A stretch of DNA of 64,000 nucleotides from Azospirillum lipoferum 4B (lineage in GTDB: Bacteria > Pseudomonadota > Alphaproteobacteria > Azospirillales > Azospirillaceae). Positions 1 to 64,000 of the stretch are shown here, piece by piece; position 1 is the stretch's first letter; every line of letters begins with the position of its first letter. A program made the position numbers and the translations under genes. Under the pieces are notes generated by a model, which saw nothing but the letters and a program-made list of their open reading frames with translations, was not told where the DNA came from and ran no database searches. The stretch lies in the NCBI RefSeq assembly GCF_000283655.1, contig NC_016623.1, positions 372,001-436,000 of the forward strand, read 5' to 3'.

Positions 1-222
1 GCGGGGCTGCGCAGCTTCGTGGCGGACAAGGTGCCGGTCGTGGGGTTCGCGCCCGATGCGGAGGGATTCTTCTGGCTTGCCGGCCAAGGCGGCTACGGCA
101 TCCAGACCGCGCCGGCCATGGGCCGGGTGGCGGCGGGACTCGCCACCGGCCGGGGCCTGCCGGAGGATGTCAGCGCGCTGGGTGTGGCCGAGTCCGACCT
201 GTCGCCGGCCCGGCTTCGGTGA
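1..222 (+). CDS. FAD-dependent oxidoreductase, C-terminal end (partial)
   Basis: The reading frame is open from base 1 and ends at TGA 220-222, so only the last 73 or so residues are present. The motif GFFWLAGQGGYGIQTAP is typical of the C-terminal FAD-contacting segment of the D-amino-acid oxidase/dehydrogenase (DAO) family. Such enzymes oxidise an amine or hydroxyl group using bound FAD. The substrate cannot be judged from this fragment. The last 20 residues are the usual poorly conserved tail. The gene start lies outside the window. Confidence 0.75.
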   Translation, partial: AGLRSFVADKVPVVGFAPDAEGFFWLAGQGGYGIQTAPAMGRVAAGLATGRGLPEDVSALGVAESDLSPARLR

Positions 223-250
223 ACGAATGCTGTATAGGTGGAGGCGTGCG

Positions 251-766
251 ATGGTTGTGCGTCGGATGATGGGGCGTCGAACGATGACGAGCAGGCCGGC
301 CCGGCGGCTTCTGGCCGTGGCGTCGCTGGGATTAGCCGGCGCTTTGGCCGGCTGCGCCAACCCGGCGGTGGACGAGGCGCTGGTGGCACAGACCGCCCTG
401 ATCGGCCTGCCGAAGGAAACCCTGCTGTCCTGCGCCGGCGTGCCGGAACGTCGGGCTGCGGTCGACAATCGCGAGTTCTTCACCTACCGCAGTTCCCGTC
501 TGGTGTCCTACCCCAGCCCGCCGCCCCTGGGTTATTACGGCGGCTGGGGATGGCCCCATTATGGTTATGGCTATGGCTGGCCGGCCTATGGGTATGAAGT
601 CAACAGCTTCGATTGCGAAGCAACCTTCAGTTTGAGAAACGGCGTGGTCGAGCGCGTGGTGTATGGCGGCGCGTCAGGCGGGTCGGCACGACTTGGTCAA
701 TGTTACGCCATCGTCCAGAACTGCATGGCGCTGATTCCGCAACGGACAATCAGGCCAAGCCCTTGA
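251..766 (+). CDS. Small Gly/Tyr-rich lipoprotein, function unknown
   Basis: A 171-residue protein with an Arg-rich N-terminus, a hydrophobic segment and a lipobox (LAGC, near residues 33-36), so it is probably exported and lipid-anchored. The ATG at 251 is chosen because GGTGGAGG lies 6 nt upstream; ATG 227 and ATG 284 are alternatives. The middle carries an unusual Gly/Tyr/Trp-rich stretch (GYYGGWGWPHYGYGYGWPAY), followed by a Cys-containing C-terminal part with FDCEATFSLRNGVVERVVY. That part resembles the small outer-membrane-associated SmpA/BamE-like folds only in general character, and I do not assign a function. It follows the oxidoreductase by 28 bp and may be co-transcribed. Confidence 0.7.
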   Translation: MVVRRMMGRRTMTSRPARRLLAVASLGLAGALAGCANPAVDEALVAQTALIGLPKETLLSCAGVPERRAAVDNREFFTYRSSRLVSYPSPPPLGYYGGWGWPHYGYGYGWPAYGYEVNSFDCEATFSLRNGVVERVVYGGASGGSARLGQCYAIVQNCMALIPQRTIRPSP

Positions 767-921
767 TTTCCTTGTCCATGCGACAACTCGTCACTGTTGC
801 AGAGCTGCTGCATGGAGTGAGGATCGGTTGTAACCCCCTAGTACCCATACAGTACGTCTGGTAATAGCTCCGTTGGCTGATGCCACAGAACAGCAACAAC
901 GCATTGCCTGGAGCAGACCCC

Positions 922-1629
922 ATGACCATCCTGTCGCGCGCCGCCGCCGCCCTGCTGGCGACCTCGGCCCTTGTCGCCATCGCTTCCCCGTCGCTCGCTC
1001 AGGACTTCAAGGGCAAGTCGGCCGGCGACATCGTCGTCCGTGCGCGCGGCCTGGCCGTGCTGCCGCAGGAAAAGGGCACCATCAACAACACGACGCTGGG
1101 TGACGTCGGCTCGGCCAAGGTCGGCAACGACTACATTCCGGAAGTCGATTTCACCTACTTCTTCACCGACAACATCGCCGCCGAACTGATCGCCGGCACC
1201 AGCCGTCACCGCGTGAAGGGCAACCTGATCGCCGCCGCCGGCGGCGTGACGGAAATCGGCAAGGTCTCGCTGCTGCCGCCGACCCTGACCGTGCAGTACC
1301 ACTTCATGCCGAAGGAGCGCATCAGCCCCTACATCGGCGCCGGCGTGAACTACACCCTGTTCTACAACGAGGATGCGGCCAACAACCCCAACGCCGGCGG
1401 TCTGCGCATCACCGACACCAACTACAAGAACCGCTTCGGCTGGGCCCTGCAGGCCGGTGTCGACGTTGCCATCACCGGCAACTGGTCGCTGAACGTCGAC
1501 GTCAAGAAGGTCTTCCTGAAGACCGACGTGACCGCCAATGCCCATGTGGGCACCGCCGTCCTGCCGGTCACCTCGAAGGTCACGCTGGACCCGTGGCTGG
1601 TCGGCGTCGGCATCGGCTACCGCTTCTAA
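922..1629 (+). CDS. OmpW-family outer membrane protein
   Basis: A 235-residue protein with a Sec signal peptide (TILSRAAAALLATSALVAIA, then cleavage after SLAQ). An eight-stranded OmpW-type barrel follows: IVVRARGLAVLP, the PEVDFTYFFTDNIAAELIAGT strand pair, LPPTLTVQYHF and the terminal GVGIGYRF ending in Phe, the usual barrel-assembly signal. OmpW proteins form narrow channels for small hydrophobic molecules. ATG 922 is preferred over ATG 880 because GGAG lies at a good distance and the signal peptide starts there. A strong terminator follows at once, so the gene is probably monocistronic. Confidence 0.88.
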   Translation: MTILSRAAAALLATSALVAIASPSLAQDFKGKSAGDIVVRARGLAVLPQEKGTINNTTLGDVGSAKVGNDYIPEVDFTYFFTDNIAAELIAGTSRHRVKGNLIAAAGGVTEIGKVSLLPPTLTVQYHFMPKERISPYIGAGVNYTLFYNEDAANNPNAGGLRITDTNYKNRFGWALQAGVDVAITGNWSLNVDVKKVFLKTDVTANAHVGTAVLPVTSKVTLDPWLVGVGIGYRF

Positions 1630-1660
1630 GAACGGGTTTCGGGACTCGTCCCGGCACTCG

Positions 1661-1698
1661 AAAGGCGGCCTCTCCCATCCGGAGAGGCCGCCTTTTTC
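1661..1698 (+). terminator. Rho-independent terminator after ompW-like gene
   Basis: A perfect 15-bp stem (AAAGGCGGCCTCTCC, 1661-1675, with GGAGAGGCCGCCTTT, 1681-1695) and a 5-nt loop run into a T-rich tail. It lies 32 bp after the stop codon of the OmpW-family gene. Confidence 0.92.
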
Positions 1699-1779
1699 TT
1701 TGCATTATCCGTCTTGCAGATTGTACGCCAATCCCCATGATTCCAGTATCTGGGTCATCGGAAGGGAGGCCGTACCGCC

Positions 1780-2214
1780 ATGCATGTTGCAGCCGTCTTG
1801 AAGCGCAAGGGCAACCGGATCGTCTCCGCCGCACCGGACGATCCCGTGGCCGCCGTCACCCGCCTGCTGACCGAGCACCGGATCGGCGCCGTGCTGGTGA
1901 TGGACGACGATGGCCAGCCGGTCGGCATCCTGTCGGAACGCGACATCGTGCGGGCCGTCGCCCGCGACGGTGCCGCGGCGCTCGAGCGTCCGGCCGCAGA
2001 CCTGATGACGCGCGGCCTGATCACCGGCACCCCGACCGACACCGTCGCCGACATGATGGCGGTGATGACCGAACGGCGCATCCGCCATGTGCCCATCATC
2101 GACTCCGGCCGCGTGGTCGGCGTCATCAGCATCGGCGACGTGGTGAAGGCCCGCATCGACGATGCCGAGCTGGAGGTCGAATCGCTGCGCGGCTATGTGG
2201 CCGGAATGGGCTGA
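1780..2214 (+). CDS. Two-CBS-domain protein
   Basis: A 144-residue protein made almost entirely of a tandem pair of CBS motifs (about residues 8-60 and 74-128). Both show the typical GAVLVMDDDGQPVGILSERD and RHVPIIDSGRVVGVISIGD signatures. Paired CBS domains bind adenine nucleotides (AMP, ATP, NAD or S-adenosylmethionine) and sense energy state. Free-standing versions such as this probably act by docking to another protein. GGGAGG upstream supports the ATG. The gene is flanked by terminators on both sides, so it is a single transcription unit. The partner is unknown. Confidence 0.9.
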   Translation: MHVAAVLKRKGNRIVSAAPDDPVAAVTRLLTEHRIGAVLVMDDDGQPVGILSERDIVRAVARDGAAALERPAADLMTRGLITGTPTDTVADMMAVMTERRIRHVPIIDSGRVVGVISIGDVVKARIDDAELEVESLRGYVAGMG

Positions 2215-2238
2215 GGCGAGCCATCCATCCTCAACGCG

Positions 2239-2272
2239 AAAAGACCCGCCGGGGCGTCCCGGCGGGTCTTTT
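2239..2272. terminator. Bidirectional terminator between convergent genes
   Basis: A perfect 15-bp inverted repeat (AAAAGACCCGCCGGG / CCCGGCGGGTCTTTT) around a GCGT loop. It has A and T runs on both outer sides, so it can end transcription of the CBS gene (+) and of the response-regulator gene (-). Confidence 0.92.
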
Positions 2273-2296
2273 CGCATCGATGTCCGGAATCCGGCT

Positions 2297-2947
2297 TTAC
2301 GCCGAATGCGACTGCGGGAAGGCCATGGCCGCCTGGGTGCGGTTGCGCACGCCCAGCGACTTGAAGATCGCGGTCATATGGATCTTCACCGTGCCTTCGG
2401 ACAGGCCCAGTTCATGGGCGATCTGCTTGTTCGACTTGCCTTCGCGCAGGCGGTCGAGCACCTCGCGCTGACGCTGGGTCAGCAGCTGCTCCAGCTGCGG
2501 GTCGGTCGGCGGGATCACAGAGCCGCCGCGCTGGTCGGGCTCGATCCCTTCGCGCAACACCGTGGCCGGCACATAGACGCCACCGGAGAAAATCAGGTCG
2601 AGCGCGCTCAACATGATCTTCACGCTGGACGATTTCGGGATGTAACCGGCCGCACCGTTCTCCAGCGCCTCGCGAACGTCGGACTGCGCCTCGGACGCGG
2701 ACACGACCACGACCTTGGAGTTCGGCTGCCGGTCGCGCAGCATGCCGATGCCGGAGAAGCCGGGCCAGCCGGGCATGCGCAGGTCGGTCAGGATCAGGTC
2801 ATAGGCCTCATCCTTCGAAGCCGCCATGTCCAGAAGCTCATCGAAATTGCTGGCTTCCGCAAAGGTAGCGTTTTCGCGCAGCTGCTCAAGCAGACGGCGA
2901 AGACCTTCCCGGAACAGGACGTGATCATCACCGATCAGGATCTTCAT
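2297..2947 (-). CDS. NarL/FixJ-type response regulator (orphan)
   Basis: A 216-residue two-component regulator. The receiver domain (about 1-120) has the acidic pair D7-D8, phospho-acceptor D55 in LTDLRMPG, and a Lys in GYIPK. The C-terminal LuxR-type helix-turn-helix (about 150-212) has TQRQREVLDRLREGKSNKQI and LGLSEGTVKIHM. It should bind DNA when phosphorylated. No histidine kinase lies next to it, so the partner kinase is elsewhere. The gene converges on the CBS gene across the shared terminator. Confidence 0.92.
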   Translation of the reverse strand: MKILIGDDHVLFREGLRRLLEQLRENATFAEASNFDELLDMAASKDEAYDLILTDLRMPGWPGFSGIGMLRDRQPNSKVVVVSASEAQSDVREALENGAAGYIPKSSSVKIMLSALDLIFSGGVYVPATVLREGIEPDQRGGSVIPPTDPQLEQLLTQRQREVLDRLREGKSNKQIAHELGLSEGTVKIHMTAIFKSLGVRNRTQAAMAFPQSHSA

Positions 2948-3327
2948 CGCTCAAACTCCCGAACCATGCCTGCCCCTCCGAAAGTCGCCTCAGAGGCTTC
3001 AGAAAAGGAGGGGGCTGTCGCCACCCGCATATTCCCTAAAATCCGAAGGATATAGCAGGCACCGGCCGAACGTAATCTCTATTGAGATGTAACACGCAGG
3101 GACGAGAGGGAACAACCTGAAATTAACTTTTGTCACGGCCGTGAAAGCTGATCGGCTGAGGCCAGCGCTTCCCAAGAGTGATATTTCCAAAGATCTACGA
3201 CAATTTTAGGTTCCTATACGCATGCGCTCTTCCGACCTGCCGAAAAGGCAAGAAAAGGCCGGACCGGTGCCTTGCGCGCACCTGTCCGGCCTGAAGTCAA
3301 GCGCCCCGACCAAGCGGTCGACGCATG
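2948..3327. other. Intergenic region: response-regulator promoter side and fad terminator
   Basis: A 380-bp gap. The left part is the 5' region of the leftward response-regulator gene. The right end holds the terminator of the beta-oxidation operon (3250-3292). The middle is less GC-rich than the coding DNA, and I see no credible gene in it. Confidence 0.6.
3250..3292 (-). terminator. Terminator of the beta-oxidation operon
   Basis: On the minus strand a 15-bp stem with one mismatch (AGGCCGGACAGGTGC with GCACCGGTCCGGCCT) is followed by TTTTCTT. It lies 36 bp beyond the stop codon of the acyl-CoA dehydrogenase gene. Confidence 0.85.
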
Positions 3328-5118
3328 TCAGAAGGCAGCCTCTTCCAGTTCCATCAACGGCTTGGCGCCGGCGGCGATGGTGATGAACAGGCTGTTCGTC
3401 TGCGGCAGCAGCTTGGTCATGTAGAAGCGGGCGGTCTTGATCTTGGCCTCATAGAAGGCGGCATTGCCTTCCCCGACGTCGAGCTTGGCCTGCGCCTTTT
3501 CCACCATGGTCAGCCAGCTCCAGCCGAGCGCAACCAGACCGAACAGGCGCAGGTAATCGCTGGCGGCGGCACCGGCTTCCTCCGGATCCTTCAGGCCCTT
3601 CTGGGCGATCAGGGCGGTGGCCTGCTGCAGCTTGGCGAAGGCCTTGGCCAGCGGCATCACGAACTCGCCCAGCTCGTCCTTCTCCATCGCCGCCTCGATG
3701 TCGCGGCCGACGGGGTGGAAGAAGTGGCGCAGCAGGCGCCCCATGTCCTGCGGCAGCTTGCGGCCGACGAGGTCCAGCGCCTGGATGCCGTTGGTGCCCT
3801 CATAGATCTGGCAGATGCGGGCATCGCGGACATATTGCTCGACGCCGGTCTCCCAGATGAAGCCGTGGCCGCCATGGACCTGCACCGCGATGTTGGCCGA
3901 CTCGAAGCCGATGTCGGTGAACAGCGCCTTGACGATCGGCGTCATCAGCTGGACGAACTCGTCGGCGTCGCGGCAGGTGCGGGCGTCGGCGTGCTTTTCC
4001 GCCACGTCCAGGTGATAAGCGACCAGCGCGCCCAGCGCGCGGGCGCCTTCGCCATAGGCGCGGGCGGTCAGCAGGTTCCGGCGCACGTCGGGATGGACGA
4101 TGATCGGATCGGCCGGCTTGTCCGGCGCCTTCACCCCCGACAGCGACCGGCCCTGGAGCCGCTCGCGGGCATAGTTGACGGCGTTCTGGTAGGACACCTC
4201 GGCCAGCCCCAGCCCCTGGATGCCCACGGCCAGACGGGCCGCGTTCATCATCACGAACATGGCGCGCATGCCCTTGTGCGGCTCGCCGACCAGCCAGCCG
4301 GTGGCGTCCTCGAAGTTCATGACGCAGGTCGAGGACGCCTTGATGCCCATCTTGTGCTCGATGGAGCCGCAGGCGACGCCGTTGCGGGCGCCCGGCGTGC
4401 CGTCTTCGTTCGGCATGAACTTCGGCACCAGGAACAGGCTGATGCCGCGGGTCCCGGCCGGGGCGTCGGGCAGGCGGGCCAGCACCAGATGCAGAATGTT
4501 CTCGGTCAGGTCATGCTCGCCGGCCGAGATGAAGATCTTGGTGCCGGTGATCTTGTAGGCACCCTCCCCGTCGGGAACCGCCTTGGTGCGGATGATGCCG
4601 AGGTCGGTGCCGCAATGCGGCTCGGTCAGGCACATGGTGCCGGACCAGGTGCCGTCGACCAGCTTGGGCAGAAAGCGCTGCTTCAGCTCGTCCGAGCCGT
4701 ACATCGCCAGCGCGTTGTAGGCGCCGAGCGACAGGCCGGGATACATGCCGAAGCTGAGGTTGGCGGAGCAGATGAACTCCTCCAGCATGATGTTGACCAG
4801 CTTCGGCAGTCCCTGCCCGCCATAGGCCGGGTCGCAGGCCAGACCCTGCCAGCCGGCCTCGATATAGGTGGTGTAAGCCTCCTTGAAGCCCTTCGGCGTG
4901 CGGACCTCGCCATTCTCGAAATGGCAGCCCTCGCCGTCGCCAGACTGGTTCAGCGGGAACAGAACCTCCTCGCACAGCTTGGCGCCTTCCTCCAGCACCT
5001 GGCCGACGAGTTCCGGCGTGGCGTCCTCGTAACCCGGCAGGGCCGACAGCTTGTCCAGGCCGACGATCTCGTCCAGGACGAAGCGCACATCCTCAAGCGG
5101 AGCCTTGTAGATCGGCAT
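3328..5118 (-). CDS. Acyl-CoA dehydrogenase, long (about 600-residue) form
   Basis: A 596-residue flavoenzyme that would introduce the trans-2 double bond in acyl-CoA, the first step of beta-oxidation. It shows the dehydrogenase signature CLTEPHCGTD (163-172) and FAD-contact segments. The catalytic glutamate is E440 in YEGTNGIQ. An extra C-terminal domain of about 130 residues is typical of the 590-600 residue subfamily (as in Bacillus FadE and the DmdC-like enzymes). The start at 5118 is set by GGGGAGGAACGAG just upstream; the frame extends further but overlaps the previous gene. It is the last gene of a four-gene leftward operon and lies 16 bp after the fusion-protein gene. Confidence 0.93.
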   Translation of the reverse strand: MPIYKAPLEDVRFVLDEIVGLDKLSALPGYEDATPELVGQVLEEGAKLCEEVLFPLNQSGDGEGCHFENGEVRTPKGFKEAYTTYIEAGWQGLACDPAYGGQGLPKLVNIMLEEFICSANLSFGMYPGLSLGAYNALAMYGSDELKQRFLPKLVDGTWSGTMCLTEPHCGTDLGIIRTKAVPDGEGAYKITGTKIFISAGEHDLTENILHLVLARLPDAPAGTRGISLFLVPKFMPNEDGTPGARNGVACGSIEHKMGIKASSTCVMNFEDATGWLVGEPHKGMRAMFVMMNAARLAVGIQGLGLAEVSYQNAVNYARERLQGRSLSGVKAPDKPADPIIVHPDVRRNLLTARAYGEGARALGALVAYHLDVAEKHADARTCRDADEFVQLMTPIVKALFTDIGFESANIAVQVHGGHGFIWETGVEQYVRDARICQIYEGTNGIQALDLVGRKLPQDMGRLLRHFFHPVGRDIEAAMEKDELGEFVMPLAKAFAKLQQATALIAQKGLKDPEEAGAAASDYLRLFGLVALGWSWLTMVEKAQAKLDVGEGNAAFYEAKIKTARFYMTKLLPQTNSLFITIAAGAKPLMELEEAAF

Positions 5119-5134
5119 CTCTCGTTCCTCCCCC

Positions 5135-7474
5135 TCAGTTCCGCAGCGGCTTGCCGGTGAGCAGCATGTGCTCGATCCGGTCGATGGTGCCGCCGGTGCG
5201 CACCAGACCCATGAACGCCTCGCGCTCCAGCCGCAGGACATGGTCCTCGCCGACCGGCTTGGAAACGTCGGCCTCCTCGCCGCCGCTCAGCACCTCGGCC
5301 AGCGCGGCGCAGACCACCTTGTCGTGCGGCGTGACCTTGCCCTGCAGGGCGAAGCCTTCCACCGCCAGCTCCATCGCCGCCTTGGCGCTGGGGCCGGGCA
5401 GGACATAGGCCGTGGTCCTCTCCGGCGGGGTGTAGTCCGCCGCCAGCTCCAGCGCCTTGGCCTTGGCGTCGGCCAGCAGGCGGTCGCGGTTCATGGTGAT
5501 GCCGTCGGTGGCGCGGAAATACAGCAGCTCCTTGGCCTCGGCCGCCGACTTGGCGACGGTGGCGGTGCTGATGATCTCGAAGGCCTTGGCAATGCCCGGC
5601 ATGGGCCCGCGCGCCGCCTTCGGATTGGCCTGATGGCGGGCCAGCATCTCGGTGCAGCCGCCCCAGGCCGGGATCAGGCCGACGCCGACCTCGACGAGGC
5701 CGACATAGGTCTCGGCATGGGCCTGGACATGGTCGGAATGCAGCAGGATTTCGCAGCCGCCGCCCAATGCCATGCCGCTGGGCGCCGCCACCACCGGGAA
5801 GGGGGCGTATTTCAGCGCCCGGTAGGTGCGCTGGCCGCCCTCCACCATCTCCTCGATCTGCGGCCACAGGCCGATGTTCAGCGCGAACAGAGCGAGGCCC
5901 AGATTGGCGCCGACCGAGAAATTGTCGGCCTCGTTGTGGATGACGAGCGCCTTCCAGTCGCCCTTGCCGTCGCCGATCAGGCGCATGGCCTTCTCATAGG
6001 CGGCCATGATGTCGGCGTCGACGGCGTTCATCTTGCTGGTGAACTCGACGCACAGCACGCCGTCGCCGATGTCCCACAGGCTGGCGGAAGCGTTCTTCCA
6101 CACCGGCTTGCCGGCGGCGCGCTTGATGTCGGACAGCAGCAGCACGCCGTCCGGGCGCACGACGGTGTCATAGACGCCGGATGTCGTCAGATGCTGGAGC
6201 TTGCCGTCCTCCACCCGGTAGAAGGGGCGGCCGGATGCCGTCTCCACCAGTGCCGGGACCGGAACGCCTTCCGAGCGGCACAGCTCGGCGAACCACCCAG
6301 TGCCCAGGCGGTCGATCAGCTCGAACGGCCCCTGCTTCCAGTTGTAGCCGAGGCGCATGCCCTCATCGACGGCGACGATGCTGTCGGCGATCTCCGGCAC
6401 CAGGCTGGCGGCATAGGCCAGCGTCTGCGCCAGCACGCGGCGGGCGAAGCGGCCGCCCTTGTCCGGGTGCTCGCACAGCTTGCGCAGGTCGCGGCCGGCG
6501 GCGGACACGCTGTCCAGCCGGGCCTTTTCCGACGGGGCATACTCACCGGTCTGCAGATCGACCGACTCCTTCACCTTGCCGCCGCCGGCCTTGTTGATGC
6601 GGTAGAAGCCGCCCTTGCCCTTGCGGCCGGTATAACCCTCCGCGATCATCCGGGTGATGACCGGGTGTTCGCGCATCTGGCCGCGATAGGCGTCATTGGC
6701 CGGCAGGGTGGCCGACATGCTCTTGGCGATGTGCGGCATCAGGTCCAGCCCGACGAGGTCCATCAGGCCGAAGACGCCGGTCTTGGGGATGCCCATCGGC
6801 CGGCCGCCGACGGCGTCCGCCTCCTCCACCGTCAGGCCGAGGTCCACCGCGGCATTCACCGCCGACTGGATCCAGAAGACGCCGATGCGGTTGGCGATGA
6901 AGCCCGGCGTGTCCTTGCAGTGGACGACGCCCTTGCCCAGGCGGCGGTCGCAGACGTCGGCGATGGCCGCCAGCGCGTCGGCCCGCGTATCGGCGCCGCC
7001 GACGATCTCCAGCAGCCGCATGTAGCGCGGCGGGTTGAAGAAGTGGGTGATCAGGAAGTCCTTGCGGAACTGCTCGCTCTGCCCATCCGTCAACACCGCC
7101 AGCGTGATGGTGGAGGTATTGGACGACACGACAGAGCCCGCCTTGCGCACCGGATCGATGCGCTTGTAAAGGTCGGCCTTGATCGCCGGGTTCTCGACGA
7201 TGGCCTCGACGATCCAGTCGACATCGGCCAGCAGGTTCAGGTCATCCTCAAGATTGCCGGGCGTGATCAGCTTGGCATTCTTGGGATGCATGAAGGGAGC
7301 CGGATCGGTCTTCAGCATCTTCGCCACGGCACCTTTGGCGATGGCGCTGCGGTCCGCACCCTCCTTCGCCGGGATGTCGAGCAGGACGCAGGGGATGCCG
7401 GCGTTGGCGAAATGGGCGGCGATGCCGGCGCCCATCACGCCCGCACCGATCACGGCGGCGCGTTCGATCTTCAT
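5135..7474 (-). CDS. 3-hydroxyacyl-CoA dehydrogenase / enoyl-CoA hydratase fusion
   Basis: A 779-residue bifunctional beta-oxidation protein. The dehydrogenase half comes first: Rossmann motif GAGVMGAG (10-17), SNTST (118-122), and the catalytic pair H144 and E156 in HFFNPPRYMRLLE. The crotonase half is C-terminal: oxyanion region GMALGGGCE with E575 and second catalytic glutamate E595 in GLVEVGVGLIP, 20 residues apart as in classic enoyl-CoA hydratases. This order is the reverse of E. coli FadB and matches Bacillus FadN; that operon also carries a thiolase and a roughly 600-residue acyl-CoA dehydrogenase, as here. It should hydrate enoyl-CoA and oxidise the 3-hydroxyacyl-CoA with NAD. Confidence 0.94.
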   Translation of the reverse strand: MKIERAAVIGAGVMGAGIAAHFANAGIPCVLLDIPAKEGADRSAIAKGAVAKMLKTDPAPFMHPKNAKLITPGNLEDDLNLLADVDWIVEAIVENPAIKADLYKRIDPVRKAGSVVSSNTSTITLAVLTDGQSEQFRKDFLITHFFNPPRYMRLLEIVGGADTRADALAAIADVCDRRLGKGVVHCKDTPGFIANRIGVFWIQSAVNAAVDLGLTVEEADAVGGRPMGIPKTGVFGLMDLVGLDLMPHIAKSMSATLPANDAYRGQMREHPVITRMIAEGYTGRKGKGGFYRINKAGGGKVKESVDLQTGEYAPSEKARLDSVSAAGRDLRKLCEHPDKGGRFARRVLAQTLAYAASLVPEIADSIVAVDEGMRLGYNWKQGPFELIDRLGTGWFAELCRSEGVPVPALVETASGRPFYRVEDGKLQHLTTSGVYDTVVRPDGVLLLSDIKRAAGKPVWKNASASLWDIGDGVLCVEFTSKMNAVDADIMAAYEKAMRLIGDGKGDWKALVIHNEADNFSVGANLGLALFALNIGLWPQIEEMVEGGQRTYRALKYAPFPVVAAPSGMALGGGCEILLHSDHVQAHAETYVGLVEVGVGLIPAWGGCTEMLARHQANPKAARGPMPGIAKAFEIISTATVAKSAAEAKELLYFRATDGITMNRDRLLADAKAKALELAADYTPPERTTAYVLPGPSAKAAMELAVEGFALQGKVTPHDKVVCAALAEVLSGGEEADVSKPVGEDHVLRLEREAFMGLVRTGGTIDRIEHMLLTGKPLRN

Positions 7475-7499
7475 GGTTTTTCCTCCCCGATCCCGTTCG

Positions 7500-8636
7500 T
7501 CAGACCGCTTCCAGGATGGTGGCGATGCCCTGGCCGCCGCCGATGCACTGGGTGGCCAGCGCGAACTGCTTGCCTTCGCGCTTCAGCAGGGCCGCGGCCT
7601 TGCCGGTGATGCGGGCGCCGGTGGCCCCCAGCGGGTGGCCGAGCGCCAGGGCGCCGCCGTCCGGGTTGATGCGCGACGGGTCGATGTCGAGATCGCGCAT
7701 GCAGGCGATGGCCTGGGACGAGAAGGCCTCGTTGATTTCGATGATGTCGATGTCGTTGATCGACAGGCCGGCACGCGCCAGCGCCTTGCGGGTCGCCGGG
7801 ACCGGACCCAGCCCCATCAGTTCCGGCGCGCAGCCGGCGACGGCGACCGAACGGATCTTCGCCAGGATCGGCAGGCCGTTGGCCTTGGCATACTCCTCCG
7901 TCGTCACCAGCACGGCGGCGGCACCGTCGGTCAGCGGCGAGGAGGTGCCGGCGGTCACGGTGCCATCGGCGGTGAAGGCCGGCTTCAGGCCCGACAGGCT
8001 GTCGGCATTGGTGCCGGGGCGGATGCAGCCGTCCTTGTCGACCAGACCGGCCGGGGTCTGGATGCCGACGATCTCGTCGGCCATGCGGCCGGCGGCCTGG
8101 GCTTCCGCCGCTTTGGCGTGCGAGGCGACGGCCAGCGACTCCTGCTCGGCGCGGGAAATGGCGTATTGGCGGGCGACATTCTCCGCCGTGATGCCCATCG
8201 AGCAGTAGGCTTCGGGGTAGGAGGCCTTCAGCGCCGGATTCGGCATTGGGTTGAAGCCCATGATCGGCACGCGGGTCATCGACTCGACGCCGCCGCAGAT
8301 GAACACCTCGCCGGCACCCATCTGGATGGCGCCCGCCGCCTGGTGGATCGACTGCATCGACGAACCGCAATAGCGGTTCACCGTGGTGGCCGCCGCGGTC
8401 TGCGGCAGCTTGGCCAGGAAGGAGATGGTGCGGGCGACGTTCAGCCCCTGCTCGCCCTCGGGGAAGGAGCAGCCGACGATGACGTCCTCGACATCTTCGG
8501 TCTTCAGGCCGGTGCGTTCCACCAGCGCCGCGATGACGCGGGCCAGCAGTTCGTCGGGGCGGACCTTGGTCAGCTCGCCCTTGTGGGCGAAGGCGAAGGG
8601 CGAACGGGCATAACCGGCGATGACGACCGACTTCAT
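7500..8636 (-). CDS. Acetyl-CoA acyltransferase (thiolase)
   Basis: A 378-residue thiolase, the last step of beta-oxidation. The nucleophilic cysteine is C90 in NRYCGSS. NEAF is present, H334 lies in GHPLGATG, and the second catalytic cysteine is C364 in CIGGGQG. The ATG at 8636 is fixed by GGAGAAG upstream and by a 4-bp ATGA overlap with the stop of the MerR regulator, which indicates translational coupling. A longer in-frame start (8717) would sit inside the regulator gene and is rejected. Substrate chain length cannot be read from the sequence. Confidence 0.94.
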   Translation of the reverse strand: MKSVVIAGYARSPFAFAHKGELTKVRPDELLARVIAALVERTGLKTEDVEDVIVGCSFPEGEQGLNVARTISFLAKLPQTAAATTVNRYCGSSMQSIHQAAGAIQMGAGEVFICGGVESMTRVPIMGFNPMPNPALKASYPEAYCSMGITAENVARQYAISRAEQESLAVASHAKAAEAQAAGRMADEIVGIQTPAGLVDKDGCIRPGTNADSLSGLKPAFTADGTVTAGTSSPLTDGAAAVLVTTEEYAKANGLPILAKIRSVAVAGCAPELMGLGPVPATRKALARAGLSINDIDIIEINEAFSSQAIACMRDLDIDPSRINPDGGALALGHPLGATGARITGKAAALLKREGKQFALATQCIGGGQGIATILEAV

Positions 8637-9124
8637 GAGTGCTTCTCCTCCATGTCCTGCGTCTCCGTGATGCCGTTGCGGCGAAGATGCTCGGAGATCT
8701 GGGTGTCGATGGTGCACAGCTCCGCCAGCGTCTGTTTGACGTCGGCAAGCTGCTGTTCAAGCGCGGAAATCCGGCGGCGCGCGATCATGCGCATGTAGCG
8801 CATCTGTTCGATCTGGGCGTCGTCGGTGTCGTAGAGGTTCAGGAAATCCTTGATTTCGGCCAGGCTGAAGCCCAGCCGCTTGCCCCGGCAGATCAGCGCC
8901 AGCCGGGCACGGTCGCGGTGGCCGTAGACGCGTGCGCCTCCGGGAGCGCTGCCGATCCGCTCCGGCGCCAGCAGCCCTTCGTCCTCGTAATGGCGGATGG
9001 TGCGGTGGGTGAGACCGAACTCCCCGGCCAGTTCGCCGATGGCGAGCCGCGGGCCGGGCATGCGGCTGTCGCCCCCGTCATCCCCCATCTCCGCCATGTC
9101 GTAGCCGACCGAAAGCCGATCCAA
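8633..9124 (-). CDS. MerR-family regulator of the beta-oxidation operon
   Basis: A 163-residue regulator. The MerR helix-turn-helix and wing span about residues 26-96 (RLAIGELAGEFGLTHRTIRH, then a GARVYGHRDRARL wing). A coiled-coil dimerisation helix follows (about 105-150). It lacks the cysteine pattern of metal-sensing MerR proteins. Its place at the head of a fatty-acid operon matches the LiuR-like MerR group that controls acyl-CoA and branched-chain amino acid breakdown. The start is probably TTG 9124, preceded by AAGGAAGGGAG; ATG 9097 is possible but has a poor ribosome site. A promoter and palindromic site lie directly upstream, so self-regulation is likely. Confidence 0.88.
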   Translation of the reverse strand: MDRLSVGYDMAEMGDDGGDSRMPGPRLAIGELAGEFGLTHRTIRHYEDEGLLAPERIGSAPGGARVYGHRDRARLALICRGKRLGFSLAEIKDFLNLYDTDDAQIEQMRYMRMIARRRISALEQQLADVKQTLAELCTIDTQISEHLRRNGITETQDMEEKHS

Positions 9125-9474
9125 TCCGTTCGCTCCCTTCCTTGACGTTTACGTAAAGGTAAGGTCTATGCCGCACGCTGTCAACAGACTTGTTGACCAA
9201 ACCAACCAGTTTGCCGAGCGGCCCGGCCACGCCCTGGGTTAGGCAACTGTTCAGCCACTAACAGGTGCGGCGCGCCCGCGCAGTGACAGGATGCCACGCC
9301 CCGTTCCGCTTTGTGGCTGTGGCAGGCTTTGCCCAGGACACGACGAGCCCCGCCGGTTCCCCGATTCCATATGGGAAGCGGATACGGCGCCGGACAGACG
9401 GTCAGAAGGCCGCGGCGGGATCAGGGTGGGTCGACTGTTTTCGGCGGATCAGGACAGGGGATAGGAGACAACCC
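9125..9474. other. Intergenic region between divergent merR and small membrane gene
   Basis: A 350-bp gap holding the fad promoter/operator on its left side. The remainder (about 9200-9470) is the 5' region of the small membrane-protein gene. An open frame runs through it from 9265, but it has no codon or motif support. Confidence 0.5.
9142..9184 (-). promoter_or_regulatory. Promoter and MerR-type operator upstream of the fad operon
   Basis: On the minus strand there is a perfect -35 TTGACA (9179-9184), a 17-bp spacer and a weak -10 TACCTT (9156-9161). The near-perfect palindrome TTTACGTAAACGTCAA (9142-9157) abuts the -10 and lies just before the ribosome site. Its ACGT-N2-ACGT core resembles the operator type described for LiuR-like MerR regulators. 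It is also overlapped upstream by GTCAACA-N4-TGTTGAC (9180-9197). Confidence 0.65.
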
Positions 9475-9663
9475 ATGTCGGCGCGCGCCATTGTATCGCT
9501 GGGCGTCTGGATATTGGCCATGGTGCTGCTCGGCACCATGACGGTCGGCCTTGCGCTGGCCTTCTACGTGCTGCTGACCCTGTGCTTCGCAGTGGTGGTC
9601 GCGGCACTGACCCTGCTCGTCCGGCGGCGGGAGAACCATCGAAGCGAGCAGAGCTACCTTTAG
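9475..9663 (+). CDS. Small two-helix membrane protein, unknown
   Basis: A 62-residue protein made of two hydrophobic helices (about residues 5-25 and 28-48) and a charged tail (RRRENHRSEQ). ATG 9475 is selected over an earlier in-frame ATG (9265) because TAGGAGA lies 7 nt upstream and the protein begins directly with the first helix. A terminator-like hairpin follows. No function can be given. Confidence 0.65.
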   Translation: MSARAIVSLGVWILAMVLLGTMTVGLALAFYVLLTLCFAVVVAALTLLVRRRENHRSEQSYL

Positions 9664-9682
9664 ACACGGTGTTGCAGGTAAG

Positions 9683-9714
9683 GGGCGCCGGTTGGCGCCC
9701 ATTGCCTCTTTTTC
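9683..9714 (+). terminator. Terminator after the small membrane gene
   Basis: The stem GGGCGCC / GGCGCCC (9683-9689 and 9694-9700) with a 4-nt loop is followed by a T-rich stretch ending in TTTTT. It lies between the convergent small membrane gene and the macroglobulin gene. Confidence 0.6.
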
Positions 9715-9717
9715 ACC

Positions 9718-12700
9718 TCACTCCGGCAGCACGCGCAGGCGTGACACCGAGGTGCGGGCGGACAGGTGGGGCCGCTGCAGGTCCTGCACTTGGGCACCGG
9801 GGGCCGCGAAGTCGCCGGGAGTCACGGCGCGGACCAGATAGACCAGCCGGAAGCGGGGGGCCGCCTTCGGCAGGTCGATGGCGGCGAGGAAGCGGTCGTC
9901 GCGGAACTCCACGTTGCGGACGGACGACAGCTCGCCCAGCCAGGACAGCTTGCCGAGCTGGCCGCTGTTGGCGAGCCGGACATTCTCGATCTCGAAGCCG
10001 GCCGGCAGCGGATCGCTGACCAGCACCGAATGATCGAGCGGGTCGCCGACCTCACCCTCCAGGATCACCACCAGCAGGTCGTTGTGGCGGACACCGGCCG
10101 GGTCGACCGGACGGCCGGCCATGTCGAACAGGCGGCGGCGGATGGTCATGCCCTGCTCTTCCGCGCCCGCCGGCTGGTCGGGTACGCCGGCCACCGAGAC
10201 GGTCTGCCGGACTTCGCCGCCCAGGTTGCGGATCGCCGGCGGTGCGGCCGGGTCGATGCGCAGGATCTGGGGCTTGGCGTTCTCCACCGTCTGGTCGCCG
10301 ATGGCGAGCTTCATCGGGGCGGCACGGTCGATCAGCGCCTTGGATGCCAGCAGCAGCCAAGCCTGTTCCTGCGGGTTGGTGGTGCGGACCGCGGCGAAGG
10401 TCTTCGCCACGCGCTCCGCCGCCTGGAAGATGCGCTCGCGGTCGACCGCCCCGCTTTCCGCCAGCAGCGCCACCACGCCAGCCTCGTCCCGCAGGGAGGA
10501 ACCATGGTCGCGCAGGCTGGCGGATACCATCCGGGCACCGGTCAGCTTGGCGAAGGCGTCGGCGGCAGCCGGCTGGTCGCCCAGCGCGGCGGCAGCGGCG
10601 GCGATCTGCGCCCGGCTGAAGTCGGTCGGCAGCCGGTCCCAGTAGTTTTCACGGAAGTACCGGACTGCGCCGGCATCGATCAGTTTCGCCCGAGCCAGCA
10701 CATACAGGGCATAGGCACGGCCCGGCAGGTCGGCGGTCTCGACCCAGGCATTGTCGACCGCCTGCTTCATCCAATCCAGCCCCTTGCGGTAGGGCTGGTC
10801 GGGGATGCGGTATCCCGCAGCCTTGGCACGGCCCAGCACGTCGACCGCATAGGCGGTCAGCCACGGGTCGAGATCGCCCTTCGGCGACCATGCGGAGAAC
10901 GCGCCGTCCGCACGCTGGAAGGTCAGCAGACGGTCGATGCCGCGCTGGACGCGGGCCTTGATGCGGTCTTCCGGCGCAATGCCCAGACCGGCGGCGACAT
11001 CGGGCATCGACAGCAGTGGCAGGATGCGGCTGGCGGTCTGCTCCGCGCCACCCGGTGCCGCCCGGTCCAGCGCGAAGAGCAGGCCCGCCACGTCGAGATC
11101 CGGCAGCGGAGCCACCACGGCACCGACGGACAGGGTCTCCGGCCGCAGTCCGGCAGCGAAGTCGGCCGGGAGGGTCAGGCTCTTGTCGGTGGGCAGGGCG
11201 GCGACGGTGCGGCGCGATATCGGCGGCGAGGCCGGGCGCACGGTGACGTCCCAGCGCCGGGTGACGCGGACGCCGTCCGGACCGGTGACGTCCAGGGTGA
11301 CATGGCCGGCCCCTACGGCGGTGGCGGTCAGCACCCGGCCGGCGGTCGCCCGCTTGCCGCGCGCCAGCTTCGGCACCGCCAGATCGGCTCCCCCGTCGCC
11401 CTGAACGATGGAGACGGCACCCTCGGCGGTCAGGGTCATGCGGTAATCGCCGGACGGGCCGTTCAGGTTGTCGAGCGACAGCATCACCTGCGCCGAGTCG
11501 CCCGGGGCGAGGAAGCGCGGCAGCACCGCGTCGGCGACGATCGGGTCGCGGACCAGCATCTGGCTTTCGGCATGGCCGATCCGGCCCTCGCTCCAGGCCA
11601 CGGCCATCAGGCGCAGGCGGCCCTGGAAATCGGGCAGATCGAAGGGAACGGAGACCTTGCCGTCGGCTCCCACTGTCAGGATGCCGGAATAGAGCGAGAC
11701 CACCCGTTCCGACTTGGGCGGCACCAGCCCGGCGACCTGACGCAGGCGCGGAGCCGGCGCTGCCGGCGGCCGGGTGGCATCCAGGCTGGCCGGATCGATC
11801 AGCCGGCCGTAGGAGTCGCGCAACTCCACCGTCAGCGGCCGCTTGCCCAGATAGTGGCGGGCCGGATCGGGAGAAGGCTGATCGGTCAGCTGCATCACCG
11901 ATTCGTCGACGGCGGCCAGGGTCACGAAGGCCTGCTGGCCTTCGGCGATGCCGTCCACCGTGACGTCGGCGGTCATGGCGCGGCGCGGCTCCACCTCCGC
12001 CGGGGCGGAAAGGTGGATGTCCAGCGTGCGCGGCGCCTTGTCCATCGCCAGCCAGGCGAGACCGACCGCGCGGCGCGGCGGCTTCTTCGACTGGGGGTCG
12101 GAGGTGGCGAAGGCGGTCGCCAGCACATGGGCGCCGCTGGTCCAGCCCTGCCCGACCGGGATTTCCAGGAAGGCGCCCTGGGTGCCGATGGCGCGGGTGA
12201 CGGCATAGGTCACGCCGCGGTCGGCCACCGCCACCAGGACCTGACTGTCATAGGGCGGCTTGACGAAGACCCAGGCGCTCTCCCCGGCGCGGTAGGCCGG
12301 CATCATCACCGAGACGTCGACGGCGTCCGGCCGCTCGCCGGCGGTCGGGGTCATCCACCAGCCGGCGGCGAAGCGCACGCTGGTGGCGACGCCGGTCTTG
12401 GGATCGAACACCTCCAGCCGGTAGCGTCCGGCGGCGACCGGGGCCTCCACCGCGGCCGGACCGCCGGCCTGGGCCGACAGGGTGCCGCCGGTCACGCGCT
12501 GGTCCTTCACCGTGACCTTGTAGTCCCAGCGGCCGTTCGCCTCGTACCAGGCGTAGTCGTACTCCTCCTCGAACAGCTCGTAGGAGAGGTCGGCGCGGTC
12601 CGTCGGCTTGCCGTCCGGCCCGACGGCGATCACCTCGAACCCGGCGGTGGCGCCTTCCGGCACGCCGTCGCCCTCGAAGCGCGGCTTGATGCCGATGGCG

Positions 12701-14496
12701 AAGGGCTGGTGGCGCACCGGCAGGACGAAGTCACGGCCGACCGGACGGCCGCCGATGTCGAACAGGGTGGCGCGCACCACCGCTTCCAGCGGGCGGGTGC
12801 TTTCGGGCGGACGCGGCAGCTTGACCTTCAGGCGGGCCGCGCCGTTGGAATCGGTGATGAAGCCCGGCAGGTCGGCGCGGGCCGGCTTCACGTCCTCCTG
12901 CGCCAGACCGAAATGGTAGCCCGGCAGGTTGGGATAGGGGTTCACCGCGGCGCGCAGGGCGACCGTCAGCTCGCCCGGCAGGCCCGAGGCCGGCGCACCG
13001 TAGAGATAATGGCTGTCGAGCGTCACGTCGGCCTCGCCGTCGGCTGCCAGCTCCGTCGTCGGGGAGGCGAGCGACAGGTCCAGCCGCGGGGGCACGAAAT
13101 CCTCCAGCAGGAACTCGGCCCTGCCGATGGCCGGACCGTCCGGCTCGGCATGGGCGGTGACCGTCCAGTTGCCGGGGAAGGCGTTCATCGGCAGGTCGAT
13201 GCGGGTGGCGAAGCCGCCGGCCCCGCTGTCCGTCAGGGTGCGCCGCTCCACCTCGAACCCGTCGGGGCGCAGGACCCGGATGGTCAGCGCCTTCCCGGCG
13301 GGCGGGTTCAGGTCGGTGTCGCGCAGCAGGGCGGTCAGCTGCACCGTCTCGCCCGGCCGGTAGATTCCGCGCTCGGTATAGAGATAGGCGTCGAGCCCGC
13401 CGGTCATCGGACGGGCAATCGGGGCAGGCTTGTCCGGCGTCTCGGCCGAGGGGGCACCGCCGGCGGTCAGGTCGAGAAAGGCGAAGTCGCCATCGCCGCG
13501 CGCGGCGAACAGGGCCTGCACCGGCTCGGTCCCGGCGGCGCGCAAGGCAGCGAGGTCGAAGCGGCCGAGCCCGTCCTCTCCGGTCCGGACGCGGCCCAGT
13601 TCGGACCCGTTGCGGGCGACCAGACGCAGTTCCACCCCCGCGGCGGGGCTGGCGCTCTGGACGGAGCGGGCGAAGACCACCAGCGAATCGTCGCCGAGGA
13701 TGGTGTTGAGGCCGAGATCGGAGACCACGAACCACTGGGTCGCCTTGCGGTCCCAGCCGCCCGGCTTGATCTCATCGGCGCCGGCGACGGCGACATAGAC
13801 GCCCGGCTCCAGCTTGCCCAAAACGGCGTCGATGGGAAAGGCGGTGGTGACGCTGCGGTTCGGCTGGTTGCCGATCCCCATCTCGCCGCGCCAGACCTCC
13901 TGGCCCGACTTGTCCAGGATTTCGCCGATGTCGTAATCGGTCATCTGCTGGGTGATGCGGCCGAAATAGATCTTCTCGACCAGCGCCCGGTCGGCGATGC
14001 GCAGCACCTGCAGCTTCGCCCGGTCCAGATTGATGGAGCGCAGCGGCAGCCCGTCCGCACCCACCCGCGGCAGGATGTAGCCGGCGCCGCGGAAGGCCAG
14101 CGAGGGCTTGCGGTTGGGCACCTGCACCTCGCGGGTGTCGGCGGCCGGCAGCCGCTTGCCGTCGATGCCCGGCAGCCCGTCCTTCAGCGTGACGCGATAG
14201 CTCTCGCCATGGCGCAGCCCCTCCACGCACAGGGTGCGGTCGCGGGCGATGGCGGCACCCTCGACCGCCGGCTCCACCGCCACATAGTCGCGGTAGTTGA
14301 CGGCGCGCGAGCGCTCCAGCCGGTCGGTGAAGGTGAAGCAGGCCTGGGGCGTATCGCGCTCCGCCACCACCTCCACGCCCGACACGCCGAAAGGCACGGG
14401 TTCGGCCGGGGGATCGGCGGCGAAGGTCCGGGAAACGGTGTACGTGCCGGAGCACGCGACGAGAACGGCACAGACACGCGCCAGCGCACGCAACAT
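9718..14496 (-). CDS. Bacterial alpha-2-macroglobulin-like lipoprotein without thioester Cys
   Basis: A 1592-residue exported protein, the largest in the window. The N-terminus has a short signal with lipobox LVAC (Cys 15). A chain of macroglobulin domains follows, with the hallmark LYTERGIYRPGETVQLTALL and, near the C-terminus, LVSDPLPAGFEIENVRL. In YfhM-type relatives this region carries a CxEQ thioester that traps proteases. Here the site reads PGGAEQTASR, with Gly 1150 in place of the Cys and E1152-Q1153 kept, so it cannot form the thioester. The start at 14496 gives a proper signal peptide, although the ribosome site is weak; the frame runs on to 15003 but overlaps the next gene. There is no neighbouring penicillin-binding protein 1C gene. 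The role is probably periplasmic defence against host or rival proteases. Confidence 0.9.
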   Translation of the reverse strand: MLRALARVCAVLVACSGTYTVSRTFAADPPAEPVPFGVSGVEVVAERDTPQACFTFTDRLERSRAVNYRDYVAVEPAVEGAAIARDRTLCVEGLRHGESYRVTLKDGLPGIDGKRLPAADTREVQVPNRKPSLAFRGAGYILPRVGADGLPLRSINLDRAKLQVLRIADRALVEKIYFGRITQQMTDYDIGEILDKSGQEVWRGEMGIGNQPNRSVTTAFPIDAVLGKLEPGVYVAVAGADEIKPGGWDRKATQWFVVSDLGLNTILGDDSLVVFARSVQSASPAAGVELRLVARNGSELGRVRTGEDGLGRFDLAALRAAGTEPVQALFAARGDGDFAFLDLTAGGAPSAETPDKPAPIARPMTGGLDAYLYTERGIYRPGETVQLTALLRDTDLNPPAGKALTIRVLRPDGFEVERRTLTDSGAGGFATRIDLPMNAFPGNWTVTAHAEPDGPAIGRAEFLLEDFVPPRLDLSLASPTTELAADGEADVTLDSHYLYGAPASGLPGELTVALRAAVNPYPNLPGYHFGLAQEDVKPARADLPGFITDSNGAARLKVKLPRPPESTRPLEAVVRATLFDIGGRPVGRDFVLPVRHQPFAIGIKPRFEGDGVPEGATAGFEVIAVGPDGKPTDRADLSYELFEEEYDYAWYEANGRWDYKVTVKDQRVTGGTLSAQAGGPAAVEAPVAAGRYRLEVFDPKTGVATSVRFAAGWWMTPTAGERPDAVDVSVMMPAYRAGESAWVFVKPPYDSQVLVAVADRGVTYAVTRAIGTQGAFLEIPVGQGWTSGAHVLATAFATSDPQSKKPPRRAVGLAWLAMDKAPRTLDIHLSAPAEVEPRRAMTADVTVDGIAEGQQAFVTLAAVDESVMQLTDQPSPDPARHYLGKRPLTVELRDSYGRLIDPASLDATRPPAAPAPRLRQVAGLVPPKSERVVSLYSGILTVGADGKVSVPFDLPDFQGRLRLMAVAWSEGRIGHAESQMLVRDPIVADAVLPRFLAPGDSAQVMLSLDNLNGPSGDYRMTLTAEGAVSIVQGDGGADLAVPKLARGKRATAGRVLTATAVGAGHVTLDVTGPDGVRVTRRWDVTVRPASPPISRRTVAALPTDKSLTLPADFAAGLRPETLSVGAVVAPLPDLDVAGLLFALDRAAPGGAEQTASRILPLLSMPDVAAGLGIAPEDRIKARVQRGIDRLLTFQRADGAFSAWSPKGDLDPWLTAYAVDVLGRAKAAGYRIPDQPYRKGLDWMKQAVDNAWVETADLPGRAYALYVLARAKLIDAGAVRYFRENYWDRLPTDFSRAQIAAAAAALGDQPAAADAFAKLTGARMVSASLRDHGSSLRDEAGVVALLAESGAVDRERIFQAAERVAKTFAAVRTTNPQEQAWLLLASKALIDRAAPMKLAIGDQTVENAKPQILRIDPAAPPAIRNLGGEVRQTVSVAGVPDQPAGAEEQGMTIRRRLFDMAGRPVDPAGVRHNDLLVVILEGEVGDPLDHSVLVSDPLPAGFEIENVRLANSGQLGKLSWLGELSSVRNVEFRDDRFLAAIDLPKAAPRFRLVYLVRAVTPGDFAAPGAQVQDLQRPHLSARTSVSRLRVLPE

Positions 14497-14662
14497 TCGA
14501 GACAGGCCCCAATTCCGCGGGTGGGTCCGAAACCGCAAGACCGGGGACAGCCCTGGCGTCGGCTCGGACCTGGACAAAACCGGCGGGAGTATGCCCAAGC
14601 GGCTGGGGTTTCGCCATGGCTTTGCGGCAGGGGCGTGCAGATCGCTCCCGCCGCCGCAATGC

Positions 14663-15826
14663 CTAGCTGCCCGCGAAGCGGTTGCGCAGGCGGGCGATGG
14701 CCTCGTCCAGCACCTCGTCCCGCTTGGAGAAGCAGAAGCGCACGACGCCGGTCGGCGCATTCTCGACGAAAAAGGCGCTGACCGGGATGGCGGCGACCTT
14801 CGCCTCCTCCACCAGCCAGCGGCAGAAGGCCTGATCGTCGCCGTCGAAGCCGAAGCGGCCGATGTCGGCGGCGACGAAATAGGTGCCGGCGCTGGGCAGC
14901 ACCTCGAATCCGACGGAGGCCAGCCCGGCGGCAAGCCGGTCGCGCTTGGCCTGCAGCCCGGCGGCCAGCCCGGTGAAGTAGCCCTCCTCCTTGCCCAGCC
15001 CATAGGCGACGGCGGCCTGGAGGTTCGGCGGGGTGGTGAAGGTCAGGAACTGGTGGGCCTTGGCGACCGGCTGCAGCAGATGCGGGGCGGCGGTGACATA
15101 GCCGACCTTCCAGCCGGTCAGCGAGAAGGTCTTGCCGGCCGAGCCGATCTTCAGGCAGCGGTCGCGCATGCCCGGCAGGGTCATCAGCGGGATATGGCGG
15201 CGGCCGTCGAAGACGATGTGCTCATACACCTCGTCGCAGACGGCGAAGGCATCGTGGCGCTGGACGAACTCGGCGATCAGCTCCAGCTCCGCCCGGTCGA
15301 AGACCTTGGCCGCCGGGTTCAGCGGATCGTTGATCAGCACCAGCTTGGTGCGCGGCGAGAAGGCGGCCTCCAGGTCGGCACGGCTGAAGCTCCAGTCCGG
15401 CGCCTTCAGCGAGACGAAGCGCGGCACGCCGCCGGCCAGCCGGACGATGGGCAGGTAGCTGTCGTACATCGGCTGGAACAGCACCACCTCGTCGCCCGGA
15501 TTTATCAGGCCGAGCAGACAGGCGGTCAGCGCCTCGGTGGCGCCGGAGGTGACCATCGTCTCGGTCTTCCAGTCGACGTCGAGACCGTAGAAGCGCCCGG
15601 CATGGGCGGCCAGCGCCTGCCGCAGGTCGGGGGTGCCCATCATCGACGGATACTGGTTCCAGCCCTGGAGCAGCGCGTCGGCCGCAGTCTGCAGCACGTC
15701 GGCCGGACCACGGTCGTCGGGGAACCCCTGGCCCAGATTGATCGCGCCATGCTCTTCCGACAGGCGGGACATGACCTCGAAAATGGTGGTGCCATAGCTG
15801 GACAGCAGCGCGTTGCCCGACTTCAC
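14663..15826 (-). CDS. Class I/II PLP aminotransferase (YbdL-like)
   Basis: A 387-residue fold-type I aminotransferase. Features visible are INLGQGFPD, the PLP-contacting D198 and Y201 in CDEVYEH, Schiff-base lysine K232 in GSAGKTF, and GWKVGY. The sequence follows the E. coli YbdL pattern (methionine/aromatic 2-oxoacid aminotransferase) closely, including NPA in place of NPS and HQFLTFTTPPNLQ, so a methionine or aromatic amino-acid transaminase is likely but unproven. The GTG at 15826 is chosen because AGGAGGG lies 6 nt upstream; the open frame reaches 15979 but the extra residues are not family-like. The same strand carries the macroglobulin gene after a 166-bp gap. Confidence 0.9.
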   Translation of the reverse strand: MKSGNALLSSYGTTIFEVMSRLSEEHGAINLGQGFPDDRGPADVLQTAADALLQGWNQYPSMMGTPDLRQALAAHAGRFYGLDVDWKTETMVTSGATEALTACLLGLINPGDEVVLFQPMYDSYLPIVRLAGGVPRFVSLKAPDWSFSRADLEAAFSPRTKLVLINDPLNPAAKVFDRAELELIAEFVQRHDAFAVCDEVYEHIVFDGRRHIPLMTLPGMRDRCLKIGSAGKTFSLTGWKVGYVTAAPHLLQPVAKAHQFLTFTTPPNLQAAVAYGLGKEEGYFTGLAAGLQAKRDRLAAGLASVGFEVLPSAGTYFVAADIGRFGFDGDDQAFCRWLVEEAKVAAIPVSAFFVENAPTGVVRFCFSKRDEVLDEAIARLRNRFAGS

Positions 15827-16081
15827 CGCAAACCCTCCTGATGCGAACGGACGCACAAGATGGATGGAGGCGGGCGCGGCTGTCCAGTACCCGCTTCCGC
15901 AAGGCAGACCGCGGGCGGGCGGCGCGGGCCGGATGGAACGTTTGAAACGCTGTGGAACGGTTTTCCGCCGGTGTTCCACTGTTCAACCGGTCACGCTGCC
16001 CGCCGGCGGACGGGAACGGCGATGCTCCATGCTATCACCGGGCTGCCCGGCGGGTAAGGGACTGCGGGAAAATGCTTGGGC

Positions 16082-16411
16082 TCAGCCGCGGTTCATCTTG
16101 CGCAGGCGACGGGCGCGCAGCTTCTGGCGGATGCGCTCCACCGGGCTGAACATGCGGGGGTAGCGGCGCTTGCCGCGTATGAACAGGCGACGGGCGTCGG
16201 CAGAGTTGCGCAGCACGAGAATGCCGCCGAGCAGCATCACCGGCAGCCCGCCGGGACCGGGCAAGGGTGCCAGCAGCAGGCCGAACAGGATGATGGTGCA
16301 TCCGGCACCGATCAGTGCCAGCTGGCGCACCCGCGCAAACGTCAGCGTCTGGGCGGTATCGGGAGGACTCATCTGTGGTTCGCCAGGTTCCATGCTTCGG
16401 TTGGCCTGCAT
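16082..16411 (-). CDS. Small membrane protein of the PGPGW type
   Basis: A protein of up to 109 residues with a basic C-terminus. Two hydrophobic segments flank PLPGPGGLPVMLLGGILVL, the signature of the small PGPGW transmembrane family of unknown function. The C-terminal 35 residues are very Arg/Lys-rich (RIRQKLRARRLRKMNRG), likely cytoplasmic. The start is uncertain: ATG 16411, 16393 and 16372 are all possible and none has a strong ribosome site. Confidence 0.65.
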   Translation of the reverse strand: MQANRSMEPGEPQMSPPDTAQTLTFARVRQLALIGAGCTIILFGLLLAPLPGPGGLPVMLLGGILVLRNSADARRLFIRGKRRYPRMFSPVERIRQKLRARRLRKMNRG

Positions 16412-16475
16412 ATGGGCCGGAAGATGGCCGCCGAAAAGCCCCCTCCCCTTGCGGGTGAGGCAATCGGGGTTTGCT

Positions 16476-16498
16476 CCCTCTCCCGTCCCGGGAGAGGG
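16476..16498. repeat. Solo family-A palindrome
   Basis: CCCTCTCCCG-TCC-CGGGAGAGGG, a perfect 10-bp inverted repeat with a 3-nt centre, the same end unit that bounds the longer family-A elements. It lies between two leftward genes. Confidence 0.8.
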
Positions 16499-16544
16499 CG
16501 CTTACCGCGGGATGCGGTTGCCCGCATTGTAGAAGAGCACCCCC

Positions 16545-17036
16545 TCAATGCAGCGTCCGCACCGGTTCCGGACGGGTGCCGAGCAGGCGGGCGGGGTCGA
16601 GGCGGCTGAGGGCGGCGTCGCGTTCGGCGGGCTTCGGTTCCCAGCCGAATTCGCGGATCAACTGGTCGCGGGCGGCACCCGCAAGCCGGGACAGGCGGTC
16701 GCAATCCTTCTGCCCGGCGTCTTTCCGGGCACCCAGCCGGTGCGGGGCGCAGCGGCGGTCGGCGCAGCTTTCCAGCATCAGGCGGATCATCCGCTCGCGC
16801 TTGGCGGCGTCGACATAGCCCGACTGATCGAAATAGAGCTTGGTGAAGGCGAGTTCGGTGACGCGGGCATGGCTCCCGCGGCCGCCGACGATCACCGCGG
16901 CCACCAGTTCCACGCAGCGGCCGGCGAAATGCGGCAACGGGGCCGTGCCGTCATCGGCACGGTCGAGCAGGCTGCTCGGCAGGTCGACCAGACGGCCGGT
17001 CACGTCCTTCACCAGATAGCGGCGCCACACCGACAT
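16545..17036 (-). CDS. Conserved hypothetical protein
   Basis: A 163-residue soluble protein of unknown function. The ATG at 17036 (SVWRRYLVKDVTGR) is preferred over 17057 because GGAGG lies directly upstream. The sequence has a basic, mostly helical C-terminal half with a cysteine pair (CADRRC, near 97-102) and no signal peptide or membrane segment. I do not recognise a family. It reads away from the chemoreceptor gene, sharing a 313-bp divergent gap. Confidence 0.6.
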   Translation of the reverse strand: MSVWRRYLVKDVTGRLVDLPSSLLDRADDGTAPLPHFAGRCVELVAAVIVGGRGSHARVTELAFTKLYFDQSGYVDAAKRERMIRLMLESCADRRCAPHRLGARKDAGQKDCDRLSRLAGAARDQLIREFGWEPKPAERDAALSRLDPARLLGTRPEPVRTLH

Positions 17037-17349
17037 TTCCGCCTCCCGTCCGCCCAAGCCGGTTCATCGGCCTTGCGATTGGAAAATCCTACACCAGACG
17101 GACAAGTCACGGAACCTCGCAAAGCAGACGGCAGACTCCGCCGACCCGAGTTCCAGTTTGCGATGGTCGCAAGGGCCATCTCGGAATGTTCGACAACCTC
17201 AGCTTTAATGATCGGGCCGAAGAATCCCGCGCATTTTATCGATCCGCAGAACAGTTTCAAGATTTCACCCAAAATGGAAATATGATGACACGTCAAAATA
17301 CCAAGATTATCATATGAAAACCGATATGGTTTAGTCTGCGATCATTCAG
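17037..17349. other. Divergent intergenic region upstream of the chemoreceptor gene
   Basis: A 313-bp gap, AT-rich in its right half (about 17180-17345), as expected for promoters of the two divergent genes. I could not assign a specific promoter or operator. Confidence 0.5.
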
Positions 17350-19167
17350 ATGGGAATGGCTGGAATGAAGTTATCGATCAAGACAACGATCGCCATCATG
17401 GCCCCCCTCCTCATCATCGCCTTCGCCGCCAACATCCTGTCGTTTTCTCTTTTGACCGGCGCCCGCGAGTCTCTGACGGCTGCGCAGGTTATCCGCCACA
17501 ATTCTTATCTGCTGGCCGATGAACTGCGGCAAAGCTCCGACGACCTGACCCGGCTTGCCCGCACCTATGTCATCACCGGCGATGCGAAGTACGAGGCCCA
17601 GTATTGGGATGTGCTCGCCATCCGCAACGGCCAGAAGCCGCGCCCGCAGGCCTATCACCGTATCTATTGGGATTTCGTCGCCGCCTCCGGCACGAAGCCG
17701 CGCGGGGACGGTCCGACGGTTCCACTCCAGACCCTGATGGAGCAGGCCGGCTTCACGGCGGCCGAGTTCGGCAAGCTCAAGCAGGCCCAAGCCAATTCCG
17801 ATGGGCTGGTGAAGCTCGAAACCAAGGCGATGAACGCCGTGAAGGGCCTGTTCGACGATGGCCGGGGCAACTACACCGTCAAGAAGGCGCCTGATTTCGA
17901 ACTCGCCCGCAACCTGATGCATTCGAAGGAATACCATACCTTCAAATCGGAAATCATGGCACCGGTCGACGAGTTCTACGTGCTGCTGGAACAGCGCACG
18001 CAGGGCGCCATCGAGGCAGCGGAACGGGAGGTTGCCTTCTACCACACGGTCAATGTGACGACATTGGCCCTGCTGGGTCTGATCATGGCATTGGCCGGCT
18101 GGATCCTGATCTCGCGGGTCTCAGTCCCGCTGAACGCCCTCAAGATCGCGATGACCCGGCTGTCCCGCAACGAACATGGCGTGGCGGTCCCCCATCTCGG
18201 CAAGGGCGACGAGATCGGCGAGATGGCGCGCGCCACCGACGTCTTCAAACGTGGCCTGGATGAGGCCGAAACGGTCCGCGCCAGCCAGCAGGAGCGCGAA
18301 CGCCGGCAGGAGGAGGAAAAGCGGCTGGCCATGGCACGGCTCGCCGACCAGTTCGAAACGTCGGTGTCCCGCATGGTCAGCGAGGTGCGCTCAGCCACCG
18401 GCAGCGTGCAGGAGGACGCCCGCGCGCTTTCCGCCACTGCGCAGGATGCCTCCCGCCAGTCCGCCTCCATGTCGGAGGCCGCCCTCAACGTCACGGCGAA
18501 TGTCGAGGGGGTCGCGGCCGCGACGGAGGAACTGGCCGCTTCGGTCGCCGAGATCGCCCGTCAGGTCTCCAGCGCCTCGTCGGTCGCCCGCAACGCCGTC
18601 AGCGAGGCCAATGCCACCAACGAGAGCGTCAAGGGTCTGGCCGCCACCGCCCAGCGCATCGGCGACGTGGTCAATCTGATCCAGGTGATCGCCAGCCAGA
18701 CGAACCTGCTGGCGCTGAACGCCACCATCGAGGCGGCCCGCGCCGGCGAGGCCGGCAAGGGCTTCGCCGTCGTCGCCAGCGAGGTGAAGAATCTCGCCAA
18801 CCAGACCGCCAAGGCGACGGAGGACATCCAGGCCCAGGTCAGTGCGATCCAAGAGGAAACCGCCCACGCCGTTCAGGCGATCGACGGCATCACCCGGACC
18901 ATCGGCAACATCTCCACCATCACCGTGGCAGTCGCCTCGGCCGTGGAGGAACAGGGCGCAGCCACACAGGAGATCACCAGGAACGCCCAGGAGGCCGCAC
19001 GCGGCACGCGCGGGGTGTCGGCCAACGTCGAGGGCGCCAACGAGGCGGCCGACCGCACGCGGCGCTCCGCCGACACGCTGCTGGCCGCCGCCGACACGCT
19101 GTCGCAACAGAGCGCCGCGCTGAGCGCGGAGGTCGACGGCTTCGTCCGCAAGGTACGGCAGCCCTGA
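17350..19167 (+). CDS. Methyl-accepting chemotaxis protein
   Basis: A chemoreceptor of up to 605 residues. It has a first membrane helix (about 11-33), a periplasmic helical sensor region of about 200 residues with DDLTRLARTYVITGD and a YHRIYWDFVA stretch, a second membrane helix (about 235-257), a HAMP linker and the cytoplasmic signalling hairpin with ASQTNLLALNATIEAARAGE. ATG 17350, 17356 and 17365 are close alternatives; none has a strong ribosome site. The ligand is unknown. It stands alone, with no che genes nearby, and would act through the general chemotaxis pathway at the membrane. The C-terminus has no CheR-docking pentapeptide. Confidence 0.93.
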   Translation: MGMAGMKLSIKTTIAIMAPLLIIAFAANILSFSLLTGARESLTAAQVIRHNSYLLADELRQSSDDLTRLARTYVITGDAKYEAQYWDVLAIRNGQKPRPQAYHRIYWDFVAASGTKPRGDGPTVPLQTLMEQAGFTAAEFGKLKQAQANSDGLVKLETKAMNAVKGLFDDGRGNYTVKKAPDFELARNLMHSKEYHTFKSEIMAPVDEFYVLLEQRTQGAIEAAEREVAFYHTVNVTTLALLGLIMALAGWILISRVSVPLNALKIAMTRLSRNEHGVAVPHLGKGDEIGEMARATDVFKRGLDEAETVRASQQERERRQEEEKRLAMARLADQFETSVSRMVSEVRSATGSVQEDARALSATAQDASRQSASMSEAALNVTANVEGVAAATEELAASVAEIARQVSSASSVARNAVSEANATNESVKGLAATAQRIGDVVNLIQVIASQTNLLALNATIEAARAGEAGKGFAVVASEVKNLANQTAKATEDIQAQVSAIQEETAHAVQAIDGITRTIGNISTITVAVASAVEEQGAATQEITRNAQEAARGTRGVSANVEGANEAADRTRRSADTLLAAADTLSQQSAALSAEVDGFVRKVRQP

Positions 19168-19225
19168 CCGGGACCGCACCATCGGCAGCACGCTTCGGAC
19201 CGGTGACGATCCGGGAGGATCCGGC

Positions 19226-20503
19226 CTAATTCGGCACCAGCGGCCAGAACACCGAGATGGCCGCGGTGCCCAGGATCACGACCATGATCGACAGCGGCAG
19301 TCCCAGCCGCCAGTAGTCGCCGAAGCGGTAGCCGCCGGGGCCCATCACCAGCGTGTTGCACTGGTGCCCGATGGGGGTGAGGAAGTCGCAGCCCGCCCCG
19401 ATCGCCACCGCCATCAGGAAGGCGTCCGGCCGCAGCCCGAGATGGGTGGCGAGGCTGGCGCCGATGGGCGCCATCACCAGCACGGTGGCGGCATTGTTCA
19501 GGAAGGGCGTCACCGCCATCGCCGCCACCATGATCATGGCGAGCGCGCCGATGGGCGGCATTCCCTGCGACAGCTGCGACAGCAGGCCGGCGATCAGTTC
19601 GCTGCCGCCGGTGGTGCGCAGGGTTTCGCTGACCGGAATCAGGGAGCCGAGCAGGACGAGGATCGGCCATTCCACCGCCTCGTAGGCCTCGCGCAGGCTG
19701 ACCACCTTCAGCGCCATCATCACCACTGCCGCCCCGAAGAAGGCGATGGCGACCGGCACCAGACCGGTGGCGACCAGAACCACGGTCAGCCCCAGGACGG
19801 CGACCGCCGCAGCGCGCTTGGGCGTGCGGCCGATGGCGAGATCGCGCTCGGCCAGCGGCAGGCAGCCCAGTTCGGCCAGCGTGTCCGCCATGGCCGCCTC
19901 CCGCCCCTGCAGGACGACCAGATCGCCCGACTGCAGGCGGACGCGGCGCAGCCGCTGGCGGATCGGCCGCCCGCGCCGGCTGATCGCCAGCAGGTTGGCA
20001 CCGAAGCGCTCGCGCAGGTTCACCTCCTCGATGCTGTGGCCGATCATGGTGGAGCGCTGCTCGACCACCGCCTCGACCAGGACGATGTCGTCCTCCTTCT
20101 CGACCCCCTCCAAATCCTTGTCGTGCACCATCTTCAGCCCGGCGCGCTTGACCAGCTCCGCCAGCGCCGTGGTGTCGCCCTCCAGCACCAGGATGTCGTC
20201 GGCGAACAGCACCCAATGGCCCGACGGCACATAGCGGCGGTAATTCTCGCGCACGATGGCGGCAATCGTCACCTCGCCCTCGCCGACCGCCTCCAGTTCC
20301 GCCACGGTGCGGCCGACGAACTGGGAACCGGTGGGCAGCCGTGCCTCCGCCGTGTAATCGTCGATGTTGAAGGCCGGACCGGCCGACGCCGTCCGTCCCT
20401 TGGGCAACAGCCGGTAGCCGACCGCCAGGAAGGCGACACCGAACACCGAGATCACAAGGCCGACCGGCGTGAAATCGAACATGTGGAAGGGCTCGCCCGT
20501 CAT
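19226..20503 (-). CDS. SLC13 permease, C-terminal fragment with RCK_C domains
   Basis: A 425-residue downstream fragment of the split permease. It starts with one membrane helix, then two TrkA-C/RCK_C regulatory domains (about 50-215), then six or more helices including the family motif region PFLNNAATVLVMAPIG and GCDFLTPIGHQCNTLVMGPG. Alone it lacks the first half of the transport core and is unlikely to work. Confidence 0.7.
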   Translation of the reverse strand: MTGEPFHMFDFTPVGLVISVFGVAFLAVGYRLLPKGRTASAGPAFNIDDYTAEARLPTGSQFVGRTVAELEAVGEGEVTIAAIVRENYRRYVPSGHWVLFADDILVLEGDTTALAELVKRAGLKMVHDKDLEGVEKEDDIVLVEAVVEQRSTMIGHSIEEVNLRERFGANLLAISRRGRPIRQRLRRVRLQSGDLVVLQGREAAMADTLAELGCLPLAERDLAIGRTPKRAAAVAVLGLTVVLVATGLVPVAIAFFGAAVVMMALKVVSLREAYEAVEWPILVLLGSLIPVSETLRTTGGSELIAGLLSQLSQGMPPIGALAMIMVAAMAVTPFLNNAATVLVMAPIGASLATHLGLRPDAFLMAVAIGAGCDFLTPIGHQCNTLVMGPGGYRFGDYWRLGLPLSIMVVILGTAAISVFWPLVPN

Positions 20504-21001
20504 CTAGGCGCGCAGGCGCGACACGATGACGTTCGGGGAGGTGCCGACCAGCGTCATCAATCCGCCCATCAGCGAGCCGAAGGCCATCGGCATCAGCAGC
20601 ATCGACACCGGCGTGCCGGTCCGCCGCGCAACCTGCAGGGCGATGGGCATGAAGATGGCGAGCGCGCCGATGTTCTTGACGATGGCCGACAGCAGCGTGA
20701 CCGCCCCGGCCAGGACGGCGACCTGCATCCACACCGTCGTCATGCGCGTGGCCAGCGGGCGCATCGCCGCCTCGACCACGCCGGACCGGCCGACGGCGGC
20801 ACTGATCACCAGGGCGGAGCCGACGATGATGACGATGTCATCGGAGAAGCCCAGGAAAGCCTGCTTGGCCGGCACGATCCCCACCGCGACCGAAGCCAGC
20901 AGGGCGAGCATGCCGACGAGGTCGTAGCGCAGCCGGTCCCAGATCAGCAGCGCAATGACCGCGCCGATGATGCCGAACGATAACATCTGGTCGATGGTCA
21001 T
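20504..21001 (-). CDS. SLC13 permease, N-terminal fragment
   Basis: A 165-residue upstream fragment with about five membrane helices. It contains the family's conserved transport-site segment IVKNIGALAIFMPIA and FGSLMGGLMTLVGTSPN, followed directly by the premature TAG. See the pseudogene entry for the whole locus. Confidence 0.7.
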   Translation of the reverse strand: MTIDQMLSFGIIGAVIALLIWDRLRYDLVGMLALLASVAVGIVPAKQAFLGFSDDIVIIVGSALVISAAVGRSGVVEAAMRPLATRMTTVWMQVAVLAGAVTLLSAIVKNIGALAIFMPIALQVARRTGTPVSMLLMPMAFGSLMGGLMTLVGTSPNVIVSRLRA

Positions 21002-21085
21002 TGGGAAAGGCGGCGTCCTTCCTGTCCGTTTGCCCGGGCTGCCCCGTTCGAGAGGGGACGGACAGGAGGAACGCGGAACAGGCGG

Positions 21086-23128
21086 TCAGCGGGCCGAACC
21101 CGATGCCTCGCCCTCCCCGCGGCCATTGCCCGACTTGCCGGACGCCGGCGCTCCCTTGTCGGGAGAGCGGGCATCCTGCACCAGCCGGGCACACTGTGGC
21201 TGCTCACCACTGCCCGGGTCAAGGAAGGGCAGCACGCCGGCCAGCGGAGTCAGCAGCACGCCGAGCGCCACCGCCGCCGCGCCGCGCGCCGCGGACTCGG
21301 TGGGATCGACGGCGATGTCGGGGTTGCCCAGCGTGCCGCCGACCAGCACCGGCACATGGGTGGCGAACATCTGCGGCGACTTGGAATCGCCGACGATCCG
21401 CAGGTCGAGCGCCTCGTTGCGCAGGCTGATGGTTCCCTTGCCGGTGACGATGGTCTCGGGCGTGTCCAGCACCAGCGCCTGGACGCGGGCGATGCCGTTC
21501 TCGACCGACAGGTTGCCGACCAGGCAGTTGAAGGGCAGCGGCTCCGACCCGGAGAGCACGACGCCCAGCGTCTCCAGAATGTTGGTCTTCAGGCCCTTGA
21601 CCGCGAGGCTGGTGATTCGCCCGCCGTCGACCGAGACGCCGACCTTGCCGTCGGAGTTGGCCAGCAGGTCGGCCACCGTCTTCCCTGTCCCTGCAAGCTG
21701 GATGCGCCCCGCCACCGTGCCGCCGATCTGGCCGGCGAAGGAGGTCTCGCTGAAGAAGGCCGACAGCTTCATGGAGCGGATGTCCAGGTCGGTGCGCAGG
21801 GCCGGAACCTTGCGGCTGCCGTCCACCTGCACCGTGCCGGCGATCCGCCCGCCGCCGATGCCGAGCGACAGCGGGTCGAAATGAAGGTCGCCGGCGGTCA
21901 GCCTGACCCGCATCTCCAGGTCCTGAAGCGGGGCGAAGGGCGCCTCCACCCGCTTGCCGCGCAGGCGGACGTCCATGTCGGTGTTGCGCAGCTTCTCCAC
22001 ATTCACCGGTGTCGCCGGGATCACGCCGCCGTTGCCGCGGGTCGGGTAATCGTCGCTGCCGCGCGGCGAGGCGCCGACGAGGCCGGCCAGATCCTGGGCC
22101 GCCAGCCGGTCGGAGGTGAGCTGGGCCTTCACCATCGGCCGCTCGCCGGTGGTGTCGACCGACAGGTCGCCGGACAGGTCGCTTTCGCCGACCTTGCCGT
22201 TCATGCCGTGGAAGGCCCACAGGCCCCCTTCGCGCGACAGGTGGCCGGAGATGGCATAGGGGCGCGTCTTCGGCGTCGGGATGCCGAGGATCGGGAAGAT
22301 CTCCGCCAGATCGTTGCCGCTGAGCGCCACCGACAGGTCGATGCCCTCCATCTTCACCGGCTCCGCCACCGAGCCCTCGATGCGGCCCTGGGTCTTGCCG
22401 ACGGCGGCCTCGATCTTCATCGGATAGGGCTTGGGGTCGTCGCGCAGGGTGAGCAGCGAGCCGCCTTCCGCCGCCAGGGTGAAGGGTTTTCCGGCGAAGT
22501 TGCCCTTGCCGTTCAGCTGTACGGTGTCGCTGTCGTTGCCGCCGGTGGCGGTGTTGATGGTGTTGTCGATGTCGATGTCGCTGGTGGGATCGCGGTAGCG
22601 AATCCGGCCGTCGGCGATCACCAGCCGTTCGATCACCGGGATGTCGCCGCGGCCGTCGGGGGTCGCGGCCTCCTTCGCCACCTCCTTCTCCGCATTGGGC
22701 GGGCCGAAGTTCCAGTTGGCCTCACCTTGCTGGTTCTTCTCCAGGATCAGCTTGGGACCCTGGAACCTCAGCTCCGGCAGTTCCCAGTCGCCGCGCAGCA
22801 GGGGCCAGAGCCGCAACGTGGCGTCCAGCGCCTGGATCGCCAGCATGTCCTTGTCCTCGCCCCGCTCCTGCGCCCATTGGGCGTTGGCGACGCGCAGGCC
22901 TTCGACATGGATGCGGATGGGATTGCCGGGATGGACGCGCAGGTCGCCGTCGATGGCGACCTCGCGGTTCAACGCGGCCGAGGCGCGGCGGGCGACGAAT
23001 CCACGGGCATCGTTCCAGTCGTACAGCAGCAGCACCGCGCCGACGCCGACCACGACGAGGCCGACCAGGCCCAGCAGGCCGTAGCCGATCCATTTGAACA
23101 CCGATCCCGCCGCCCTTGCGCCCGCCAT
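21086..23128 (-). CDS. AsmA-family protein
   Basis: A 680-residue protein with one N-terminal membrane anchor (about 12-35) followed by a long periplasmic beta-rich part. N-terminal AsmA features are ARGFVARRASAALNREV and GNPIRIHVEGLRVANAQW; the C-terminal AsmA domain has LRNEALDLRIVGDSKSPQMF and GTLGNPDIAVDP. AsmA-type proteins bridge inner and outer membranes and are thought to move phospholipids. The C-terminus is a charged disordered tail. GGGAGG 8 nt before ATG 23128 supports the start. Confidence 0.9.
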   Translation of the reverse strand: MAGARAAGSVFKWIGYGLLGLVGLVVVGVGAVLLLYDWNDARGFVARRASAALNREVAIDGDLRVHPGNPIRIHVEGLRVANAQWAQERGEDKDMLAIQALDATLRLWPLLRGDWELPELRFQGPKLILEKNQQGEANWNFGPPNAEKEVAKEAATPDGRGDIPVIERLVIADGRIRYRDPTSDIDIDNTINTATGGNDSDTVQLNGKGNFAGKPFTLAAEGGSLLTLRDDPKPYPMKIEAAVGKTQGRIEGSVAEPVKMEGIDLSVALSGNDLAEIFPILGIPTPKTRPYAISGHLSREGGLWAFHGMNGKVGESDLSGDLSVDTTGERPMVKAQLTSDRLAAQDLAGLVGASPRGSDDYPTRGNGGVIPATPVNVEKLRNTDMDVRLRGKRVEAPFAPLQDLEMRVRLTAGDLHFDPLSLGIGGGRIAGTVQVDGSRKVPALRTDLDIRSMKLSAFFSETSFAGQIGGTVAGRIQLAGTGKTVADLLANSDGKVGVSVDGGRITSLAVKGLKTNILETLGVVLSGSEPLPFNCLVGNLSVENGIARVQALVLDTPETIVTGKGTISLRNEALDLRIVGDSKSPQMFATHVPVLVGGTLGNPDIAVDPTESAARGAAAVALGVLLTPLAGVLPFLDPGSGEQPQCARLVQDARSPDKGAPASGKSGNGRGEGEASGSAR

Positions 23129-23350
23129 GCTCCCGGCCCTCCCGCAGATCGCCCCTCCCTGTCAACGGCCGGCGGAGAGGAACGGTGAAGGCTTCGGGCC
23201 GGGAGTACCGCAAGAGATCCCCCCGCCCAGCCTGAAGGTGGTATATTCACGTTGTGGCTTATATTGGATTTAACGCAAAATTCAGCTTCGCCGGGCCGTA
23301 ATCGGACGACCCGGTTTCGACACCCCCTGGCAGCCACGGCCGCAGACACG

Positions 23351-24454
23351 ATGCGCTCCCTTACCAATTTCGCCCCGTCCACCTTCGAGGAACGCGGTGC
23401 CGCGGTGGCTTTCACCACGCCGGTCCTGGCGCAGACGCGGGTGCGCAAGGACGGCCGCGACCAGCTGGAGGTCATGGTTCCCAACCTGTCGGAGGGGCGC
23501 GGCGTCTATGTGGTGCCGTGGAAGTCGCTGCCGCTGGCCTTCCCGATGACGGTGCACGACCGAATGCTGCACGACCTGATCGCCAAGGCCGACGGCTGTT
23601 CCCCCGACGACATCCGCAAGGCGGTGCTGGAGGCGGCGCGCTGCGGGCTTGCCGGCGGCGGGGCGGTGGCGGCGGCGGAAGCGGCGCTGAGCGACGACGA
23701 GGACCAGCGGCTGCTGATCAACTATCAGCTGATCGTCGAGGCGTTGAAGGCGGTCGGCCTGGAATCGACCGAGATCCTGCGGGTCGGCCTGACCTCCGCC
23801 GAGGGGCAGAAGCTGACCCGTGACCTGATGATGAAGGCGGCGCAGCGTCTGGCGCTGGAGCCGACCGAACTCTATGGCCGCATCGCCGAGCTGGCGGTGC
23901 TGATGGAATCGATCGGGCTCGCCAGCTCGCCCAAGCCGGCGCGGCTGCGGCGGCTGATGCGCGACCTGCAGGGCTTCCGCGACAGCATGACCGACTGGGC
24001 CACCGACAACGTGTCGGAAGCGGCCCCCATCGGCGGTTTCTGCGCCGAGGTGGCGGAGCACACGGTCAACCACGCCCGCAACGTCATCGGCCAGCTGGAT
24101 CAGGCGATGGCCTCCTTCGAGACGCTGCTGCGCCAGTGGGAGACCAAGCGGCCGCAGATCCGCAAGGCGTCCAGCCGGCTGTCCTGGCTGCTGGACGGCT
24201 GGGAATACCTGATCCTGCTGTGGAGCGACGCGCTGACCCAGGACCGCTACAGCCAGGACATGGCGGTCCACGACATCTTCCGCGTCATCCCGCTGCTGCC
24301 CAGGGACGAGGGGCGGATCGACCAGTCGCTGATGGCCGACAAGCTGATCAACAGCCAGAAGCGGTCGGTGCGCGCCTATGTCGACTGGCGCAGCGGCCAG
24401 CTGGACGTCGATCTGGTGATGCGGATCGAGACGCTCAAAGGGAAGGCGGCCTGA
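23351..24454 (+). CDS. Hypothetical protein, first gene of an unknown three-gene operon
   Basis: A 367-residue soluble, mostly helical protein that I do not recognise. The frame is open from 23252, but ATG 23351 is the first plausible start. An early segment (FTTPVLAQTRVRKDGRDQLEV) looks like a beta hairpin; the rest is long amphipathic helices (e.g. FRDSMTDWATDNVSEAAPIG). No signal peptide or membrane helix is seen. It is separated by 2 bp from the next gene, which is also unknown, so the two probably work together. Confidence 0.7.
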   Translation: MRSLTNFAPSTFEERGAAVAFTTPVLAQTRVRKDGRDQLEVMVPNLSEGRGVYVVPWKSLPLAFPMTVHDRMLHDLIAKADGCSPDDIRKAVLEAARCGLAGGGAVAAAEAALSDDEDQRLLINYQLIVEALKAVGLESTEILRVGLTSAEGQKLTRDLMMKAAQRLALEPTELYGRIAELAVLMESIGLASSPKPARLRRLMRDLQGFRDSMTDWATDNVSEAAPIGGFCAEVAEHTVNHARNVIGQLDQAMASFETLLRQWETKRPQIRKASSRLSWLLDGWEYLILLWSDALTQDRYSQDMAVHDIFRVIPLLPRDEGRIDQSLMADKLINSQKRSVRAYVDWRSGQLDVDLVMRIETLKGKAA

Positions 24455-24456
24455 CC

Positions 24457-25764
24457 ATGGAGATGAGGGATCTGGTCGCACTGGGCGACAAGCTTCTGGA
24501 CATCGACGAGGCCAAGTTCCGTCAGGTCGTCACTCTGCTGGAGCAGATGAACGACCATCCCGACATCCAGCGCACCATCGCCGTCATCCGCCCCCGGCTG
24601 GTCGAGCTGCGGCTGCACCGCCGCCCGACGCTGAAGCGGCTGTTCTGCGACCCGTTCGAGGATCTGTTCGAAGCCCTGGGCAAGACCGACCCGGTGCCGC
24701 TGAGCGTGATCGAGCGGTCGCTGATGAACAGTCTGTGGCCGCTGGTGGAGGCCGAGATCGGCAAGGACCGGCTGCGCGCCTTCCGCCCCGCCCTGCAGGA
24801 CGGGCCTGAGCGCAAGGCGCTGACCGAGGGGTTCTGGGCCGACTGCGGCACGGCGGTGGCCCGGATTGCCGAGGGGGCCGTCGCCGGCCATTACAGCGAG
24901 GCGCTCGATCTGCGGATGAATCCCGACCGCGTGCGCGCCCTGTCCGACATCGCCACCATCCTGTCCATCGCGCCCGAGGTGGCGGAGATGAAGGCGGCGC
25001 TGTCGCCCAAGCCGGTGCCGAAGCTGCACGGCGACCACATCGAGGCGATCCAGACCATCGGCCGCCGCATCGCCCGCGCCCGGCCGGACGCGCTGAAGAT
25101 CTTCATCCTGACCGCGACCTCGCGCCTCGGCGACCCGTCCGCCCTGCTGAGCGGGTTGTGGGACATGGATCTGGGCCAGAAGCCGGCCGACCGCGCCACC
25201 CTGTTCATGGCGCTGAGCGGCACCGTCGTCGCCCAGATGGAGGACCGGTCGCGCGCCTTCCAGAACGCGCCCGGCGGCACCACCGACCGCATGGCGGTGG
25301 CCGATCTGGCGCTCGGCATCGTCGCCAGCCTGGACGCCACCCGCGCGGCGATGGAGCACAGCCGCAACAAGGAGTTCGACCAGCGGCTGAAGCAGGTCCG
25401 CAACTCCGTCCACGCCATGGTGAAGACCCAGGTGCTGCAGGACGCCGATGCCGGAATCATCGCGGCCATCGGCGTGCTGGACGGCGGCGGCGACGGGCGG
25501 ACCCAGCTGGCCCAGGCGGAGAACCAGGCGCGGGCGCTGCGCAAATGCGCGACCATCGCCGATTCGCTGGGCCTGCGCGGCGAGCTGCGGGAGATGACCC
25601 AGAAGACCACCGCCTCGCTGACGGAAAAGGCGCAGCAGGCGCTGGGCGGTCCCGCCGGCAACACGCGCACCGGCTACACCGCCATCCGCATGATCGAACT
25701 GATTGCCGGACCCGCCGAAGCGAATAAGATCATGGACGGGATCATGAACGGCGGCCGGCGTTGA
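24457..25764 (+). CDS. Hypothetical protein, second gene of the unknown operon
   Basis: A 435-residue soluble, helical protein without a recognised domain. GGGAAGG overlaps the end of the previous gene and places the ATG at 24457. An N-terminal segment, RPTLKRLFCDPFEDLFEAL, stands out. Long helical runs follow, and the C-terminus (after about 390) is Gly/Arg-rich. Tight spacing with both neighbours (2 bp before, next start 36 bp after) shows a co-transcribed set. Confidence 0.7.
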   Translation: MEMRDLVALGDKLLDIDEAKFRQVVTLLEQMNDHPDIQRTIAVIRPRLVELRLHRRPTLKRLFCDPFEDLFEALGKTDPVPLSVIERSLMNSLWPLVEAEIGKDRLRAFRPALQDGPERKALTEGFWADCGTAVARIAEGAVAGHYSEALDLRMNPDRVRALSDIATILSIAPEVAEMKAALSPKPVPKLHGDHIEAIQTIGRRIARARPDALKIFILTATSRLGDPSALLSGLWDMDLGQKPADRATLFMALSGTVVAQMEDRSRAFQNAPGGTTDRMAVADLALGIVASLDATRAAMEHSRNKEFDQRLKQVRNSVHAMVKTQVLQDADAGIIAAIGVLDGGGDGRTQLAQAENQARALRKCATIADSLGLRGELREMTQKTTASLTEKAQQALGGPAGNTRTGYTAIRMIELIAGPAEANKIMDGIMNGGRR

Positions 25765-25799
25765 CGGATACGGCGCCTTTCGGTTCGGAGGATCGGGCG

Positions 25800-26174
25800 A
25801 TGGGAGCGGGATACACCGGGTGGGAACTGCCGGCAGACGAACGCAGCCGGCTGCTGGCCCTGATCCCGCCGCGCTATGAGCGGCTCGTCGCGGATCATGT
25901 GACCCTGCAGTTCGGCGCCGGCCCGCAGGAGCCGCTGCCGACCGCCACCGAGGCGGAGGTGATCGGCTGCGCCGACGACGGCGAGGGGGTGCAGGCGGTC
26001 GTCGTCGCCATCGACGGCACCAGCGACCGGCCCGACGGCTCCACCTACCACATCACATGGTCGCTGGAGCCCAACCGCCGCGCGGTGGAATCCAACGACG
26101 TCATCCGCGACTATGGCTGGCGCCCGGTGGAGCCGGTGACGATCCGGCTGGTGCCGCGGTTCTTCGGGCTGTGA
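25800..26174 (+). CDS. Small protein with two HxT motifs, possible 2H phosphoesterase
   Basis: A 124-residue protein starting GYTGWELPADERSRLLALIP. Two histidine motifs, HVTL (H33, T35) and HITW (H84, T86), sit at the ends of predicted beta strands. Such a pair of H-x-S/T-x motifs is the active-site signature of the 2H phosphoesterase superfamily, whose members open 2',3'-cyclic phosphates or ligate RNA. The 51-residue spacing is shorter than usual, so this is a suggestion. ATG 25800 has GGAG 9 nt upstream; an alternative TTG at 25761 overlaps the previous stop. Confidence 0.65.
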   Translation: MGAGYTGWELPADERSRLLALIPPRYERLVADHVTLQFGAGPQEPLPTATEAEVIGCADDGEGVQAVVVAIDGTSDRPDGSTYHITWSLEPNRRAVESNDVIRDYGWRPVEPVTIRLVPRFFGL

Positions 26175-26195
26175 GGCCGGGGGTGGGTCGGGGCC

Positions 26196-27098
26196 TCACG
26201 GCACCTCCGCCACCCCTTCCGCCGCCACGCCGCGCTTCAGGCGCTGTTCGCGGTAGACGATGAACAGGCCGCTGCCGATGATCAGCGCCGCCCCCACACC
26301 GATGCGGGCGGTCGGCGCGGTACCCCAGACGATAAGGTCGAGGATCACCGCCCACAGGATCGCGACATACTGGAACGGCACCACCACCGCCGCCGGGCTG
26401 AGCTGCAGCGAGCGGTTCATCATCGCGTGGCCGGCCAGCGCGGTGATGCCCAGCAGCCCCAGCAGGAAGAAGCCGAGCCAGCCCGGGGCTTCCCAGGTCC
26501 AGGGCAGCGTCACCCCGCCGATCAGCATCCCGCCGACCATCTGGTTGGCGACCAGCGTCAGGCTGGAGGCGGAGCGCAGGATGCGGGTGGAGATCACGCC
26601 GCATGAGAAGATGAAGGCGCCGAGCAGAGCCACCAGGGACGGCCACAGATCGAACCGGCCGGTCGGGTTCAGAACGATGACCACGCCGGCGAAGCCGACA
26701 GCAACTGCCACCCAGCGGCGCCAGCCGACGCTTTCCCCCAGCACCAGCACCGACAGCGCGGTGACGATCAGCGGCGCCGACATGTAGATGGTCATCACGT
26801 CGGCGAGCGGCAGATAACCGACCGCCCAGTAGAAACAGGCGACGTCCACCGTCATCAGCAACACGCGCAGGATGTGCAGCGGCAGCCGGTCGACGGCGAA
26901 GACCGCGGCCAGTCCCTCGCGCCAGATCATCGGCGCCAGCACCGCCAGCCCGAACAGGCTGCGCACGGCCAGCAGCATGGCGACCGGATGGTCGGCCACC
27001 AGCCATTTGCCAAGCGCGTCGTTCAGCGTGAAAAGCGTCATCCCGCCCAGCATCATCAGGATGCCACGGCGGGTGTCGGTCGCGGGGGCCGCGGTCAT
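26196..27098 (-). CDS. DMT-superfamily (EamA) transporter
   Basis: A 300-residue inner-membrane protein of about ten helices arranged as two EamA repeats (about 12-140 and 155-285), with the typical ILWAVILDLIVWGTAP near the end of the second repeat. Members export small metabolites, often amino acids, but the substrate cannot be told from sequence. The start at 27098 removes an unlikely soluble extension; the ribosome site is weak. It converges on the putative phosphoesterase gene with a 21-bp gap. Confidence 0.88.
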   Translation of the reverse strand: MTAAPATDTRRGILMMLGGMTLFTLNDALGKWLVADHPVAMLLAVRSLFGLAVLAPMIWREGLAAVFAVDRLPLHILRVLLMTVDVACFYWAVGYLPLADVMTIYMSAPLIVTALSVLVLGESVGWRRWVAVAVGFAGVVIVLNPTGRFDLWPSLVALLGAFIFSCGVISTRILRSASSLTLVANQMVGGMLIGGVTLPWTWEAPGWLGFFLLGLLGITALAGHAMMNRSLQLSPAAVVVPFQYVAILWAVILDLIVWGTAPTARIGVGAALIIGSGLFIVYREQRLKRGVAAEGVAEVP

Positions 27099-27254
27099 GG
27101 AAGGGTCCGGCGATGGTTGATGGCGTGGGATCCGCGGAAGCAGGCCGAAGACCTGCGCGGGCTGCGATATTGCTGGAATGGCGGACGAACGCAACCCCCG
27201 CCCGGCGAACGGGAGCGATGCGGAAAAATCCATCCGCGGCATGTCCGCGGGGTG

Positions 27255-27734
27255 TCAGCGATGGGCATCCTCCAGAACCGGCAACCGGTTCGTCGCCTTC
27301 ATCTCCCGCAGGGACAGGTTCGAGCGGATGCTCGCGACGCCCGGCAGCCGTCTCAGCACCTTGTCGACGAACCCGCTGTAATCGTCGAGATCGCGCGCGA
27401 CGACGACCAGCAGGAAATCCGCCTCTCCGGTGGTGTTGTGGCAACTCAGCACATGGGGGCAGGCCTGGATGATCGCCTCGAAGGCCGCGGTGACGTCCTC
27501 GCCATGCTGCGTGCAGACGATCTGCACGAAGGCCATGACGCCGAAGCCGAGCTTCCGGCGGTCCAGAACCGCCTGATACCCCTTGATGACCCCGGAATCC
27601 TCCAGACGCTTCTGTCGGCGCCAGCAGGACGCCTCGCTCAGCGCCAGCTGTTCGGCGAGCCTGGCGTTGGACAGCCGGCCATCCTGCTGCAGCCGGTCCA
27701 CGATCACGGCATCCATCTTATCGAGCGGGTCCAC
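27255..27734 (-). CDS. Lrp/AsnC-family transcriptional regulator
   Basis: A 159-residue regulator. It has the N-terminal winged helix (LDKMDAVIVDRLQQDGRLSN, about 4-63) and the C-terminal RAM ligand-binding domain (GVMAFVQIVC and GEADFLLVVVARDLDDY). The GTG at 27734 is preferred because AAGGA lies 9 nt upstream and the family motif LDxxD starts just after it; TTG 27752 is possible. It is divergent from the alcohol dehydrogenase gene, which it may regulate, probably in response to an amino acid. Confidence 0.88.
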   Translation of the reverse strand: MDPLDKMDAVIVDRLQQDGRLSNARLAEQLALSEASCWRRQKRLEDSGVIKGYQAVLDRRKLGFGVMAFVQIVCTQHGEDVTAAFEAIIQACPHVLSCHNTTGEADFLLVVVARDLDDYSGFVDKVLRRLPGVASIRSNLSLREMKATNRLPVLEDAHR

Positions 27735-27803
27735 GGCGAGGAATTCCTTCAAGGAAAAGATATCATCTGAAAGACTCCTTCATATCCTAGGGGGTGCTCC
27801 GTC

Positions 27804-27813
27804 TTCAATTGAA
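27804..27813. promoter_or_regulatory. TTCAATTGAA palindrome in the lrp/adh intergenic region
   Basis: A perfect 10-bp palindrome in the 137-bp gap between the divergent Lrp-type regulator and alcohol dehydrogenase genes. It is placed where a regulator site would be expected. Weak evidence: Lrp sites are degenerate. Confidence 0.3.
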
Positions 27814-27871
27814 AGCCAATTTCAGCGGGTTCGCCGTAGTATGACGGGACCATTCCAGCAGGAGAGCCCCC

Positions 27872-28912
27872 ATGAAAGCGGTGGTCTACGAGGCGTTTTC
27901 CGCACCGCCCAAAATCATGACCGTGCCCGACCCGACGCCGGAACCGCATGGAGTCGTCGTCAAGGTGATGGCGACCGGGGTTTGCCGCAGCGACTGGCAT
28001 GGCTGGGTCGGCCACGACCCCGATATCCAGCTTCCGCATGTCCCCGGCCATGAACTGGCGGGCATCGTCGAGGCGGTCGGCAAGGACGTGACCAAATGGA
28101 AAATCGGCGACCGGGTGACGGTTCCGTTCGTCGGCGGCTGCGGCGCCTGTCCTGAATGCCATTCCGGCAATCATCAGGTCTGCGACCGGCAATTCCAGCC
28201 CGGTTTCACCCATTGGGGATCGTTCGCGCAATATGTCGGGCTGCATCGGGCGGATATCAATCTGGTCGGGCTGCCGGAGACGATGGACTTCACCACGGCC
28301 GCCAGCCTCGGCTGCCGCTTCGTGACCTCGTTCCGTGCCGTCGTCGATCAGGGCAAGACCTCCGCCGGCCAGTGGGTGGCGGTCCACGGTTGCGGCGGCG
28401 TCGGCCTGTCGGCGATCATGATCGCCAATGCGCTGGGCGCCAATGTCGTCGCCGTCGATATCTCGGAGGACAAGCTCGCCATGGCCCGCGCGCTGGGCGC
28501 GGTCGCCACGGTGAACGCGTCGGAGGTCGGAGAGGTCGCCGAAGCGGTGATCGAGATCACGCGCGGCGGCGCCCATGTCTCGCTCGACGCGCTGGGCCAC
28601 CCCACCACCTGCTTCAATTCCATCGCCAACCTGCGCAAACGGGGCAAGCATGTGCAGGTCGGCCTGATGCTGGCCGAGAACAGCACCCCCGCCATCCCGA
28701 TGAGCCTTGTCATTGCTCGCGAGCTGGAGATCCTGGGCAGCCACGGCATGCAGGCCCACCGCTATGACGCGATGCTGGAGATGATGCGCTCCGGCAAGCT
28801 GGCGCCGGAGAAGCTGATCGGCCGGACGATCAATCTTGAGCAGTCCATCGACGCCCTGGTGACCATGGACAGGTTCGAAGTCGCCGGCGTGACCGTCGTG
28901 ACCGAGTTCTGA
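27872..28912 (+). CDS. Zinc-dependent alcohol dehydrogenase
   Basis: A 346-residue medium-chain dehydrogenase. Catalytic zinc ligands C38 and H60-E61 (PGHE) are present, and structural zinc cysteines C90, C93, C96 and C104 are complete. The NAD-binding motif GCGGVGLSA is intact. AGGAGAG precedes the ATG. The enzyme would oxidise an alcohol or reduce an aldehyde with NAD(P); the specific substrate is unknown. The neighbouring divergent Lrp-type regulator suggests a link with amino-acid metabolism. Confidence 0.93.
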
Positions 28913-28929
28913 GGAGGGCGTTCGATGTC

Positions 28930-28959
28930 GGGGCCGGAAAGTCGGCGCTTTCCGGCCCC
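28930..28959. terminator. Strong hairpin between convergent adh and CoA-transferase genes
   Basis: A perfect 12-bp stem (GGGGCCGGAAAG / CTTTCCGGCCCC) with loop TCGGCG lies in the 58-bp gap between two convergent genes. There is no clear T run, so termination is inferred from position and stability. Confidence 0.6.
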
Positions 28960-28970
28960 AACTCCTACGA

Positions 28971-30173
28971 TCAGATCACGCCCTTCTCGCGCAAGGACGC
29001 GATGTCGGCCTCGCTCAAGCCGAGCTGATCCGCCAGCACGGTGTCGGTGTGCTGGCCCAGCGTCGGCGGGGCGGTGTCGTGGACCAGCGGCGTGCCACTG
29101 TAGCGGATCGGGCTCGCCACCGTCGGAACGCTGCCCTGGGTCGGGTGCGGCAGATCCTGGTGGATGTTGCGGGCCTTCACCTGCGGGTCTTCGAACACCG
29201 CGGTCAGGTCGTTGATCGGGCCGCAGGGAACGCCGACCTCTTCCAGCGCAGCCAGCCAGTCGTGGCTGTCGCGGGTCCGGATCAACTCCTCCAGCAGAGC
29301 CACCAACTCTTTGCGGTTGGCGACGCGGGCCGGGTTGGTGGCGTAGCGTTCATCCTTCGCAAGTTCCGGCTGCCCGGCGACTGTGCAGAACTTGGCGAAC
29401 TGGCCATCGTTGCCGACCGCCAGGATGATGTAGCCGTCGCGGGTGGCGAAGGCCTGATAGGGCACGATGTTGGGATGGGCGTTGCCGAGCCGCTGCGGCG
29501 CCTTGCCGCCGACCAGACAATTCATCGCCTGGTTCGCCAGCACCGCCACCTGGACGTCGAGCAGCGCAAGGTCGACCTGCTGCCCCTCGCCGGTACGGTC
29601 GCGGTGGGCCAGCGCGCCCATGATGCCGATGGTGGCGTAGAGGCCGGTGAAGATGTCCGTCACCGCGACGCCGACCTTGACCGGACCGCCGCCCGGCTCG
29701 CCATCCGGCTGGCCGGTGATGCTCATCAACCCGCCCATGCCCTGGATCATGAAGTCGTAGCCGGCGCGGTTGCGGTACGGCCCGGTCTGGCCGAAGCCGG
29801 TGATCGAGCAGTAGACCAGCCGCGGGTTGACCGCCTTCAGGCTGTCATAGTCGAGGCCGTATTTGACCAGCCCGCCGACCTTGAAATTCTCGATGACGAC
29901 GTCGGCCTGGGCGGCGAGCTTGCGGACGAGCTCCTGACCCTCGGGACGCTCGAAATCGATGGTGATGGAGCGCTTGCCTCGGTTGGTCGACAGGAAATAG
30001 GCCGACTGGTCGCCGGCCCAGGGCGGACCCCAGGCGCGGGTGTCGTCGCCGGCGCCCGGCCGTTCCACCTTGATCACGTCGGCGCCGAGATCGGCCAGCG
30101 TCTGCGCCGACCACGGCCCGGCCAGCACGCGCGACAGCTCCAGCACCCGGATGTGCGACAAGGGTCCGGCCAA
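28971..30173 (-). CDS. Class III (CaiB/BaiF) CoA-transferase
   Basis: A 400-residue family III CoA-transferase, which moves CoA between carboxylic acids through an aspartyl-CoA intermediate. The likely nucleophile is the Asp of GYDFMIQG (about residue 140). Other features are LSRVLAGPW, the NRGKRSITID segment and the ATLGIMGAL-type helix region. The TTG start at 30173 has AGGAGG 8 nt upstream; no ATG is suitable. Next to gabT and gabD, a glutarate- or succinate-linked CoA-transferase is a reasonable guess. Activating glutarate from 5-aminovalerate would fit, but no glutaryl-CoA dehydrogenase is present in the window. Confidence 0.88.
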   Translation of the reverse strand: MAGPLSHIRVLELSRVLAGPWSAQTLADLGADVIKVERPGAGDDTRAWGPPWAGDQSAYFLSTNRGKRSITIDFERPEGQELVRKLAAQADVVIENFKVGGLVKYGLDYDSLKAVNPRLVYCSITGFGQTGPYRNRAGYDFMIQGMGGLMSITGQPDGEPGGGPVKVGVAVTDIFTGLYATIGIMGALAHRDRTGEGQQVDLALLDVQVAVLANQAMNCLVGGKAPQRLGNAHPNIVPYQAFATRDGYIILAVGNDGQFAKFCTVAGQPELAKDERYATNPARVANRKELVALLEELIRTRDSHDWLAALEEVGVPCGPINDLTAVFEDPQVKARNIHQDLPHPTQGSVPTVASPIRYSGTPLVHDTAPPTLGQHTDTVLADQLGLSEADIASLREKGVI

Positions 30174-30202
30174 GGTCACTTCCTCCTGTTGGTTTCTTAT
30201 AG

Positions 30203-30352
30203 CCCTCTCCCGTCCCGGGAGAGGGAGGGACCCGCCGAAGGCGGGAGGGTGAGGGGTGATCCAAGGAACCGAAAGCGCATGGTTCCTTGCACTCCCCCTC
30301 ACCCTTCCCAAGCTTCGCTTGGGCCCCTTCCCTCTCCCGGGGCGGGAGAGGG
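30203..30352. repeat. Family-A composite palindromic element, copy 1
   Basis: 150 bp bounded by two copies of the CCCTCTCCCG-N-CGGGAGAGGG palindrome. Inside are matching inverted segments (GGGTGAGGGGTGATCCAAGG and its near complement), so the whole can fold into one long hairpin. It fills the gap between the gabT stop and the CoA-transferase start. Confidence 0.85.
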
Positions 30353-30357
30353 AGCGA

Positions 30358-31647
30358 TTACGCCGACACCAGTTCTTCCAGGGAACACTCGATGATGTCC
30401 AGGCCTTCGTCGACCAGGGCGTCCGACGCGGTCAGCGGAACCAGCACGCGGATCACGTTGGCGTAGGTGCCGCAGGACAGCAGGATCAGGCCCTTCTCGG
30501 CGGCCTTGGCGACCAGCGCCTTGGTGAGGTCGGCGGCCGGCTCCTTGGTCTCGCGGTCAGTCACCAGTTCCATGGCGACCATGGCGCCCAGGTTGCGGAC
30601 GTCGCCGATGACCGACAGGCTGTTGCGCTGGGCCATGGTGCGGAAGCGGCCGGCGATGCGCTCGCCGAGCTTTTCGGCGCGTTCGACCAGCTTCTCTTCC
30701 TCGATGACGTTGATGACGGCCAGGGCGGCGGTGGTCGCCAGCGGGCTGCCGGCATAGGTGCCGCCGAGGCCGCCGGGGATCGGGGCGTCCATCAGGGCGG
30801 CCTTGCCGGTCAGCGCCGACAGCGGGAAGCCGCCGGCCAGGCTCTTCGCCATGGTGACGAGGTCCGGCTCGATCCCGGCATGCTCGACGGCGAACATCTT
30901 GCCGGTGCGGGCGAAGCCGGTCTGGATCTCGTCGACGATCATGACGATGCCGTGCTTGTCGCAGACCGCGCGGATCGCCTGCAGGAAGGACGGGCTGGCG
31001 ATGTTGAAGCCGCCCTCGCCCTGCACCGGCTCGATGATGATCGCGGCAACGCGGGCCGGATCGACGTCGGACTTGAACAGGGTGTCCAGCGCCTTCAGGC
31101 TCTCCGCCTCGCTGATGCCGCGATAGGCGTTGGGGAAGGGCACATGGAAGATTTCGGCCGGGAAGGGACCGAAGCCGACCTTGTAGGGCACGACCTTGCC
31201 GGTCAGGCCCATGGTCAGCAGCGTGCGGCCGTGGAAGCCGCCGGAGAAGGCGACCACGCCCGGACGGCCGGTGGCGGCGCGGGCGACCTTGACGGCGTTC
31301 TCCACCGCCTCGGCACCGGTGGTGAAGAAGGCGGTCTTCTTCGGCGTCGGGCCGGGGACCAGCGCGTTCAGCTTCTCCGCCAGCTCGACGAAGCTGTCAT
31401 AGGGCGTGACCATCGCGCAGGTGTGGGTGAAGCGCTCCATCTGCGCCTTCACCGCCTCCATCACCTTCGGGTGGCGGTGGCCGGTGTTCAGCACGGCGAT
31501 GCCGCCGGCGAAGTCGATGAAGCGCTTGCCCTCGATGTCCCACATCTCGGCATTTTCAGCCCGGTCGATGTAGAAGGGCATGCCGGCGGAAATGCCACGG
31601 GAGACGGCGGCCTCACGACGGGCGACGAAGGACTGATTGGTGGTCAT
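30358..31647 (-). CDS. gabT: 4-aminobutyrate aminotransferase
   Basis: A 429-residue class III PLP aminotransferase. D239 lies in VDEIQTGFARTG, the Schiff-base lysine is K268 in AKSLAGGFPLSA, and the family stretch FSGGFHGRTLL is present. It transfers the amino group of GABA (or 5-aminovalerate) to 2-oxoglutarate, giving succinate (or glutarate) semialdehyde. It lies 35 bp downstream of gabD in the same operon. DavT-type activity toward 5-aminovalerate cannot be separated from GabT by sequence alone. Confidence 0.93.
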   Translation of the reverse strand: MTTNQSFVARREAAVSRGISAGMPFYIDRAENAEMWDIEGKRFIDFAGGIAVLNTGHRHPKVMEAVKAQMERFTHTCAMVTPYDSFVELAEKLNALVPGPTPKKTAFFTTGAEAVENAVKVARAATGRPGVVAFSGGFHGRTLLTMGLTGKVVPYKVGFGPFPAEIFHVPFPNAYRGISEAESLKALDTLFKSDVDPARVAAIIIEPVQGEGGFNIASPSFLQAIRAVCDKHGIVMIVDEIQTGFARTGKMFAVEHAGIEPDLVTMAKSLAGGFPLSALTGKAALMDAPIPGGLGGTYAGSPLATTAALAVINVIEEEKLVERAEKLGERIAGRFRTMAQRNSLSVIGDVRNLGAMVAMELVTDRETKEPAADLTKALVAKAAEKGLILLSCGTYANVIRVLVPLTASDALVDEGLDIIECSLEELVSA

Positions 31648-31682
31648 TTTCGTACTTCCTTTGACTTTTCCCGTGGGGCGGG

Positions 31683-33143
31683 TCAGGCGCCGAGGCCGAC
31701 GCAGAGATATTTGACTTCCATGAAATCATCGAGGCCGTACTTGGAGCCTTCGCGGCCGATGCCGGACTCCTTGACGCCGCCGAAGGGGGCCACCTCGGTC
31801 GAGATGATGCCTTCGTTGATGCCGACCATGCCGTATTCCAGCTTTTCCGCCACGCGCCAGACGCGGCCGATGTCGCGGCTGTAGAAGTAGGCGGCAAGCC
31901 CGAATTCGGTGTCGTTCGCCATGCGGATGGCGTCCTCTTCCGTCTCGAACTTGAACAGCGGGGCGACCGGGCCGAAGATCTCCTCGCGGGCGACGCGCAT
32001 CTCGGTGGTGATGCCGGTCAGGATCGTCGGCTCGAAGAAGGTGCCGCCCAGTTCGTGGCGCTTGCCGCCGAGCGCGACCTTGGCGCCCTTCTCCAGCGCG
32101 TCGCCCATCAGCTCCTCGACCTTGGCGATGGCATCGGCATTGATCAGCGGACCCTGGGTGACGCCGGCCTCCGCACCGTTGCCGACCTTCAGCGCCTTGA
32201 CGGCCTCGGCCAGCTTGGCGGCGAAGGCGTCATAGACGCCGGCCTGGACCAGCAGGCGGTTGGCGCAGACGCAGGTCTGGCCGGCGTTGCGGTACTTGGA
32301 CGCCATGGCGCCCTTGACCGCCTCGTCCAGGTCGGCGTCGTCGAAGACGATGAAGGGGGCGTTGCCGCCCAGCTCCAGCGACACCTTCTTGACCGTGCTG
32401 GCGGCCTGCCGCATCAGCAGCTTGCCGACCTCGGTCGAGCCGGTGAAGCTGACCTTGCGGACGATCGGGCTGTGGGTCAGCTCGGTGCCGATGGCGGCCG
32501 GATCGCTGCCCATCACGATGTTGAAGACACCGGCGGGGAAACCGGCACGCTCCGCCAGTTCGGCCAGCGCCAGGGCGGACAGCGGCGTGTCCTCGGCCGG
32601 CTTGACCACCACGGTGCAGCCGGCGGCCAGCGCCGGGGCCACCTTGCGGGTGATCATGGCATTCGGGAAGTTCCACGGCGTGATCGCCGCGACGACGCCG
32701 ATGGCCTCCTTCAGGACGACGATGCGCTTGTTGCCGGCGAAGGTCGGGATGACGTCGCCGTAGGCGCGCTTGCCCTCCTCCGCGAACCACTCGATGAAGG
32801 AGGCGCCATAGACCACCTCGCCCCGCGATTCGGTCAGGGGCTTGCCCTGCTCGGCGGTCATCAGCTGGGCCAGATCCTCCTGCGCCGCCAGGATCAGGTC
32901 GTACCAGCGGCGCAGGATGGCCGCGCGCTCCTTGGCAGTCTTGGCCTTCCAGGCCGGCAGGGCGGCGTTGGCGGCGTCGATCGCCTCGCGCGTCTCGGCG
33001 GCGCCCATGTCGGACACGTCCGCGATGACGGCGCCGGTGGCGGGGTTGGTGACCGGGAAGCTCTTCCCGGACTCGGCCGCACGCCACGCACCATTCACGT
33101 AGCCCTTGGTTCGGAGAAGGCCCTGGTCGTTCAACGACAGCAT
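31683..33143 (-). CDS. gabD: Succinate-semialdehyde dehydrogenase
   Basis: A 486-residue aldehyde dehydrogenase. Catalytic C291 lies in GQTCVCANR, with a second Cys two residues on, as in GabD enzymes. The general base is E257 in LELGGNAP, and the NAD site ITPWNFP is present. It oxidises succinate semialdehyde to succinate with NAD(P); glutarate semialdehyde may also serve. It is first in the gabD-gabT order. Its upstream region, shared with the divergent XRE-cupin regulator, holds a palindromic operator candidate. Confidence 0.94.
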   Translation of the reverse strand: MLSLNDQGLLRTKGYVNGAWRAAESGKSFPVTNPATGAVIADVSDMGAAETREAIDAANAALPAWKAKTAKERAAILRRWYDLILAAQEDLAQLMTAEQGKPLTESRGEVVYGASFIEWFAEEGKRAYGDVIPTFAGNKRIVVLKEAIGVVAAITPWNFPNAMITRKVAPALAAGCTVVVKPAEDTPLSALALAELAERAGFPAGVFNIVMGSDPAAIGTELTHSPIVRKVSFTGSTEVGKLLMRQAASTVKKVSLELGGNAPFIVFDDADLDEAVKGAMASKYRNAGQTCVCANRLLVQAGVYDAFAAKLAEAVKALKVGNGAEAGVTQGPLINADAIAKVEELMGDALEKGAKVALGGKRHELGGTFFEPTILTGITTEMRVAREEIFGPVAPLFKFETEEDAIRMANDTEFGLAAYFYSRDIGRVWRVAEKLEYGMVGINEGIISTEVAPFGGVKESGIGREGSKYGLDDFMEVKYLCVGLGA

Positions 33144-33260
33144 GTTCTATCCGCCCTGGATGAAGGATTGTGGAACCGTTAGGCCGCGCCCGGCGGACTC
33201 TCCCTTGTTCATCAAGGGCTTCCTGCGCGGGGGCCTGGATCTTGGACAGAAGCCTACCAT

Positions 33261-33276
33261 GTTTAATAAATTAAAC
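33261..33276. promoter_or_regulatory. Operator candidate between gabD and the XRE-cupin regulator
   Basis: GTTTAAT-AA-ATTAAAC, a perfect 7-bp inverted repeat in the 218-bp divergent gap, 118 nt from gabD and 86 nt from the regulator start. A 13/16 match (GTTTAAGAAAATAGAC) occurs upstream of the ABC importer at 38668-38683. Confidence 0.7.
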
Positions 33277-33361
33277 AACCCCTGTTTAGCTGTTCATATT
33301 CTGATGACGGGGTTGTGCGGATCGGCTATTGCCTAGACAGGTGTGGAACAGGAGTCCGGTG

Positions 33362-33928
33362 ATGGAATTCGATGTCGGCGCCAGGTTGAAGCAGATCCGC
33401 GAGCAGCATGGGCTGTCCCAGCGGGCGCTCGCCCAGCGAGCCGGAGTGACCAACGGCACGATCTCTCTGATCGAGCAGAATCGCAGCAGCCCATCCGTTT
33501 CGTCATTGCGCAAGGTGCTTCAGGGCATCCCGATGACTCTTGCCGAATTCTTTTCCTCCGACGATTTGCCGCCGCCCGAGCAGATCTTCTTCAAGGGCGA
33601 CGAGCTGATCGAACTGGCCGGCGAGCTGAAGGGCACCGTCGGCCAGGTTTCCTTCCGGCAGGTGGGCGACCTGCGCAGCCGCAACCTGCAAATCCTGCAC
33701 GAACGCTACGCCCCCGGCGCCGACACAGGCCGCACCATGCTTCAGCATGAATCCGAAGAGGGCGGCATCGTCATCAAGGGCCAGATCGAGCTGACGGTGG
33801 GCGACCGCAAACAGCTGCTCGGCCCCGGCGACGCCTATTTCTTCGACAGCCGCGTGCCCCATCGGTTCCGCAACATCGGCGAGGTGGAATGCGAGCTGAT
33901 CAGCGCCTGCACGCCGCCGTATTTGTGA
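33362..33928 (+). CDS. XRE-family regulator with cupin domain (PuuR-like)
   Basis: A 188-residue regulator. The N-terminal helix-turn-helix (about 5-60) has RLKQIREQHGLSQRALAQRA, and a C-terminal cupin sensor (about 105-185) has LLGPGDAYFFDS and VPHRFRNIGEVECEL. This architecture is that of PuuR, the repressor of putrescine use, and relatives. ATG 33362 has CAGGAG upstream; a longer frame from 33329 is less likely. It is divergent from gabDT, and the ABC importer operon lies on its other side, so polyamine/GABA control is likely. Confidence 0.9.
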   Translation: MEFDVGARLKQIREQHGLSQRALAQRAGVTNGTISLIEQNRSSPSVSSLRKVLQGIPMTLAEFFSSDDLPPPEQIFFKGDELIELAGELKGTVGQVSFRQVGDLRSRNLQILHERYAPGADTGRTMLQHESEEGGIVIKGQIELTVGDRKQLLGPGDAYFFDSRVPHRFRNIGEVECELISACTPPYL

Positions 33929-33944
33929 TGCGTTGGGGTGCGGT

Positions 33945-34062
33945 GCCCCCTCCCTAACCCTCCCCCACCTTCGGTGGGAGAGGGGACTGCCGCCCTACTG
34001 CAAATCCACCCTCTCCCTCGAAGAGGGGGAGGGAGGGACCCGCGAAGCGGGAGGGAGGGGGC
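33945..34062. repeat. Family-B composite palindromic element, copy 1
   Basis: 118 bp from GCCCCCTCCCTAACCCTCCC to GGGAGGGAGGGGGC, with inner hairpins CCCACCTTCGGTGGG and CCCGCGAAGCGGG. It lies between the convergent XRE-cupin and ABC permease genes, where it may also act as a terminator. Confidence 0.85.
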
Positions 34063-34091
34063 ACACGCACCTCTCCCCCTCACCCACTCCC

Positions 34092-34922
34092 CTACCCCGC
34101 ATTCCCCTTCAGCCGCTCGTTGCGCCGGCGCAGGTATTCAAGCGTCGACAGCATGCAGACCGAGATCACCGTCAGCACCACCGCCACAGCCGTGATGGTG
34201 GGGCTGATGTTTTCGCGGATGCCGCTGAACATCTCACGCGGCAGCGTGCGCTGCTCCGGCCCGGCGAGCAACAGCACCGTCACCACCTCGTCGAAGCTGG
34301 TGGCGAAGGCGAAGAGCGCGCCCGACGCCAGACCCGGCAGGATCAGCGGCAGGATCACCTTGCGGAAGGTCAGCAGCGGCGGCGCGCCCAGCGAGGCGGC
34401 GGCACGGGCCAGCGTCATGTCGAAGCTCTGCAGCGTCGCCGACACGGTGATGACGACGAAGGGTGTCGCCAGCGCGGTGTGGACCAGGATCAGGCCCAGA
34501 TAATTGCCGGTCAGGCCGAGTGGCGCGAAGAAGAAATAGACGCCGACCGCAGTGATGACGACCGGGACCACCATCGGCGACAGCACGACGGCCAGCACCA
34601 GCGGCTTCCACCTGCTCTTCCACTGCGCCAGCCCCAGCGAGGCCAGCGTGCCCAGCACCATCGACAGCATGGCGGAGGCCACGCCGATGATCATGCTGTT
34701 CTTCAACGCATGGATCCAGCGCGCCGAATTGATGAAGTCCTCGTACCAGCGCAGCGACAGGCCGGGCAGCGGATAGGTCAGATAGGTGCTGGAGCTGAAG
34801 GACAGCGGGACGATGGCCAGGATCGGCGCCATCAGGAAGAACAGAACCAGCGTGCCGGTGACGACCGTCGTGATCCAGGCGATGCGCTGGCTGGCGGTCT
34901 GGGGGGAATGGTTCGCGCTCAA
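34092..34922 (-). CDS. Polyamine-type ABC transporter permease (PotC/PotI-like)
   Basis: A 276-residue inner-membrane permease with six helices and the ATPase-docking EAA loop (TLARAAASLGAPPLLTFRKV). It belongs to the PotC/PotI branch. The TTG start at 34922 overlaps the previous gene's TGA (TTGA) and has GGGAGG upstream; the longer open frame to 35375 lies inside the neighbouring gene and is a shadow. It forms the channel with the upstream permease and is the last gene of the importer operon. Confidence 0.9.
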   Translation of the reverse strand: MSANHSPQTASQRIAWITTVVTGTLVLFFLMAPILAIVPLSFSSSTYLTYPLPGLSLRWYEDFINSARWIHALKNSMIIGVASAMLSMVLGTLASLGLAQWKSRWKPLVLAVVLSPMVVPVVITAVGVYFFFAPLGLTGNYLGLILVHTALATPFVVITVSATLQSFDMTLARAAASLGAPPLLTFRKVILPLILPGLASGALFAFATSFDEVVTVLLLAGPEQRTLPREMFSGIRENISPTITAVAVVLTVISVCMLSTLEYLRRRNERLKGNAG

Positions 34923-36169
34923 TTCTTCAGACCTCCCGTCGTCTGGCGGCCGAGCGCCAGCTTGCCGTAGAGCACCGCCAGCACCAGCGTGGACAGCAGC
35001 AGAACCGCGCCCAGCGCCGAGGCGAGGCCCCAGTTGACCGTTTCCGTGGTGTAGAAGGCGATGAAGGACGAAATCATCTGGTCCGCAGCACCGCCGACCA
35101 GCGCCGGCGTGATGTAGTAGCCGATGGCCAGGATGAAGACGAGCAGGCAGCCGGCGCCGATGCCCGGAATGGTCTGCGGCAGGTAGATGCGCAGGAAGGC
35201 GGTGACCGGCGGCGCGCCCAGCGAGGCGGCGGCCCGCATATAGGCCGGCGAGATGCCGCGCATGACGCTGTAGAGCGGCAGGATCATGAAGGGCAGCAGC
35301 ACATGGGTCATCGCCATGTAGACGCCGAAGCGGTTGTAGATCAGCCGCATCGGCTCTTCGATGATGCCCAGCCATTGCAGGGAGCCGTTGACGATGCCCT
35401 CGCTCTGCAGGATCACGATCCAGGCGCAGGTGCGCACCAGCAGCGAGGTCCAGAAGGGCAGCAGCACGAAGATCATCAGCAGGTTCGAGCGGCCGGTCGG
35501 CAGATTCGCCAGCATGTAGGCAACCGGGAAGCCCAGGATCAGGCAGAGCACGGTGACGCCGAAGCCGATCTCGAAGGTGCGCAGGAAGACGTCGCGGTAG
35601 ATCGACTGGTCCGCCGGGGCATGGACGATGTCGCCGTCCGGGTTGCGCGTCAGGTCGACCGCCGCCAGCAGGTAATAGCTGGTGACCGGACCGCTGGCGC
35701 TCTTGATCGCCGCCCAGCTCTCGCGCTCGCCCCAGGCCGGCGCGATCTCGATCAGCGTCGCCTTCGCGGTGCCGGGAGCGGGCTGCTCCTTCAGCTTGCG
35801 GCCGGTCGACAGCAGCGTGGTGCGGAAGCCGTTGACGACATAGTTCAGCCGCTTGGCGGCGACGGCCAGCGTTCCGGCCTCGCGCGCGGTGCGGATGTCG
35901 GCGGCGAGCGCGGCATAGGCGGCCTCGTCGGGCAGGCCCTGGCCGTTCCAGCGCTCCAGCGCCGCCACGGTCTGCGGCATCACCTGCGGCACTTCCCAGT
36001 CGTCCACCGACTTCCAGATCATGCCGGCGATCGGCACGACGAAGGTGAACAGCAGGAAGGCCAGCAGCGGCAGCACCAGACCCAGCGCACGGTACTGCCG
36101 GGCGCGCTCGGCCCGTTTCAATCGACGCTTCAACGGCACGTCGGCGCCGGCAACGAAGGCGGCTGTCAT
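34919..36169 (-). CDS. Polyamine-type ABC transporter permease (PotB/PotH-like)
   Basis: A 416-residue permease, longer than the usual 280-310 because about 140 residues are inserted between the first and second helices (WKSVDDWEVPQ to IVHAPADQSIYRDVF), presumably periplasmic. The EAA loop is YMRAAASLGAPPVTAFLRI. ATG 36169 has AGGA at good distance; ATG 36175 is too close to it. It pairs with the PotC-like permease with coupled translation. The big insertion is known in a subset of PotB homologues and may contact the binding protein. Confidence 0.9.
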   Translation of the reverse strand: MTAAFVAGADVPLKRRLKRAERARQYRALGLVLPLLAFLLFTFVVPIAGMIWKSVDDWEVPQVMPQTVAALERWNGQGLPDEAAYAALAADIRTAREAGTLAVAAKRLNYVVNGFRTTLLSTGRKLKEQPAPGTAKATLIEIAPAWGERESWAAIKSASGPVTSYYLLAAVDLTRNPDGDIVHAPADQSIYRDVFLRTFEIGFGVTVLCLILGFPVAYMLANLPTGRSNLLMIFVLLPFWTSLLVRTCAWIVILQSEGIVNGSLQWLGIIEEPMRLIYNRFGVYMAMTHVLLPFMILPLYSVMRGISPAYMRAAASLGAPPVTAFLRIYLPQTIPGIGAGCLLVFILAIGYYITPALVGGAADQMISSFIAFYTTETVNWGLASALGAVLLLSTLVLAVLYGKLALGRQTTGGLKN

Positions 36170-36196
36170 CGGCATTGTCCTGTTGGAAAGTCCCTT

Positions 36197-36341
36197 CCCT
36201 CTCCCGCCCCGGGAGAGGGTGGCGCCGAAGGCGCCGGGTGAGGGGTAATCCAAGGAACCATGCGGTTCGGGATTTTCGCGCTGCCCCTCACCCTTCCCGT
36301 GCTCCGCACGGACCCCTTCCCTCTCCCGGGACGGGAGAGGG
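36197..36341. repeat. Family-A composite palindromic element, copy 2
   Basis: 145 bp with both end palindromes (CCCTCTCCCGCCCCGGGAGAGGG and a near copy). The centre differs from the other copies (CAAGGAACCATGCGGTTCGG). It lies inside the importer operon, between the binding-protein stop and the first permease start. Confidence 0.85.
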
Positions 36342-36360
36342 AGACATCACAACTAAGTAC

Positions 36361-37407
36361 TTACTTCGCCGCCCACTTGTTGAAGCGTTCGGTCAGGCGG
36401 TCGATGTTCTCCAGCCAGAAGTCGGTGTTGATCTCCACCGCGTTCTTCATGTTGTCGGGCGAGGTCGGCAGGTCGGTCAGGACCGCCTTCGACAGCAGCG
36501 ACGGGGCCTTCTTGTTCGACGTGCCATAGGCGATGCCTTCGGACAGCTTGGCCTGGTTCTCCGCCTTGCCGACGAAGTTCAGGAACTTGTAGGCGGCCTC
36601 CTGATTCGGGCTGCCCTTCAGGATCACCCAGCTGTCGATGGTGTAGAGCGCGCCGTTCCACACCATGCCGAAGTTCTTGTTTTCCTTCTTGTTGGCGGCG
36701 TCGATGCGGCCGTTGTAGACCGAGGTCATCGCGACTTCGCCCGACGCCAGCAGCTGCGGCGGCTGGGCGCCGGCCTTCCACCAGACGATGTCGCTCTTGA
36801 TGGTGTCGAGCTTCTTGAAGGCGCGCTCGACACCGGCATCGGTGCCCAGAACCTTGTAGACGTCGGCCGGCGCCACGCCGTCGGCCATCAGCGCGATCTC
36901 CAGCGTGGTCTTGGCACCCTGGCGCAGGCCGCGCTTGCCCGGATACTTCTTGGTGTCGAAGAAATCGGCCCAGCTCTTCGGCGCGTCCTTCAGCTTGTCC
37001 TTGTCGTAGCCCAGCACGAAGTCATAGACGATGGCGCCGACGCCGCAGGCGTTGACGGTGGACGGCAGGTAAGCGTCCTCGCCGCCGATCTTGGAGTAGT
37101 TCAGCTTCTCGTACAGGCCTTCGTCGCAGCCCAGAGCCAGCTCCTCGCTCTCGACCTGCACCACGTCCCAGGTGGAGGCGCCGCCCTGGACCTTGGCGCG
37201 CAGGACGCCGACGCCGCCGTCCCAGGATTCGTCGTTCATCGGCGTGCCGGTGGCCTTGAACGGCTCGAAATAGACCTTCTTCTGGACATCCTGATAGGCG
37301 CCGCCCCACGACACGACGGTCAGGTCGCGGGCGCTGGCGGCCGAAGCCAAAGCCGTGAGGGCGGTGAAGGTCGCAGCGAAACCGAGAGCCACCTTAATCT
37401 TCGACAT
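36361..37407 (-). CDS. Polyamine-type ABC transporter substrate-binding protein
   Basis: A 348-residue periplasmic binding protein with a Sec signal peptide (KIKVALGFAATFTALTAL, cleavage after ASA). The fold features of the PotD/PotF group are present: LTVVSWGGAYQDVQKK, SWADFFDTKKYPGKRGLR and a C-terminal DFWLENIDRLTERFNKW. AAGGACGGGG supports ATG 37407. Acidic residues that bind polyamines cannot be checked by eye, so the ligand (putrescine, spermidine, or GABA/5-aminovalerate-like) is inferred from the neighbours. Confidence 0.9.
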   Translation of the reverse strand: MSKIKVALGFAATFTALTALASAASARDLTVVSWGGAYQDVQKKVYFEPFKATGTPMNDESWDGGVGVLRAKVQGGASTWDVVQVESEELALGCDEGLYEKLNYSKIGGEDAYLPSTVNACGVGAIVYDFVLGYDKDKLKDAPKSWADFFDTKKYPGKRGLRQGAKTTLEIALMADGVAPADVYKVLGTDAGVERAFKKLDTIKSDIVWWKAGAQPPQLLASGEVAMTSVYNGRIDAANKKENKNFGMVWNGALYTIDSWVILKGSPNQEAAYKFLNFVGKAENQAKLSEGIAYGTSNKKAPSLLSKAVLTDLPTSPDNMKNAVEINTDFWLENIDRLTERFNKWAAK

Positions 37408-37474
37408 GATCCCCGTCCTTATTCGTCGTGGTTGTTGTTGCTGGAAGGCACCCTGGCACTGAGGAACCACGTCC

Positions 37475-38584
37475 TCAGACCGGATCGAGCGCCCGGCAGT
37501 CCTCCGGGCGGAAAGCGATGTAGACGTCCTGGCCGGGCGCCAGACCGGCATAGGAGCCGGCCGGCAGCTTGACCATGAATTCCGGGTTGGCGGGCGTGGA
37601 CAGAATCGCCAGCGTGTGGTCGCCGACATAGATCAGGTCGGTCAGCGTGGCCGGCAGGCGGTTGGTGGTCGCGTCGCCGCTGTCGCCGGTCTCGATCGCC
37701 ACGCGCTCCGGACGGATGGACAGCGAGCTGCGGCTGCCGGCGCCGCTGACATTGACCGCCTGCGCCACCACCGAGCCGCCGGCATCCAGCGCGACCCGAG
37801 CCCAACCCTGTTCGATATTTTCAACAACGCCGTTCAGAACATTGTTCTCGCCGATGAAGTTGGCGACGAAGCTGTTCACCGGCCGCTCATACAGCGCATC
37901 CGGGCGGTCGATCTGCTGGACGATGCCGTCGTTGAACACCGCGATTCGGTCGGACATCGTCAGCGCTTCCCCCTGGTCGTGGGTGACGTAGACGACGGTC
38001 AGGCCCATCGTCTCGTGCAGGCGCTTGATCTCCAGCTGCATATGTTCGCGCAGGCGCTTGTCGAGCGCGCCCAGCGGTTCGTCCATCAGCACCAGGGCGG
38101 GGTTGAACACCAGGGCGCGGGCCAGTGCCACGCGCTGCTGCTGGCCGCCGGACAGCTGGCCGGGACGGCGCGACGCCAGGTTGCCGAGCTTGATCATGTC
38201 GAGCGCGGCGGCCACGCGTTCCTTGGTTTCCGCCTTGGAAACACCGCGCACCGACAGCGGGAAGGCGACGTTTTCCTCGATCGTCAGGTGGGGGAACAGG
38301 GCGTAGTTCTGGAAGACCATGCCGATGTCGCGCTTGTGCGGCGGCACGTTCTTGATCGGCCGGTCGCCGATGAAGATGTCGCCATGGGTCGGCACCTCGA
38401 ACCCGGCCAGCATCATCAGCGTGGTGGTCTTGCCCGACCCCGACGGCCCCAGCAGCGTCAGGAATTCGCCCTTGCGGATGTCGAGATCGAGGCTTTTCAC
38501 CACCAGATGCTCGCCATCGTAGGTCTTCTGCACCCCGGTGAAGCGCACCAGGGTATCTGTCGTCGCGATCATCCCGCCGTCCAT
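37475..38584 (-). CDS. Polyamine-type ABC transporter ATPase (PotA-like)
   Basis: A 369-residue ATPase. Walker A is GPSGSGKT, the signature is [15 protein letters not shown], Walker B is [11 protein letters not shown], and the switch His lies in THDQGEAL. The C-terminal TOBE domain (about 275-365) is typical of PotA/CysA-type importers. ATG 38584 has GGGAG upstream; ATG 38572 is also possible. It is the first gene of the four-gene importer operon. A site resembling the gabD operator lies 84 nt upstream. Confidence 0.92.
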
Positions 38585-38901
38585 CCGTCCGCTCCCGTCA
38601 CAGGCGACCTGGATCCGGGTACGCCACCCCGGCCCGGTCCGTCTTTCTGGCCCTGACGGTAACACGCGTTTAAGAAAATAGACAAGAGGAATGACTATGC
38701 CTTGATCAATTCAACAGTCTGCCGTTTTTTTGTGCAAATGCGAAGGCCCTGCTTACGCTTCGACCGGCAGTGTGCTCCATTCGCATGCGATTGAGAAGAC
38801 CAATGATCGATCTCGCGGACAGACGGAAGTATGAAAATCAGCTGTTGCCGCGAAGGGAGGGGGCGAATCGCCGCAGGCGACCCGCCCCCAATTCCCCCCG
38901 T
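38585..38901. other. Intergenic region upstream of the ABC importer operon
   Basis: A 317-bp gap. It contains the operator candidate (38668-38683), an AT-rich promoter-like stretch (about 38665-38740), and near its right end a GC hairpin (38859-38889) just after the TRAP binding-protein gene. That hairpin could end its transcript but lacks a T run. Confidence 0.5.
38668..38683. promoter_or_regulatory. Second candidate site for the XRE-cupin regulator
   Basis: GTTTAAGAAAATAGAC matches the palindrome upstream of gabD (GTTTAATAAATTAAAC) at 13 of 16 positions, including both outer half-sites. It lies 84-99 nt before the importer start codon. Confidence 0.55.
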
Positions 38902-40008
38902 TCAGCGCTGCTGGGCGGCCTGGGAGTAGACGAAGCTGTCGAAGCCGTTCTCGGCCACCCGGAACCACAGCCGCTCCTGCTCCAGGAAGGGCTTCCAGCC
39001 GTCATAGACCTTCTTGAAGCGCGGGTTGCCGGCGGCGAGCTTGTCGTAGAATTCGAACGCCGCCTTCTCGCAGGCCTGCATCATGTCGCGCGGGAAGGGC
39101 CGCAGCACGGCGCCGCCGGCGACCAGCCGCTTCAGCGCGGCGGCGTTCAGCGTGTCGTACTTGGCGATCATCCAGGTGTTGGCCTCCCAGCAGGCCTGCT
39201 CCAGGATGGTCTGGTAGGATTTCGGCAGCGATTCCCAGGCCTGCATGTTGAACATCAGCGGGATCTGCGCCGAGCCCTCCCACCAGCCGGGGTAGTAGTA
39301 GTATTTGGCGACCTTGTAGAATCCCAGCTTCTCGTCGTCGTGGGGGCCGACGAACTCCGCCGCGTCGATGGTGCCGCGTTCCAGCGCCGGATAGATGTCG
39401 CCGCCGCCGAGCTGCTGCGGGACCAGACCGAAGGGCGTCAGGATCTGGCCGACCAGACCGCCGATGCGCATCTTCAGCCCCTTCAGATCCTCCAGGCTCT
39501 TGATCTCCTTGCGGAACCAGCCGCCCATCTGGGCGCCGGTGTTGCCGGCGGGGATGTGGTGGATGTTGTAATCCTTGAACACCTCCCGCATCAGCTCCAG
39601 CCCGCCGCCATGCATCATCCAGGCGATGTGCTGGCGCGTGTTCAGGCCGAAGGGCATGGCGGTGTCGAAGCAGAAGGTCGGATCCTTGCCGACATAGAAA
39701 TAGGCCGCCGACTGGCCGCACTCGACGGTGCCGTTCTGCACCGCGTCCAGCACCTGCAGCGCCGGAACGATCTCGCCGGCGGCGAAGGGGCGGATCTGGA
39801 ACTTGCCGTCGGTGGCGTCGGACACGCGCCGGGCGATGAACTCCGCCGCGCCATAGATGGTGTCGAGGCTCTTGGGATAGCTCGACGCCATGCGCCACTT
39901 GATCTCCGGCTGGGAGCTCTGGGCGATGGCCGGGGCCGCAATGGTCCCGACGGTTCCGGCGGCGGCAAGGCCGACACCGGCGCTGGAAAGGAACGCACGC
40001 CGTTTCAT
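38902..40008 (-). CDS. TRAP transporter substrate-binding protein (orphan)
   Basis: A 368-residue DctP/TakP-family periplasmic protein. The N-terminus is Tat-like (KRRAFLSSAG, then a hydrophobic stretch and cleavage after AIA). Family features are IRPFAAGEIVPALQVLDAVQ, MRIGGLVGQILTPFG and LERGTIDAAEFVGPHDDEKL; the last matches TakP-type 2-oxoacid binders. ATG 40008 has GGGAAG upstream. TRAP systems need DctQ and DctM membrane proteins, and neither is nearby. Confidence 0.9.
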   Translation of the reverse strand: MKRRAFLSSAGVGLAAAGTVGTIAAPAIAQSSQPEIKWRMASSYPKSLDTIYGAAEFIARRVSDATDGKFQIRPFAAGEIVPALQVLDAVQNGTVECGQSAAYFYVGKDPTFCFDTAMPFGLNTRQHIAWMMHGGGLELMREVFKDYNIHHIPAGNTGAQMGGWFRKEIKSLEDLKGLKMRIGGLVGQILTPFGLVPQQLGGGDIYPALERGTIDAAEFVGPHDDEKLGFYKVAKYYYYPGWWEGSAQIPLMFNMQAWESLPKSYQTILEQACWEANTWMIAKYDTLNAAALKRLVAGGAVLRPFPRDMMQACEKAAFEFYDKLAAGNPRFKKVYDGWKPFLEQERLWFRVAENGFDSFVYSQAAQQR

Positions 40009-40476
40009 GATGACGAATCTTCCCGACTGTATGGTTCGTTGGGCCGACATGATAGCGCAATCAACCGTTCGGGGAATCCCCCTTCCACCGGGGCAACACG
40101 GAATATGCGGAAGATCCTTGCGCCGGAAACGAAAAATCCAGCCGCATTGGGCTGGATTTTCGGCGACGCAGCATTATTTTTTGTTTCGATCGCCTGTCAG
40201 GCGTTTCCTCCCTAAACTCGGGCCGCGGCACAATAGCTAGCGGCCTTTTCCTTTTTCTGCAATACGCTGAAAGTCAGTTTCGCAAACTTTTTTGGCGGAT
40301 GCACGACCGGCGCGCGTCAAACGGCAGATACCGATCTTCCATAAATTGCAGATGCCCGCGACTGTTTTGGTTGATCCCTTGTAAAGGGCCGGGATGGCGC
40401 AGTGTCTTCACTGGTCGAACTCTGCCCCACCCTTTGCGATTCCCGATGGGACCAGGGTCGGGGTAGGGGCGGAAGG
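40009..40476. other. Intergenic region upstream of the TRAP binding-protein gene
   Basis: A 468-bp gap with no credible gene. It holds a terminator (40133-40160) and AT-rich patches around 40170-40300 that may carry the promoter of the binding-protein gene. Confidence 0.5.
40133..40160 (-). terminator. Rho-independent terminator
   Basis: The perfect 11-bp stem AAAATCCAGCC / GGCTGGATTTT with a 6-nt loop is followed on the minus strand by TTTTTCGTTT. It probably ends leftward transcripts from the metallopeptidase gene, or attenuates the TRAP binding-protein gene 125 nt further on. Confidence 0.7.
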
Positions 40477-41547
40477 CTACAGCCCCCGCACCATCCCGTT
40501 CATGAATCCCAGCTTCTCGATCACCGATGCCGACAGGATGAAGGGGTAGAGATCCGGCTGACCCATGCTGCGGTTCAGGCTGTTTACCGCATAGGTCAAG
40601 GGCAGCCAGGGGTCGATCAGATCCTCGATGTGCCGGGCCTTGTGGGGGTTGAAGTCGATCTCCGATTCGAGCTCTGCCCCTTCGCTGATGCGCGGGCGGA
40701 TCCGCAGGCCGAAGGCACGGGCGGTCTCCAGCGTGTCGACGATGTGGAGGTAATGCGCCCAGGTCTCGGCGAAATCCTCCCACGGGTGGGCGGTGGCGTA
40801 GGAGCTGACGAAATTCGCCTGCCAATTGGCCGGCGCGCCGTTGGCGTAGTGGCGTTTCAGCGCCTCGCCGTAATCCTGGCGCTCGTCGCCGAACAGGGCG
40901 CGGAAGCGTTTCAGCAGGGCCGGGTCGTCGCGCACCTGCCGGTCCCAGACATAATGGCCGATCTCGTGCCGGAAATGGCCGAGCAGCGTGCGGTAGGGCT
41001 CGCCCATATCGGTGCGCCGCTTCTCGCGTTCGGCGTCGTCGGCCTCGGCGACGTTGATGGTGATCAGGCCGTTGGCGTGGCCGGTCAGCACCGGCGTCAC
41101 CGTGCCGTCGGCGGCGACGGTGTCGGACAGGAAATCGAAGGCCAGCCCTTCCTCCGGATTTTCGATCCGGGTCTGCAGCGGCAGAGTCAGGTTGGTCAGC
41201 GTGTAGAACAGGTGGTGCTTGGCCAGTTCCAGCTTGCGCCAGAGCGTCAGGTTGGCGGTGTCGGACAGGTCGGGGATGGTGCGGTTGTGCCGGCAGGCGG
41301 CGCAATGGGTGTCGGATGAGTCGGCCGGCAGCATCCAGTTGCAGGCGTCCAATTCGGCGTTCGCACAGAATTTGTAGAGCGGTTCGCTGGTGGCGAGCGC
41401 GCTCCACACCCCGTCATGGTCGGTCGGGTCGATGGCCGACAGCGTGCCCACATCCGGCAGATAGCCAAGCCGGTAGCCGCAACGCTCGCACAGCGTGTTC
41501 TCGAAATAGAGCGGCTGGCGGCAGTTCTGGCATTCGAACAGTTTCAT
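40477..41547 (-). CDS. Zinc-ribbon putative zinc metallopeptidase
   Basis: A 356-residue cytoplasmic protein. It has an N-terminal zinc ribbon (C6, C9, C20, C23), further paired cysteines (C61, C69, C82, C85), and a metallopeptidase-like motif HEIGH (H194, E195, H198) followed by ETWAHYLHIVDT, which may supply the third ligand. This matches the bacterial family annotated as zinc-ribbon putative zinc-binding peptidase; its substrates are unknown. ATG 41547 begins directly with the ribbon; the frame to 41661 runs through the repeat and is not coding. Confidence 0.85.
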   Translation of the reverse strand: MKLFECQNCRQPLYFENTLCERCGYRLGYLPDVGTLSAIDPTDHDGVWSALATSEPLYKFCANAELDACNWMLPADSSDTHCAACRHNRTIPDLSDTANLTLWRKLELAKHHLFYTLTNLTLPLQTRIENPEEGLAFDFLSDTVAADGTVTPVLTGHANGLITINVAEADDAEREKRRTDMGEPYRTLLGHFRHEIGHYVWDRQVRDDPALLKRFRALFGDERQDYGEALKRHYANGAPANWQANFVSSYATAHPWEDFAETWAHYLHIVDTLETARAFGLRIRPRISEGAELESEIDFNPHKARHIEDLIDPWLPLTYAVNSLNRSMGQPDLYPFILSASVIEKLGFMNGMVRGL

Positions 41548-41565
41548 GGCGGCGGATCCTGCATG

Positions 41566-41721
41566 CCCTCTCCCGCCCCGGGAGAGGGAGGGGACCCGCG
41601 CCGAAGGCGTGGGGAGGGTGAGGGGTGATCCAAGGAACCGGAAGCGCATGGTTCCTTGCACGACCCCTCACCCTTCCCATGCTGCGCATGGGCCCCTTCC
41701 CTCTCCCGGGACGGGAGAGGG
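41566..41721. repeat. Family-A composite palindromic element, copy 3
   Basis: 156 bp with both end palindromes. The central inverted segments GGTGATCCAAGGAACC and GGTTCCTTGCACGACCCCTC are nearly identical to copy 1, and the inner hairpin is CCCATGCTGCGCATGGG. It lies between the glgX stop and the metallopeptidase start, both leftward. Confidence 0.88.
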
Positions 41722-41736
41722 AGATTTGGCGTCGGT

Positions 41737-44085
41737 TCAGGTGGGCTTCTTCGCTTCGGGCTTGGCCTCGGCAGCCGCTTCCACCTTTTCCGGTTCTTTT
41801 ACCGCCTCCTCCGTCACCGCTTCCTCCTCCGCCGGTTCCTTCACCTCCGCCGGCTTCTCCTCCTCCACGCTTTCCTCGCCGAAGGACAGGGTCGGGCTTT
41901 CGGCGACGTTGCGCAGGGCGTGGGCGGCGCGGCGGAGCGCGAAGGAGGTCTTGCCTTCCGGTTCCAGCGCCAGCAGCAGCAGCGAGCGGCCGGTCACCAT
42001 ATAGGTGTCGCCGGTGTCGACGCGCGGCGCCTCGTCGGGGTCCGGCAGGTTGGTGTCGACCAGACAGCGCCAGACGCTGCCGCCTGTCACCTCGGGCAGG
42101 GTGAACCCGACCACGTCGTGATGGCCGTTGATGACCAGAAGCAGCGTGGCGTCCATCGCCGGCCGCTTGATGCCGCTGGCCTGGGCGCGGCCGTCCAGCA
42201 GCATGCCCATGCAGCGGGCGTTGCCGTCATGCCAATGGCTTTCGTCCATCTCGTCGGCGCTGGGGGTCAGCCATGTCACGTCCTTGATGTCGAACTCGGC
42301 ATTGTATTCGCCCGACAGGAAGCGGCCACGGCGCAGCATGGGGAAGGACTGGCGCACCGCGACGACGCGGCGGACGAACTCGATCAGCGCCTGCCCGTCC
42401 TCGTCGATGCCGTCCCAGTTCAGCCACGCCGTCTCGTTGTCCTGGCAATAGGCGTTGTTGTTGCCGTGCTGGGTGTTGCCGAACTCGTCGCCGGCCAGCA
42501 GCATCGGCGAGCCCTGGGACAGCAGCAGCGTCGCCAGCATGTTGCGCTTCTGGCGTTCGCGCAGTTCTCTGATCTCGGGGTCGTCGGTCGGACCCTCCAC
42601 CCCATGGTTCCAGGACAGGTTGTGGGAGTGGCCGTCGTTGTTGTCCTCGCCGTTCGCCTCGTTGTGCTTGTCGTTGTAGGAGACGAGGTCGTTCAGCGTG
42701 TAGCCGTCATGGGCGGTGATGAAGTTCACGCTGGCCCAGGGCTTGCGCCCACGCTTGTCGAACAGGTCGGCGGAACCGCACAGCCGCGGCGCCACCTCCG
42801 GCAGCTTGCCCTCGTCGCCCTTCCAGAAGGCGCGGACGGTGTCGCGGTAGCGGTCGTTCCACTCCGCCCAGCCCGGCGGGAAATTGCCGACCTGATAGCC
42901 GCCGGGGCCGCAGTCCCAAGGCTCGGCGATCAGCTTGAGGCTGTTCAGGATCGGGTCCTGCAGGCAACTGTCGAGGAAGCCGCCGCCCTCGTCGAAGCCG
43001 TAGGACTCGCGGCCGAGGATGGTGGCGAGGTCGAAGCGGAAGCCGTCGACATGCATCTCGGTCGCCCAGTAGCGCAGGCTGTCGGTGACCATCTGCAGCA
43101 CGCGCGGGTGGCTGAGGTTGACGGTGTTCCCGGTCCCCGTCTCGTTGATGTAATAGCGCTTCTGGTCCGGGAGCAGGCGGTAGTAGGAGGCGTTGTCGAT
43201 GCCCTTGAAGGACAGCGTCGGCCCGCGCTCGTTGCCCTCGGCCGTGTGGTTGTAGACGACGTCGAGGATCACCTCCAGCCCGGCGTTGTGGAGATGGGCG
43301 ACCATCTCCTTGAATTCCTTGATGGCGTTGCCCGACGCGGCATAGCGCGGTTCCGGCGCGAAGAAGCCGATGGAGTTGTAGCCCCAGTAATTCGCCAGCC
43401 CCTTGTCGACCAGATGCTGGTCCTGGACGAAGGCATGGACCGGCAGCAGCTCCACCGAGGTGACGCCGAGCGACTTGATGTAGTCGACCACCTCCTTCAC
43501 CGCCATGCCGCCATAGGTGCCGCGCAGGCTGTCGGGCACCGCCGGGTGCAGCTTGGTGAAGCCCTTCACATGGGTTTCGTAGAAGATGGTGCGGTCCCAG
43601 GCGGTGCCGGGCTTGTGGTCGCGGCCCCAGGTGAAGGCGGGGTCGATCACCTTGCATTTCGGCATGAAGGGCGCGCTGTCGCGCTCGTCATAGGTCAGGT
43701 CGTCGCCCGATTCCATCACATAGCCGAAATGGGCCGGGTTCCAGCGGATCTCGCCGACCAGCTCCTTGGCATAGGGGTCGAGCAGAAGCTTGTTGGGGTT
43801 GAAGCGGTGCCCCTGCTCCGGCTCGTAGGGGCCATAGACGCGGTAGCCGTAGAGCAGGCCGGGACGGGCATCGGGCAGGTAGCCGTGCCAGATCTCGTTG
43901 GTGAATTCGGGAAGCTCGATGCGTTCGAGCTCCTCCTCGCCATTTTCATCGAACAGACACAGTTCGACCTTGGTGGCGTGGGCGGAAAACAAGGCGAAGT
44001 TGACGCCGAGGCCGTCCCACGTCGCGCCCAGCGGAAAGGGCAATCCTTCGCCGAGCCGCGTTGCCTGTCTCAGGATGTTTGCCAT
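41737..44085 (-). CDS. glgX: Glycogen debranching enzyme with acidic tail
   Basis: A 782-residue GH13 isoamylase-type enzyme that cuts alpha-1,6 branches of phosphorylase-trimmed glycogen. It has an N-terminal CBM48-like domain (LGVNFALFSAHATKVELCLF) and catalytic segments VDGFRFDLATILG (nucleophile Asp), LIAEPWDCGPGGYQ (acid Glu) and FITAHDGYTLNDL (Asp). The start at 44085 begins MANILRQATRLGEGLP. The last 65 or so residues are an unusual Glu/Lys/Pro/Ala-rich tail absent from typical GlgX proteins. No other glycogen genes are adjacent. Confidence 0.92.
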   Translation of the reverse strand: MANILRQATRLGEGLPFPLGATWDGLGVNFALFSAHATKVELCLFDENGEEELERIELPEFTNEIWHGYLPDARPGLLYGYRVYGPYEPEQGHRFNPNKLLLDPYAKELVGEIRWNPAHFGYVMESGDDLTYDERDSAPFMPKCKVIDPAFTWGRDHKPGTAWDRTIFYETHVKGFTKLHPAVPDSLRGTYGGMAVKEVVDYIKSLGVTSVELLPVHAFVQDQHLVDKGLANYWGYNSIGFFAPEPRYAASGNAIKEFKEMVAHLHNAGLEVILDVVYNHTAEGNERGPTLSFKGIDNASYYRLLPDQKRYYINETGTGNTVNLSHPRVLQMVTDSLRYWATEMHVDGFRFDLATILGRESYGFDEGGGFLDSCLQDPILNSLKLIAEPWDCGPGGYQVGNFPPGWAEWNDRYRDTVRAFWKGDEGKLPEVAPRLCGSADLFDKRGRKPWASVNFITAHDGYTLNDLVSYNDKHNEANGEDNNDGHSHNLSWNHGVEGPTDDPEIRELRERQKRNMLATLLLSQGSPMLLAGDEFGNTQHGNNNAYCQDNETAWLNWDGIDEDGQALIEFVRRVVAVRQSFPMLRRGRFLSGEYNAEFDIKDVTWLTPSADEMDESHWHDGNARCMGMLLDGRAQASGIKRPAMDATLLLVINGHHDVVGFTLPEVTGGSVWRCLVDTNLPDPDEAPRVDTGDTYMVTGRSLLLLALEPEGKTSFALRRAAHALRNVAESPTLSFGEESVEEEKPAEVKEPAEEEAVTEEAVKEPEKVEAAAEAKPEAKKPT

Positions 44086-44206
44086 GATCGCCCACTTCTC
44101 CGCCTGGATCGAAAGTCGTGCCCTCGCCTCAGAACAGTGTGAAGCGCGGGCCGAGCCTTCAACCCGGCCGATGGGCGCTTGTTCCTTCCCGAAGCTCCTC
44201 ATCCCT

Positions 44207-45154
44207 TCAGGATAGGACCGGCCCGGTGCCCGCCGGCATCACGCGGTGCAGCAAGGCGGCCAGGTCGCGCAGGCCGCGGTCGCGCGGGTCGCTGGCCCGC
44301 CAGACCAGACCGATGACGCGGCCGGGCGGGCGGGCGCCGTTGGAAGACGCATCGAAGGGGCGGTAATCCACCAGCCCGCCGACGCTGGCGGTCCGGCCGG
44401 CCTCCCCCTGGGTCGCCAGCAGCGGCATCAGCGTACAGCCGGCCCCGGCGGCCACCATGTGGCGCAGGGTCTCCAGCCCGGTGGCATGGACGCCGCCGCC
44501 GCGCGCGCTGAGGCCGCAGGCGGCCAGCGCCTGATCGCGCAGGCAGTGCCCCTCCTCCAGCAGCAGAAGCTCCGACGGGTCGAGGTCGTTCAGCGACAGG
44601 GTGGGCGACGAACAGAGGCGATGGCCGGCGGGATGGGCGAGCAGGAAGGGCTCGAAGAACAGCGGCTCCGCCACCAGCCCGTCGGTTTCCACCGGCAGGG
44701 CCAGCAGCACGGCGTCGAGCCGGCCGTCGCGCAGCTCCTCCAGCAGGCTGTCGGTCCGTCCTTCCGACAGGATCAGCGTCAGGTCGGGCCAGGCCTCGCG
44801 CAGCGGCGGCAGGATGTGCGGGAACAGGTAGGGGCCCAGCGTGTGGATCGCCGCCAGCCGCAGCCGCCCGGTCAGCGCGCCGCCCGACCCGTCGGCCAGG
44901 GCCAGCAGGCGCCGCGCCTCCTCCAGCACCACACGGGCCTGGGCGACGATGGCCTCGCCACGCGGGGTCAGCAGGACCTTGCGGCTGGTCCGCTCGAACA
45001 GGGAGAGGCCAAGCGCCTCCTCCAGCTTGCGGATCTGGGCGCTCAGCGACGGCTGGCTGACGGCGCAGCGTTCGGCGGCGCGGCCGAAATGACGCAGCTC
45101 GGCGACGGCGACGACATATTCGAGGTCACGCAGGGAGAGGGCGGAGAGATTCAT
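44207..45154 (-). CDS. oxyR: Peroxide-sensing LysR regulator
   Basis: A 315-residue LysR-type activator with an N-terminal helix-turn-helix (about 4-63) and the redox pair C204 and C213 in EEGHCLRDQALAACG. The 9-residue spacing and surrounding sequence are the same as C199/C208 of E. coli OxyR, so a peroxide-formed disulfide is expected. It is divergent from the catalase gene and overlaps an OxyR-type box at its start codon, consistent with autoregulation and katA control. Confidence 0.95.
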   Translation of the reverse strand: MNLSALSLRDLEYVVAVAELRHFGRAAERCAVSQPSLSAQIRKLEEALGLSLFERTSRKVLLTPRGEAIVAQARVVLEEARRLLALADGSGGALTGRLRLAAIHTLGPYLFPHILPPLREAWPDLTLILSEGRTDSLLEELRDGRLDAVLLALPVETDGLVAEPLFFEPFLLAHPAGHRLCSSPTLSLNDLDPSELLLLEEGHCLRDQALAACGLSARGGGVHATGLETLRHMVAAGAGCTLMPLLATQGEAGRTASVGGLVDYRPFDASSNGARPPGRVIGLVWRASDPRDRGLRDLAALLHRVMPAGTGPVLS

Positions 45155-45166
45155 AGACAGTGCCTA
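45152..45166. promoter_or_regulatory. OxyR box at the oxyR start / katA upstream region
   Basis: ATAG-N7-CTAT (ATAGACAGTGCCTAT) fits the OxyR half-motif exactly and overlaps the oxyR start codon, within the 122-bp gap to katA. The second ATAG-N7-CTAT half expected 7 nt on is not clear. Confidence 0.75.
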
Positions 45167-45276
45167 TGGGAGCATTTCCTTCAATGTCTTGGATATATCG
45201 TTCAAGACGCCGGATAACCAGAGGCGAGACAATGACGCCGCACAGAGCGACACCCGCCTTAACGAGGATGACCCGG

Positions 45277-46728
45277 ATGAGCACCCTGACCACCAGCTTC
45301 GGCCAGCCCGTTCCCGACAACCAGAATTCGCTGAGCGCCGGTCCGCGCGGTCCGCTGCTGCTGCAGGACTTTCACCTGATCGAGAAGCTGGCCCATTTCA
45401 ACCGCGAACGCATTCCGGAGCGCGTGGTCCACGCCAAGGGCGCCGGCGCCTATGGCAGCTTCCGCGTCACCCGCGACGTGACCGGTTGGACCAAGGCCGC
45501 CTTCCTGTCGTCGGTGGGCAAGGAGACGCCCGTCTTCCTGCGCTTCTCCACCGTCGGCGGCGAGAAGGGCTCCGCCGATGCCGAGCGCGACCCGCGCGGC
45601 TTCGCCGTGAAGTTCTACACGGAAGAGGGCAACTACGATCTGGTCGGCAACAACACGCCGGTCTTCTTCCTGCGCGATCCGCTGAAGTTCCCGGATTTCA
45701 TCCACACCCAGAAGCGCAACCCGGCCACCAACCTGAAGGACCCCACCGCGATGTGGGACTTCTTCTCGCTGTCGCCGGAGACGATGCACCAGCTGACCAT
45801 CCTGTTCAGCGACCGCGGCACGCCGCGCAGCTATCGCCACATGGACGGCTTCAGCAGCCACACCTTCTCGTGGATCAACGCGGCGAACGAACGCTTCTGG
45901 GTCAAGTACCACTTCAAGACCCGCCAGGGCATCGAGAACTTCACCGCCGAGCAGGCGACGGTGATGGGCGGCATCGACCCCGACCACGCCACCCGCGACC
46001 TGTACGCCTCGATCGAGGAGGGCGACTTCCCGGCCTGGACCGTTTCGGTGCAGATCATGCCGGAGGCGGAGGCCGACGATTACCGCATCAACCCGTTCGA
46101 CCTGACCAAGGTGTGGCCGCATGCCGATTACCCGCTGATCGAGATCGGCGAGCTGGTGCTGAACCGCAACCCGGAGAATTTCTTCGCGGAGACCGAGCAG
46201 GCCGCCTTCAGCCCGGCCAGCGTGGTGCCCGGCATCTCCTTCAGCCCGGACAAGATGCTGCAGGGCCGGCTGTTCGCCTATGCCGACGCCCACCGCTACC
46301 GGCTGGGCGGCAACTACGCCCAAATCCCGGTGAACAAGCCGCAGGGCTGCCCGGTCCACAACTATCAGCGCGACGGCGCCATGCGCACCGACGGCAACGG
46401 CGGCGCCCGGCCGAATTACGAGCCGAACAGCTTCGGCGGCCCGACGCAGACCGGTGTCGCGAGCGAACCGCCGCTGCGCATCCGCGGCGACGCCGCCCAC
46501 TACGACCACCGCGAGGGCAACGACGACTACGCCCAGGCCGGCGCGCTGTTCCGCCTGATCGGCGCCGAGGCTCAGGACCGCCTGATGGACAACATCGCCG
46601 GCAGCCTGGGCAAGGCCCCGCTGTTCATCCAGCAGCGCCAGCTGAAGCATTTCCTGGCCGCCGACCCGGCCTATGGCGAGGGCGTGGCCAAGCGGCTGGG
46701 CCTGACCGTGGCGCAGGCCGCGGAGTGA
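45277..46728 (+). CDS. katA: Monofunctional haem catalase
   Basis: A 483-residue clade-3-type small-subunit catalase that breaks down hydrogen peroxide. Catalytic H52 lies in [13 protein letters not shown], the Asn lies in [10 protein letters not shown], and the haem-ligand Tyr in [17 protein letters not shown] 45277 is chosen because GAGGA lies 8-9 nt upstream and the protein then begins [19 protein letters not shown] as in the family; ATG 45232 would add 15 residues. It is induced by the divergent oxyR in related bacteria. Confidence 0.95.
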
Positions 46729-46740
46729 CGTGAGATTTCC

Positions 46741-46768
46741 GGCCCTTCCGCCGCTTTGCGGAGGGGCC
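46741..46768 (+). terminator. GC-rich hairpin after katA
   Basis: The stem GGCCCTTCCGC / GCGGAGGGGCC (one wobble pair) lies 13 bp after the katA stop. There is no T run; it may be a 3' stabiliser or terminator. Confidence 0.5.
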
Positions 46769-46850
46769 GGCTACGAGATGCCGCGCCCATACCCCCGGGC
46801 GCTGGCATGATTGCCGGCATCCTGCCGCGCATTTCCCCGTTTGACTTGCA

Positions 46851-46886
46851 GCCCTCTTCCCGGCGACGGGGGGAGGGCGTTTTTTA
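46851..46886 (+). terminator. Terminator at the left edge of the AT-rich island
   Basis: The hairpin GCCCTCTTCCC / GGGGGGAGGGC (with G-T pairs) is followed by GTTTTTTAT. Base composition changes sharply just after it. Confidence 0.7.
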
Positions 46887-47086
46887 TGCTATTGTAAATG
46901 GTTCATCGTTCTATTCTGAGAAAGATGAATGTTGCACCATCCGAAGAGCAATGTATCCTCGCGCTATCCGCAACTCCTAGGCAAACATCAAAATTCTCGC
47001 GAACTGATTTGTATACAGTTTCTATCGCCATCTGATTGCAGTTGGCTGTAGATTTAGATACTGATTTCGTAAACCCGGAGATTAAA

Positions 47087-47848
47087 ATGGAAGAATGTTA
47101 TATGTGCAAGAGCCTCTCAACGTCGAAAGAGCACGTACCACCCAAATGCTTATTCCCGGAGGGAAAGGAATTTGGCGAAGACTTCCGGAAAAATTTAATA
47201 ACAGTTCCATCTTGCGACCAGCACAATTCAGCAAAATCAAGCGACGACGAGTTCTTGATGATCAGCCTTGCCGGAATCATCGGGAACAACTCTATTGGAT
47301 TCAGACATAAGTTTAGCAAAGTTAACAGGGCCATTAGGAGAAATTCTAAAATACTTTTGGAAGAAGTTTTCGTCGGTGAAAAGAAGATATTTGCGATTGA
47401 GTGTAGAAATAATTCGTTTATTGATTGCATTTGGGGAACGCCAAATTACGAAAGACTGAGTAGGTGTTTCGACCGCATTGTCAGAGGAATTTATCTACAT
47501 CACTTTGGCGAGAAATTTTTCGGAGAAACAAGGGTAGTTCTAGGCTACCTCTCCATTAAGGAGCCAAGCGCCAGAAACTTTTATCATTTTATAAGGGATA
47601 AATCTGAGATTGAACTCAGGGATAAACAGAATCATGGAAACAATCCCGATGTATTCTATTATCAAATTTCGGATCGTGATCAATTTGGCATCAGTCTTGT
47701 TAGGTTTTGTTTTTATGGTGGCATAAACATATATGCTTCCCTCAAGCCAGACGGAACACAACTCCCAATGAATTTGGCCGTTGAGCTAATGAACAAAGGA
47801 ATAAAAACGATATTCTATCTCGGAGACAAAAAATACGAGATAAATTGA
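47087..47848 (+). CDS. HNH-nuclease-like protein on an AT-rich foreign island
   Basis: A 253-residue protein with an N-terminal zinc/HNH-like pattern: C4 and C7 (CYMC), then SKEHVPPKCLFP (H16), then CDQHNSAKSSDDE (C43, H46, N47). This arrangement resembles small HNH endonuclease-like proteins found singly in genomic islands. The remaining 190 residues are aromatic-rich and unassigned. The gene is markedly AT-rich in a GC-rich genome, with codon use quite unlike its neighbours, so it was acquired by transfer. ATG 47087 has GGAG 7 nt upstream; TTG 47036 is an in-frame alternative. It could be a lone defence nuclease, but that is a guess. Confidence 0.7.
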   Translation: MEECYMCKSLSTSKEHVPPKCLFPEGKEFGEDFRKNLITVPSCDQHNSAKSSDDEFLMISLAGIIGNNSIGFRHKFSKVNRAIRRNSKILLEEVFVGEKKIFAIECRNNSFIDCIWGTPNYERLSRCFDRIVRGIYLHHFGEKFFGETRVVLGYLSIKEPSARNFYHFIRDKSEIELRDKQNHGNNPDVFYYQISDRDQFGISLVRFCFYGGINIYASLKPDGTQLPMNLAVELMNKGIKTIFYLGDKKYEIN

Positions 47849-48074
47849 GTAGTGAAAAATTTCTTAACGCCTGCACTGAAGAGAAGTTATGAGATTTTCA
47901 AATTGTTCCTGAGCACCTCAGAAGGATGATTGCGATTCCACCCTGCTCCGGCTGGCGGACGCCGCCCGATCCGCCCCCTCCCCCACCCGAATGGTGTGGT
48001 CTCCGCATGGGGGCAGACAAATCCTGTCGAGCCGTCCTAAAGTCCGCCTTCAGCGCGACAGCATCGATGACGGA

Positions 48075-48521
48075 ATGGGACGGGACCGCGACACCGAGAA
48101 ATCCAGCAGCGAACGATCCACCAGCGCCTTGACCGGGAAGGGGCTGGACACCCTGCTGGCGGCGGCGGAAACGCTGCCGCATGCGCCGGAGGATGCGTGG
48201 CGGCTCGATCTGTTCCGGGTGGCGCTGCGCATCGCCCGGTCCACCGAGTCGGTGACGGATCTGGAACGCGCCAACCTCGCCTTCAAGGCGCTGCCGCACC
48301 GGCTGCGCAACCCGCTGGTCGACCGCGCCGCCATGCTCGCCCGGCGCGAGGCGGAGCGCGCGCAGGTGACTGCGGAGCCGGAGGAAGAGCCGAAATCCGG
48401 CGGGCTGCTGGGTGGGCTGTTCGGGCGGGCGGCCGGCCGGCCGAGCCGGAAGACCGCCAAGGAACGGCTGATGCGCGAACTGACGACCCGCCGCGACCCG
48501 GACGACGACCGGGAGACGTGA
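48075..48521 (+). CDS. Conserved hypothetical protein
   Basis: A 148-residue soluble protein starting at ATG 48075 (ATG 47991 is in frame but lies in GC-rich DNA with no ribosome site). A helical core (LDTLLAAAETLPHAPEDAW) is followed by an acidic and then a Gly-rich stretch (PKSGGLLGGLFGRAAGRPSR) and a charged tail. No family recognised. It lies just right of the AT-rich island and about 230 bp before the lytic transglycosylase gene. Confidence 0.5.
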   Translation: MGRDRDTEKSSSERSTSALTGKGLDTLLAAAETLPHAPEDAWRLDLFRVALRIARSTESVTDLERANLAFKALPHRLRNPLVDRAAMLARREAERAQVTAEPEEEPKSGGLLGGLFGRAAGRPSRKTAKERLMRELTTRRDPDDDRET

Positions 48522-48755
48522 TTCGCCGAAAGACCCGATTGCCGAAAGACCCAGGCAACGGAAATCCGGGCAGAAGGCGATCCGGACGGCAGATGGCCGT
48601 CCGGCCGCTTGTCCGTCCGAAGGACTCCGGTGCCCTCCCCCCTTCGCGTTCCCCGGCCGCGTCGAAGGTCACAGCCGGGACGGTTTACGGCGGGGCCGGA
48701 ATGTGCAAAGGTCGCTACCTCCAAATCGGGCTTATCCTAAAGTTAGAACTGAACG

Positions 48756-49832
48756 ATGACCGGGGGTTCCGTGCGTCGCCTGAAGCCGTTGCTGACCTGC
48801 GCCGCCCTGACCGCCCTGCTGAGCGCCTGCGCCAGCGGGGGCGGATCGCACCGCACCGCCACCCCGGCGGAGATCGACGCCCACATCGCCGAGGCGTCCA
48901 AGCGCTTCGACATGCCGGAGCTGTGGATCCGCGAGGTGATCCGCCAGGAAAGCGGCGGGCGCACCACCGTCAACGGCAAGCCGATCGTCAGCAAGGCCGG
49001 CGCCATGGGGCTGATGCAGGTGATGCCCGGCACCTATGAGGAGATGCGGCGCAAGCACGATCTGGGCTCCGACCCGTTCGATCCGCATGACAACATCATC
49101 GCCGGCACCGCCTATCTGCGCGAGATGTACAACCTGTTCGGCGCGCCGGGCTTCCTCGGCGCCTACAATTGCGGTCCGGGCTGTTACGGCGACTATCTGG
49201 CCGGCAAGCGCAGCCTGCCGGGCGAGACGCGGCGCTATATCGCGTCGGTCGGCCCGCGGCTGAACCGCACCCCGGCCCCCAACGGCGCCGACATCGTGCT
49301 GGTCAGTGCGCCGTCCTCCGATTTGCCGTCGCACTTTGGACCGTCCTACACCTCGTCGCAGCCAACCCCCTCCTATCAGGCGCCCTCCTATCAGGCGCCC
49401 TCCTACGCGCCGCCGGCGAACAGCCGCCCGGCGGCCAGCCGTCCGCCGATCGCCGTGGCGGCGCTGCCCGCCCCGGCAGCGGCTCCGGCGCCCGCGGTGC
49501 GGGTGGTGGCGCCCGACACCTCGACGCCCGATGCGCCGGCACCGCGGCCGGTGGCGACGATGGCCGGACCGGCGACCGCCGGCGGCGGGGTGTGGACGGT
49601 GCAGCTTGGCGCCTTCCGCTCGCCCGACGACAGCCAGCGCGTGATCGACCGCGCCCGCAGCTCCATGCCGGTGCTGTCGCGCTCGCAACGGATCGTGCAG
49701 GCGGTGGACACCCAGACCGGGCCGCTCTACCGCGCCCGCCTGTCCGGTTTGTCGCAACAGGATGCGGCCAGCGCCTGCAGCGGACTGGTCACAATCGGCA
49801 TGGCCTGCTTCGTGGTTGCGCCGGGGGCGTGA
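48756..49832 (+). CDS. Lytic transglycosylase with C-terminal SPOR domain
   Basis: A 358-residue lipoprotein (lipobox LSAC, Cys 25) with an SLT domain (about 38-165): catalytic E65 in RQESGG, then AMGLMQVMPGTYEEM and YNCGPGCYGDYLAG. A Pro/Ser-rich linker with repeated PSYQA units follows (about 200-220), and then a SPOR domain (about 275-355, VWTVQLGAFRSPDDSQRVID). It should cut peptidoglycan glycan strands; the SPOR domain targets denuded glycan at the division site. The start may be ATG 48756 or GTG 48771, the latter with a better ribosome site. Confidence 0.9.
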   Translation: MTGGSVRRLKPLLTCAALTALLSACASGGGSHRTATPAEIDAHIAEASKRFDMPELWIREVIRQESGGRTTVNGKPIVSKAGAMGLMQVMPGTYEEMRRKHDLGSDPFDPHDNIIAGTAYLREMYNLFGAPGFLGAYNCGPGCYGDYLAGKRSLPGETRRYIASVGPRLNRTPAPNGADIVLVSAPSSDLPSHFGPSYTSSQPTPSYQAPSYQAPSYAPPANSRPAASRPPIAVAALPAPAAAPAPAVRVVAPDTSTPDAPAPRPVATMAGPATAGGGVWTVQLGAFRSPDDSQRVIDRARSSMPVLSRSQRIVQAVDTQTGPLYRARLSGLSQQDAASACSGLVTIGMACFVVAPGA

Positions 49833-49955
49833 GCGGGATGGCCGGGCAGGTCCCTGCCGCATGGATGACGTCCATCGGTTGGTTTGCCGCCCGGCCGGTG
49901 CCGTTGCTATCCTGATCGCCGAATAACGGCGCTTAGGGGCGCTGAGGAGGCAGGC

Positions 49956-50459
49956 GTGGCGGAGCCGGACGGTCTTCAGCTTGGGACGGGTGTGGGCGCC
50001 GCGGTTCTGCGCTTCCTCGACCGCAGCCTCAGCGTCAATGTCGCGACCAGCGACCGGGCGAACCGGCCCCTGGTCGCGCGGGCGGTGGCGGCACGGGCGA
50101 GTTGCGGGGGAGAGCGGCTGACCGTTCTGCTCGACGGGCGGGCCAATGCCGAACTGGTGGCCGCCGTCGCCGACACCGGCCGGCTGGCCGTGGTCTTTTC
50201 CGAACCCAGCACCCACCGCTCCCTGCAGGTCAAGGGCGACGGCGCCGTCGTGACCGCCCCGACGGCGGAAGAGGCGGCGCTCGCCGGCCCCTACCTGGAC
50301 GGCTTCATCGCCGAGCTGACCGGCATCGGCTTCACCGAGCCCTTCATCCGGGCGGTGATGACCTGCGATCCGGTCGATCTGGTGGCGCTGCATGTCCGCC
50401 CGGCCACGGTGTTCGACCAGACGCCGGGCCCGAAGGCCGGCGAGCCGGTGCCGGCATGA
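49956..50459 (+). CDS. Split-barrel (PNPOx-like) protein
   Basis: A 167-residue protein beginning with GTG 49956, preceded by GAGGAGG. It looks like a pyridoxamine-phosphate-oxidase-like FMN split barrel: LDRSLSVNVATSDRANRPLV, GRLAVVFSEPSTHRSLQVKG, then a helical end with TCDPVDLVALHVRP. It is not a true PdxH. The next gene overlaps by 4 bp (ATGA) and has another split-barrel domain, so the two probably form a complex or share a substrate. Confidence 0.7.
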   Translation: MAEPDGLQLGTGVGAAVLRFLDRSLSVNVATSDRANRPLVARAVAARASCGGERLTVLLDGRANAELVAAVADTGRLAVVFSEPSTHRSLQVKGDGAVVTAPTAEEAALAGPYLDGFIAELTGIGFTEPFIRAVMTCDPVDLVALHVRPATVFDQTPGPKAGEPVPA

Positions 50460-51838
50460 GCGACCGGCAAGACCACCATCCCGTGCTGACGCTGGATGCC
50501 ATCCGGACCTGTCTGGAGGGGATGATCCCCGCCACCATCGCCACGGTGGCGCCGGACGGCACGCCCAACGTCTCGCAATTGTCGCAGGTCCATTACGTCG
50601 ACCCCGGCCATATCGCCCTGTCCTATCAGTTCTTCAACAAGACGCGGGCCAACATCCTTGACTGCCGGGACGCCCTTCTGGAGGTCATCGACCCGTCGAC
50701 CGGGGCGCAGTACCGGCTGCGGTTGGACTATCTGCGGACCGAGACCGACGGGCCGCTGTTCGAGAGCATGAAGGCCAAGCTGTCGGGCATCGCCTCTCAT
50801 GTCGGGATGGCGGAGGTGTTCCGGCTGCGCGGCGCCGACCTGTTCCGGGTGACGGAGATCGAGGCGGTGCCCGGCGGCCATCCCCTGCCCGGGCGCATGC
50901 GCCCGCGCAGCCTGCTGTCGGCCGTCCGGCGCGCCTGCGAAGGCTTGCGCGGCTGCGCCGACCTGTCCGACCTGCTCGACCGCGCCATCGTCGCCCTGCG
51001 CGACCTGTTCGGGGTGGAGCATGCGCTGATCCTGCTGCCGGATGCCGCCAGCGGGCGGCTGTTCACCGTCGCCGCCCTCGGCTATGAGGGGAGCGGGCGG
51101 GGCAGCGGCATCGGCTGGGAGGTGGCGCCCGGCGACGGGGTGATCGGCGTGGCGGCGCGCGAACGGGTGCCGATCCGCATCACCCACATGACCACCGACG
51201 TCGCCTATAGCATGGCGATGCGGCAGGGCACGGCGGCGGGGCGGTTGCGCGAGATCCCCTTCCCCGGCCTGGAACAGCCGCACAGCCAACTGGCGGTGCC
51301 GATCCTGGCGCATGAGGCCGGGGACGGCTGCGGCAAGCTGGCCGGGGTGCTTTTCGTGGAGAGCGCGCAGGAGATGCGCTTCACCTACGACGACGAGGAT
51401 GCGCTGGCGACGCTCGCCGCACAGCTGGGCGCGCTGATGCGCAGCCTGCCCGCGGCCCAAGCGACGGAGGGCGAGGATACGCCGGCCGAGACCGCAGCGG
51501 CGCCGGCCGGCGGACAGCCGGTCACCGTGCGCCATTACGCCACCGACGACAGCGTCTTCCTCGACCACGACTATCTGATCAAGGGCGTGGCCGGGGCGAT
51601 CCTGTGGAAGCTGGTGCGCGACCACACGACGCTGGGGCGCACCGACTTCACCAACCGCGAATTGCGGCTGGCGCCGGACATCCCGCTGCCGGATTTCGCC
51701 GAGAATCTGGAAGCGCGGCTGATCCTGCTGCAACGCCGGCTGGACGACCGCCGCGGACCGTTGCGGATCGAGAAGACCGGGCGCGGGCGGTTCCGGCTGC
51801 TGGTGGAGACGCCGCTGCGGCTGGAAGAGATGCAGTGA
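50456..51838 (+). CDS. Split-barrel / GAF fusion protein
   Basis: A 460-residue protein with three parts. The first is an N-terminal PNPOx-like split barrel (about 10-140; MIPATIATVAPDGTPNVSQL and HYVDPGHIALSYQFFNKT). The second is a GAF domain (about 165-320; VEHALILLPDAASGRLFTVA and SQLAVPILAHE). The third is a C-terminal stretch (about 345-460; ILWKLVRDHTTLGRTDFTN, then RFRLLVETPLRLEEM). GAF domains bind small ligands or haem. The combination suggests a redox- or gas-linked sensor with no obvious output enzyme. ATG 50456 overlaps the previous stop, so the two are coupled. Confidence 0.75.
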   Translation: MSDRQDHHPVLTLDAIRTCLEGMIPATIATVAPDGTPNVSQLSQVHYVDPGHIALSYQFFNKTRANILDCRDALLEVIDPSTGAQYRLRLDYLRTETDGPLFESMKAKLSGIASHVGMAEVFRLRGADLFRVTEIEAVPGGHPLPGRMRPRSLLSAVRRACEGLRGCADLSDLLDRAIVALRDLFGVEHALILLPDAASGRLFTVAALGYEGSGRGSGIGWEVAPGDGVIGVAARERVPIRITHMTTDVAYSMAMRQGTAAGRLREIPFPGLEQPHSQLAVPILAHEAGDGCGKLAGVLFVESAQEMRFTYDDEDALATLAAQLGALMRSLPAAQATEGEDTPAETAAAPAGGQPVTVRHYATDDSVFLDHDYLIKGVAGAILWKLVRDHTTLGRTDFTNRELRLAPDIPLPDFAENLEARLILLQRRLDDRRGPLRIEKTGRGRFRLLVETPLRLEEMQ

Positions 51839-51859
51839 GGGGGCGTGGGATGGCAGCGG

Positions 51860-52843
51860 TTACGGGACAGGTGACACGCCAGCCAGTTCCCGCGCCGGCG
51901 CGGTGGCGAGCGCCGTCTGCAGATAGTCGAGGAAGGCGCGCTCCGCCCGGTTCAGCTTGGCCTGTTCGTTCCAGATCAGGTGGACGTTGACCGGCGCGAT
52001 TCCCTCATAGGGCGGCAGTTCCCACAGCATGCCGTCATCCACGTCGCGGGCGGCGATGTGTTCCGGCAGGGGTCCGATGCCGAGGCCGCAGAGGATCATG
52101 CGGCGCACCTCCTCCAGATTGGCGGAGGACGCGACGACGCGGCCGGCGAAGCCCTCCCGCGCGCGGAACAACGTCAGCGGCGACAGGGCGCCGTCGATCT
52201 GGTCGGAAGTGAAGGAGACGAAATTCTCGTGCCGCAGTTCGGCGATGTCGATGTCGCGCTGCCCGAACAGGCGGAACTCGGAACCGCAATAAAGACGGTA
52301 GGTCTGGCGCAGGAACACCTGACTGGACAATCCGGGAATCGGTTCGCGCAACAGGCAGATCGCCATGGCGCCGACCCGCTGCTGCAAGGCGATATGAGCG
52401 TCGGCCGAGGCCATCACGTCGATGCGGAAGGTCACCTGCGGATACATCCGGTGGAATTCCCGCAGCGAGCGGTCGAGCAGCGGCGTCTGGATGCGGCTGG
52501 TCATCAGGATGTGGACATGACCGCTGATCTCGTCCTTGGCGTCGCGCACCAGGGCGCCCAGGCGGGACACGGTGGCGTGGATCGCCACCGCCTCGTCATA
52601 GACCTGCTCGCCGGCGGCAGTGACGGCGAAGCGGCCGGGACCGCGGTCGATCAGGGTGCGCCCGAGCTGCTCCTCCAGCCGCTTCAGCGCGAGGCTGACC
52701 GCGGGCTGCGTCAAAAACAGGCGGACGGAAGCCTTTGTGATGCTCCCCTCCTGTACGATCACCATGAAGGTGCGCAGCAGGTTCCAGTCCATCTGCTGCC
52801 CAAGACGGGCCAGAGCCTGCCGTTCCGCCTCGGTTTCGTTCAC
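51860..52843 (-). CDS. LysR-family regulator, divergent from the hydrolase cluster
   Basis: A regulator of about 327 residues. The helix-turn-helix (MDWNLLRTFMVIVQEGSITK, then LTQPAVSLALKRLEEQLG) is followed by a LysR substrate-binding domain. The GTG at 52843 has a GGAGAGGGCGGGGG purine run upstream; ATG 52792 is the other option and would begin exactly at the usual family start. It is divergent from the M20 peptidase gene across a 309-bp gap, so it probably controls the long rightward catabolic cluster. Confidence 0.88.
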   Translation of the reverse strand: MNETEAERQALARLGQQMDWNLLRTFMVIVQEGSITKASVRLFLTQPAVSLALKRLEEQLGRTLIDRGPGRFAVTAAGEQVYDEAVAIHATVSRLGALVRDAKDEISGHVHILMTSRIQTPLLDRSLREFHRMYPQVTFRIDVMASADAHIALQQRVGAMAICLLREPIPGLSSQVFLRQTYRLYCGSEFRLFGQRDIDIAELRHENFVSFTSDQIDGALSPLTLFRAREGFAGRVVASSANLEEVRRMILCGLGIGPLPEHIAARDVDDGMLWELPPYEGIAPVNVHLIWNEQAKLNRAERAFLDYLQTALATAPARELAGVSPVP

Positions 52844-53152
52844 TCCCCCGCCCTCTCCATCGGTGCCCGATTCCGGTGCATTCGTTCTGCCGCCCAAATA
52901 CTACGCACATGATTGCCCACTGAGCAACTGCGGCATAAATCAAACTCATGGGCGAAATGAAAAATGCTTATTTGCCACGTCGCATTCGTCATCGCCTAAT
53001 CGACACATGGCGGTCCTCAAACATCGCCAAGCCGGACATGCATAACGTCGCATTATAGCGGTCATATCCATTTGGGATAGGCCGCGCAGCAGCCGCTTTG
53101 TCTTTTTTCAACCGACCGCGCAATCCAGCCGCATCGGCGAAGAGGATTCGGA
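52844..53152. other. Divergent control region of the hydrolase cluster
   Basis: A 309-bp AT-richer gap between the LysR gene and the M20 peptidase gene. It contains a 10-bp direct repeat, ACGTCGCATT, at 52977-52986 and 53045-53054. These could be regulator contacts, but no classic T-N11-A LysR box is certain. Confidence 0.4.
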
Positions 53153-54475
53153 ATGACACGAGAAACGGCAGACCGTCTCGACCATGCGTTGCCGGACCCC
53201 GGCCTGCGCGCCGCCATCCTCGACGCCGCCGATGCGACGCAGGGCGAGTGCGTGGCCCTGCTGTCGGACCTCGTGCGCCAGCCGTCGCTGCTGGGGGAGG
53301 AGGCCGGCGCGCAGGCGCTGATGGCCGACCGCTTCGCCGCGCTCGGGCTGGAGGTCGACCGCTTCGACGTGGACGAGGAGGCGATCTCCCGCATGCCGGG
53401 CTTCTCGCCGCCGGTTCGTCCCGGCGCTTATGCCGGTCGCGAGAATGTCGTCGGCGTCCATAAGCCGCGCGAGGCGAAGGGGCGCTCGCTGATCCTGAAC
53501 GGCCACATCGACGTGGTGCCCGCCGGCCCGGCGGAGCTGTGGACCACCCCGCCCTTCGAGCCCCGCATCGCCGATGGGCGGCTCTATGGCCGCGGGGCCG
53601 GCGACATGAAGGCGGGCATCGCAGCCTATACCTCTGCCTTCGACGCTTTGCGCAAGCTGGGCTACCGCCCGGCCGCGCCCGTCTATCTGCAGTCGGTGAT
53701 CGAGGAGGAGTGTACCGGCAACGGCGCGCTCGCCTGCCTGCATCGCGGCTACCGCGCCGACGCCGCGGTGATCCCGGAGCCGTTCAACCATTCCATCTCC
53801 GTCGCCCAGGTCGGCGTGATGTGGCTGCGGCTGGTGCTGACCGGCACGCCGGCCCATGTGCTCGACACCTCGGCGGGGGTAAACGCCATCGAGGCGGCCT
53901 ATGTGCTGGCGGCGCATCTGAAGGCGCTGGAAGTGCGCTGGAACGAGCCGGCCTGCCGCCATCCGGCCTTCTGTGGCCATGCCCACCCCGTCAACGTCAA
54001 TCTCGGCCGGATCGAGGGCGGCGAGTGGCCGTCGTCAGTCCCGACGCGCTGCGCGCTCGACCTCCGGCTCGGCTTCTTCCCCGGGCAGGAGCCGGAGGCG
54101 GTCCGCGCCGAGGTGACCCGGGCGGTGGAGCTGGCGCGCGCCACCGACCCGGCTCTTGCCAAGGTGGGCGTCGAGTTGCAGTGGAACGGATTCCAGGCCG
54201 CCGGCTGCGAGATCGACCCGGCCCATCCGCTGGTGACAATGCTGGCTGACAGCCATCGCGCCGTGCGCGGCGGCGACCCGGAGCTGGTGGCGCTGACCTG
54301 CACCACCGACGCGCGCTTCTTCCAGCTCTACGGCGACACGCCCGCCACCTGCTACGGCCCGGAGGCGACGCGCATCCACGGCATCGACGAATCGGTGTCG
54401 CTGGACAGCCTGCGCGACGTGACCCGCGTGCTGGCGCTGTTCATCGCCGGCTGGTGCGGCCTGGAACCCATCTGA
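53153..54475 (+). CDS. M20-family metallopeptidase / deacylase (ArgE/DapE-like)
   Basis: A 440-residue zinc amidohydrolase of the ArgE/DapE/ACY1 group. Metal-site motifs are LNGHIDVVPAGPAELW, GRGAGDMKAGIAAY and VIEEECTGNGAL; a dimerisation domain and the final HGIDESVSLDSL follow. AAGAGGA precedes the ATG. It would remove an acyl group from an N-acyl amino acid or cleave a dipeptide. It is first in the rightward cluster and divergent from the LysR gene. The exact substrate is unknown. Confidence 0.9.
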   Translation: MTRETADRLDHALPDPGLRAAILDAADATQGECVALLSDLVRQPSLLGEEAGAQALMADRFAALGLEVDRFDVDEEAISRMPGFSPPVRPGAYAGRENVVGVHKPREAKGRSLILNGHIDVVPAGPAELWTTPPFEPRIADGRLYGRGAGDMKAGIAAYTSAFDALRKLGYRPAAPVYLQSVIEEECTGNGALACLHRGYRADAAVIPEPFNHSISVAQVGVMWLRLVLTGTPAHVLDTSAGVNAIEAAYVLAAHLKALEVRWNEPACRHPAFCGHAHPVNVNLGRIEGGEWPSSVPTRCALDLRLGFFPGQEPEAVRAEVTRAVELARATDPALAKVGVELQWNGFQAAGCEIDPAHPLVTMLADSHRAVRGGDPELVALTCTTDARFFQLYGDTPATCYGPEATRIHGIDESVSLDSLRDVTRVLALFIAGWCGLEPI

Positions 54476-54503
54476 CCCCTTCTTTCCCGACGAGACCCGC
54501 CCG

Positions 54504-55295
54504 ATGATCGCCGCCTCCCTGAAAGCAAACGCCGCCCACGCCCCGCGCGCCACCCGCGACTGCTCCGACGTGGAGTGGAAGGTGCGCACCGATCTGGCCG
54601 CCGCCTACCGGCTGTTCGACCGGCTCGGCATGACCGACCTGATCTACACCCACATGTCGGCGCGGATTCCCGACACTCCCGACCATTTCCTGATCAATCC
54701 CTATGGCCTGATGTTCCACGAGGTGACGCCCGACAACCTCGTGAAGGTCGACATCGACGGCAATCTGGTGGACGGGCGCGAGGGTGACGCCATCAACCCC
54801 GCCGGCTTCACCATCCACAGCGCCGTCCACCACGCCCGTCCCGACGTCGGCGCCGTCATCCACCTGCACACCGACGCGGGCATGGCGGTGAGCGCCCAGG
54901 CCGACGGGCTGCTGCCGATCACCCAGCATTCGCTGCGCTGGTACAACCGCATCGCCTACCACAGCTACGAAGGCATCGCGCTGGACCTGGCGGAGCGGGA
55001 GCGGCTGGTCGCCGATCTCGGCAGCCACCACAGCATGATCCTGCGCAACCATGGCCTGCTGACCGCCGGCCAGGACGTCGCCGAGGCGGCGGTGCTGATG
55101 TACTACCTGGAGCAGGCCTGCAAGCAGCAGATCATGGCGCTGGCCGGCGGCCGTCCGCTGGTCTACCCCTCGCCGGAGGTGTGCGAGCATACGGCCCAGC
55201 AGTACGAGCGCGCCTATCCGCGGGCCGGCGTCCTGGAATGGGACGCGATGCTGCGCTGGCTGGACGGCACGTCTGGACCGGTGGGGCCGCGGTGA
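54504..55295 (+). CDS. Class II aldolase/adducin-family protein
   Basis: A 263-residue class II aldolase-fold protein. Zinc-site motifs are VIHLHTDAGMAVS and LRNHGLLTAG, with the N-terminal GMTDLIYTHMSARI. Related enzymes cleave or epimerise phosphorylated or hydroxy carbon chains; others have no known aldolase role. It is 28 bp after the M20 gene and followed by a family-B repeat before the binding-protein gene. It is probably part of the same pathway. Confidence 0.88.
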   Translation: MIAASLKANAAHAPRATRDCSDVEWKVRTDLAAAYRLFDRLGMTDLIYTHMSARIPDTPDHFLINPYGLMFHEVTPDNLVKVDIDGNLVDGREGDAINPAGFTIHSAVHHARPDVGAVIHLHTDAGMAVSAQADGLLPITQHSLRWYNRIAYHSYEGIALDLAERERLVADLGSHHSMILRNHGLLTAGQDVAEAAVLMYYLEQACKQQIMALAGGRPLVYPSPEVCEHTAQQYERAYPRAGVLEWDAMLRWLDGTSGPVGPR

Positions 55296-55308
55296 GGATA
55301 GTCGTCAT

Positions 55309-55411
55309 GCCCCCTCCCCGACCCTCCCCCGCTTCGCGGGAGAGGGTGCCTTACGCGAAGCGGCGGCTGTCCCCTCCACCGCCAAAGGCGGGGGAGGGTT
55401 AGGGAGGGGGC
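55309..55411. repeat. Family-B composite palindromic element, copy 2
   Basis: 103 bp from GCCCCCTCCCCGACCCTCCC to GGGAGGGTTAGGGAGGGGGC, with the inner hairpin CCCGCTTCGCGGG. It sits between the aldolase stop and the binding-protein start inside the cluster. Confidence 0.88.
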
Positions 55412-55500
55412 AATCGCCAGCCCACAAGCCTCCCAACAAAAAACACCGACACGACAGGGTCGCTGACATCACCGACAACTTCTGGAGACGAGGACACCCG

Positions 55501-57168
55501 ATGACCAGACGCCTTTCCGGTATCCCCGCCAGCTTCCGCCGCAGTTTTCAGGGCGGTTTCACCCGCGGGTTCCACCGCGCCGCCGCAGCAGGCCTGCTCG
55601 CCGCCGTGCTCGCCGTTCCCGGCACCACGGCGCTGGTCGCCGCCCCGGCCATGGCCCAGGAGACGCCGGTCCGCGGCGGTGTCCTCAACTCCATCGTGCA
55701 GCCGGAGCCCCCGACCCTGATGCTGGGGCTGAACCAGCAGGGGCCGACCCAGACGGTCGCCGGCAAGATCTATCAGGGCCTGTTGACCTACGACCAGAAG
55801 CTGAACCCGATGCCGTCGCTGGCCGAGAGCTGGACGGTCTCGCCGGACGGGCTGACCTACACCTTCAAGCTGTTCCAGAACGTCAAGTGGCATGACGGCA
55901 AGCCCTTCACCGCGAAGGACGTCGTGTTCTCGACCTCCAAGTTCCTGATGGAGGTCCACCCGCGTGCCCGTGCCGTCTTCAGCCGCTGCGAGTCGATCAC
56001 CGCGCTGGACGATCACACCGTCGAGTTCAAGCTGAAGGAAGCCTTCCCCGCCTTCATCCAGGCCTTCGAGGTGTCCTCCGCCCCGATGGTGCCGGCCCAT
56101 CTCTATGAGGGGACGGAGTTCCGCGCCAATCCGGCCAACGCCACGCCGATCGGCACCGGTCCCTTCAAGCTGAAGGAATGGGTCAAGGGCAGCTACATCC
56201 AGCTCGTCCGCAACGAAGACTATTACAAGAAGGACCTGCCCTATCTCGACGGCATCACCTTCCGCGTGATCCCGGACGCCGCCAGCCGCTCGCTGGCGCT
56301 GGAGAGCGGACAGGTGCAGCAGACACAGTACAGCGATCTGGAGCCCTTCGAGGTTCCGCGCATGAAGGCGCTGCCCAACCTGACCATGACCACCGCCGGC
56401 TACGAGTTCGTGGCGCCGCTGTCCTGGCTGGAGATCAACCACCGCGTCAAGCCGCTGGACGATAAGCGCTTCCGTAAGGCCATCGCCTACGCCATCGACC
56501 GCAAGTTCATCCGCGACAAGATCTGGTTCGGGCTGGGACGCGTGCCGACCGGTCCGATCAACTCGGTGGTCAAGTTCTACGACCCGAAGGTCACCACCTA
56601 CGAGCCCGATCTCGCCAAGGCCAAGGCGCTGCTGGACGAGATGGGCCTGAAGCCCGACGGCAAGGGCGTGCGCGCCACCGTCAAGATCATGCCGATGCCC
56701 TATGGCGAGACCTGGACCCGCCTGGGCGAGTATCTGAAGCAGTCGCTGTCCAAGGTCGGCATCGCCGTCGTCCTGGAAAGCACCGACGCCGCCGGCTGGA
56801 GCCAGCGCGTCGCCAACTGGGATTACGAGATCACCACCAACTTCGTCTACCAGTACGGCGATCCGGCGCTGGGCGTCGCCCGCACCTACATCTCGTCCAA
56901 CATCCGCAAGGGCGTGATGTTCTCCAACACGATGGGCTATTCCAACCCGAAGGTGGACGAGCTGTTCGCCAAGGCGTCGCAGGAGAACGACCCGGCCAAG
57001 CGCCAGGAGCAGTACAGCGAGGTCCAGCGCATCCTGTCCGACGAGCTGCCGGTCGTCTGGCTGCTGGAGATGGAGTTCCCGACCTTCCTCGACAAGCGGG
57101 TCAGGAACGCCAACAAGACTGCCATCGGGGTGAACGAGACGTACGAAGACGTCTGGCTGGCGAAGTAG
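55501..57168 (+). CDS. Dipeptide-type ABC transporter substrate-binding protein
   Basis: A 555-residue family-5 (SBP_bac_5) periplasmic binding protein. It has a long basic N-terminus and a signal peptide ending in PAMA-QETP. Family motifs include FKLFQNVKWHDGKPFTAKDV, the ATPIGTGPFKLKEWVKGSYI region and RKAIAYAIDRKFI. It captures a peptide, opine or other cationic or amide compound and passes it to the downstream permeases. An ACGAGGAC ribosome site precedes the ATG. Confidence 0.92.
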   Translation: MTRRLSGIPASFRRSFQGGFTRGFHRAAAAGLLAAVLAVPGTTALVAAPAMAQETPVRGGVLNSIVQPEPPTLMLGLNQQGPTQTVAGKIYQGLLTYDQKLNPMPSLAESWTVSPDGLTYTFKLFQNVKWHDGKPFTAKDVVFSTSKFLMEVHPRARAVFSRCESITALDDHTVEFKLKEAFPAFIQAFEVSSAPMVPAHLYEGTEFRANPANATPIGTGPFKLKEWVKGSYIQLVRNEDYYKKDLPYLDGITFRVIPDAASRSLALESGQVQQTQYSDLEPFEVPRMKALPNLTMTTAGYEFVAPLSWLEINHRVKPLDDKRFRKAIAYAIDRKFIRDKIWFGLGRVPTGPINSVVKFYDPKVTTYEPDLAKAKALLDEMGLKPDGKGVRATVKIMPMPYGETWTRLGEYLKQSLSKVGIAVVLESTDAAGWSQRVANWDYEITTNFVYQYGDPALGVARTYISSNIRKGVMFSNTMGYSNPKVDELFAKASQENDPAKRQEQYSEVQRILSDELPVVWLLEMEFPTFLDKRVRNANKTAIGVNETYEDVWLAK

Positions 57169-57189
57169 TCGTCCGATCTCCCCCACTAT

Positions 57190-57214
57190 CCCCTCTCCTC
57201 CCCGGGGAGAGGGG
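57190..57214. repeat. Solo palindrome between binding-protein and permease genes
   Basis: CCCCTCTCC-N7-GGAGAGGGG, a perfect 9-bp inverted repeat related to the family-A end unit, 21 bp after the binding-protein stop. As in other ABC operons, a hairpin here could protect the upstream binding-protein mRNA. Confidence 0.7.
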
Positions 57215-57253
57215 GAGAGGCGAGAGCGCGGCAATTGAAATAGGACCACGCCC

Positions 57254-58234
57254 ATGCTGGGATTCGCCCAAATCTTCGCGAGCCGCCTGGTCAAGGCCGC
57301 TGCGATCCTGATCGCCATCGTGGTGATGAACTTCTTCCTCGTCCATGCCGCCCCCGGCGACCCGGCCATGGTGATGGCGGGCGAAGCCGGGGCCGCCGAC
57401 GAGAAGTTCGTCGCGCAGCTGCGCGAACAGTTCGGGCTCGACCGCCCGATCCTCGAACAGCTCGGCACCTATGTCGGCAAGGTCGTGCAGGGCGATCTCG
57501 GCTTCTCCTACCGGCAGCAGCGGCCCGTCTGGGACATCCTGGCGGAACGGCTGCCGGCCACCCTGGTGCTGACACTGACCGCCTTCCTGCTGGCGCTGGC
57601 CCTGGGCGTGGCGCTCGGCACGCTGGCCGCCGTGACGGTCGGCACCTGGGCCGACAGCGCCATCACCGTCGTGGCGCTGCTGGCCTACGCCACCCCGATC
57701 TACTGGATCGGGCTGATGCTGAGCCTGCTGTTCTCGATCCAGCTGGGATGGCTGCCGGCCTTCGGCTACGAGACGGTCGGGGCCGGCTATACCGGGCTTG
57801 CCCATGTCGCCGACGTGGCCAAGCACCTGATCCTGCCGGTCATCACGCTGGCGCTGTTCTATATGGCGAGCTACGCGCGGCTCACCCGCGCCTCGATGCT
57901 GGAGGTGCGCGGCCTCGATTTCATCAAGACGGCCAAGGCCAAGGGGCTGTCGCAGGGGCGGATCGTCACCCGCCATGTGCTGCGCAACGCCATCCTGCCG
58001 GTCATCACCGTGGCGGGCATCCAGGCCGGGCAGCTGGTCGGCGGCTCCATCCTGATCGAAACCGTGTTCGCCTGGCCCGGCATCGGCCGGCTGGCCTTCG
58101 AGGCGGTGCTGCAGCGCGACTATCAGGTGCTGCTGGGCATCTTCCTGGTCACGTCGATCATGGTGATCCTTTTCAACATCCTGACCGACATCCTCTACGG
58201 CCTCGTCGATCCGCGCATCCAGGTGTCCCAATGA
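57254..58234 (+). CDS. Dipeptide-type ABC permease (DppB-like)
   Basis: A 326-residue inner-membrane permease with six helices. The DppB features are LDRPILEQLGTYVGKVVQGD and the EAA-type loop DFIKTAKAKGLSQGRIV, followed by LIETVFAWPGIGRLAFEAV. Its stop overlaps the next start (ATGATGA), so it is coupled to the second permease. Confidence 0.93.
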   Translation: MLGFAQIFASRLVKAAAILIAIVVMNFFLVHAAPGDPAMVMAGEAGAADEKFVAQLREQFGLDRPILEQLGTYVGKVVQGDLGFSYRQQRPVWDILAERLPATLVLTLTAFLLALALGVALGTLAAVTVGTWADSAITVVALLAYATPIYWIGLMLSLLFSIQLGWLPAFGYETVGAGYTGLAHVADVAKHLILPVITLALFYMASYARLTRASMLEVRGLDFIKTAKAKGLSQGRIVTRHVLRNAILPVITVAGIQAGQLVGGSILIETVFAWPGIGRLAFEAVLQRDYQVLLGIFLVTSIMVILFNILTDILYGLVDPRIQVSQ

Positions 58235-59073
58235 TGAAGTCCGAATTCTGGCGGGCCTTCGCCCGCAACAAGGGCGCGGTCCTGGGCCTCGTCATCCTGG
58301 CGGCCATCGTCGTGCTGGCGGTCTTCGCCTCCATCCTGTTCCCCAACGATCCCTGGGACATGGCGACCGCCCCGTTCCAGCCGCCGCTGTCCGAGGACGC
58401 GCTGCTGGGCTCCGACATGCTGGGACGCGACATCGCCGCCGGCATCGCCCACGGGGCGCGGGTGTCGCTGCTGATCGGCCTGACCTCCACCGCCGCGGCG
58501 CTGGCCATCGGCGTCACGCTGGGGGCGCTGGCCGGCTTCCATGGCGGACGGGTGGACGACGCCATCATGCGCTTCACCGAGCTGTTCCAGACCATCCCCA
58601 ACTTCGTGCTGGCCGTGGTCCTGGTCGCCATCTTTACCCCCAGCCTGACCACCATCGTCGCCGCCATCGCCATCGTCAGCTGGCCGCCGCTCGCACGCCT
58701 CGCCCGCGCCGAGTTCCTCAGCCTGCGCACCCGCGAGTTCGTGCAGGCCGCCATCACCACCGGACAGAGCAACACCACCATCATCCTGCGCCAGATCCTG
58801 CCCAACAGCCTGTCGCCGATCATCGTCTCGGCCTCACTCATGGTGGCGACCGCCATCCTGCTGGAAAGCTCGCTGAGCTTCCTTGGTCTGGGCGATCCGA
58901 ACGCCATGAGCTGGGGCTACATGATCGGCGCCGCCCGCACGGTGATCCGGCAGGCCTGGTGGATGAGCGTCTTCCCCGGCCTCGCCATCGTGCTGACCGT
59001 GCTGGCGTTGAACCTCGTCGGCGAGGGGCTGAACGATGCGCTGAACCCGAAGCTCGCCCGGTCGCGCGGGTGA
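58231..59073 (+). CDS. Dipeptide-type ABC permease (DppC-like)
   Basis: A 280-residue permease with six helices. The N-terminal DppC segment FWRAFARNKGAVLGLVIL is followed by LLGSDMLGRDIAAGIAHGAR, the EAA-type loop EFVQAAITTGQSNTTII and ESSLSFLGLGDPNAMSWG. ATG 58231 overlaps the DppB stop; ATG 58234 is an equal alternative. It forms the heterodimeric channel with the upstream permease. Confidence 0.93.
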   Translation: MMKSEFWRAFARNKGAVLGLVILAAIVVLAVFASILFPNDPWDMATAPFQPPLSEDALLGSDMLGRDIAAGIAHGARVSLLIGLTSTAAALAIGVTLGALAGFHGGRVDDAIMRFTELFQTIPNFVLAVVLVAIFTPSLTTIVAAIAIVSWPPLARLARAEFLSLRTREFVQAAITTGQSNTTIILRQILPNSLSPIIVSASLMVATAILLESSLSFLGLGDPNAMSWGYMIGAARTVIRQAWWMSVFPGLAIVLTVLALNLVGEGLNDALNPKLARSRG

Positions 59074-59077
59074 TCCG

Positions 59078-60772
59078 ATGAGCCTGTCCGAACTGACCCG
59101 CATCCCGACGGAGACCGCCGCCATGACGACCACGCCTCTTCTCGATGTGCGCGGCCTCAGCATCGCGCTGCCGCCGGGCGCCGACCGCCCGCTGGCGGTG
59201 GACAACCTGACCTTCACCTTGAACCCCGACGAGATCCTCTGCGTGGTCGGCGAGTCCGGCTCCGGCAAGTCGATGACCGCGCACGCCATGATGGGCCTGC
59301 TGCCCACCCCGCATGTGCGGGTCGCCGGCGGCAGCCTGCTGTTCAAGGGCAAGGACGTGCTGACCATGCCGGAGGCCGAGCAGCGGAGCTTGCGCGGCGG
59401 CCGCATCGCCATGGTGTTCCAGGAGCCGATGACGGCGCTGAACCCGCTGATGCGGGTCGGCCGCCAGATCGGCGAGAGCTTGCGCGAGCACACCGACCTG
59501 CCCTCCCCCGCCCGCCGCGCCCGCGTGGTTGAGCTGCTGGCCCAGGTCGGCCTGCCCAACCCCGCCGAACTGGCCGAGGCCTATCCCTTCCGCCTGTCGG
59601 GCGGCCAGCGCCAGCGCGTGATGATCGCCATGGCGCTGGCCTGCCAGCCCGACATCCTGATCGCCGACGAGCCGACCACCGCGCTGGACGTCACCACCCA
59701 GAAGCAGATCCTCGACCTGATCCGCTCGATCCAGGCCAAACGCCACATGGGCATGATGTTCATCACCCACGACTTCGGCGTGGTGGCGGAGATCGCCCAT
59801 CGGGTGGCGGTGATGCGCCACGGCAAGCTGGTGGAATACGGCCCGGCGTCCGACGTGCTGAACCGGCCGCAGCATCCCTACACCCGGCAGCTGATCGCCT
59901 CGGTTCCGCACTACATCGAGCACCGCGACGACCATGCCAAGGTCGGCGCGCCGCTGCTGGTCGCCGACAAGGTTCGCAAGGTGTTCAACGTCGGCGGCGG
60001 GCTGTTCAAGAAATCCAAGCAGGTGGTGGCCGGCGACGACCTGTCGCTGACCATCCATCCCGGCGAGACCGTGGGGCTGGTCGGAGAATCGGGATCGGGC
60101 AAATCGACGCTCGGCCGCTCCATCGTCGGCCTCATCAAGCCGGATTCGGGCCGCATCCTGTTCGAGGGCACCGACCTGCTGGCGCTCGACCGCAAGGGCT
60201 TCCAGCCTTACCGCCGGGCGGTGCAGATGGTGTTCCAGGACCCCTACGCCTCGCTGAACCCGCGCCACCGCGTCGGCGACATCGTGGCCCAGGGGCCGGT
60301 CGCCTTCGGCGAGGACCGCAACAAGGCGCTGACCCGCGCGCGGGAGTTGCTGGCGATGGTGGGGCTGGATGGGTCGGCCGCCGACCGCTACCCGCACGAG
60401 TTCTCCGGCGGCCAGCGCCAGCGAATCGGCATCGCCCGCGCGCTCGCCATGGAGCCGAAGCTGCTGGTGGCGGACGAGCCGGTGTCGGCGCTCGACGTAT
60501 CGGTGCAGGGGCAGGTGCTGGAACTGCTGGACGACATCCGCAAGCGGCTGAACCTCGCCATGCTGTTCATCACCCACGATCTGCGGGTGGCGGCGCAGGT
60601 CTGCGACACCATCGCGGTGATGCGCCGCGGACGGATCGTCGAGCTGGGCACGGCGCGGCAGGTGTTCACTCATCCGCGCGACGCCTACACCCGCAGCCTG
60701 CTCGACGCCATCCCCGGCAAGGGCTGGCACATCCCGGACGACCTTCAGCAAGTCCCGGCGGGAGCGCACTGA
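59078..60772 (+). CDS. Fused double ABC ATPase (DppD-DppF type)
   Basis: A 564-residue protein with two complete ATPase modules in one chain. Walker A GESGSGKS occurs at 58-65 and again near 350. The signatures are [15 protein letters not shown] and [15 protein letters not shown], with Walker [11 protein letters not shown] and [10 protein letters not shown]. Each module ends in the oligopeptide-transporter C-terminal region ([12 protein letters not shown] and [13 protein letters not shown]). It replaces the separate DppD and DppF subunits. The start could be 59078 or ATG 59123. It powers the importer of this cluster. Confidence 0.93.
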
Positions 60773-61768
60773 ATGAAGGTCGCCATCATCGGGGCCGGGG
60801 CGGTCGGCGGGCTGCTGACAGCGCGGCTGGGCGCCACGGAGGCGGAGGTGACGCTGGTCGCCCGGCCGAACGCCGCAACCGCCATCCGCCGCAACGGCCT
60901 GACCATGGTGACGCCGTTGAACCGCGTCGCCCGGCTCACCCCCCGCGTCACCGACGACAGCCTGTCGCTGGGGCCGCAGGATTTGGTGTTCCTCTGCGTC
61001 AAGGCCCATGCACTGCGCGGCACCATCGACACGCTGACCCCGCTGCTGGGGCCGGAGACCGCAATCGTGCCGATGATCAACGGCATTCCCTGGTGGTATC
61101 CGCACCGCCAGCCGGAGCCGTTGGCTGACCGGCCGCTCGCCAGCGTCGATCCCGACGGGCTGCTTTGGCGCTCCATCGATCCCGACCGGGTGGTCGGCGC
61201 GACGACCTTCGTCGCGGTTGAGGGCGACGGCCCCTGCCGCCTGCGCCATGTCAGCGACCAGCGCTTCGTTTTCGGTGATGCCGGGGGCGACGCTGCCGGC
61301 CGCGACAACCCGGCGGTGGACCGCATCGTCACCCTGTTCGGGCAGGCCGGGTTCCAGCCGGCGAAGACCACCGATATCCGGCAGGCGATCTGGGTGAAGC
61401 TGTGGGGCAACCTCGCCTTCAACCCGTTGAGCGTGCTGACCGGATCGACGCTGGGCCGGCTGTGCAACGATCCCGGCACGCGGGAGACCGGCCGCGCCAT
61501 GATGCTGGAGGCCAAGGCGGTGGCGGAGCGGCTGGGCGTGGTCTTCACCACCAGCGTGGACGAACGCATCGCCATGGCCGCCGGCGTCGGCGACTTCAAG
61601 ACGTCGATGCTGCAGGACTATGAGGCCGGCCGCCGGCTGGAGCTGGAGGCGATCCTGGGATCGGTGATCGAACTGGCGGAGCGCTGCGGCATGGAGGTGC
61701 CGATGCTGCGCGCGGTGTCGGCGATGGTCGACCTCAGGGCGCGGGAGCGGCGGGAGGTGGTGGCTTAG
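60773..61768 (+). CDS. Ketopantoate-reductase-like (ApbA/PanE family) oxidoreductase
   Basis: A 331-residue NADP-dependent 2-oxoacid reductase-like protein. It has an N-terminal GAGAVGG (7-13), VKAHAL, a catalytic-lysine region QAIWVKLWGNLAFNPLSVL, and a C-terminal helical domain with TSMLQDYEAGRRLELEAI. The start immediately follows the ATPase stop, so it is co-translated. In this setting it probably acts on a catabolic intermediate rather than in pantothenate synthesis; inference only. Confidence 0.9.
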   Translation: MKVAIIGAGAVGGLLTARLGATEAEVTLVARPNAATAIRRNGLTMVTPLNRVARLTPRVTDDSLSLGPQDLVFLCVKAHALRGTIDTLTPLLGPETAIVPMINGIPWWYPHRQPEPLADRPLASVDPDGLLWRSIDPDRVVGATTFVAVEGDGPCRLRHVSDQRFVFGDAGGDAAGRDNPAVDRIVTLFGQAGFQPAKTTDIRQAIWVKLWGNLAFNPLSVLTGSTLGRLCNDPGTRETGRAMMLEAKAVAERLGVVFTTSVDERIAMAAGVGDFKTSMLQDYEAGRRLELEAILGSVIELAERCGMEVPMLRAVSAMVDLRARERREVVA

Positions 61769-61788
61769 ATACCGCAACCAAGGCCCAC

Positions 61789-61818
61789 TCAACCATTGCC
61801 CCCTCAACCATTGCCCCC
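61789..61818. repeat. 15-bp tandem duplication at a repeat boundary
   Basis: TCAACCATTGCCCCC occurs twice in tandem. The second copy runs into the left end of family-B copy 3, which suggests slippage or an insertion-related duplication at the element edge. Confidence 0.75.
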
Positions 61819-61934
61819 TCCCCATCCCTCCCCCGCTTCGCGGGAGAGGGGGCAGGACGCTTGTCGATGTGAGCTATTCGCGAAGCGGCGGAGTTCCCTC
61901 TCCCGCAAGAGCGGGGGAGGGTTAGGGAGGGGGC
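61813..61934. repeat. Family-B composite palindromic element, copy 3
   Basis: 122 bp from GCCCCCTCCCCATCCCTCCC to GGGAGGGTTAGGGAGGGGGC, with inner hairpins CCCGCTTCGCGGG and TTCGCGAA. It lies between the ketopantoate-reductase-like gene and the amidohydrolase gene. Confidence 0.88.
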
Positions 61935-61984
61935 AACCGCAACTCCCACCCCCAAGAATCCAACAAACCCCACCCGGAGCCACC

Positions 61985-63226
61985 ATGCCCCTCCCCTCCA
62001 ACCTGCCCATCGACGCCGACCGTCTGTGGGACAGCCTTGCCGAGATGGCGAAGATCGGCGCCACCGCGAAAGGCGGCAGCTGCCGCCTTGCACTGTCGGA
62101 CGAGGACAAGGCCGGCCGCGACCTGTTCGTCTCCTGGTGCGAGGCCGCCGGCTGTACCGTGACCGTCGACCGCATCGGCAACATCTTCGCCCGCCGCAGG
62201 GGCCGCGACGACAGCCTGGCCCCGGTGGTGATGGGCAGCCATCTCGACACCCAGCCGACCGGCGGACGGTTCGACGGCGTGTTCGGCGTGCTGGCGGCGC
62301 TGGAGGTGGTGCGCTCGCTGAACGACCGTGGGGTGGAAACCCTGCACCCGGTCGAGGTCGCGGTTTGGACCAACGAGGAGGGATCGCGCTTCTCGCCGCC
62401 GATGATGGGATCGGGCGTGGTCACCGGAATCTTCACGCTGGAGGAGATCCTCGACAAGGTGGCGCAGGACGGAGCCCGGCTCGGCGACGAACTGGTCCGC
62501 ACCGGCTATGCCGGCGAGGCTTCCGTCGATCACCCCATGCACGCCTATCTGGAGGCCCACATCGAACAGGGTCCGGTGCTGGAGGTCGAGGGCAAGGAGA
62601 TCGGCGTCGTCACCGGCGCGCAGGGCCAGCGCTGGTACGAGGTGACGGTGACGGGGGTGGAGGCGCATGCCGGCCCGACGCCGATGCGCCTGCGCCGCGA
62701 CGCGCTGGTCGCCGCCTCGGCCATGGTGCAGGCGGTGCAGCGGGTCGGGCTGGAGACGGCGGGCGACCCGTGCGCCACCGTCGGCATCCTCGACGTCCAC
62801 CCGCATTCGCGCAACGTCATCCCCGGCCGGGTCTTCTTCACCGTCGACCTGCGCCACCCGAACGCCGACACTCTGGCCGACATGGACCGCCGCTTCCGTG
62901 CCGCCGTCGCCGAAATCGCCGAGCAGCAGGGGGTGAGCGCCGAGATCGCCGATTTCTGGCACTTCCCGCCGACGCCCTTCGCCGAGCCGCTGGTCGACCG
63001 GGTGCGCGAAGCGGCGAGCGGCTTCGGCTTCAGCCACCGCGACATCGTGTCGGGCGCCGGCCATGACGCGGTGTATGTGGCGGGCAAGGTGCCGACGGCG
63101 ATGATCTTCATCCCCTGCGAGGACGGCATCAGCCACAACGAGGTCGAGAACATCTCCCCCGCCGACGGCGCCCGCGGTGCCGCCGTGCTGTTCGAAACGC
63201 TGGTCGCCACGGCCGGCCGGCCGTAA
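61985..63226 (+). CDS. Zn-dependent hydrolase, N-carbamoylase/allantoate-amidohydrolase family
   Basis: A 413-residue M20-type amidohydrolase. Metal-site motifs are MGSHLDTQPTGGRFDGVFG and WTNEEGSRFSPPMMGSG, and the lid/dimer region has HIEQGPVLE. The C-terminal zinc His lies in DGISHNEVENIS. Relatives hydrolyse N-carbamoyl amino acids, ureidoglycolate, allantoate or beta-ureidopropionate. ATG 61985 is the first after the repeat; the frame to 61796 crosses the repeat and is not coding. Confidence 0.9.
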   Translation: MPLPSNLPIDADRLWDSLAEMAKIGATAKGGSCRLALSDEDKAGRDLFVSWCEAAGCTVTVDRIGNIFARRRGRDDSLAPVVMGSHLDTQPTGGRFDGVFGVLAALEVVRSLNDRGVETLHPVEVAVWTNEEGSRFSPPMMGSGVVTGIFTLEEILDKVAQDGARLGDELVRTGYAGEASVDHPMHAYLEAHIEQGPVLEVEGKEIGVVTGAQGQRWYEVTVTGVEAHAGPTPMRLRRDALVAASAMVQAVQRVGLETAGDPCATVGILDVHPHSRNVIPGRVFFTVDLRHPNADTLADMDRRFRAAVAEIAEQQGVSAEIADFWHFPPTPFAEPLVDRVREAASGFGFSHRDIVSGAGHDAVYVAGKVPTAMIFIPCEDGISHNEVENISPADGARGAAVLFETLVATAGRP

Positions 63227-63243
63227 CGGCGCAAGTTGCAATT

Positions 63244-63353
63244 GCCCCCTCCCTAACCCTCCCCCTCTTCGAGGGAGAGGGGACTGGCGCTTCCTGTCCC
63301 TCCACCGCCGAAGGCGGGGGAGGGAGGGACCCGCGAAGCGGGAGGGAGGGGGC
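63244..63353. repeat. Family-B composite palindromic element, copy 4
   Basis: 110 bp from GCCCCCTCCCTAACCCTCCC to GGGAGGGAGGGGGC, closest to copy 1 at both ends, between the amidohydrolase stop and the deacetylase-family start. Confidence 0.88.
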
Positions 63354-63381
63354 ACCACCTCAGCACGCCCCGGAGTCCCCC

Positions 63382-64000
63382 ATGAAGTTCGTCCATCACC
63401 CCGACGCCGCCCTGCACCGCCCCGCCACCTACTTCAACAAGGGCCTGCTGCGCGCCCTGCCGGAGAAGCCGGAGCGGGTCGGTGCGCTGGCCTCGCTGAT
63501 CGAGAAGCGCGGCGAGACGCTGATCCGTCCCGACGATTACGGCTCCGCCCCGCGCGCCGCAGTCCACACCCCCGCCTATCTAGCCTTCCTGGAGACCGCC
63601 CATGCGCGCTGGGTGGCGAAGGGCGACATGGGCGACGTGGTGCTGCCCAACGTCCACCGGATGCAGGCCGCCCCCAGCTATCCCACCTGCATCGTCGGGC
63701 AGGCCGGCTGGCACATGTTCGACACCGCCTGCCCCATCGGCGCGGAGACCTGGACCGCCACCTGCGCCGCGACCAACGCCGCCATCCATGCGGCGCGGCT
63801 GGTCGCCACCGGGGCGGACCGTGCGGCCTATGCGCTGTGCCGGCCGCCGGGGCATCATGCCACCCGCGATATGGCCGGCGGCTTCTGCTACCTCAACCAT
63901 GTCGCGGTCGCGGCGGAGTCGGTGCTGCCGATCCTGCGAGCCCAGGGCCGGGCGGCGCGGGTGGCGATCATCGATGTGGACGTCCATCACGGCAACGGCA
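63382..64000 (+). CDS. Histone deacetylase / acetylpolyamine amidohydrolase family protein (partial)
   Basis: The first 206 residues of a gene cut by the window edge. It starts MKFVHHPDAALHRPATYFNK, as bacterial acetylpolyamine amidohydrolases do. The arginase/deacetylase-fold motifs are intact: RPPGHHATRDMAGGFCYLN (catalytic His pair) and IIDVDVHHGNG (zinc Asp and His). It would remove an acetyl or other acyl group from an amine. As part of the cluster it may act on the same imported compound as the carbamoylase-type and M20 enzymes. Confidence 0.9.
   Translation, partial: MKFVHHPDAALHRPATYFNKGLLRALPEKPERVGALASLIEKRGETLIRPDDYGSAPRAAVHTPAYLAFLETAHARWVAKGDMGDVVLPNVHRMQAAPSYPTCIVGQAGWHMFDTACPIGAETWTATCAATNAAIHAARLVATGADRAAYALCRPPGHHATRDMAGGFCYLNHVAVAAESVLPILRAQGRAARVAIIDVDVHHGNG

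Follow-up and report, generated by a model that had tools for sequence, protein, structure and literature searches.

A conserved gene cluster that places an HDAC-family amidohydrolase beside a dipeptide-type importer in Azospirillum and other Proteobacteria

Background

Why does Azospirillum lipoferum 4B encode an HDAC-family enzyme in one block with other amide hydrolases, an ABC importer of the dipeptide type, a class II aldolase/adducin-family enzyme (ALD2) and a ketopantoate-reductase-like (PanE-like) dehydrogenase, and on which compound could these proteins act together? Bacterial HDAC-family enzymes are usually taken to be polyamine or protein deacetylases. The original prediction for this stretch of 64,000 nucleotides (the window) had matched the set to no named pathway; none was found here either, and the matches listed from the open-access literature held no description of the gene set, which does not prove that none exists.

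Results

The predicted block is present in the window in the order described, with the LysR gene diverging from it, and each of its genes was found by profile matches (Table 1). The LysR gene lies outside the interval 53153..64000 that had been given for the block. Only the first 206 amino acids of the HDAC-family protein are encoded within the window; the full-length relative in the nearest genome compared (G001, L009:13223-14275) has 350 amino acids. In relatives the block is one gene longer, an EamA/DMT transporter gene being added at the end.

Table 1. Features of the block and its surroundings in the window
Feature	Position	Strand	Remarks
LysR-type regulator, divergent	51860..52897	-	HTH_1 + LysR_substrate; longest ORF, true start uncertain
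LysR-box-like imperfect palindrome CATAAATCAAACTCATG	52934..52950	.	contains T-N11-A; candidate site for LysR binding
Second conserved block AATGAAAAATGCTTATTTGC	52956..52975	.	possibly second LysR half-site or promoter region; from alignment of 27 intergenic stretches
M20 ArgE/DapE-family deacylase	53153..54475	+	PF01546 + PF07687; NF005306 542 bits (cut-off 376); closest solved chain 3pfo
Class II aldolase/adducin-family enzyme (ALD2)	54504..55295	+	PF00596; NF005451 348 bits (cut-off 207); closest solved chain 3ocr
MITE-like repeat, ALD2-SBP gap	55308..55416	.	no part in pathway
SBP_bac_5 solute-binding protein	55501..57168	+	PF00496
Permease, DppB type	57254..58234	+	BPD_transp_1
Permease, DppC type	58234..59073	+	BPD_transp_1 + OppC_N
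Fused ABC ATPase	59078..60772	+	PF00005, two ABC_tran stretches
PanE/ApbA (ketopantoate-reductase-like) dehydrogenase	60773..61768	+	PF02558 + PF08546; NF005089 357 bits (cut-off 223); aligned over 2-326 to 3ghy
MITE-like repeat, PanE-carbamoylase gap	61810..61939	.	
Hydantoinase/carbamoylase-family amidohydrolase	61985..63226	+	PF01546 + PF07687; NF006769 641 bits (cut-off 452); closest solved chains 5thw, 5i4m
MITE-like repeat, carbamoylase-HDAC gap	63242..63354	.	
HDAC-family (ApaH-like) amidohydrolase, cut by window end	63382..64000	+	PF00850

The architecture of the importer matches Dpp, with a binding protein, two permeases and two ATPase domains. The latter are joined in one protein, confirming the predicted DppD/DppF fusion and resembling Dpp/Opp-type importers with fused ATPases of the GsiA and YejF types. 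However, the components score below the equivalog cut-offs of DppA (138 of 1005 bits), DppB (267 of 590) and DppC (228 of 483), as well as those of GsiB, YejF and GsiA. Matches of the ATPase to nickel or staphylopine NCBIfam models were discarded as evidence for a substrate, because the protein surpasses the cut-offs of several ATPase models at once.

The M20 deacylase and the carbamoylase belong to the same two Pfam families, so that the three hydrolases represent two folds and not three different ones as had been proposed. The carbamoylase falls into the family of HyuC, beta-ureidopropionase and AllC (TIGR01879, 431 bits; cut-off 204), but it does not reach the equivalog cut-offs of AllC and ErtE. 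No hydantoinase or dihydropyrimidinase was present among the ten proteins scanned in the block of the window; two relatives of the carbamoylase elsewhere do adjoin a hydantoinase or dihydropyrimidinase gene.

Both ApbA domains of the PanE-like protein score above cut-off, and by family it is a ketopantoate reductase. The solved relatives of ALD2, which lies within the PF00596 fold family, include adducin and a decarboxylase, NovR; since this fold family is broad, the label aldolase does not necessarily imply aldol chemistry.

The full-length HDAC relative could be aligned over residues 5-345 to 3men and carries the motifs RPPGHH, DVDVHHG and EGGY, including the catalytic His-His pair, the metal-binding Asp/His residues and the tyrosine of EGGY. 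The nearest solved chains (3men, 9gkz, 6phr and 3q9b) are all named acetylpolyamine amino- or amidohydrolases, and near-full-length similarity with retained RPPGHH and EGGY would place the enzyme in cluster 4 of Graf et al. 2024 (PMC11532494). This, together with class III aminotransferases or gabT in some related loci, would fit a utilisation of acetylated polyamines taken up by the importer and opened by the HDAC-family enzyme. Features linked to polyamines are however changed: Glu106, reported to bind the polyamine amine in the M. ramosa enzyme (PMC11532494), corresponds to Val105 in the full-length relative, and PIS is replaced by PLA; as read from an alignment of ten HDAC proteins of such clusters, the Glu is absent in nine and PIS in nine. 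These changes disfavour the acetylated polyamine suggested earlier among the candidate substrates, although they are indecisive, given that ApaH of Pseudomonas sp. has His at position 106 and is reported to be still active on acetylpolyamines (PMC11532494). Furthermore, the gene sits, differently from those acetylpolyamine amidohydrolases, within a putative operon for import and acid breakdown, whose ALD2 and dehydrogenase would have no evident role in polyamine breakdown. We therefore consider acetylpolyamine utilisation unlikely.

Among 42 Azospirillum genomes with an HDAC gene of at least 59% identity (45 genomes in the genus), 30 neighbourhoods chosen by this gene were compared. The M20 deacylase, importer and HDAC genes are kept in 26 of them, indicating that, as predicted, the genes belong together; the gene order is identical in 17, with rearranged forms in other bacteria. 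A LysR relative was labelled in 29. Three neighbourhoods hold, of this set, the LysR and HDAC genes alone. This observation, like the occurrence of HDAC genes beside other importers and other catabolic genes, speaks against a regulatory role in which the HDAC-family enzyme would deacylate the importer or the remaining enzymes instead of carrying out a catabolic step. Such a role seems very improbable, even though the ApaH-type enzyme of Pseudomonas sp. is also active on acetylated lysine in peptides and in a protein (PMC11532494).

In A. brasilense-type loci a gene for a TPP enzyme is found, and a BKACE protein is encoded after the HDAC and TPP enzymes. BKACE was also labelled in 23 of 80 named loci anchored on HDAC; the window's lineage differs from these breakdown clusters in lacking BKACE. 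Only five of the 80 loci contain this importer and four contain ALD2, suggesting that most HDAC proteins of this kind do something else; all four ALD2 loci carry a PF02826 dehydrogenase.

Genes in related loci were labelled by similarity to 23 chosen reference families, later 24 with the GlcD type. The latter came from an unsupervised clustering of unlabelled neighbours, of which only this cluster was used further, many of the others being likely reverse-strand artefact frames and some unrelated families.

Outside the host family, 52 loci were chosen only by their binding protein, and labels were assigned from 80 bits upwards with an identity floor for HDAC only (40%). HDAC was found in 19 of these loci and ALD2 in 12, and all 12 ALD2 loci, from seven genera, carry both HDAC and a 2-hydroxyacid dehydrogenase. 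Of the 40 loci that lack ALD2, 7 have HDAC (Fisher p 2.4e-7, with relatedness ignored). A gene of the PanE, PF02826 or GlcD type accompanies HDAC in 15 of 19 loci and is present in 7 of the 33 HDAC-free loci. The control consisted of 40 loci centred on a different binding protein of the dipeptide type (40 of 76 places, from Alphaproteobacteria only, several per genome and mostly picked for contig room). None of them holds HDAC, ALD2 or such a dehydrogenase with at least 40% identity; M20 was labelled in one, the carbamoylase in two, an amidase in one and a cupin in one of them. L011 was rejected as a control anchor, as it looks by eye like a YejABEF-type system. The co-location of these genes in loci anchored on the binding protein, compared with the controls, thus exceeds chance. 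As 33 of the 52 loci have no HDAC (some contigs are short), the importer clade appears to serve other cargo too.

In 100 loci, which include the window as well as strains entered as both plasmid and genome so that the counts are not independent, ALD2 is present in 39, the TPP enzyme in 11 (one of them, L178, without HDAC) and neither in 50; the two were never found together. The gene following the ATPase varies among the 58 loci compared: PanE in 6, a PF02826 dehydrogenase in 13, M20 in 5, HDAC in 3 and other labelled genes in 4, while 27 have no labelled gene within 300 bases, the GlcD-type gene being next in five of these. Distances of HDAC and binding protein are only moderately correlated, at r 0.43 against r 0.91 for binding protein and ALD2 (Mantel test on 29 loci chosen for holding both genes, relatedness ignored).

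A LysR-box-like pattern (Table 1) is shared, at one alignment position, by 23 of 27 intergenic stretches between LysR and an M20, HDAC, ALD2 or binding-protein gene; 24 of the 27 contain it at any position. L111, L112 and L126 depart from it by a few letters at the aligned place; the stretch of L136 starts downstream of the motif position, and L124 was excluded for its length. In the 7.3 million strand-bases compared, 69 copies of the pattern were counted, the intergenic ones included. Across lineages the motif precedes four kinds of first gene (deacylase, ALD2, binding protein and HDAC), which speaks against a LysR protein controlling only the first gene, the outcome that would have undermined the original prediction. 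The motif is a candidate LysR operator that could be used for reporter construction.

The composition of the loci is modular, as carbamoylase, M20, ALD2, cupin and EamA genes come and go between them. Since the first three are each absent from some otherwise similar clusters, the proposal that all three hydrolases are required for one complex molecule is not supported. This modularity, and the mostly different settings of HDAC genes of this kind, could also be explained by a loose scavenging island in which enzymes for different amides and acids are grouped as they are useful in the same habitat. We regard this as rather unlikely, in view of the joint presence of ALD2, HDAC and dehydrogenase in all 12 ALD2 loci, the mutual exclusion of ALD2 and TPP enzyme and the one upstream motif common to the loci.

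Discussion

On balance, we slightly favour the view that the block is a catabolic operon under LysR control that serves the breakdown of a small N-acylated (amide) compound after its import. We infer every reaction, the reaction order and the substrate class from features read in the sequence, namely gene content, conserved linkage, the shared upstream motif and the presence of like-chemistry enzymes of unrelated families in like clusters. The binding protein and the fused-ATPase importer would take up the compound, whose amide bond would be cut by the HDAC-family enzyme, with the M20 deacylase and carbamoylase helping or varying, giving an amine and a 2-hydroxy (or 2-oxo) acid. The PanE-like enzyme might interconvert 2-hydroxy acid and 2-oxo acid, in a direction that we leave unassigned, and the 2-oxo acid might be cleaved by ALD2, a role that the TPP enzyme would take in loci of the A. 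brasilense type. The EamA protein may export a product or excess. The recurrent setting links an HDAC-family enzyme with a 2-hydroxyacid dehydrogenase, an importer and a probable C-C cleaving enzyme, and it limits the substrate to a class of compounds that is open to screening.

A rival reading would be the breakdown of a pantothenate-type compound, in which pantoyl-beta-alanine or a pantoyl amine is hydrolysed at the amide, D-pantoate is oxidised to ketopantoate by PanE and the product is cleaved by ALD2. The family of the PanE-like protein agrees with this, as does the resemblance of the carbamoylase, relatives of which occur in reductive pyrimidine clusters, to the N-carbamoyl-beta-alanine amidohydrolase 8c46, and a class III aminotransferase (AT3b) is present in 9 of the 52 loci anchored on the binding protein. 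On the other hand, early work described pantothenate breakdown via aldopantoate and dimethylmalate and not via a cleavage of ketopantoate, and some loci contain APH kinase and phospholyase-like modules that would be left unaccounted for. Although the pantothenase protein was called unidentified in 2023 (PMC10393543), we consider this route distinctly unlikely.

More generally, the catabolic operon might represent a modular pathway for amides that carry an N-(2-hydroxyacyl) group, pantoyl or lactoyl amides for example, with amide opening by the HDAC fold, oxidation of an (R)-2-hydroxyacid and C-C cleavage; this is a tentative and still doubtful suggestion. Each step could then be taken by interchangeable families: PanE, D-2-hydroxyacid dehydrogenase or the GlcD type for oxidation, ALD2 or the TPP enzyme for cleavage, M20/carbamoylase or amidase alongside HDAC, and an ABC importer or a symporter for uptake.

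Named carriers of the set belong to the Alpha- and Betaproteobacteria; in Pseudomonas it occurs with a different importer. Two Pseudomonas loci combine ALD2, dehydrogenase and HDAC with MFS symporter-family genes that replace the ABC importer. The symporters, identified in L081 and L109 only, stay below the model cut-offs (386-410 of 443 bits with TIGR00883, 317-360 of 538 bits with the shikimate model), so that a carboxylate type can only be guessed.

Gene set and conservation within Azospirillum

The cassette is real, conserved and catabolic, and its parts are ordinary. Gene calls and family matches agree with the gene list of the original prediction: an M20 deacylase, a class II aldolase/adducin-family gene (ALD2), a binding protein, two permeases, a fused ATPase, a ketopantoate-reductase-like gene (PanE), a carbamoylase and an HDAC-family amidohydrolase, with a divergent LysR gene. 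Three hydrolase folds had been proposed; however, the M20 deacylase and the carbamoylase both match PF01546 and PF07687, so that the set contains two amide-hydrolase folds. The HDAC gene extends past the window end; its full-length relative in G001, the closest genome compared, has 350 residues, and in relatives an EamA transporter gene follows directly.

DNA and protein identity place the organism in Azospirillum near the B510/ramasamyi group. Positions 51860-63999 are 94–95% identical to G001, and identities to the plasmid copies of A. ramasamyi and Azospirillum sp. B510 are 93.4 and 91.8% for the M20 protein, 96.4 and 94.9% for the carbamoylase and 93.0 and 89.5% for the binding protein.

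HDAC was found at 59% identity or more in 42 of 45 Azospirillum genomes. The predicted grouping is conserved there: among 30 neighbourhoods chosen by the HDAC gene, 26 contain M20, importer and HDAC, 17 in exactly the order of the window. A second order (7 of 30) lacks ALD2 and carries a TPP enzyme and BKACE after HDAC; one further neighbourhood of this kind stops at a contig end, one block lacks the carbamoylase and one neighbourhood contains HDAC without the rest. The other three (L126, L127 and L128) retain LysR and HDAC as the sole members of the set, face to face, reflecting either loss of the other genes or an ancestral pair. In Skermanella loci the first gene is ALD2 or the binding protein, and some lack the carbamoylase.

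T-N11-A is the form of LysR boxes. A palindrome of this form lies in the LysR intergenic stretch, where LysR would be predicted to bind, and the pattern occupies the identical aligned position in 23 of 27 such stretches. It is found whichever gene comes next (M20, HDAC, ALD2 or binding protein), and because this downstream gene varies among lineages, the sequences are most simply read as a single regulon comprising these genes. The motif was also seen upstream in L127 and L128, two of the three LysR and HDAC-only loci.

Coordinates of features in the window and in L013, a locus of A. argentinense
Feature	Position	Description
Imperfect palindrome	52934-52950	CATAAATCAAACTCATG; T-N11-A form; LysR intergenic stretch
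Palindromic repeat (109-130 bp)	33944-34063	inverted ends TTGCCCCCTCCC or close
Palindromic repeat, first operon copy	55308-55416	as above
Palindromic repeat, second operon copy	61810-61939	as above
Palindromic repeat, third operon copy	63242-63354	as above
Two overlapping reading frames	49884-51838	between transglycosylase gene and LysR
BKACE gene	L013:6081-7025	
Ribulose-bisphosphate carboxylase large subunit family gene (annotated)	L013:1-183	near the cluster

Loci outside the family

To avoid selecting loci by HDAC, the binding protein was used as query against 385 and 398 genomes, of which 24 and 25 had matches, and 52 non-Azospirillaceae loci were fetched. Of these, 19 carry HDAC, 12 ALD2 and 8 M20, and 18 have a GntR regulator. 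All 12 ALD2 loci, which span 7 genera, contain HDAC and a PF02826-type dehydrogenase, compared with HDAC in 7 of the 40 loci lacking ALD2 (Fisher p 2.4e-7, relatedness ignored). A PanE, PF02826 or GlcD-type gene occurs in 15 of 19 HDAC loci versus 7 of 33 loci lacking HDAC. For another dipeptide-type binding protein taken as control (matches in 33 of 240 genomes), none of the 40 loci fetched from 76 places carried HDAC, ALD2 or any of these dehydrogenases at 40% identity or more. HDAC is missing from 33 of the 52 loci, so importers of this clade would also work outside the proposed pathway, although several of the contigs concerned are short.

Among the best 80 named loci of at least 589 confirmed relatives in an HDAC alignment search, the importer clade of the operon occurs in 5 and ALD2 in 4, all four with a PF02826 dehydrogenase; BKACE occurs in 23, mostly beside a class III aminotransferase and a different type of ABC importer. 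From these counts the HDAC type serves several pathways, the present one being a minority. A second recurrent setting (L031-L080, mostly Rhodobacteraceae and Rhizobiales) combines LysR, a different-type ABC importer, a class III aminotransferase, BKACE and HDAC, and is probably a separate pathway. The A. argentinense BKACE scores 562 bits with the 3,5-dioxohexanoate:acetyl-CoA acetone transferase model, whose cut-off is 430 bits; the carboxylase-family gene near this cluster is accompanied by VOC and TRAP transporter genes.

Enzyme replacement and the proposed pathway

The dehydrogenase is PanE in Azospirillaceae loci, a PF02826 D-2-hydroxyacid type in Nitratireductor, Methylobacterium, Achromobacter, a Comamonadaceae record and further loci, and a GlcD-type FAD enzyme in others. 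Its gene often, not always, directly follows the ATPase gene; in Nitratireductor M20 lies between. In detail, this slot in 58 loci holds PanE in 6, PF02826 in 13, M20 in 5, HDAC in 3 and another label in 4; in 27 there is no labelled gene within 300 bases, and in 5 of these a GlcD-type gene is next, one across a gap of about 0.4 kb. Among 100 loci, a set that includes the window and some strains twice, ALD2 occurs in 39, the TPP enzyme in 11 (10 with HDAC), both in none and neither in 50. The TPP enzyme clears the threshold of a model named 'acetolactate synthase large subunit'; its match to a benzoylformate decarboxylase model falls short of the threshold. In Pseudomonas L081 and L109 the ALD2 and dehydrogenase genes come after an MFS symporter-family gene; in L081 such a gene also precedes carbamoylase and HDAC, and in L109 an OprD porin gene adjoins. 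These replacements suggest that a 2-hydroxy/2-oxo acid is the common intermediate and that the substrate is small and may be carboxylated.

Once the compound is imported, HDAC would cut its amide bond, a step in which M20 and carbamoylase would serve as variants or as helpers. PanE would oxidise the 2-hydroxy acid thus freed, ALD2 would cleave the product, and EamA could provide an export step; at other loci a class III aminotransferase, or a kinase paired with a phospholyase-like enzyme, might act on the amine part. Like the original prediction, our search of the open-access literature matched this combination to no named pathway.

Acylated polyamines had been among the predicted substrates, and the HDAC aligns over nearly its full length with solved acetylpolyamine amidohydrolases, with catalytic motifs kept. 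PMC11532494 gives the Glu106 contact of the M. ramosa enzyme and the PIS motif as polyamine features, whereas the operon HDAC (full-length relative) has Val105 and PLA, which makes the acetylpolyamine reading less likely but does not reject it; the paper also describes an enzyme that deacetylates polyamines and carries His at this position (106). In a ten-HDAC alignment Glu is kept in one sequence and PIS in a different one. The foremost guesses for the substrate are pantothenate-like or N-lactoyl-like amides, both of low probability; a lactoyl amide is chemically possible because PMC11532494 reports bacterial de-lactylases among these enzymes.

Flanking DNA and repeat element

The region separating LysR from the transglycosylase gene holds two overlapping frames, one containing a GAF domain and the other without a Pfam match; by eye both contain flavin-oxidase-like stretches. 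A. ramasamyi has no annotated gene at the matching place. Three repeat copies lie in gaps of the operon and one outside it. With the third operon copy (63242-63354) as query, and 40 candidate places scored in each genome, at least 46 matches came from G001 and at least 42 from G006, another genome compared, some partial or overlapping. Positions inside the operon vary by strain, G001 having an additional copy between binding protein and permease, and the repeat resembles MITE or REP-type elements and seems to have spread in Azospirillum.
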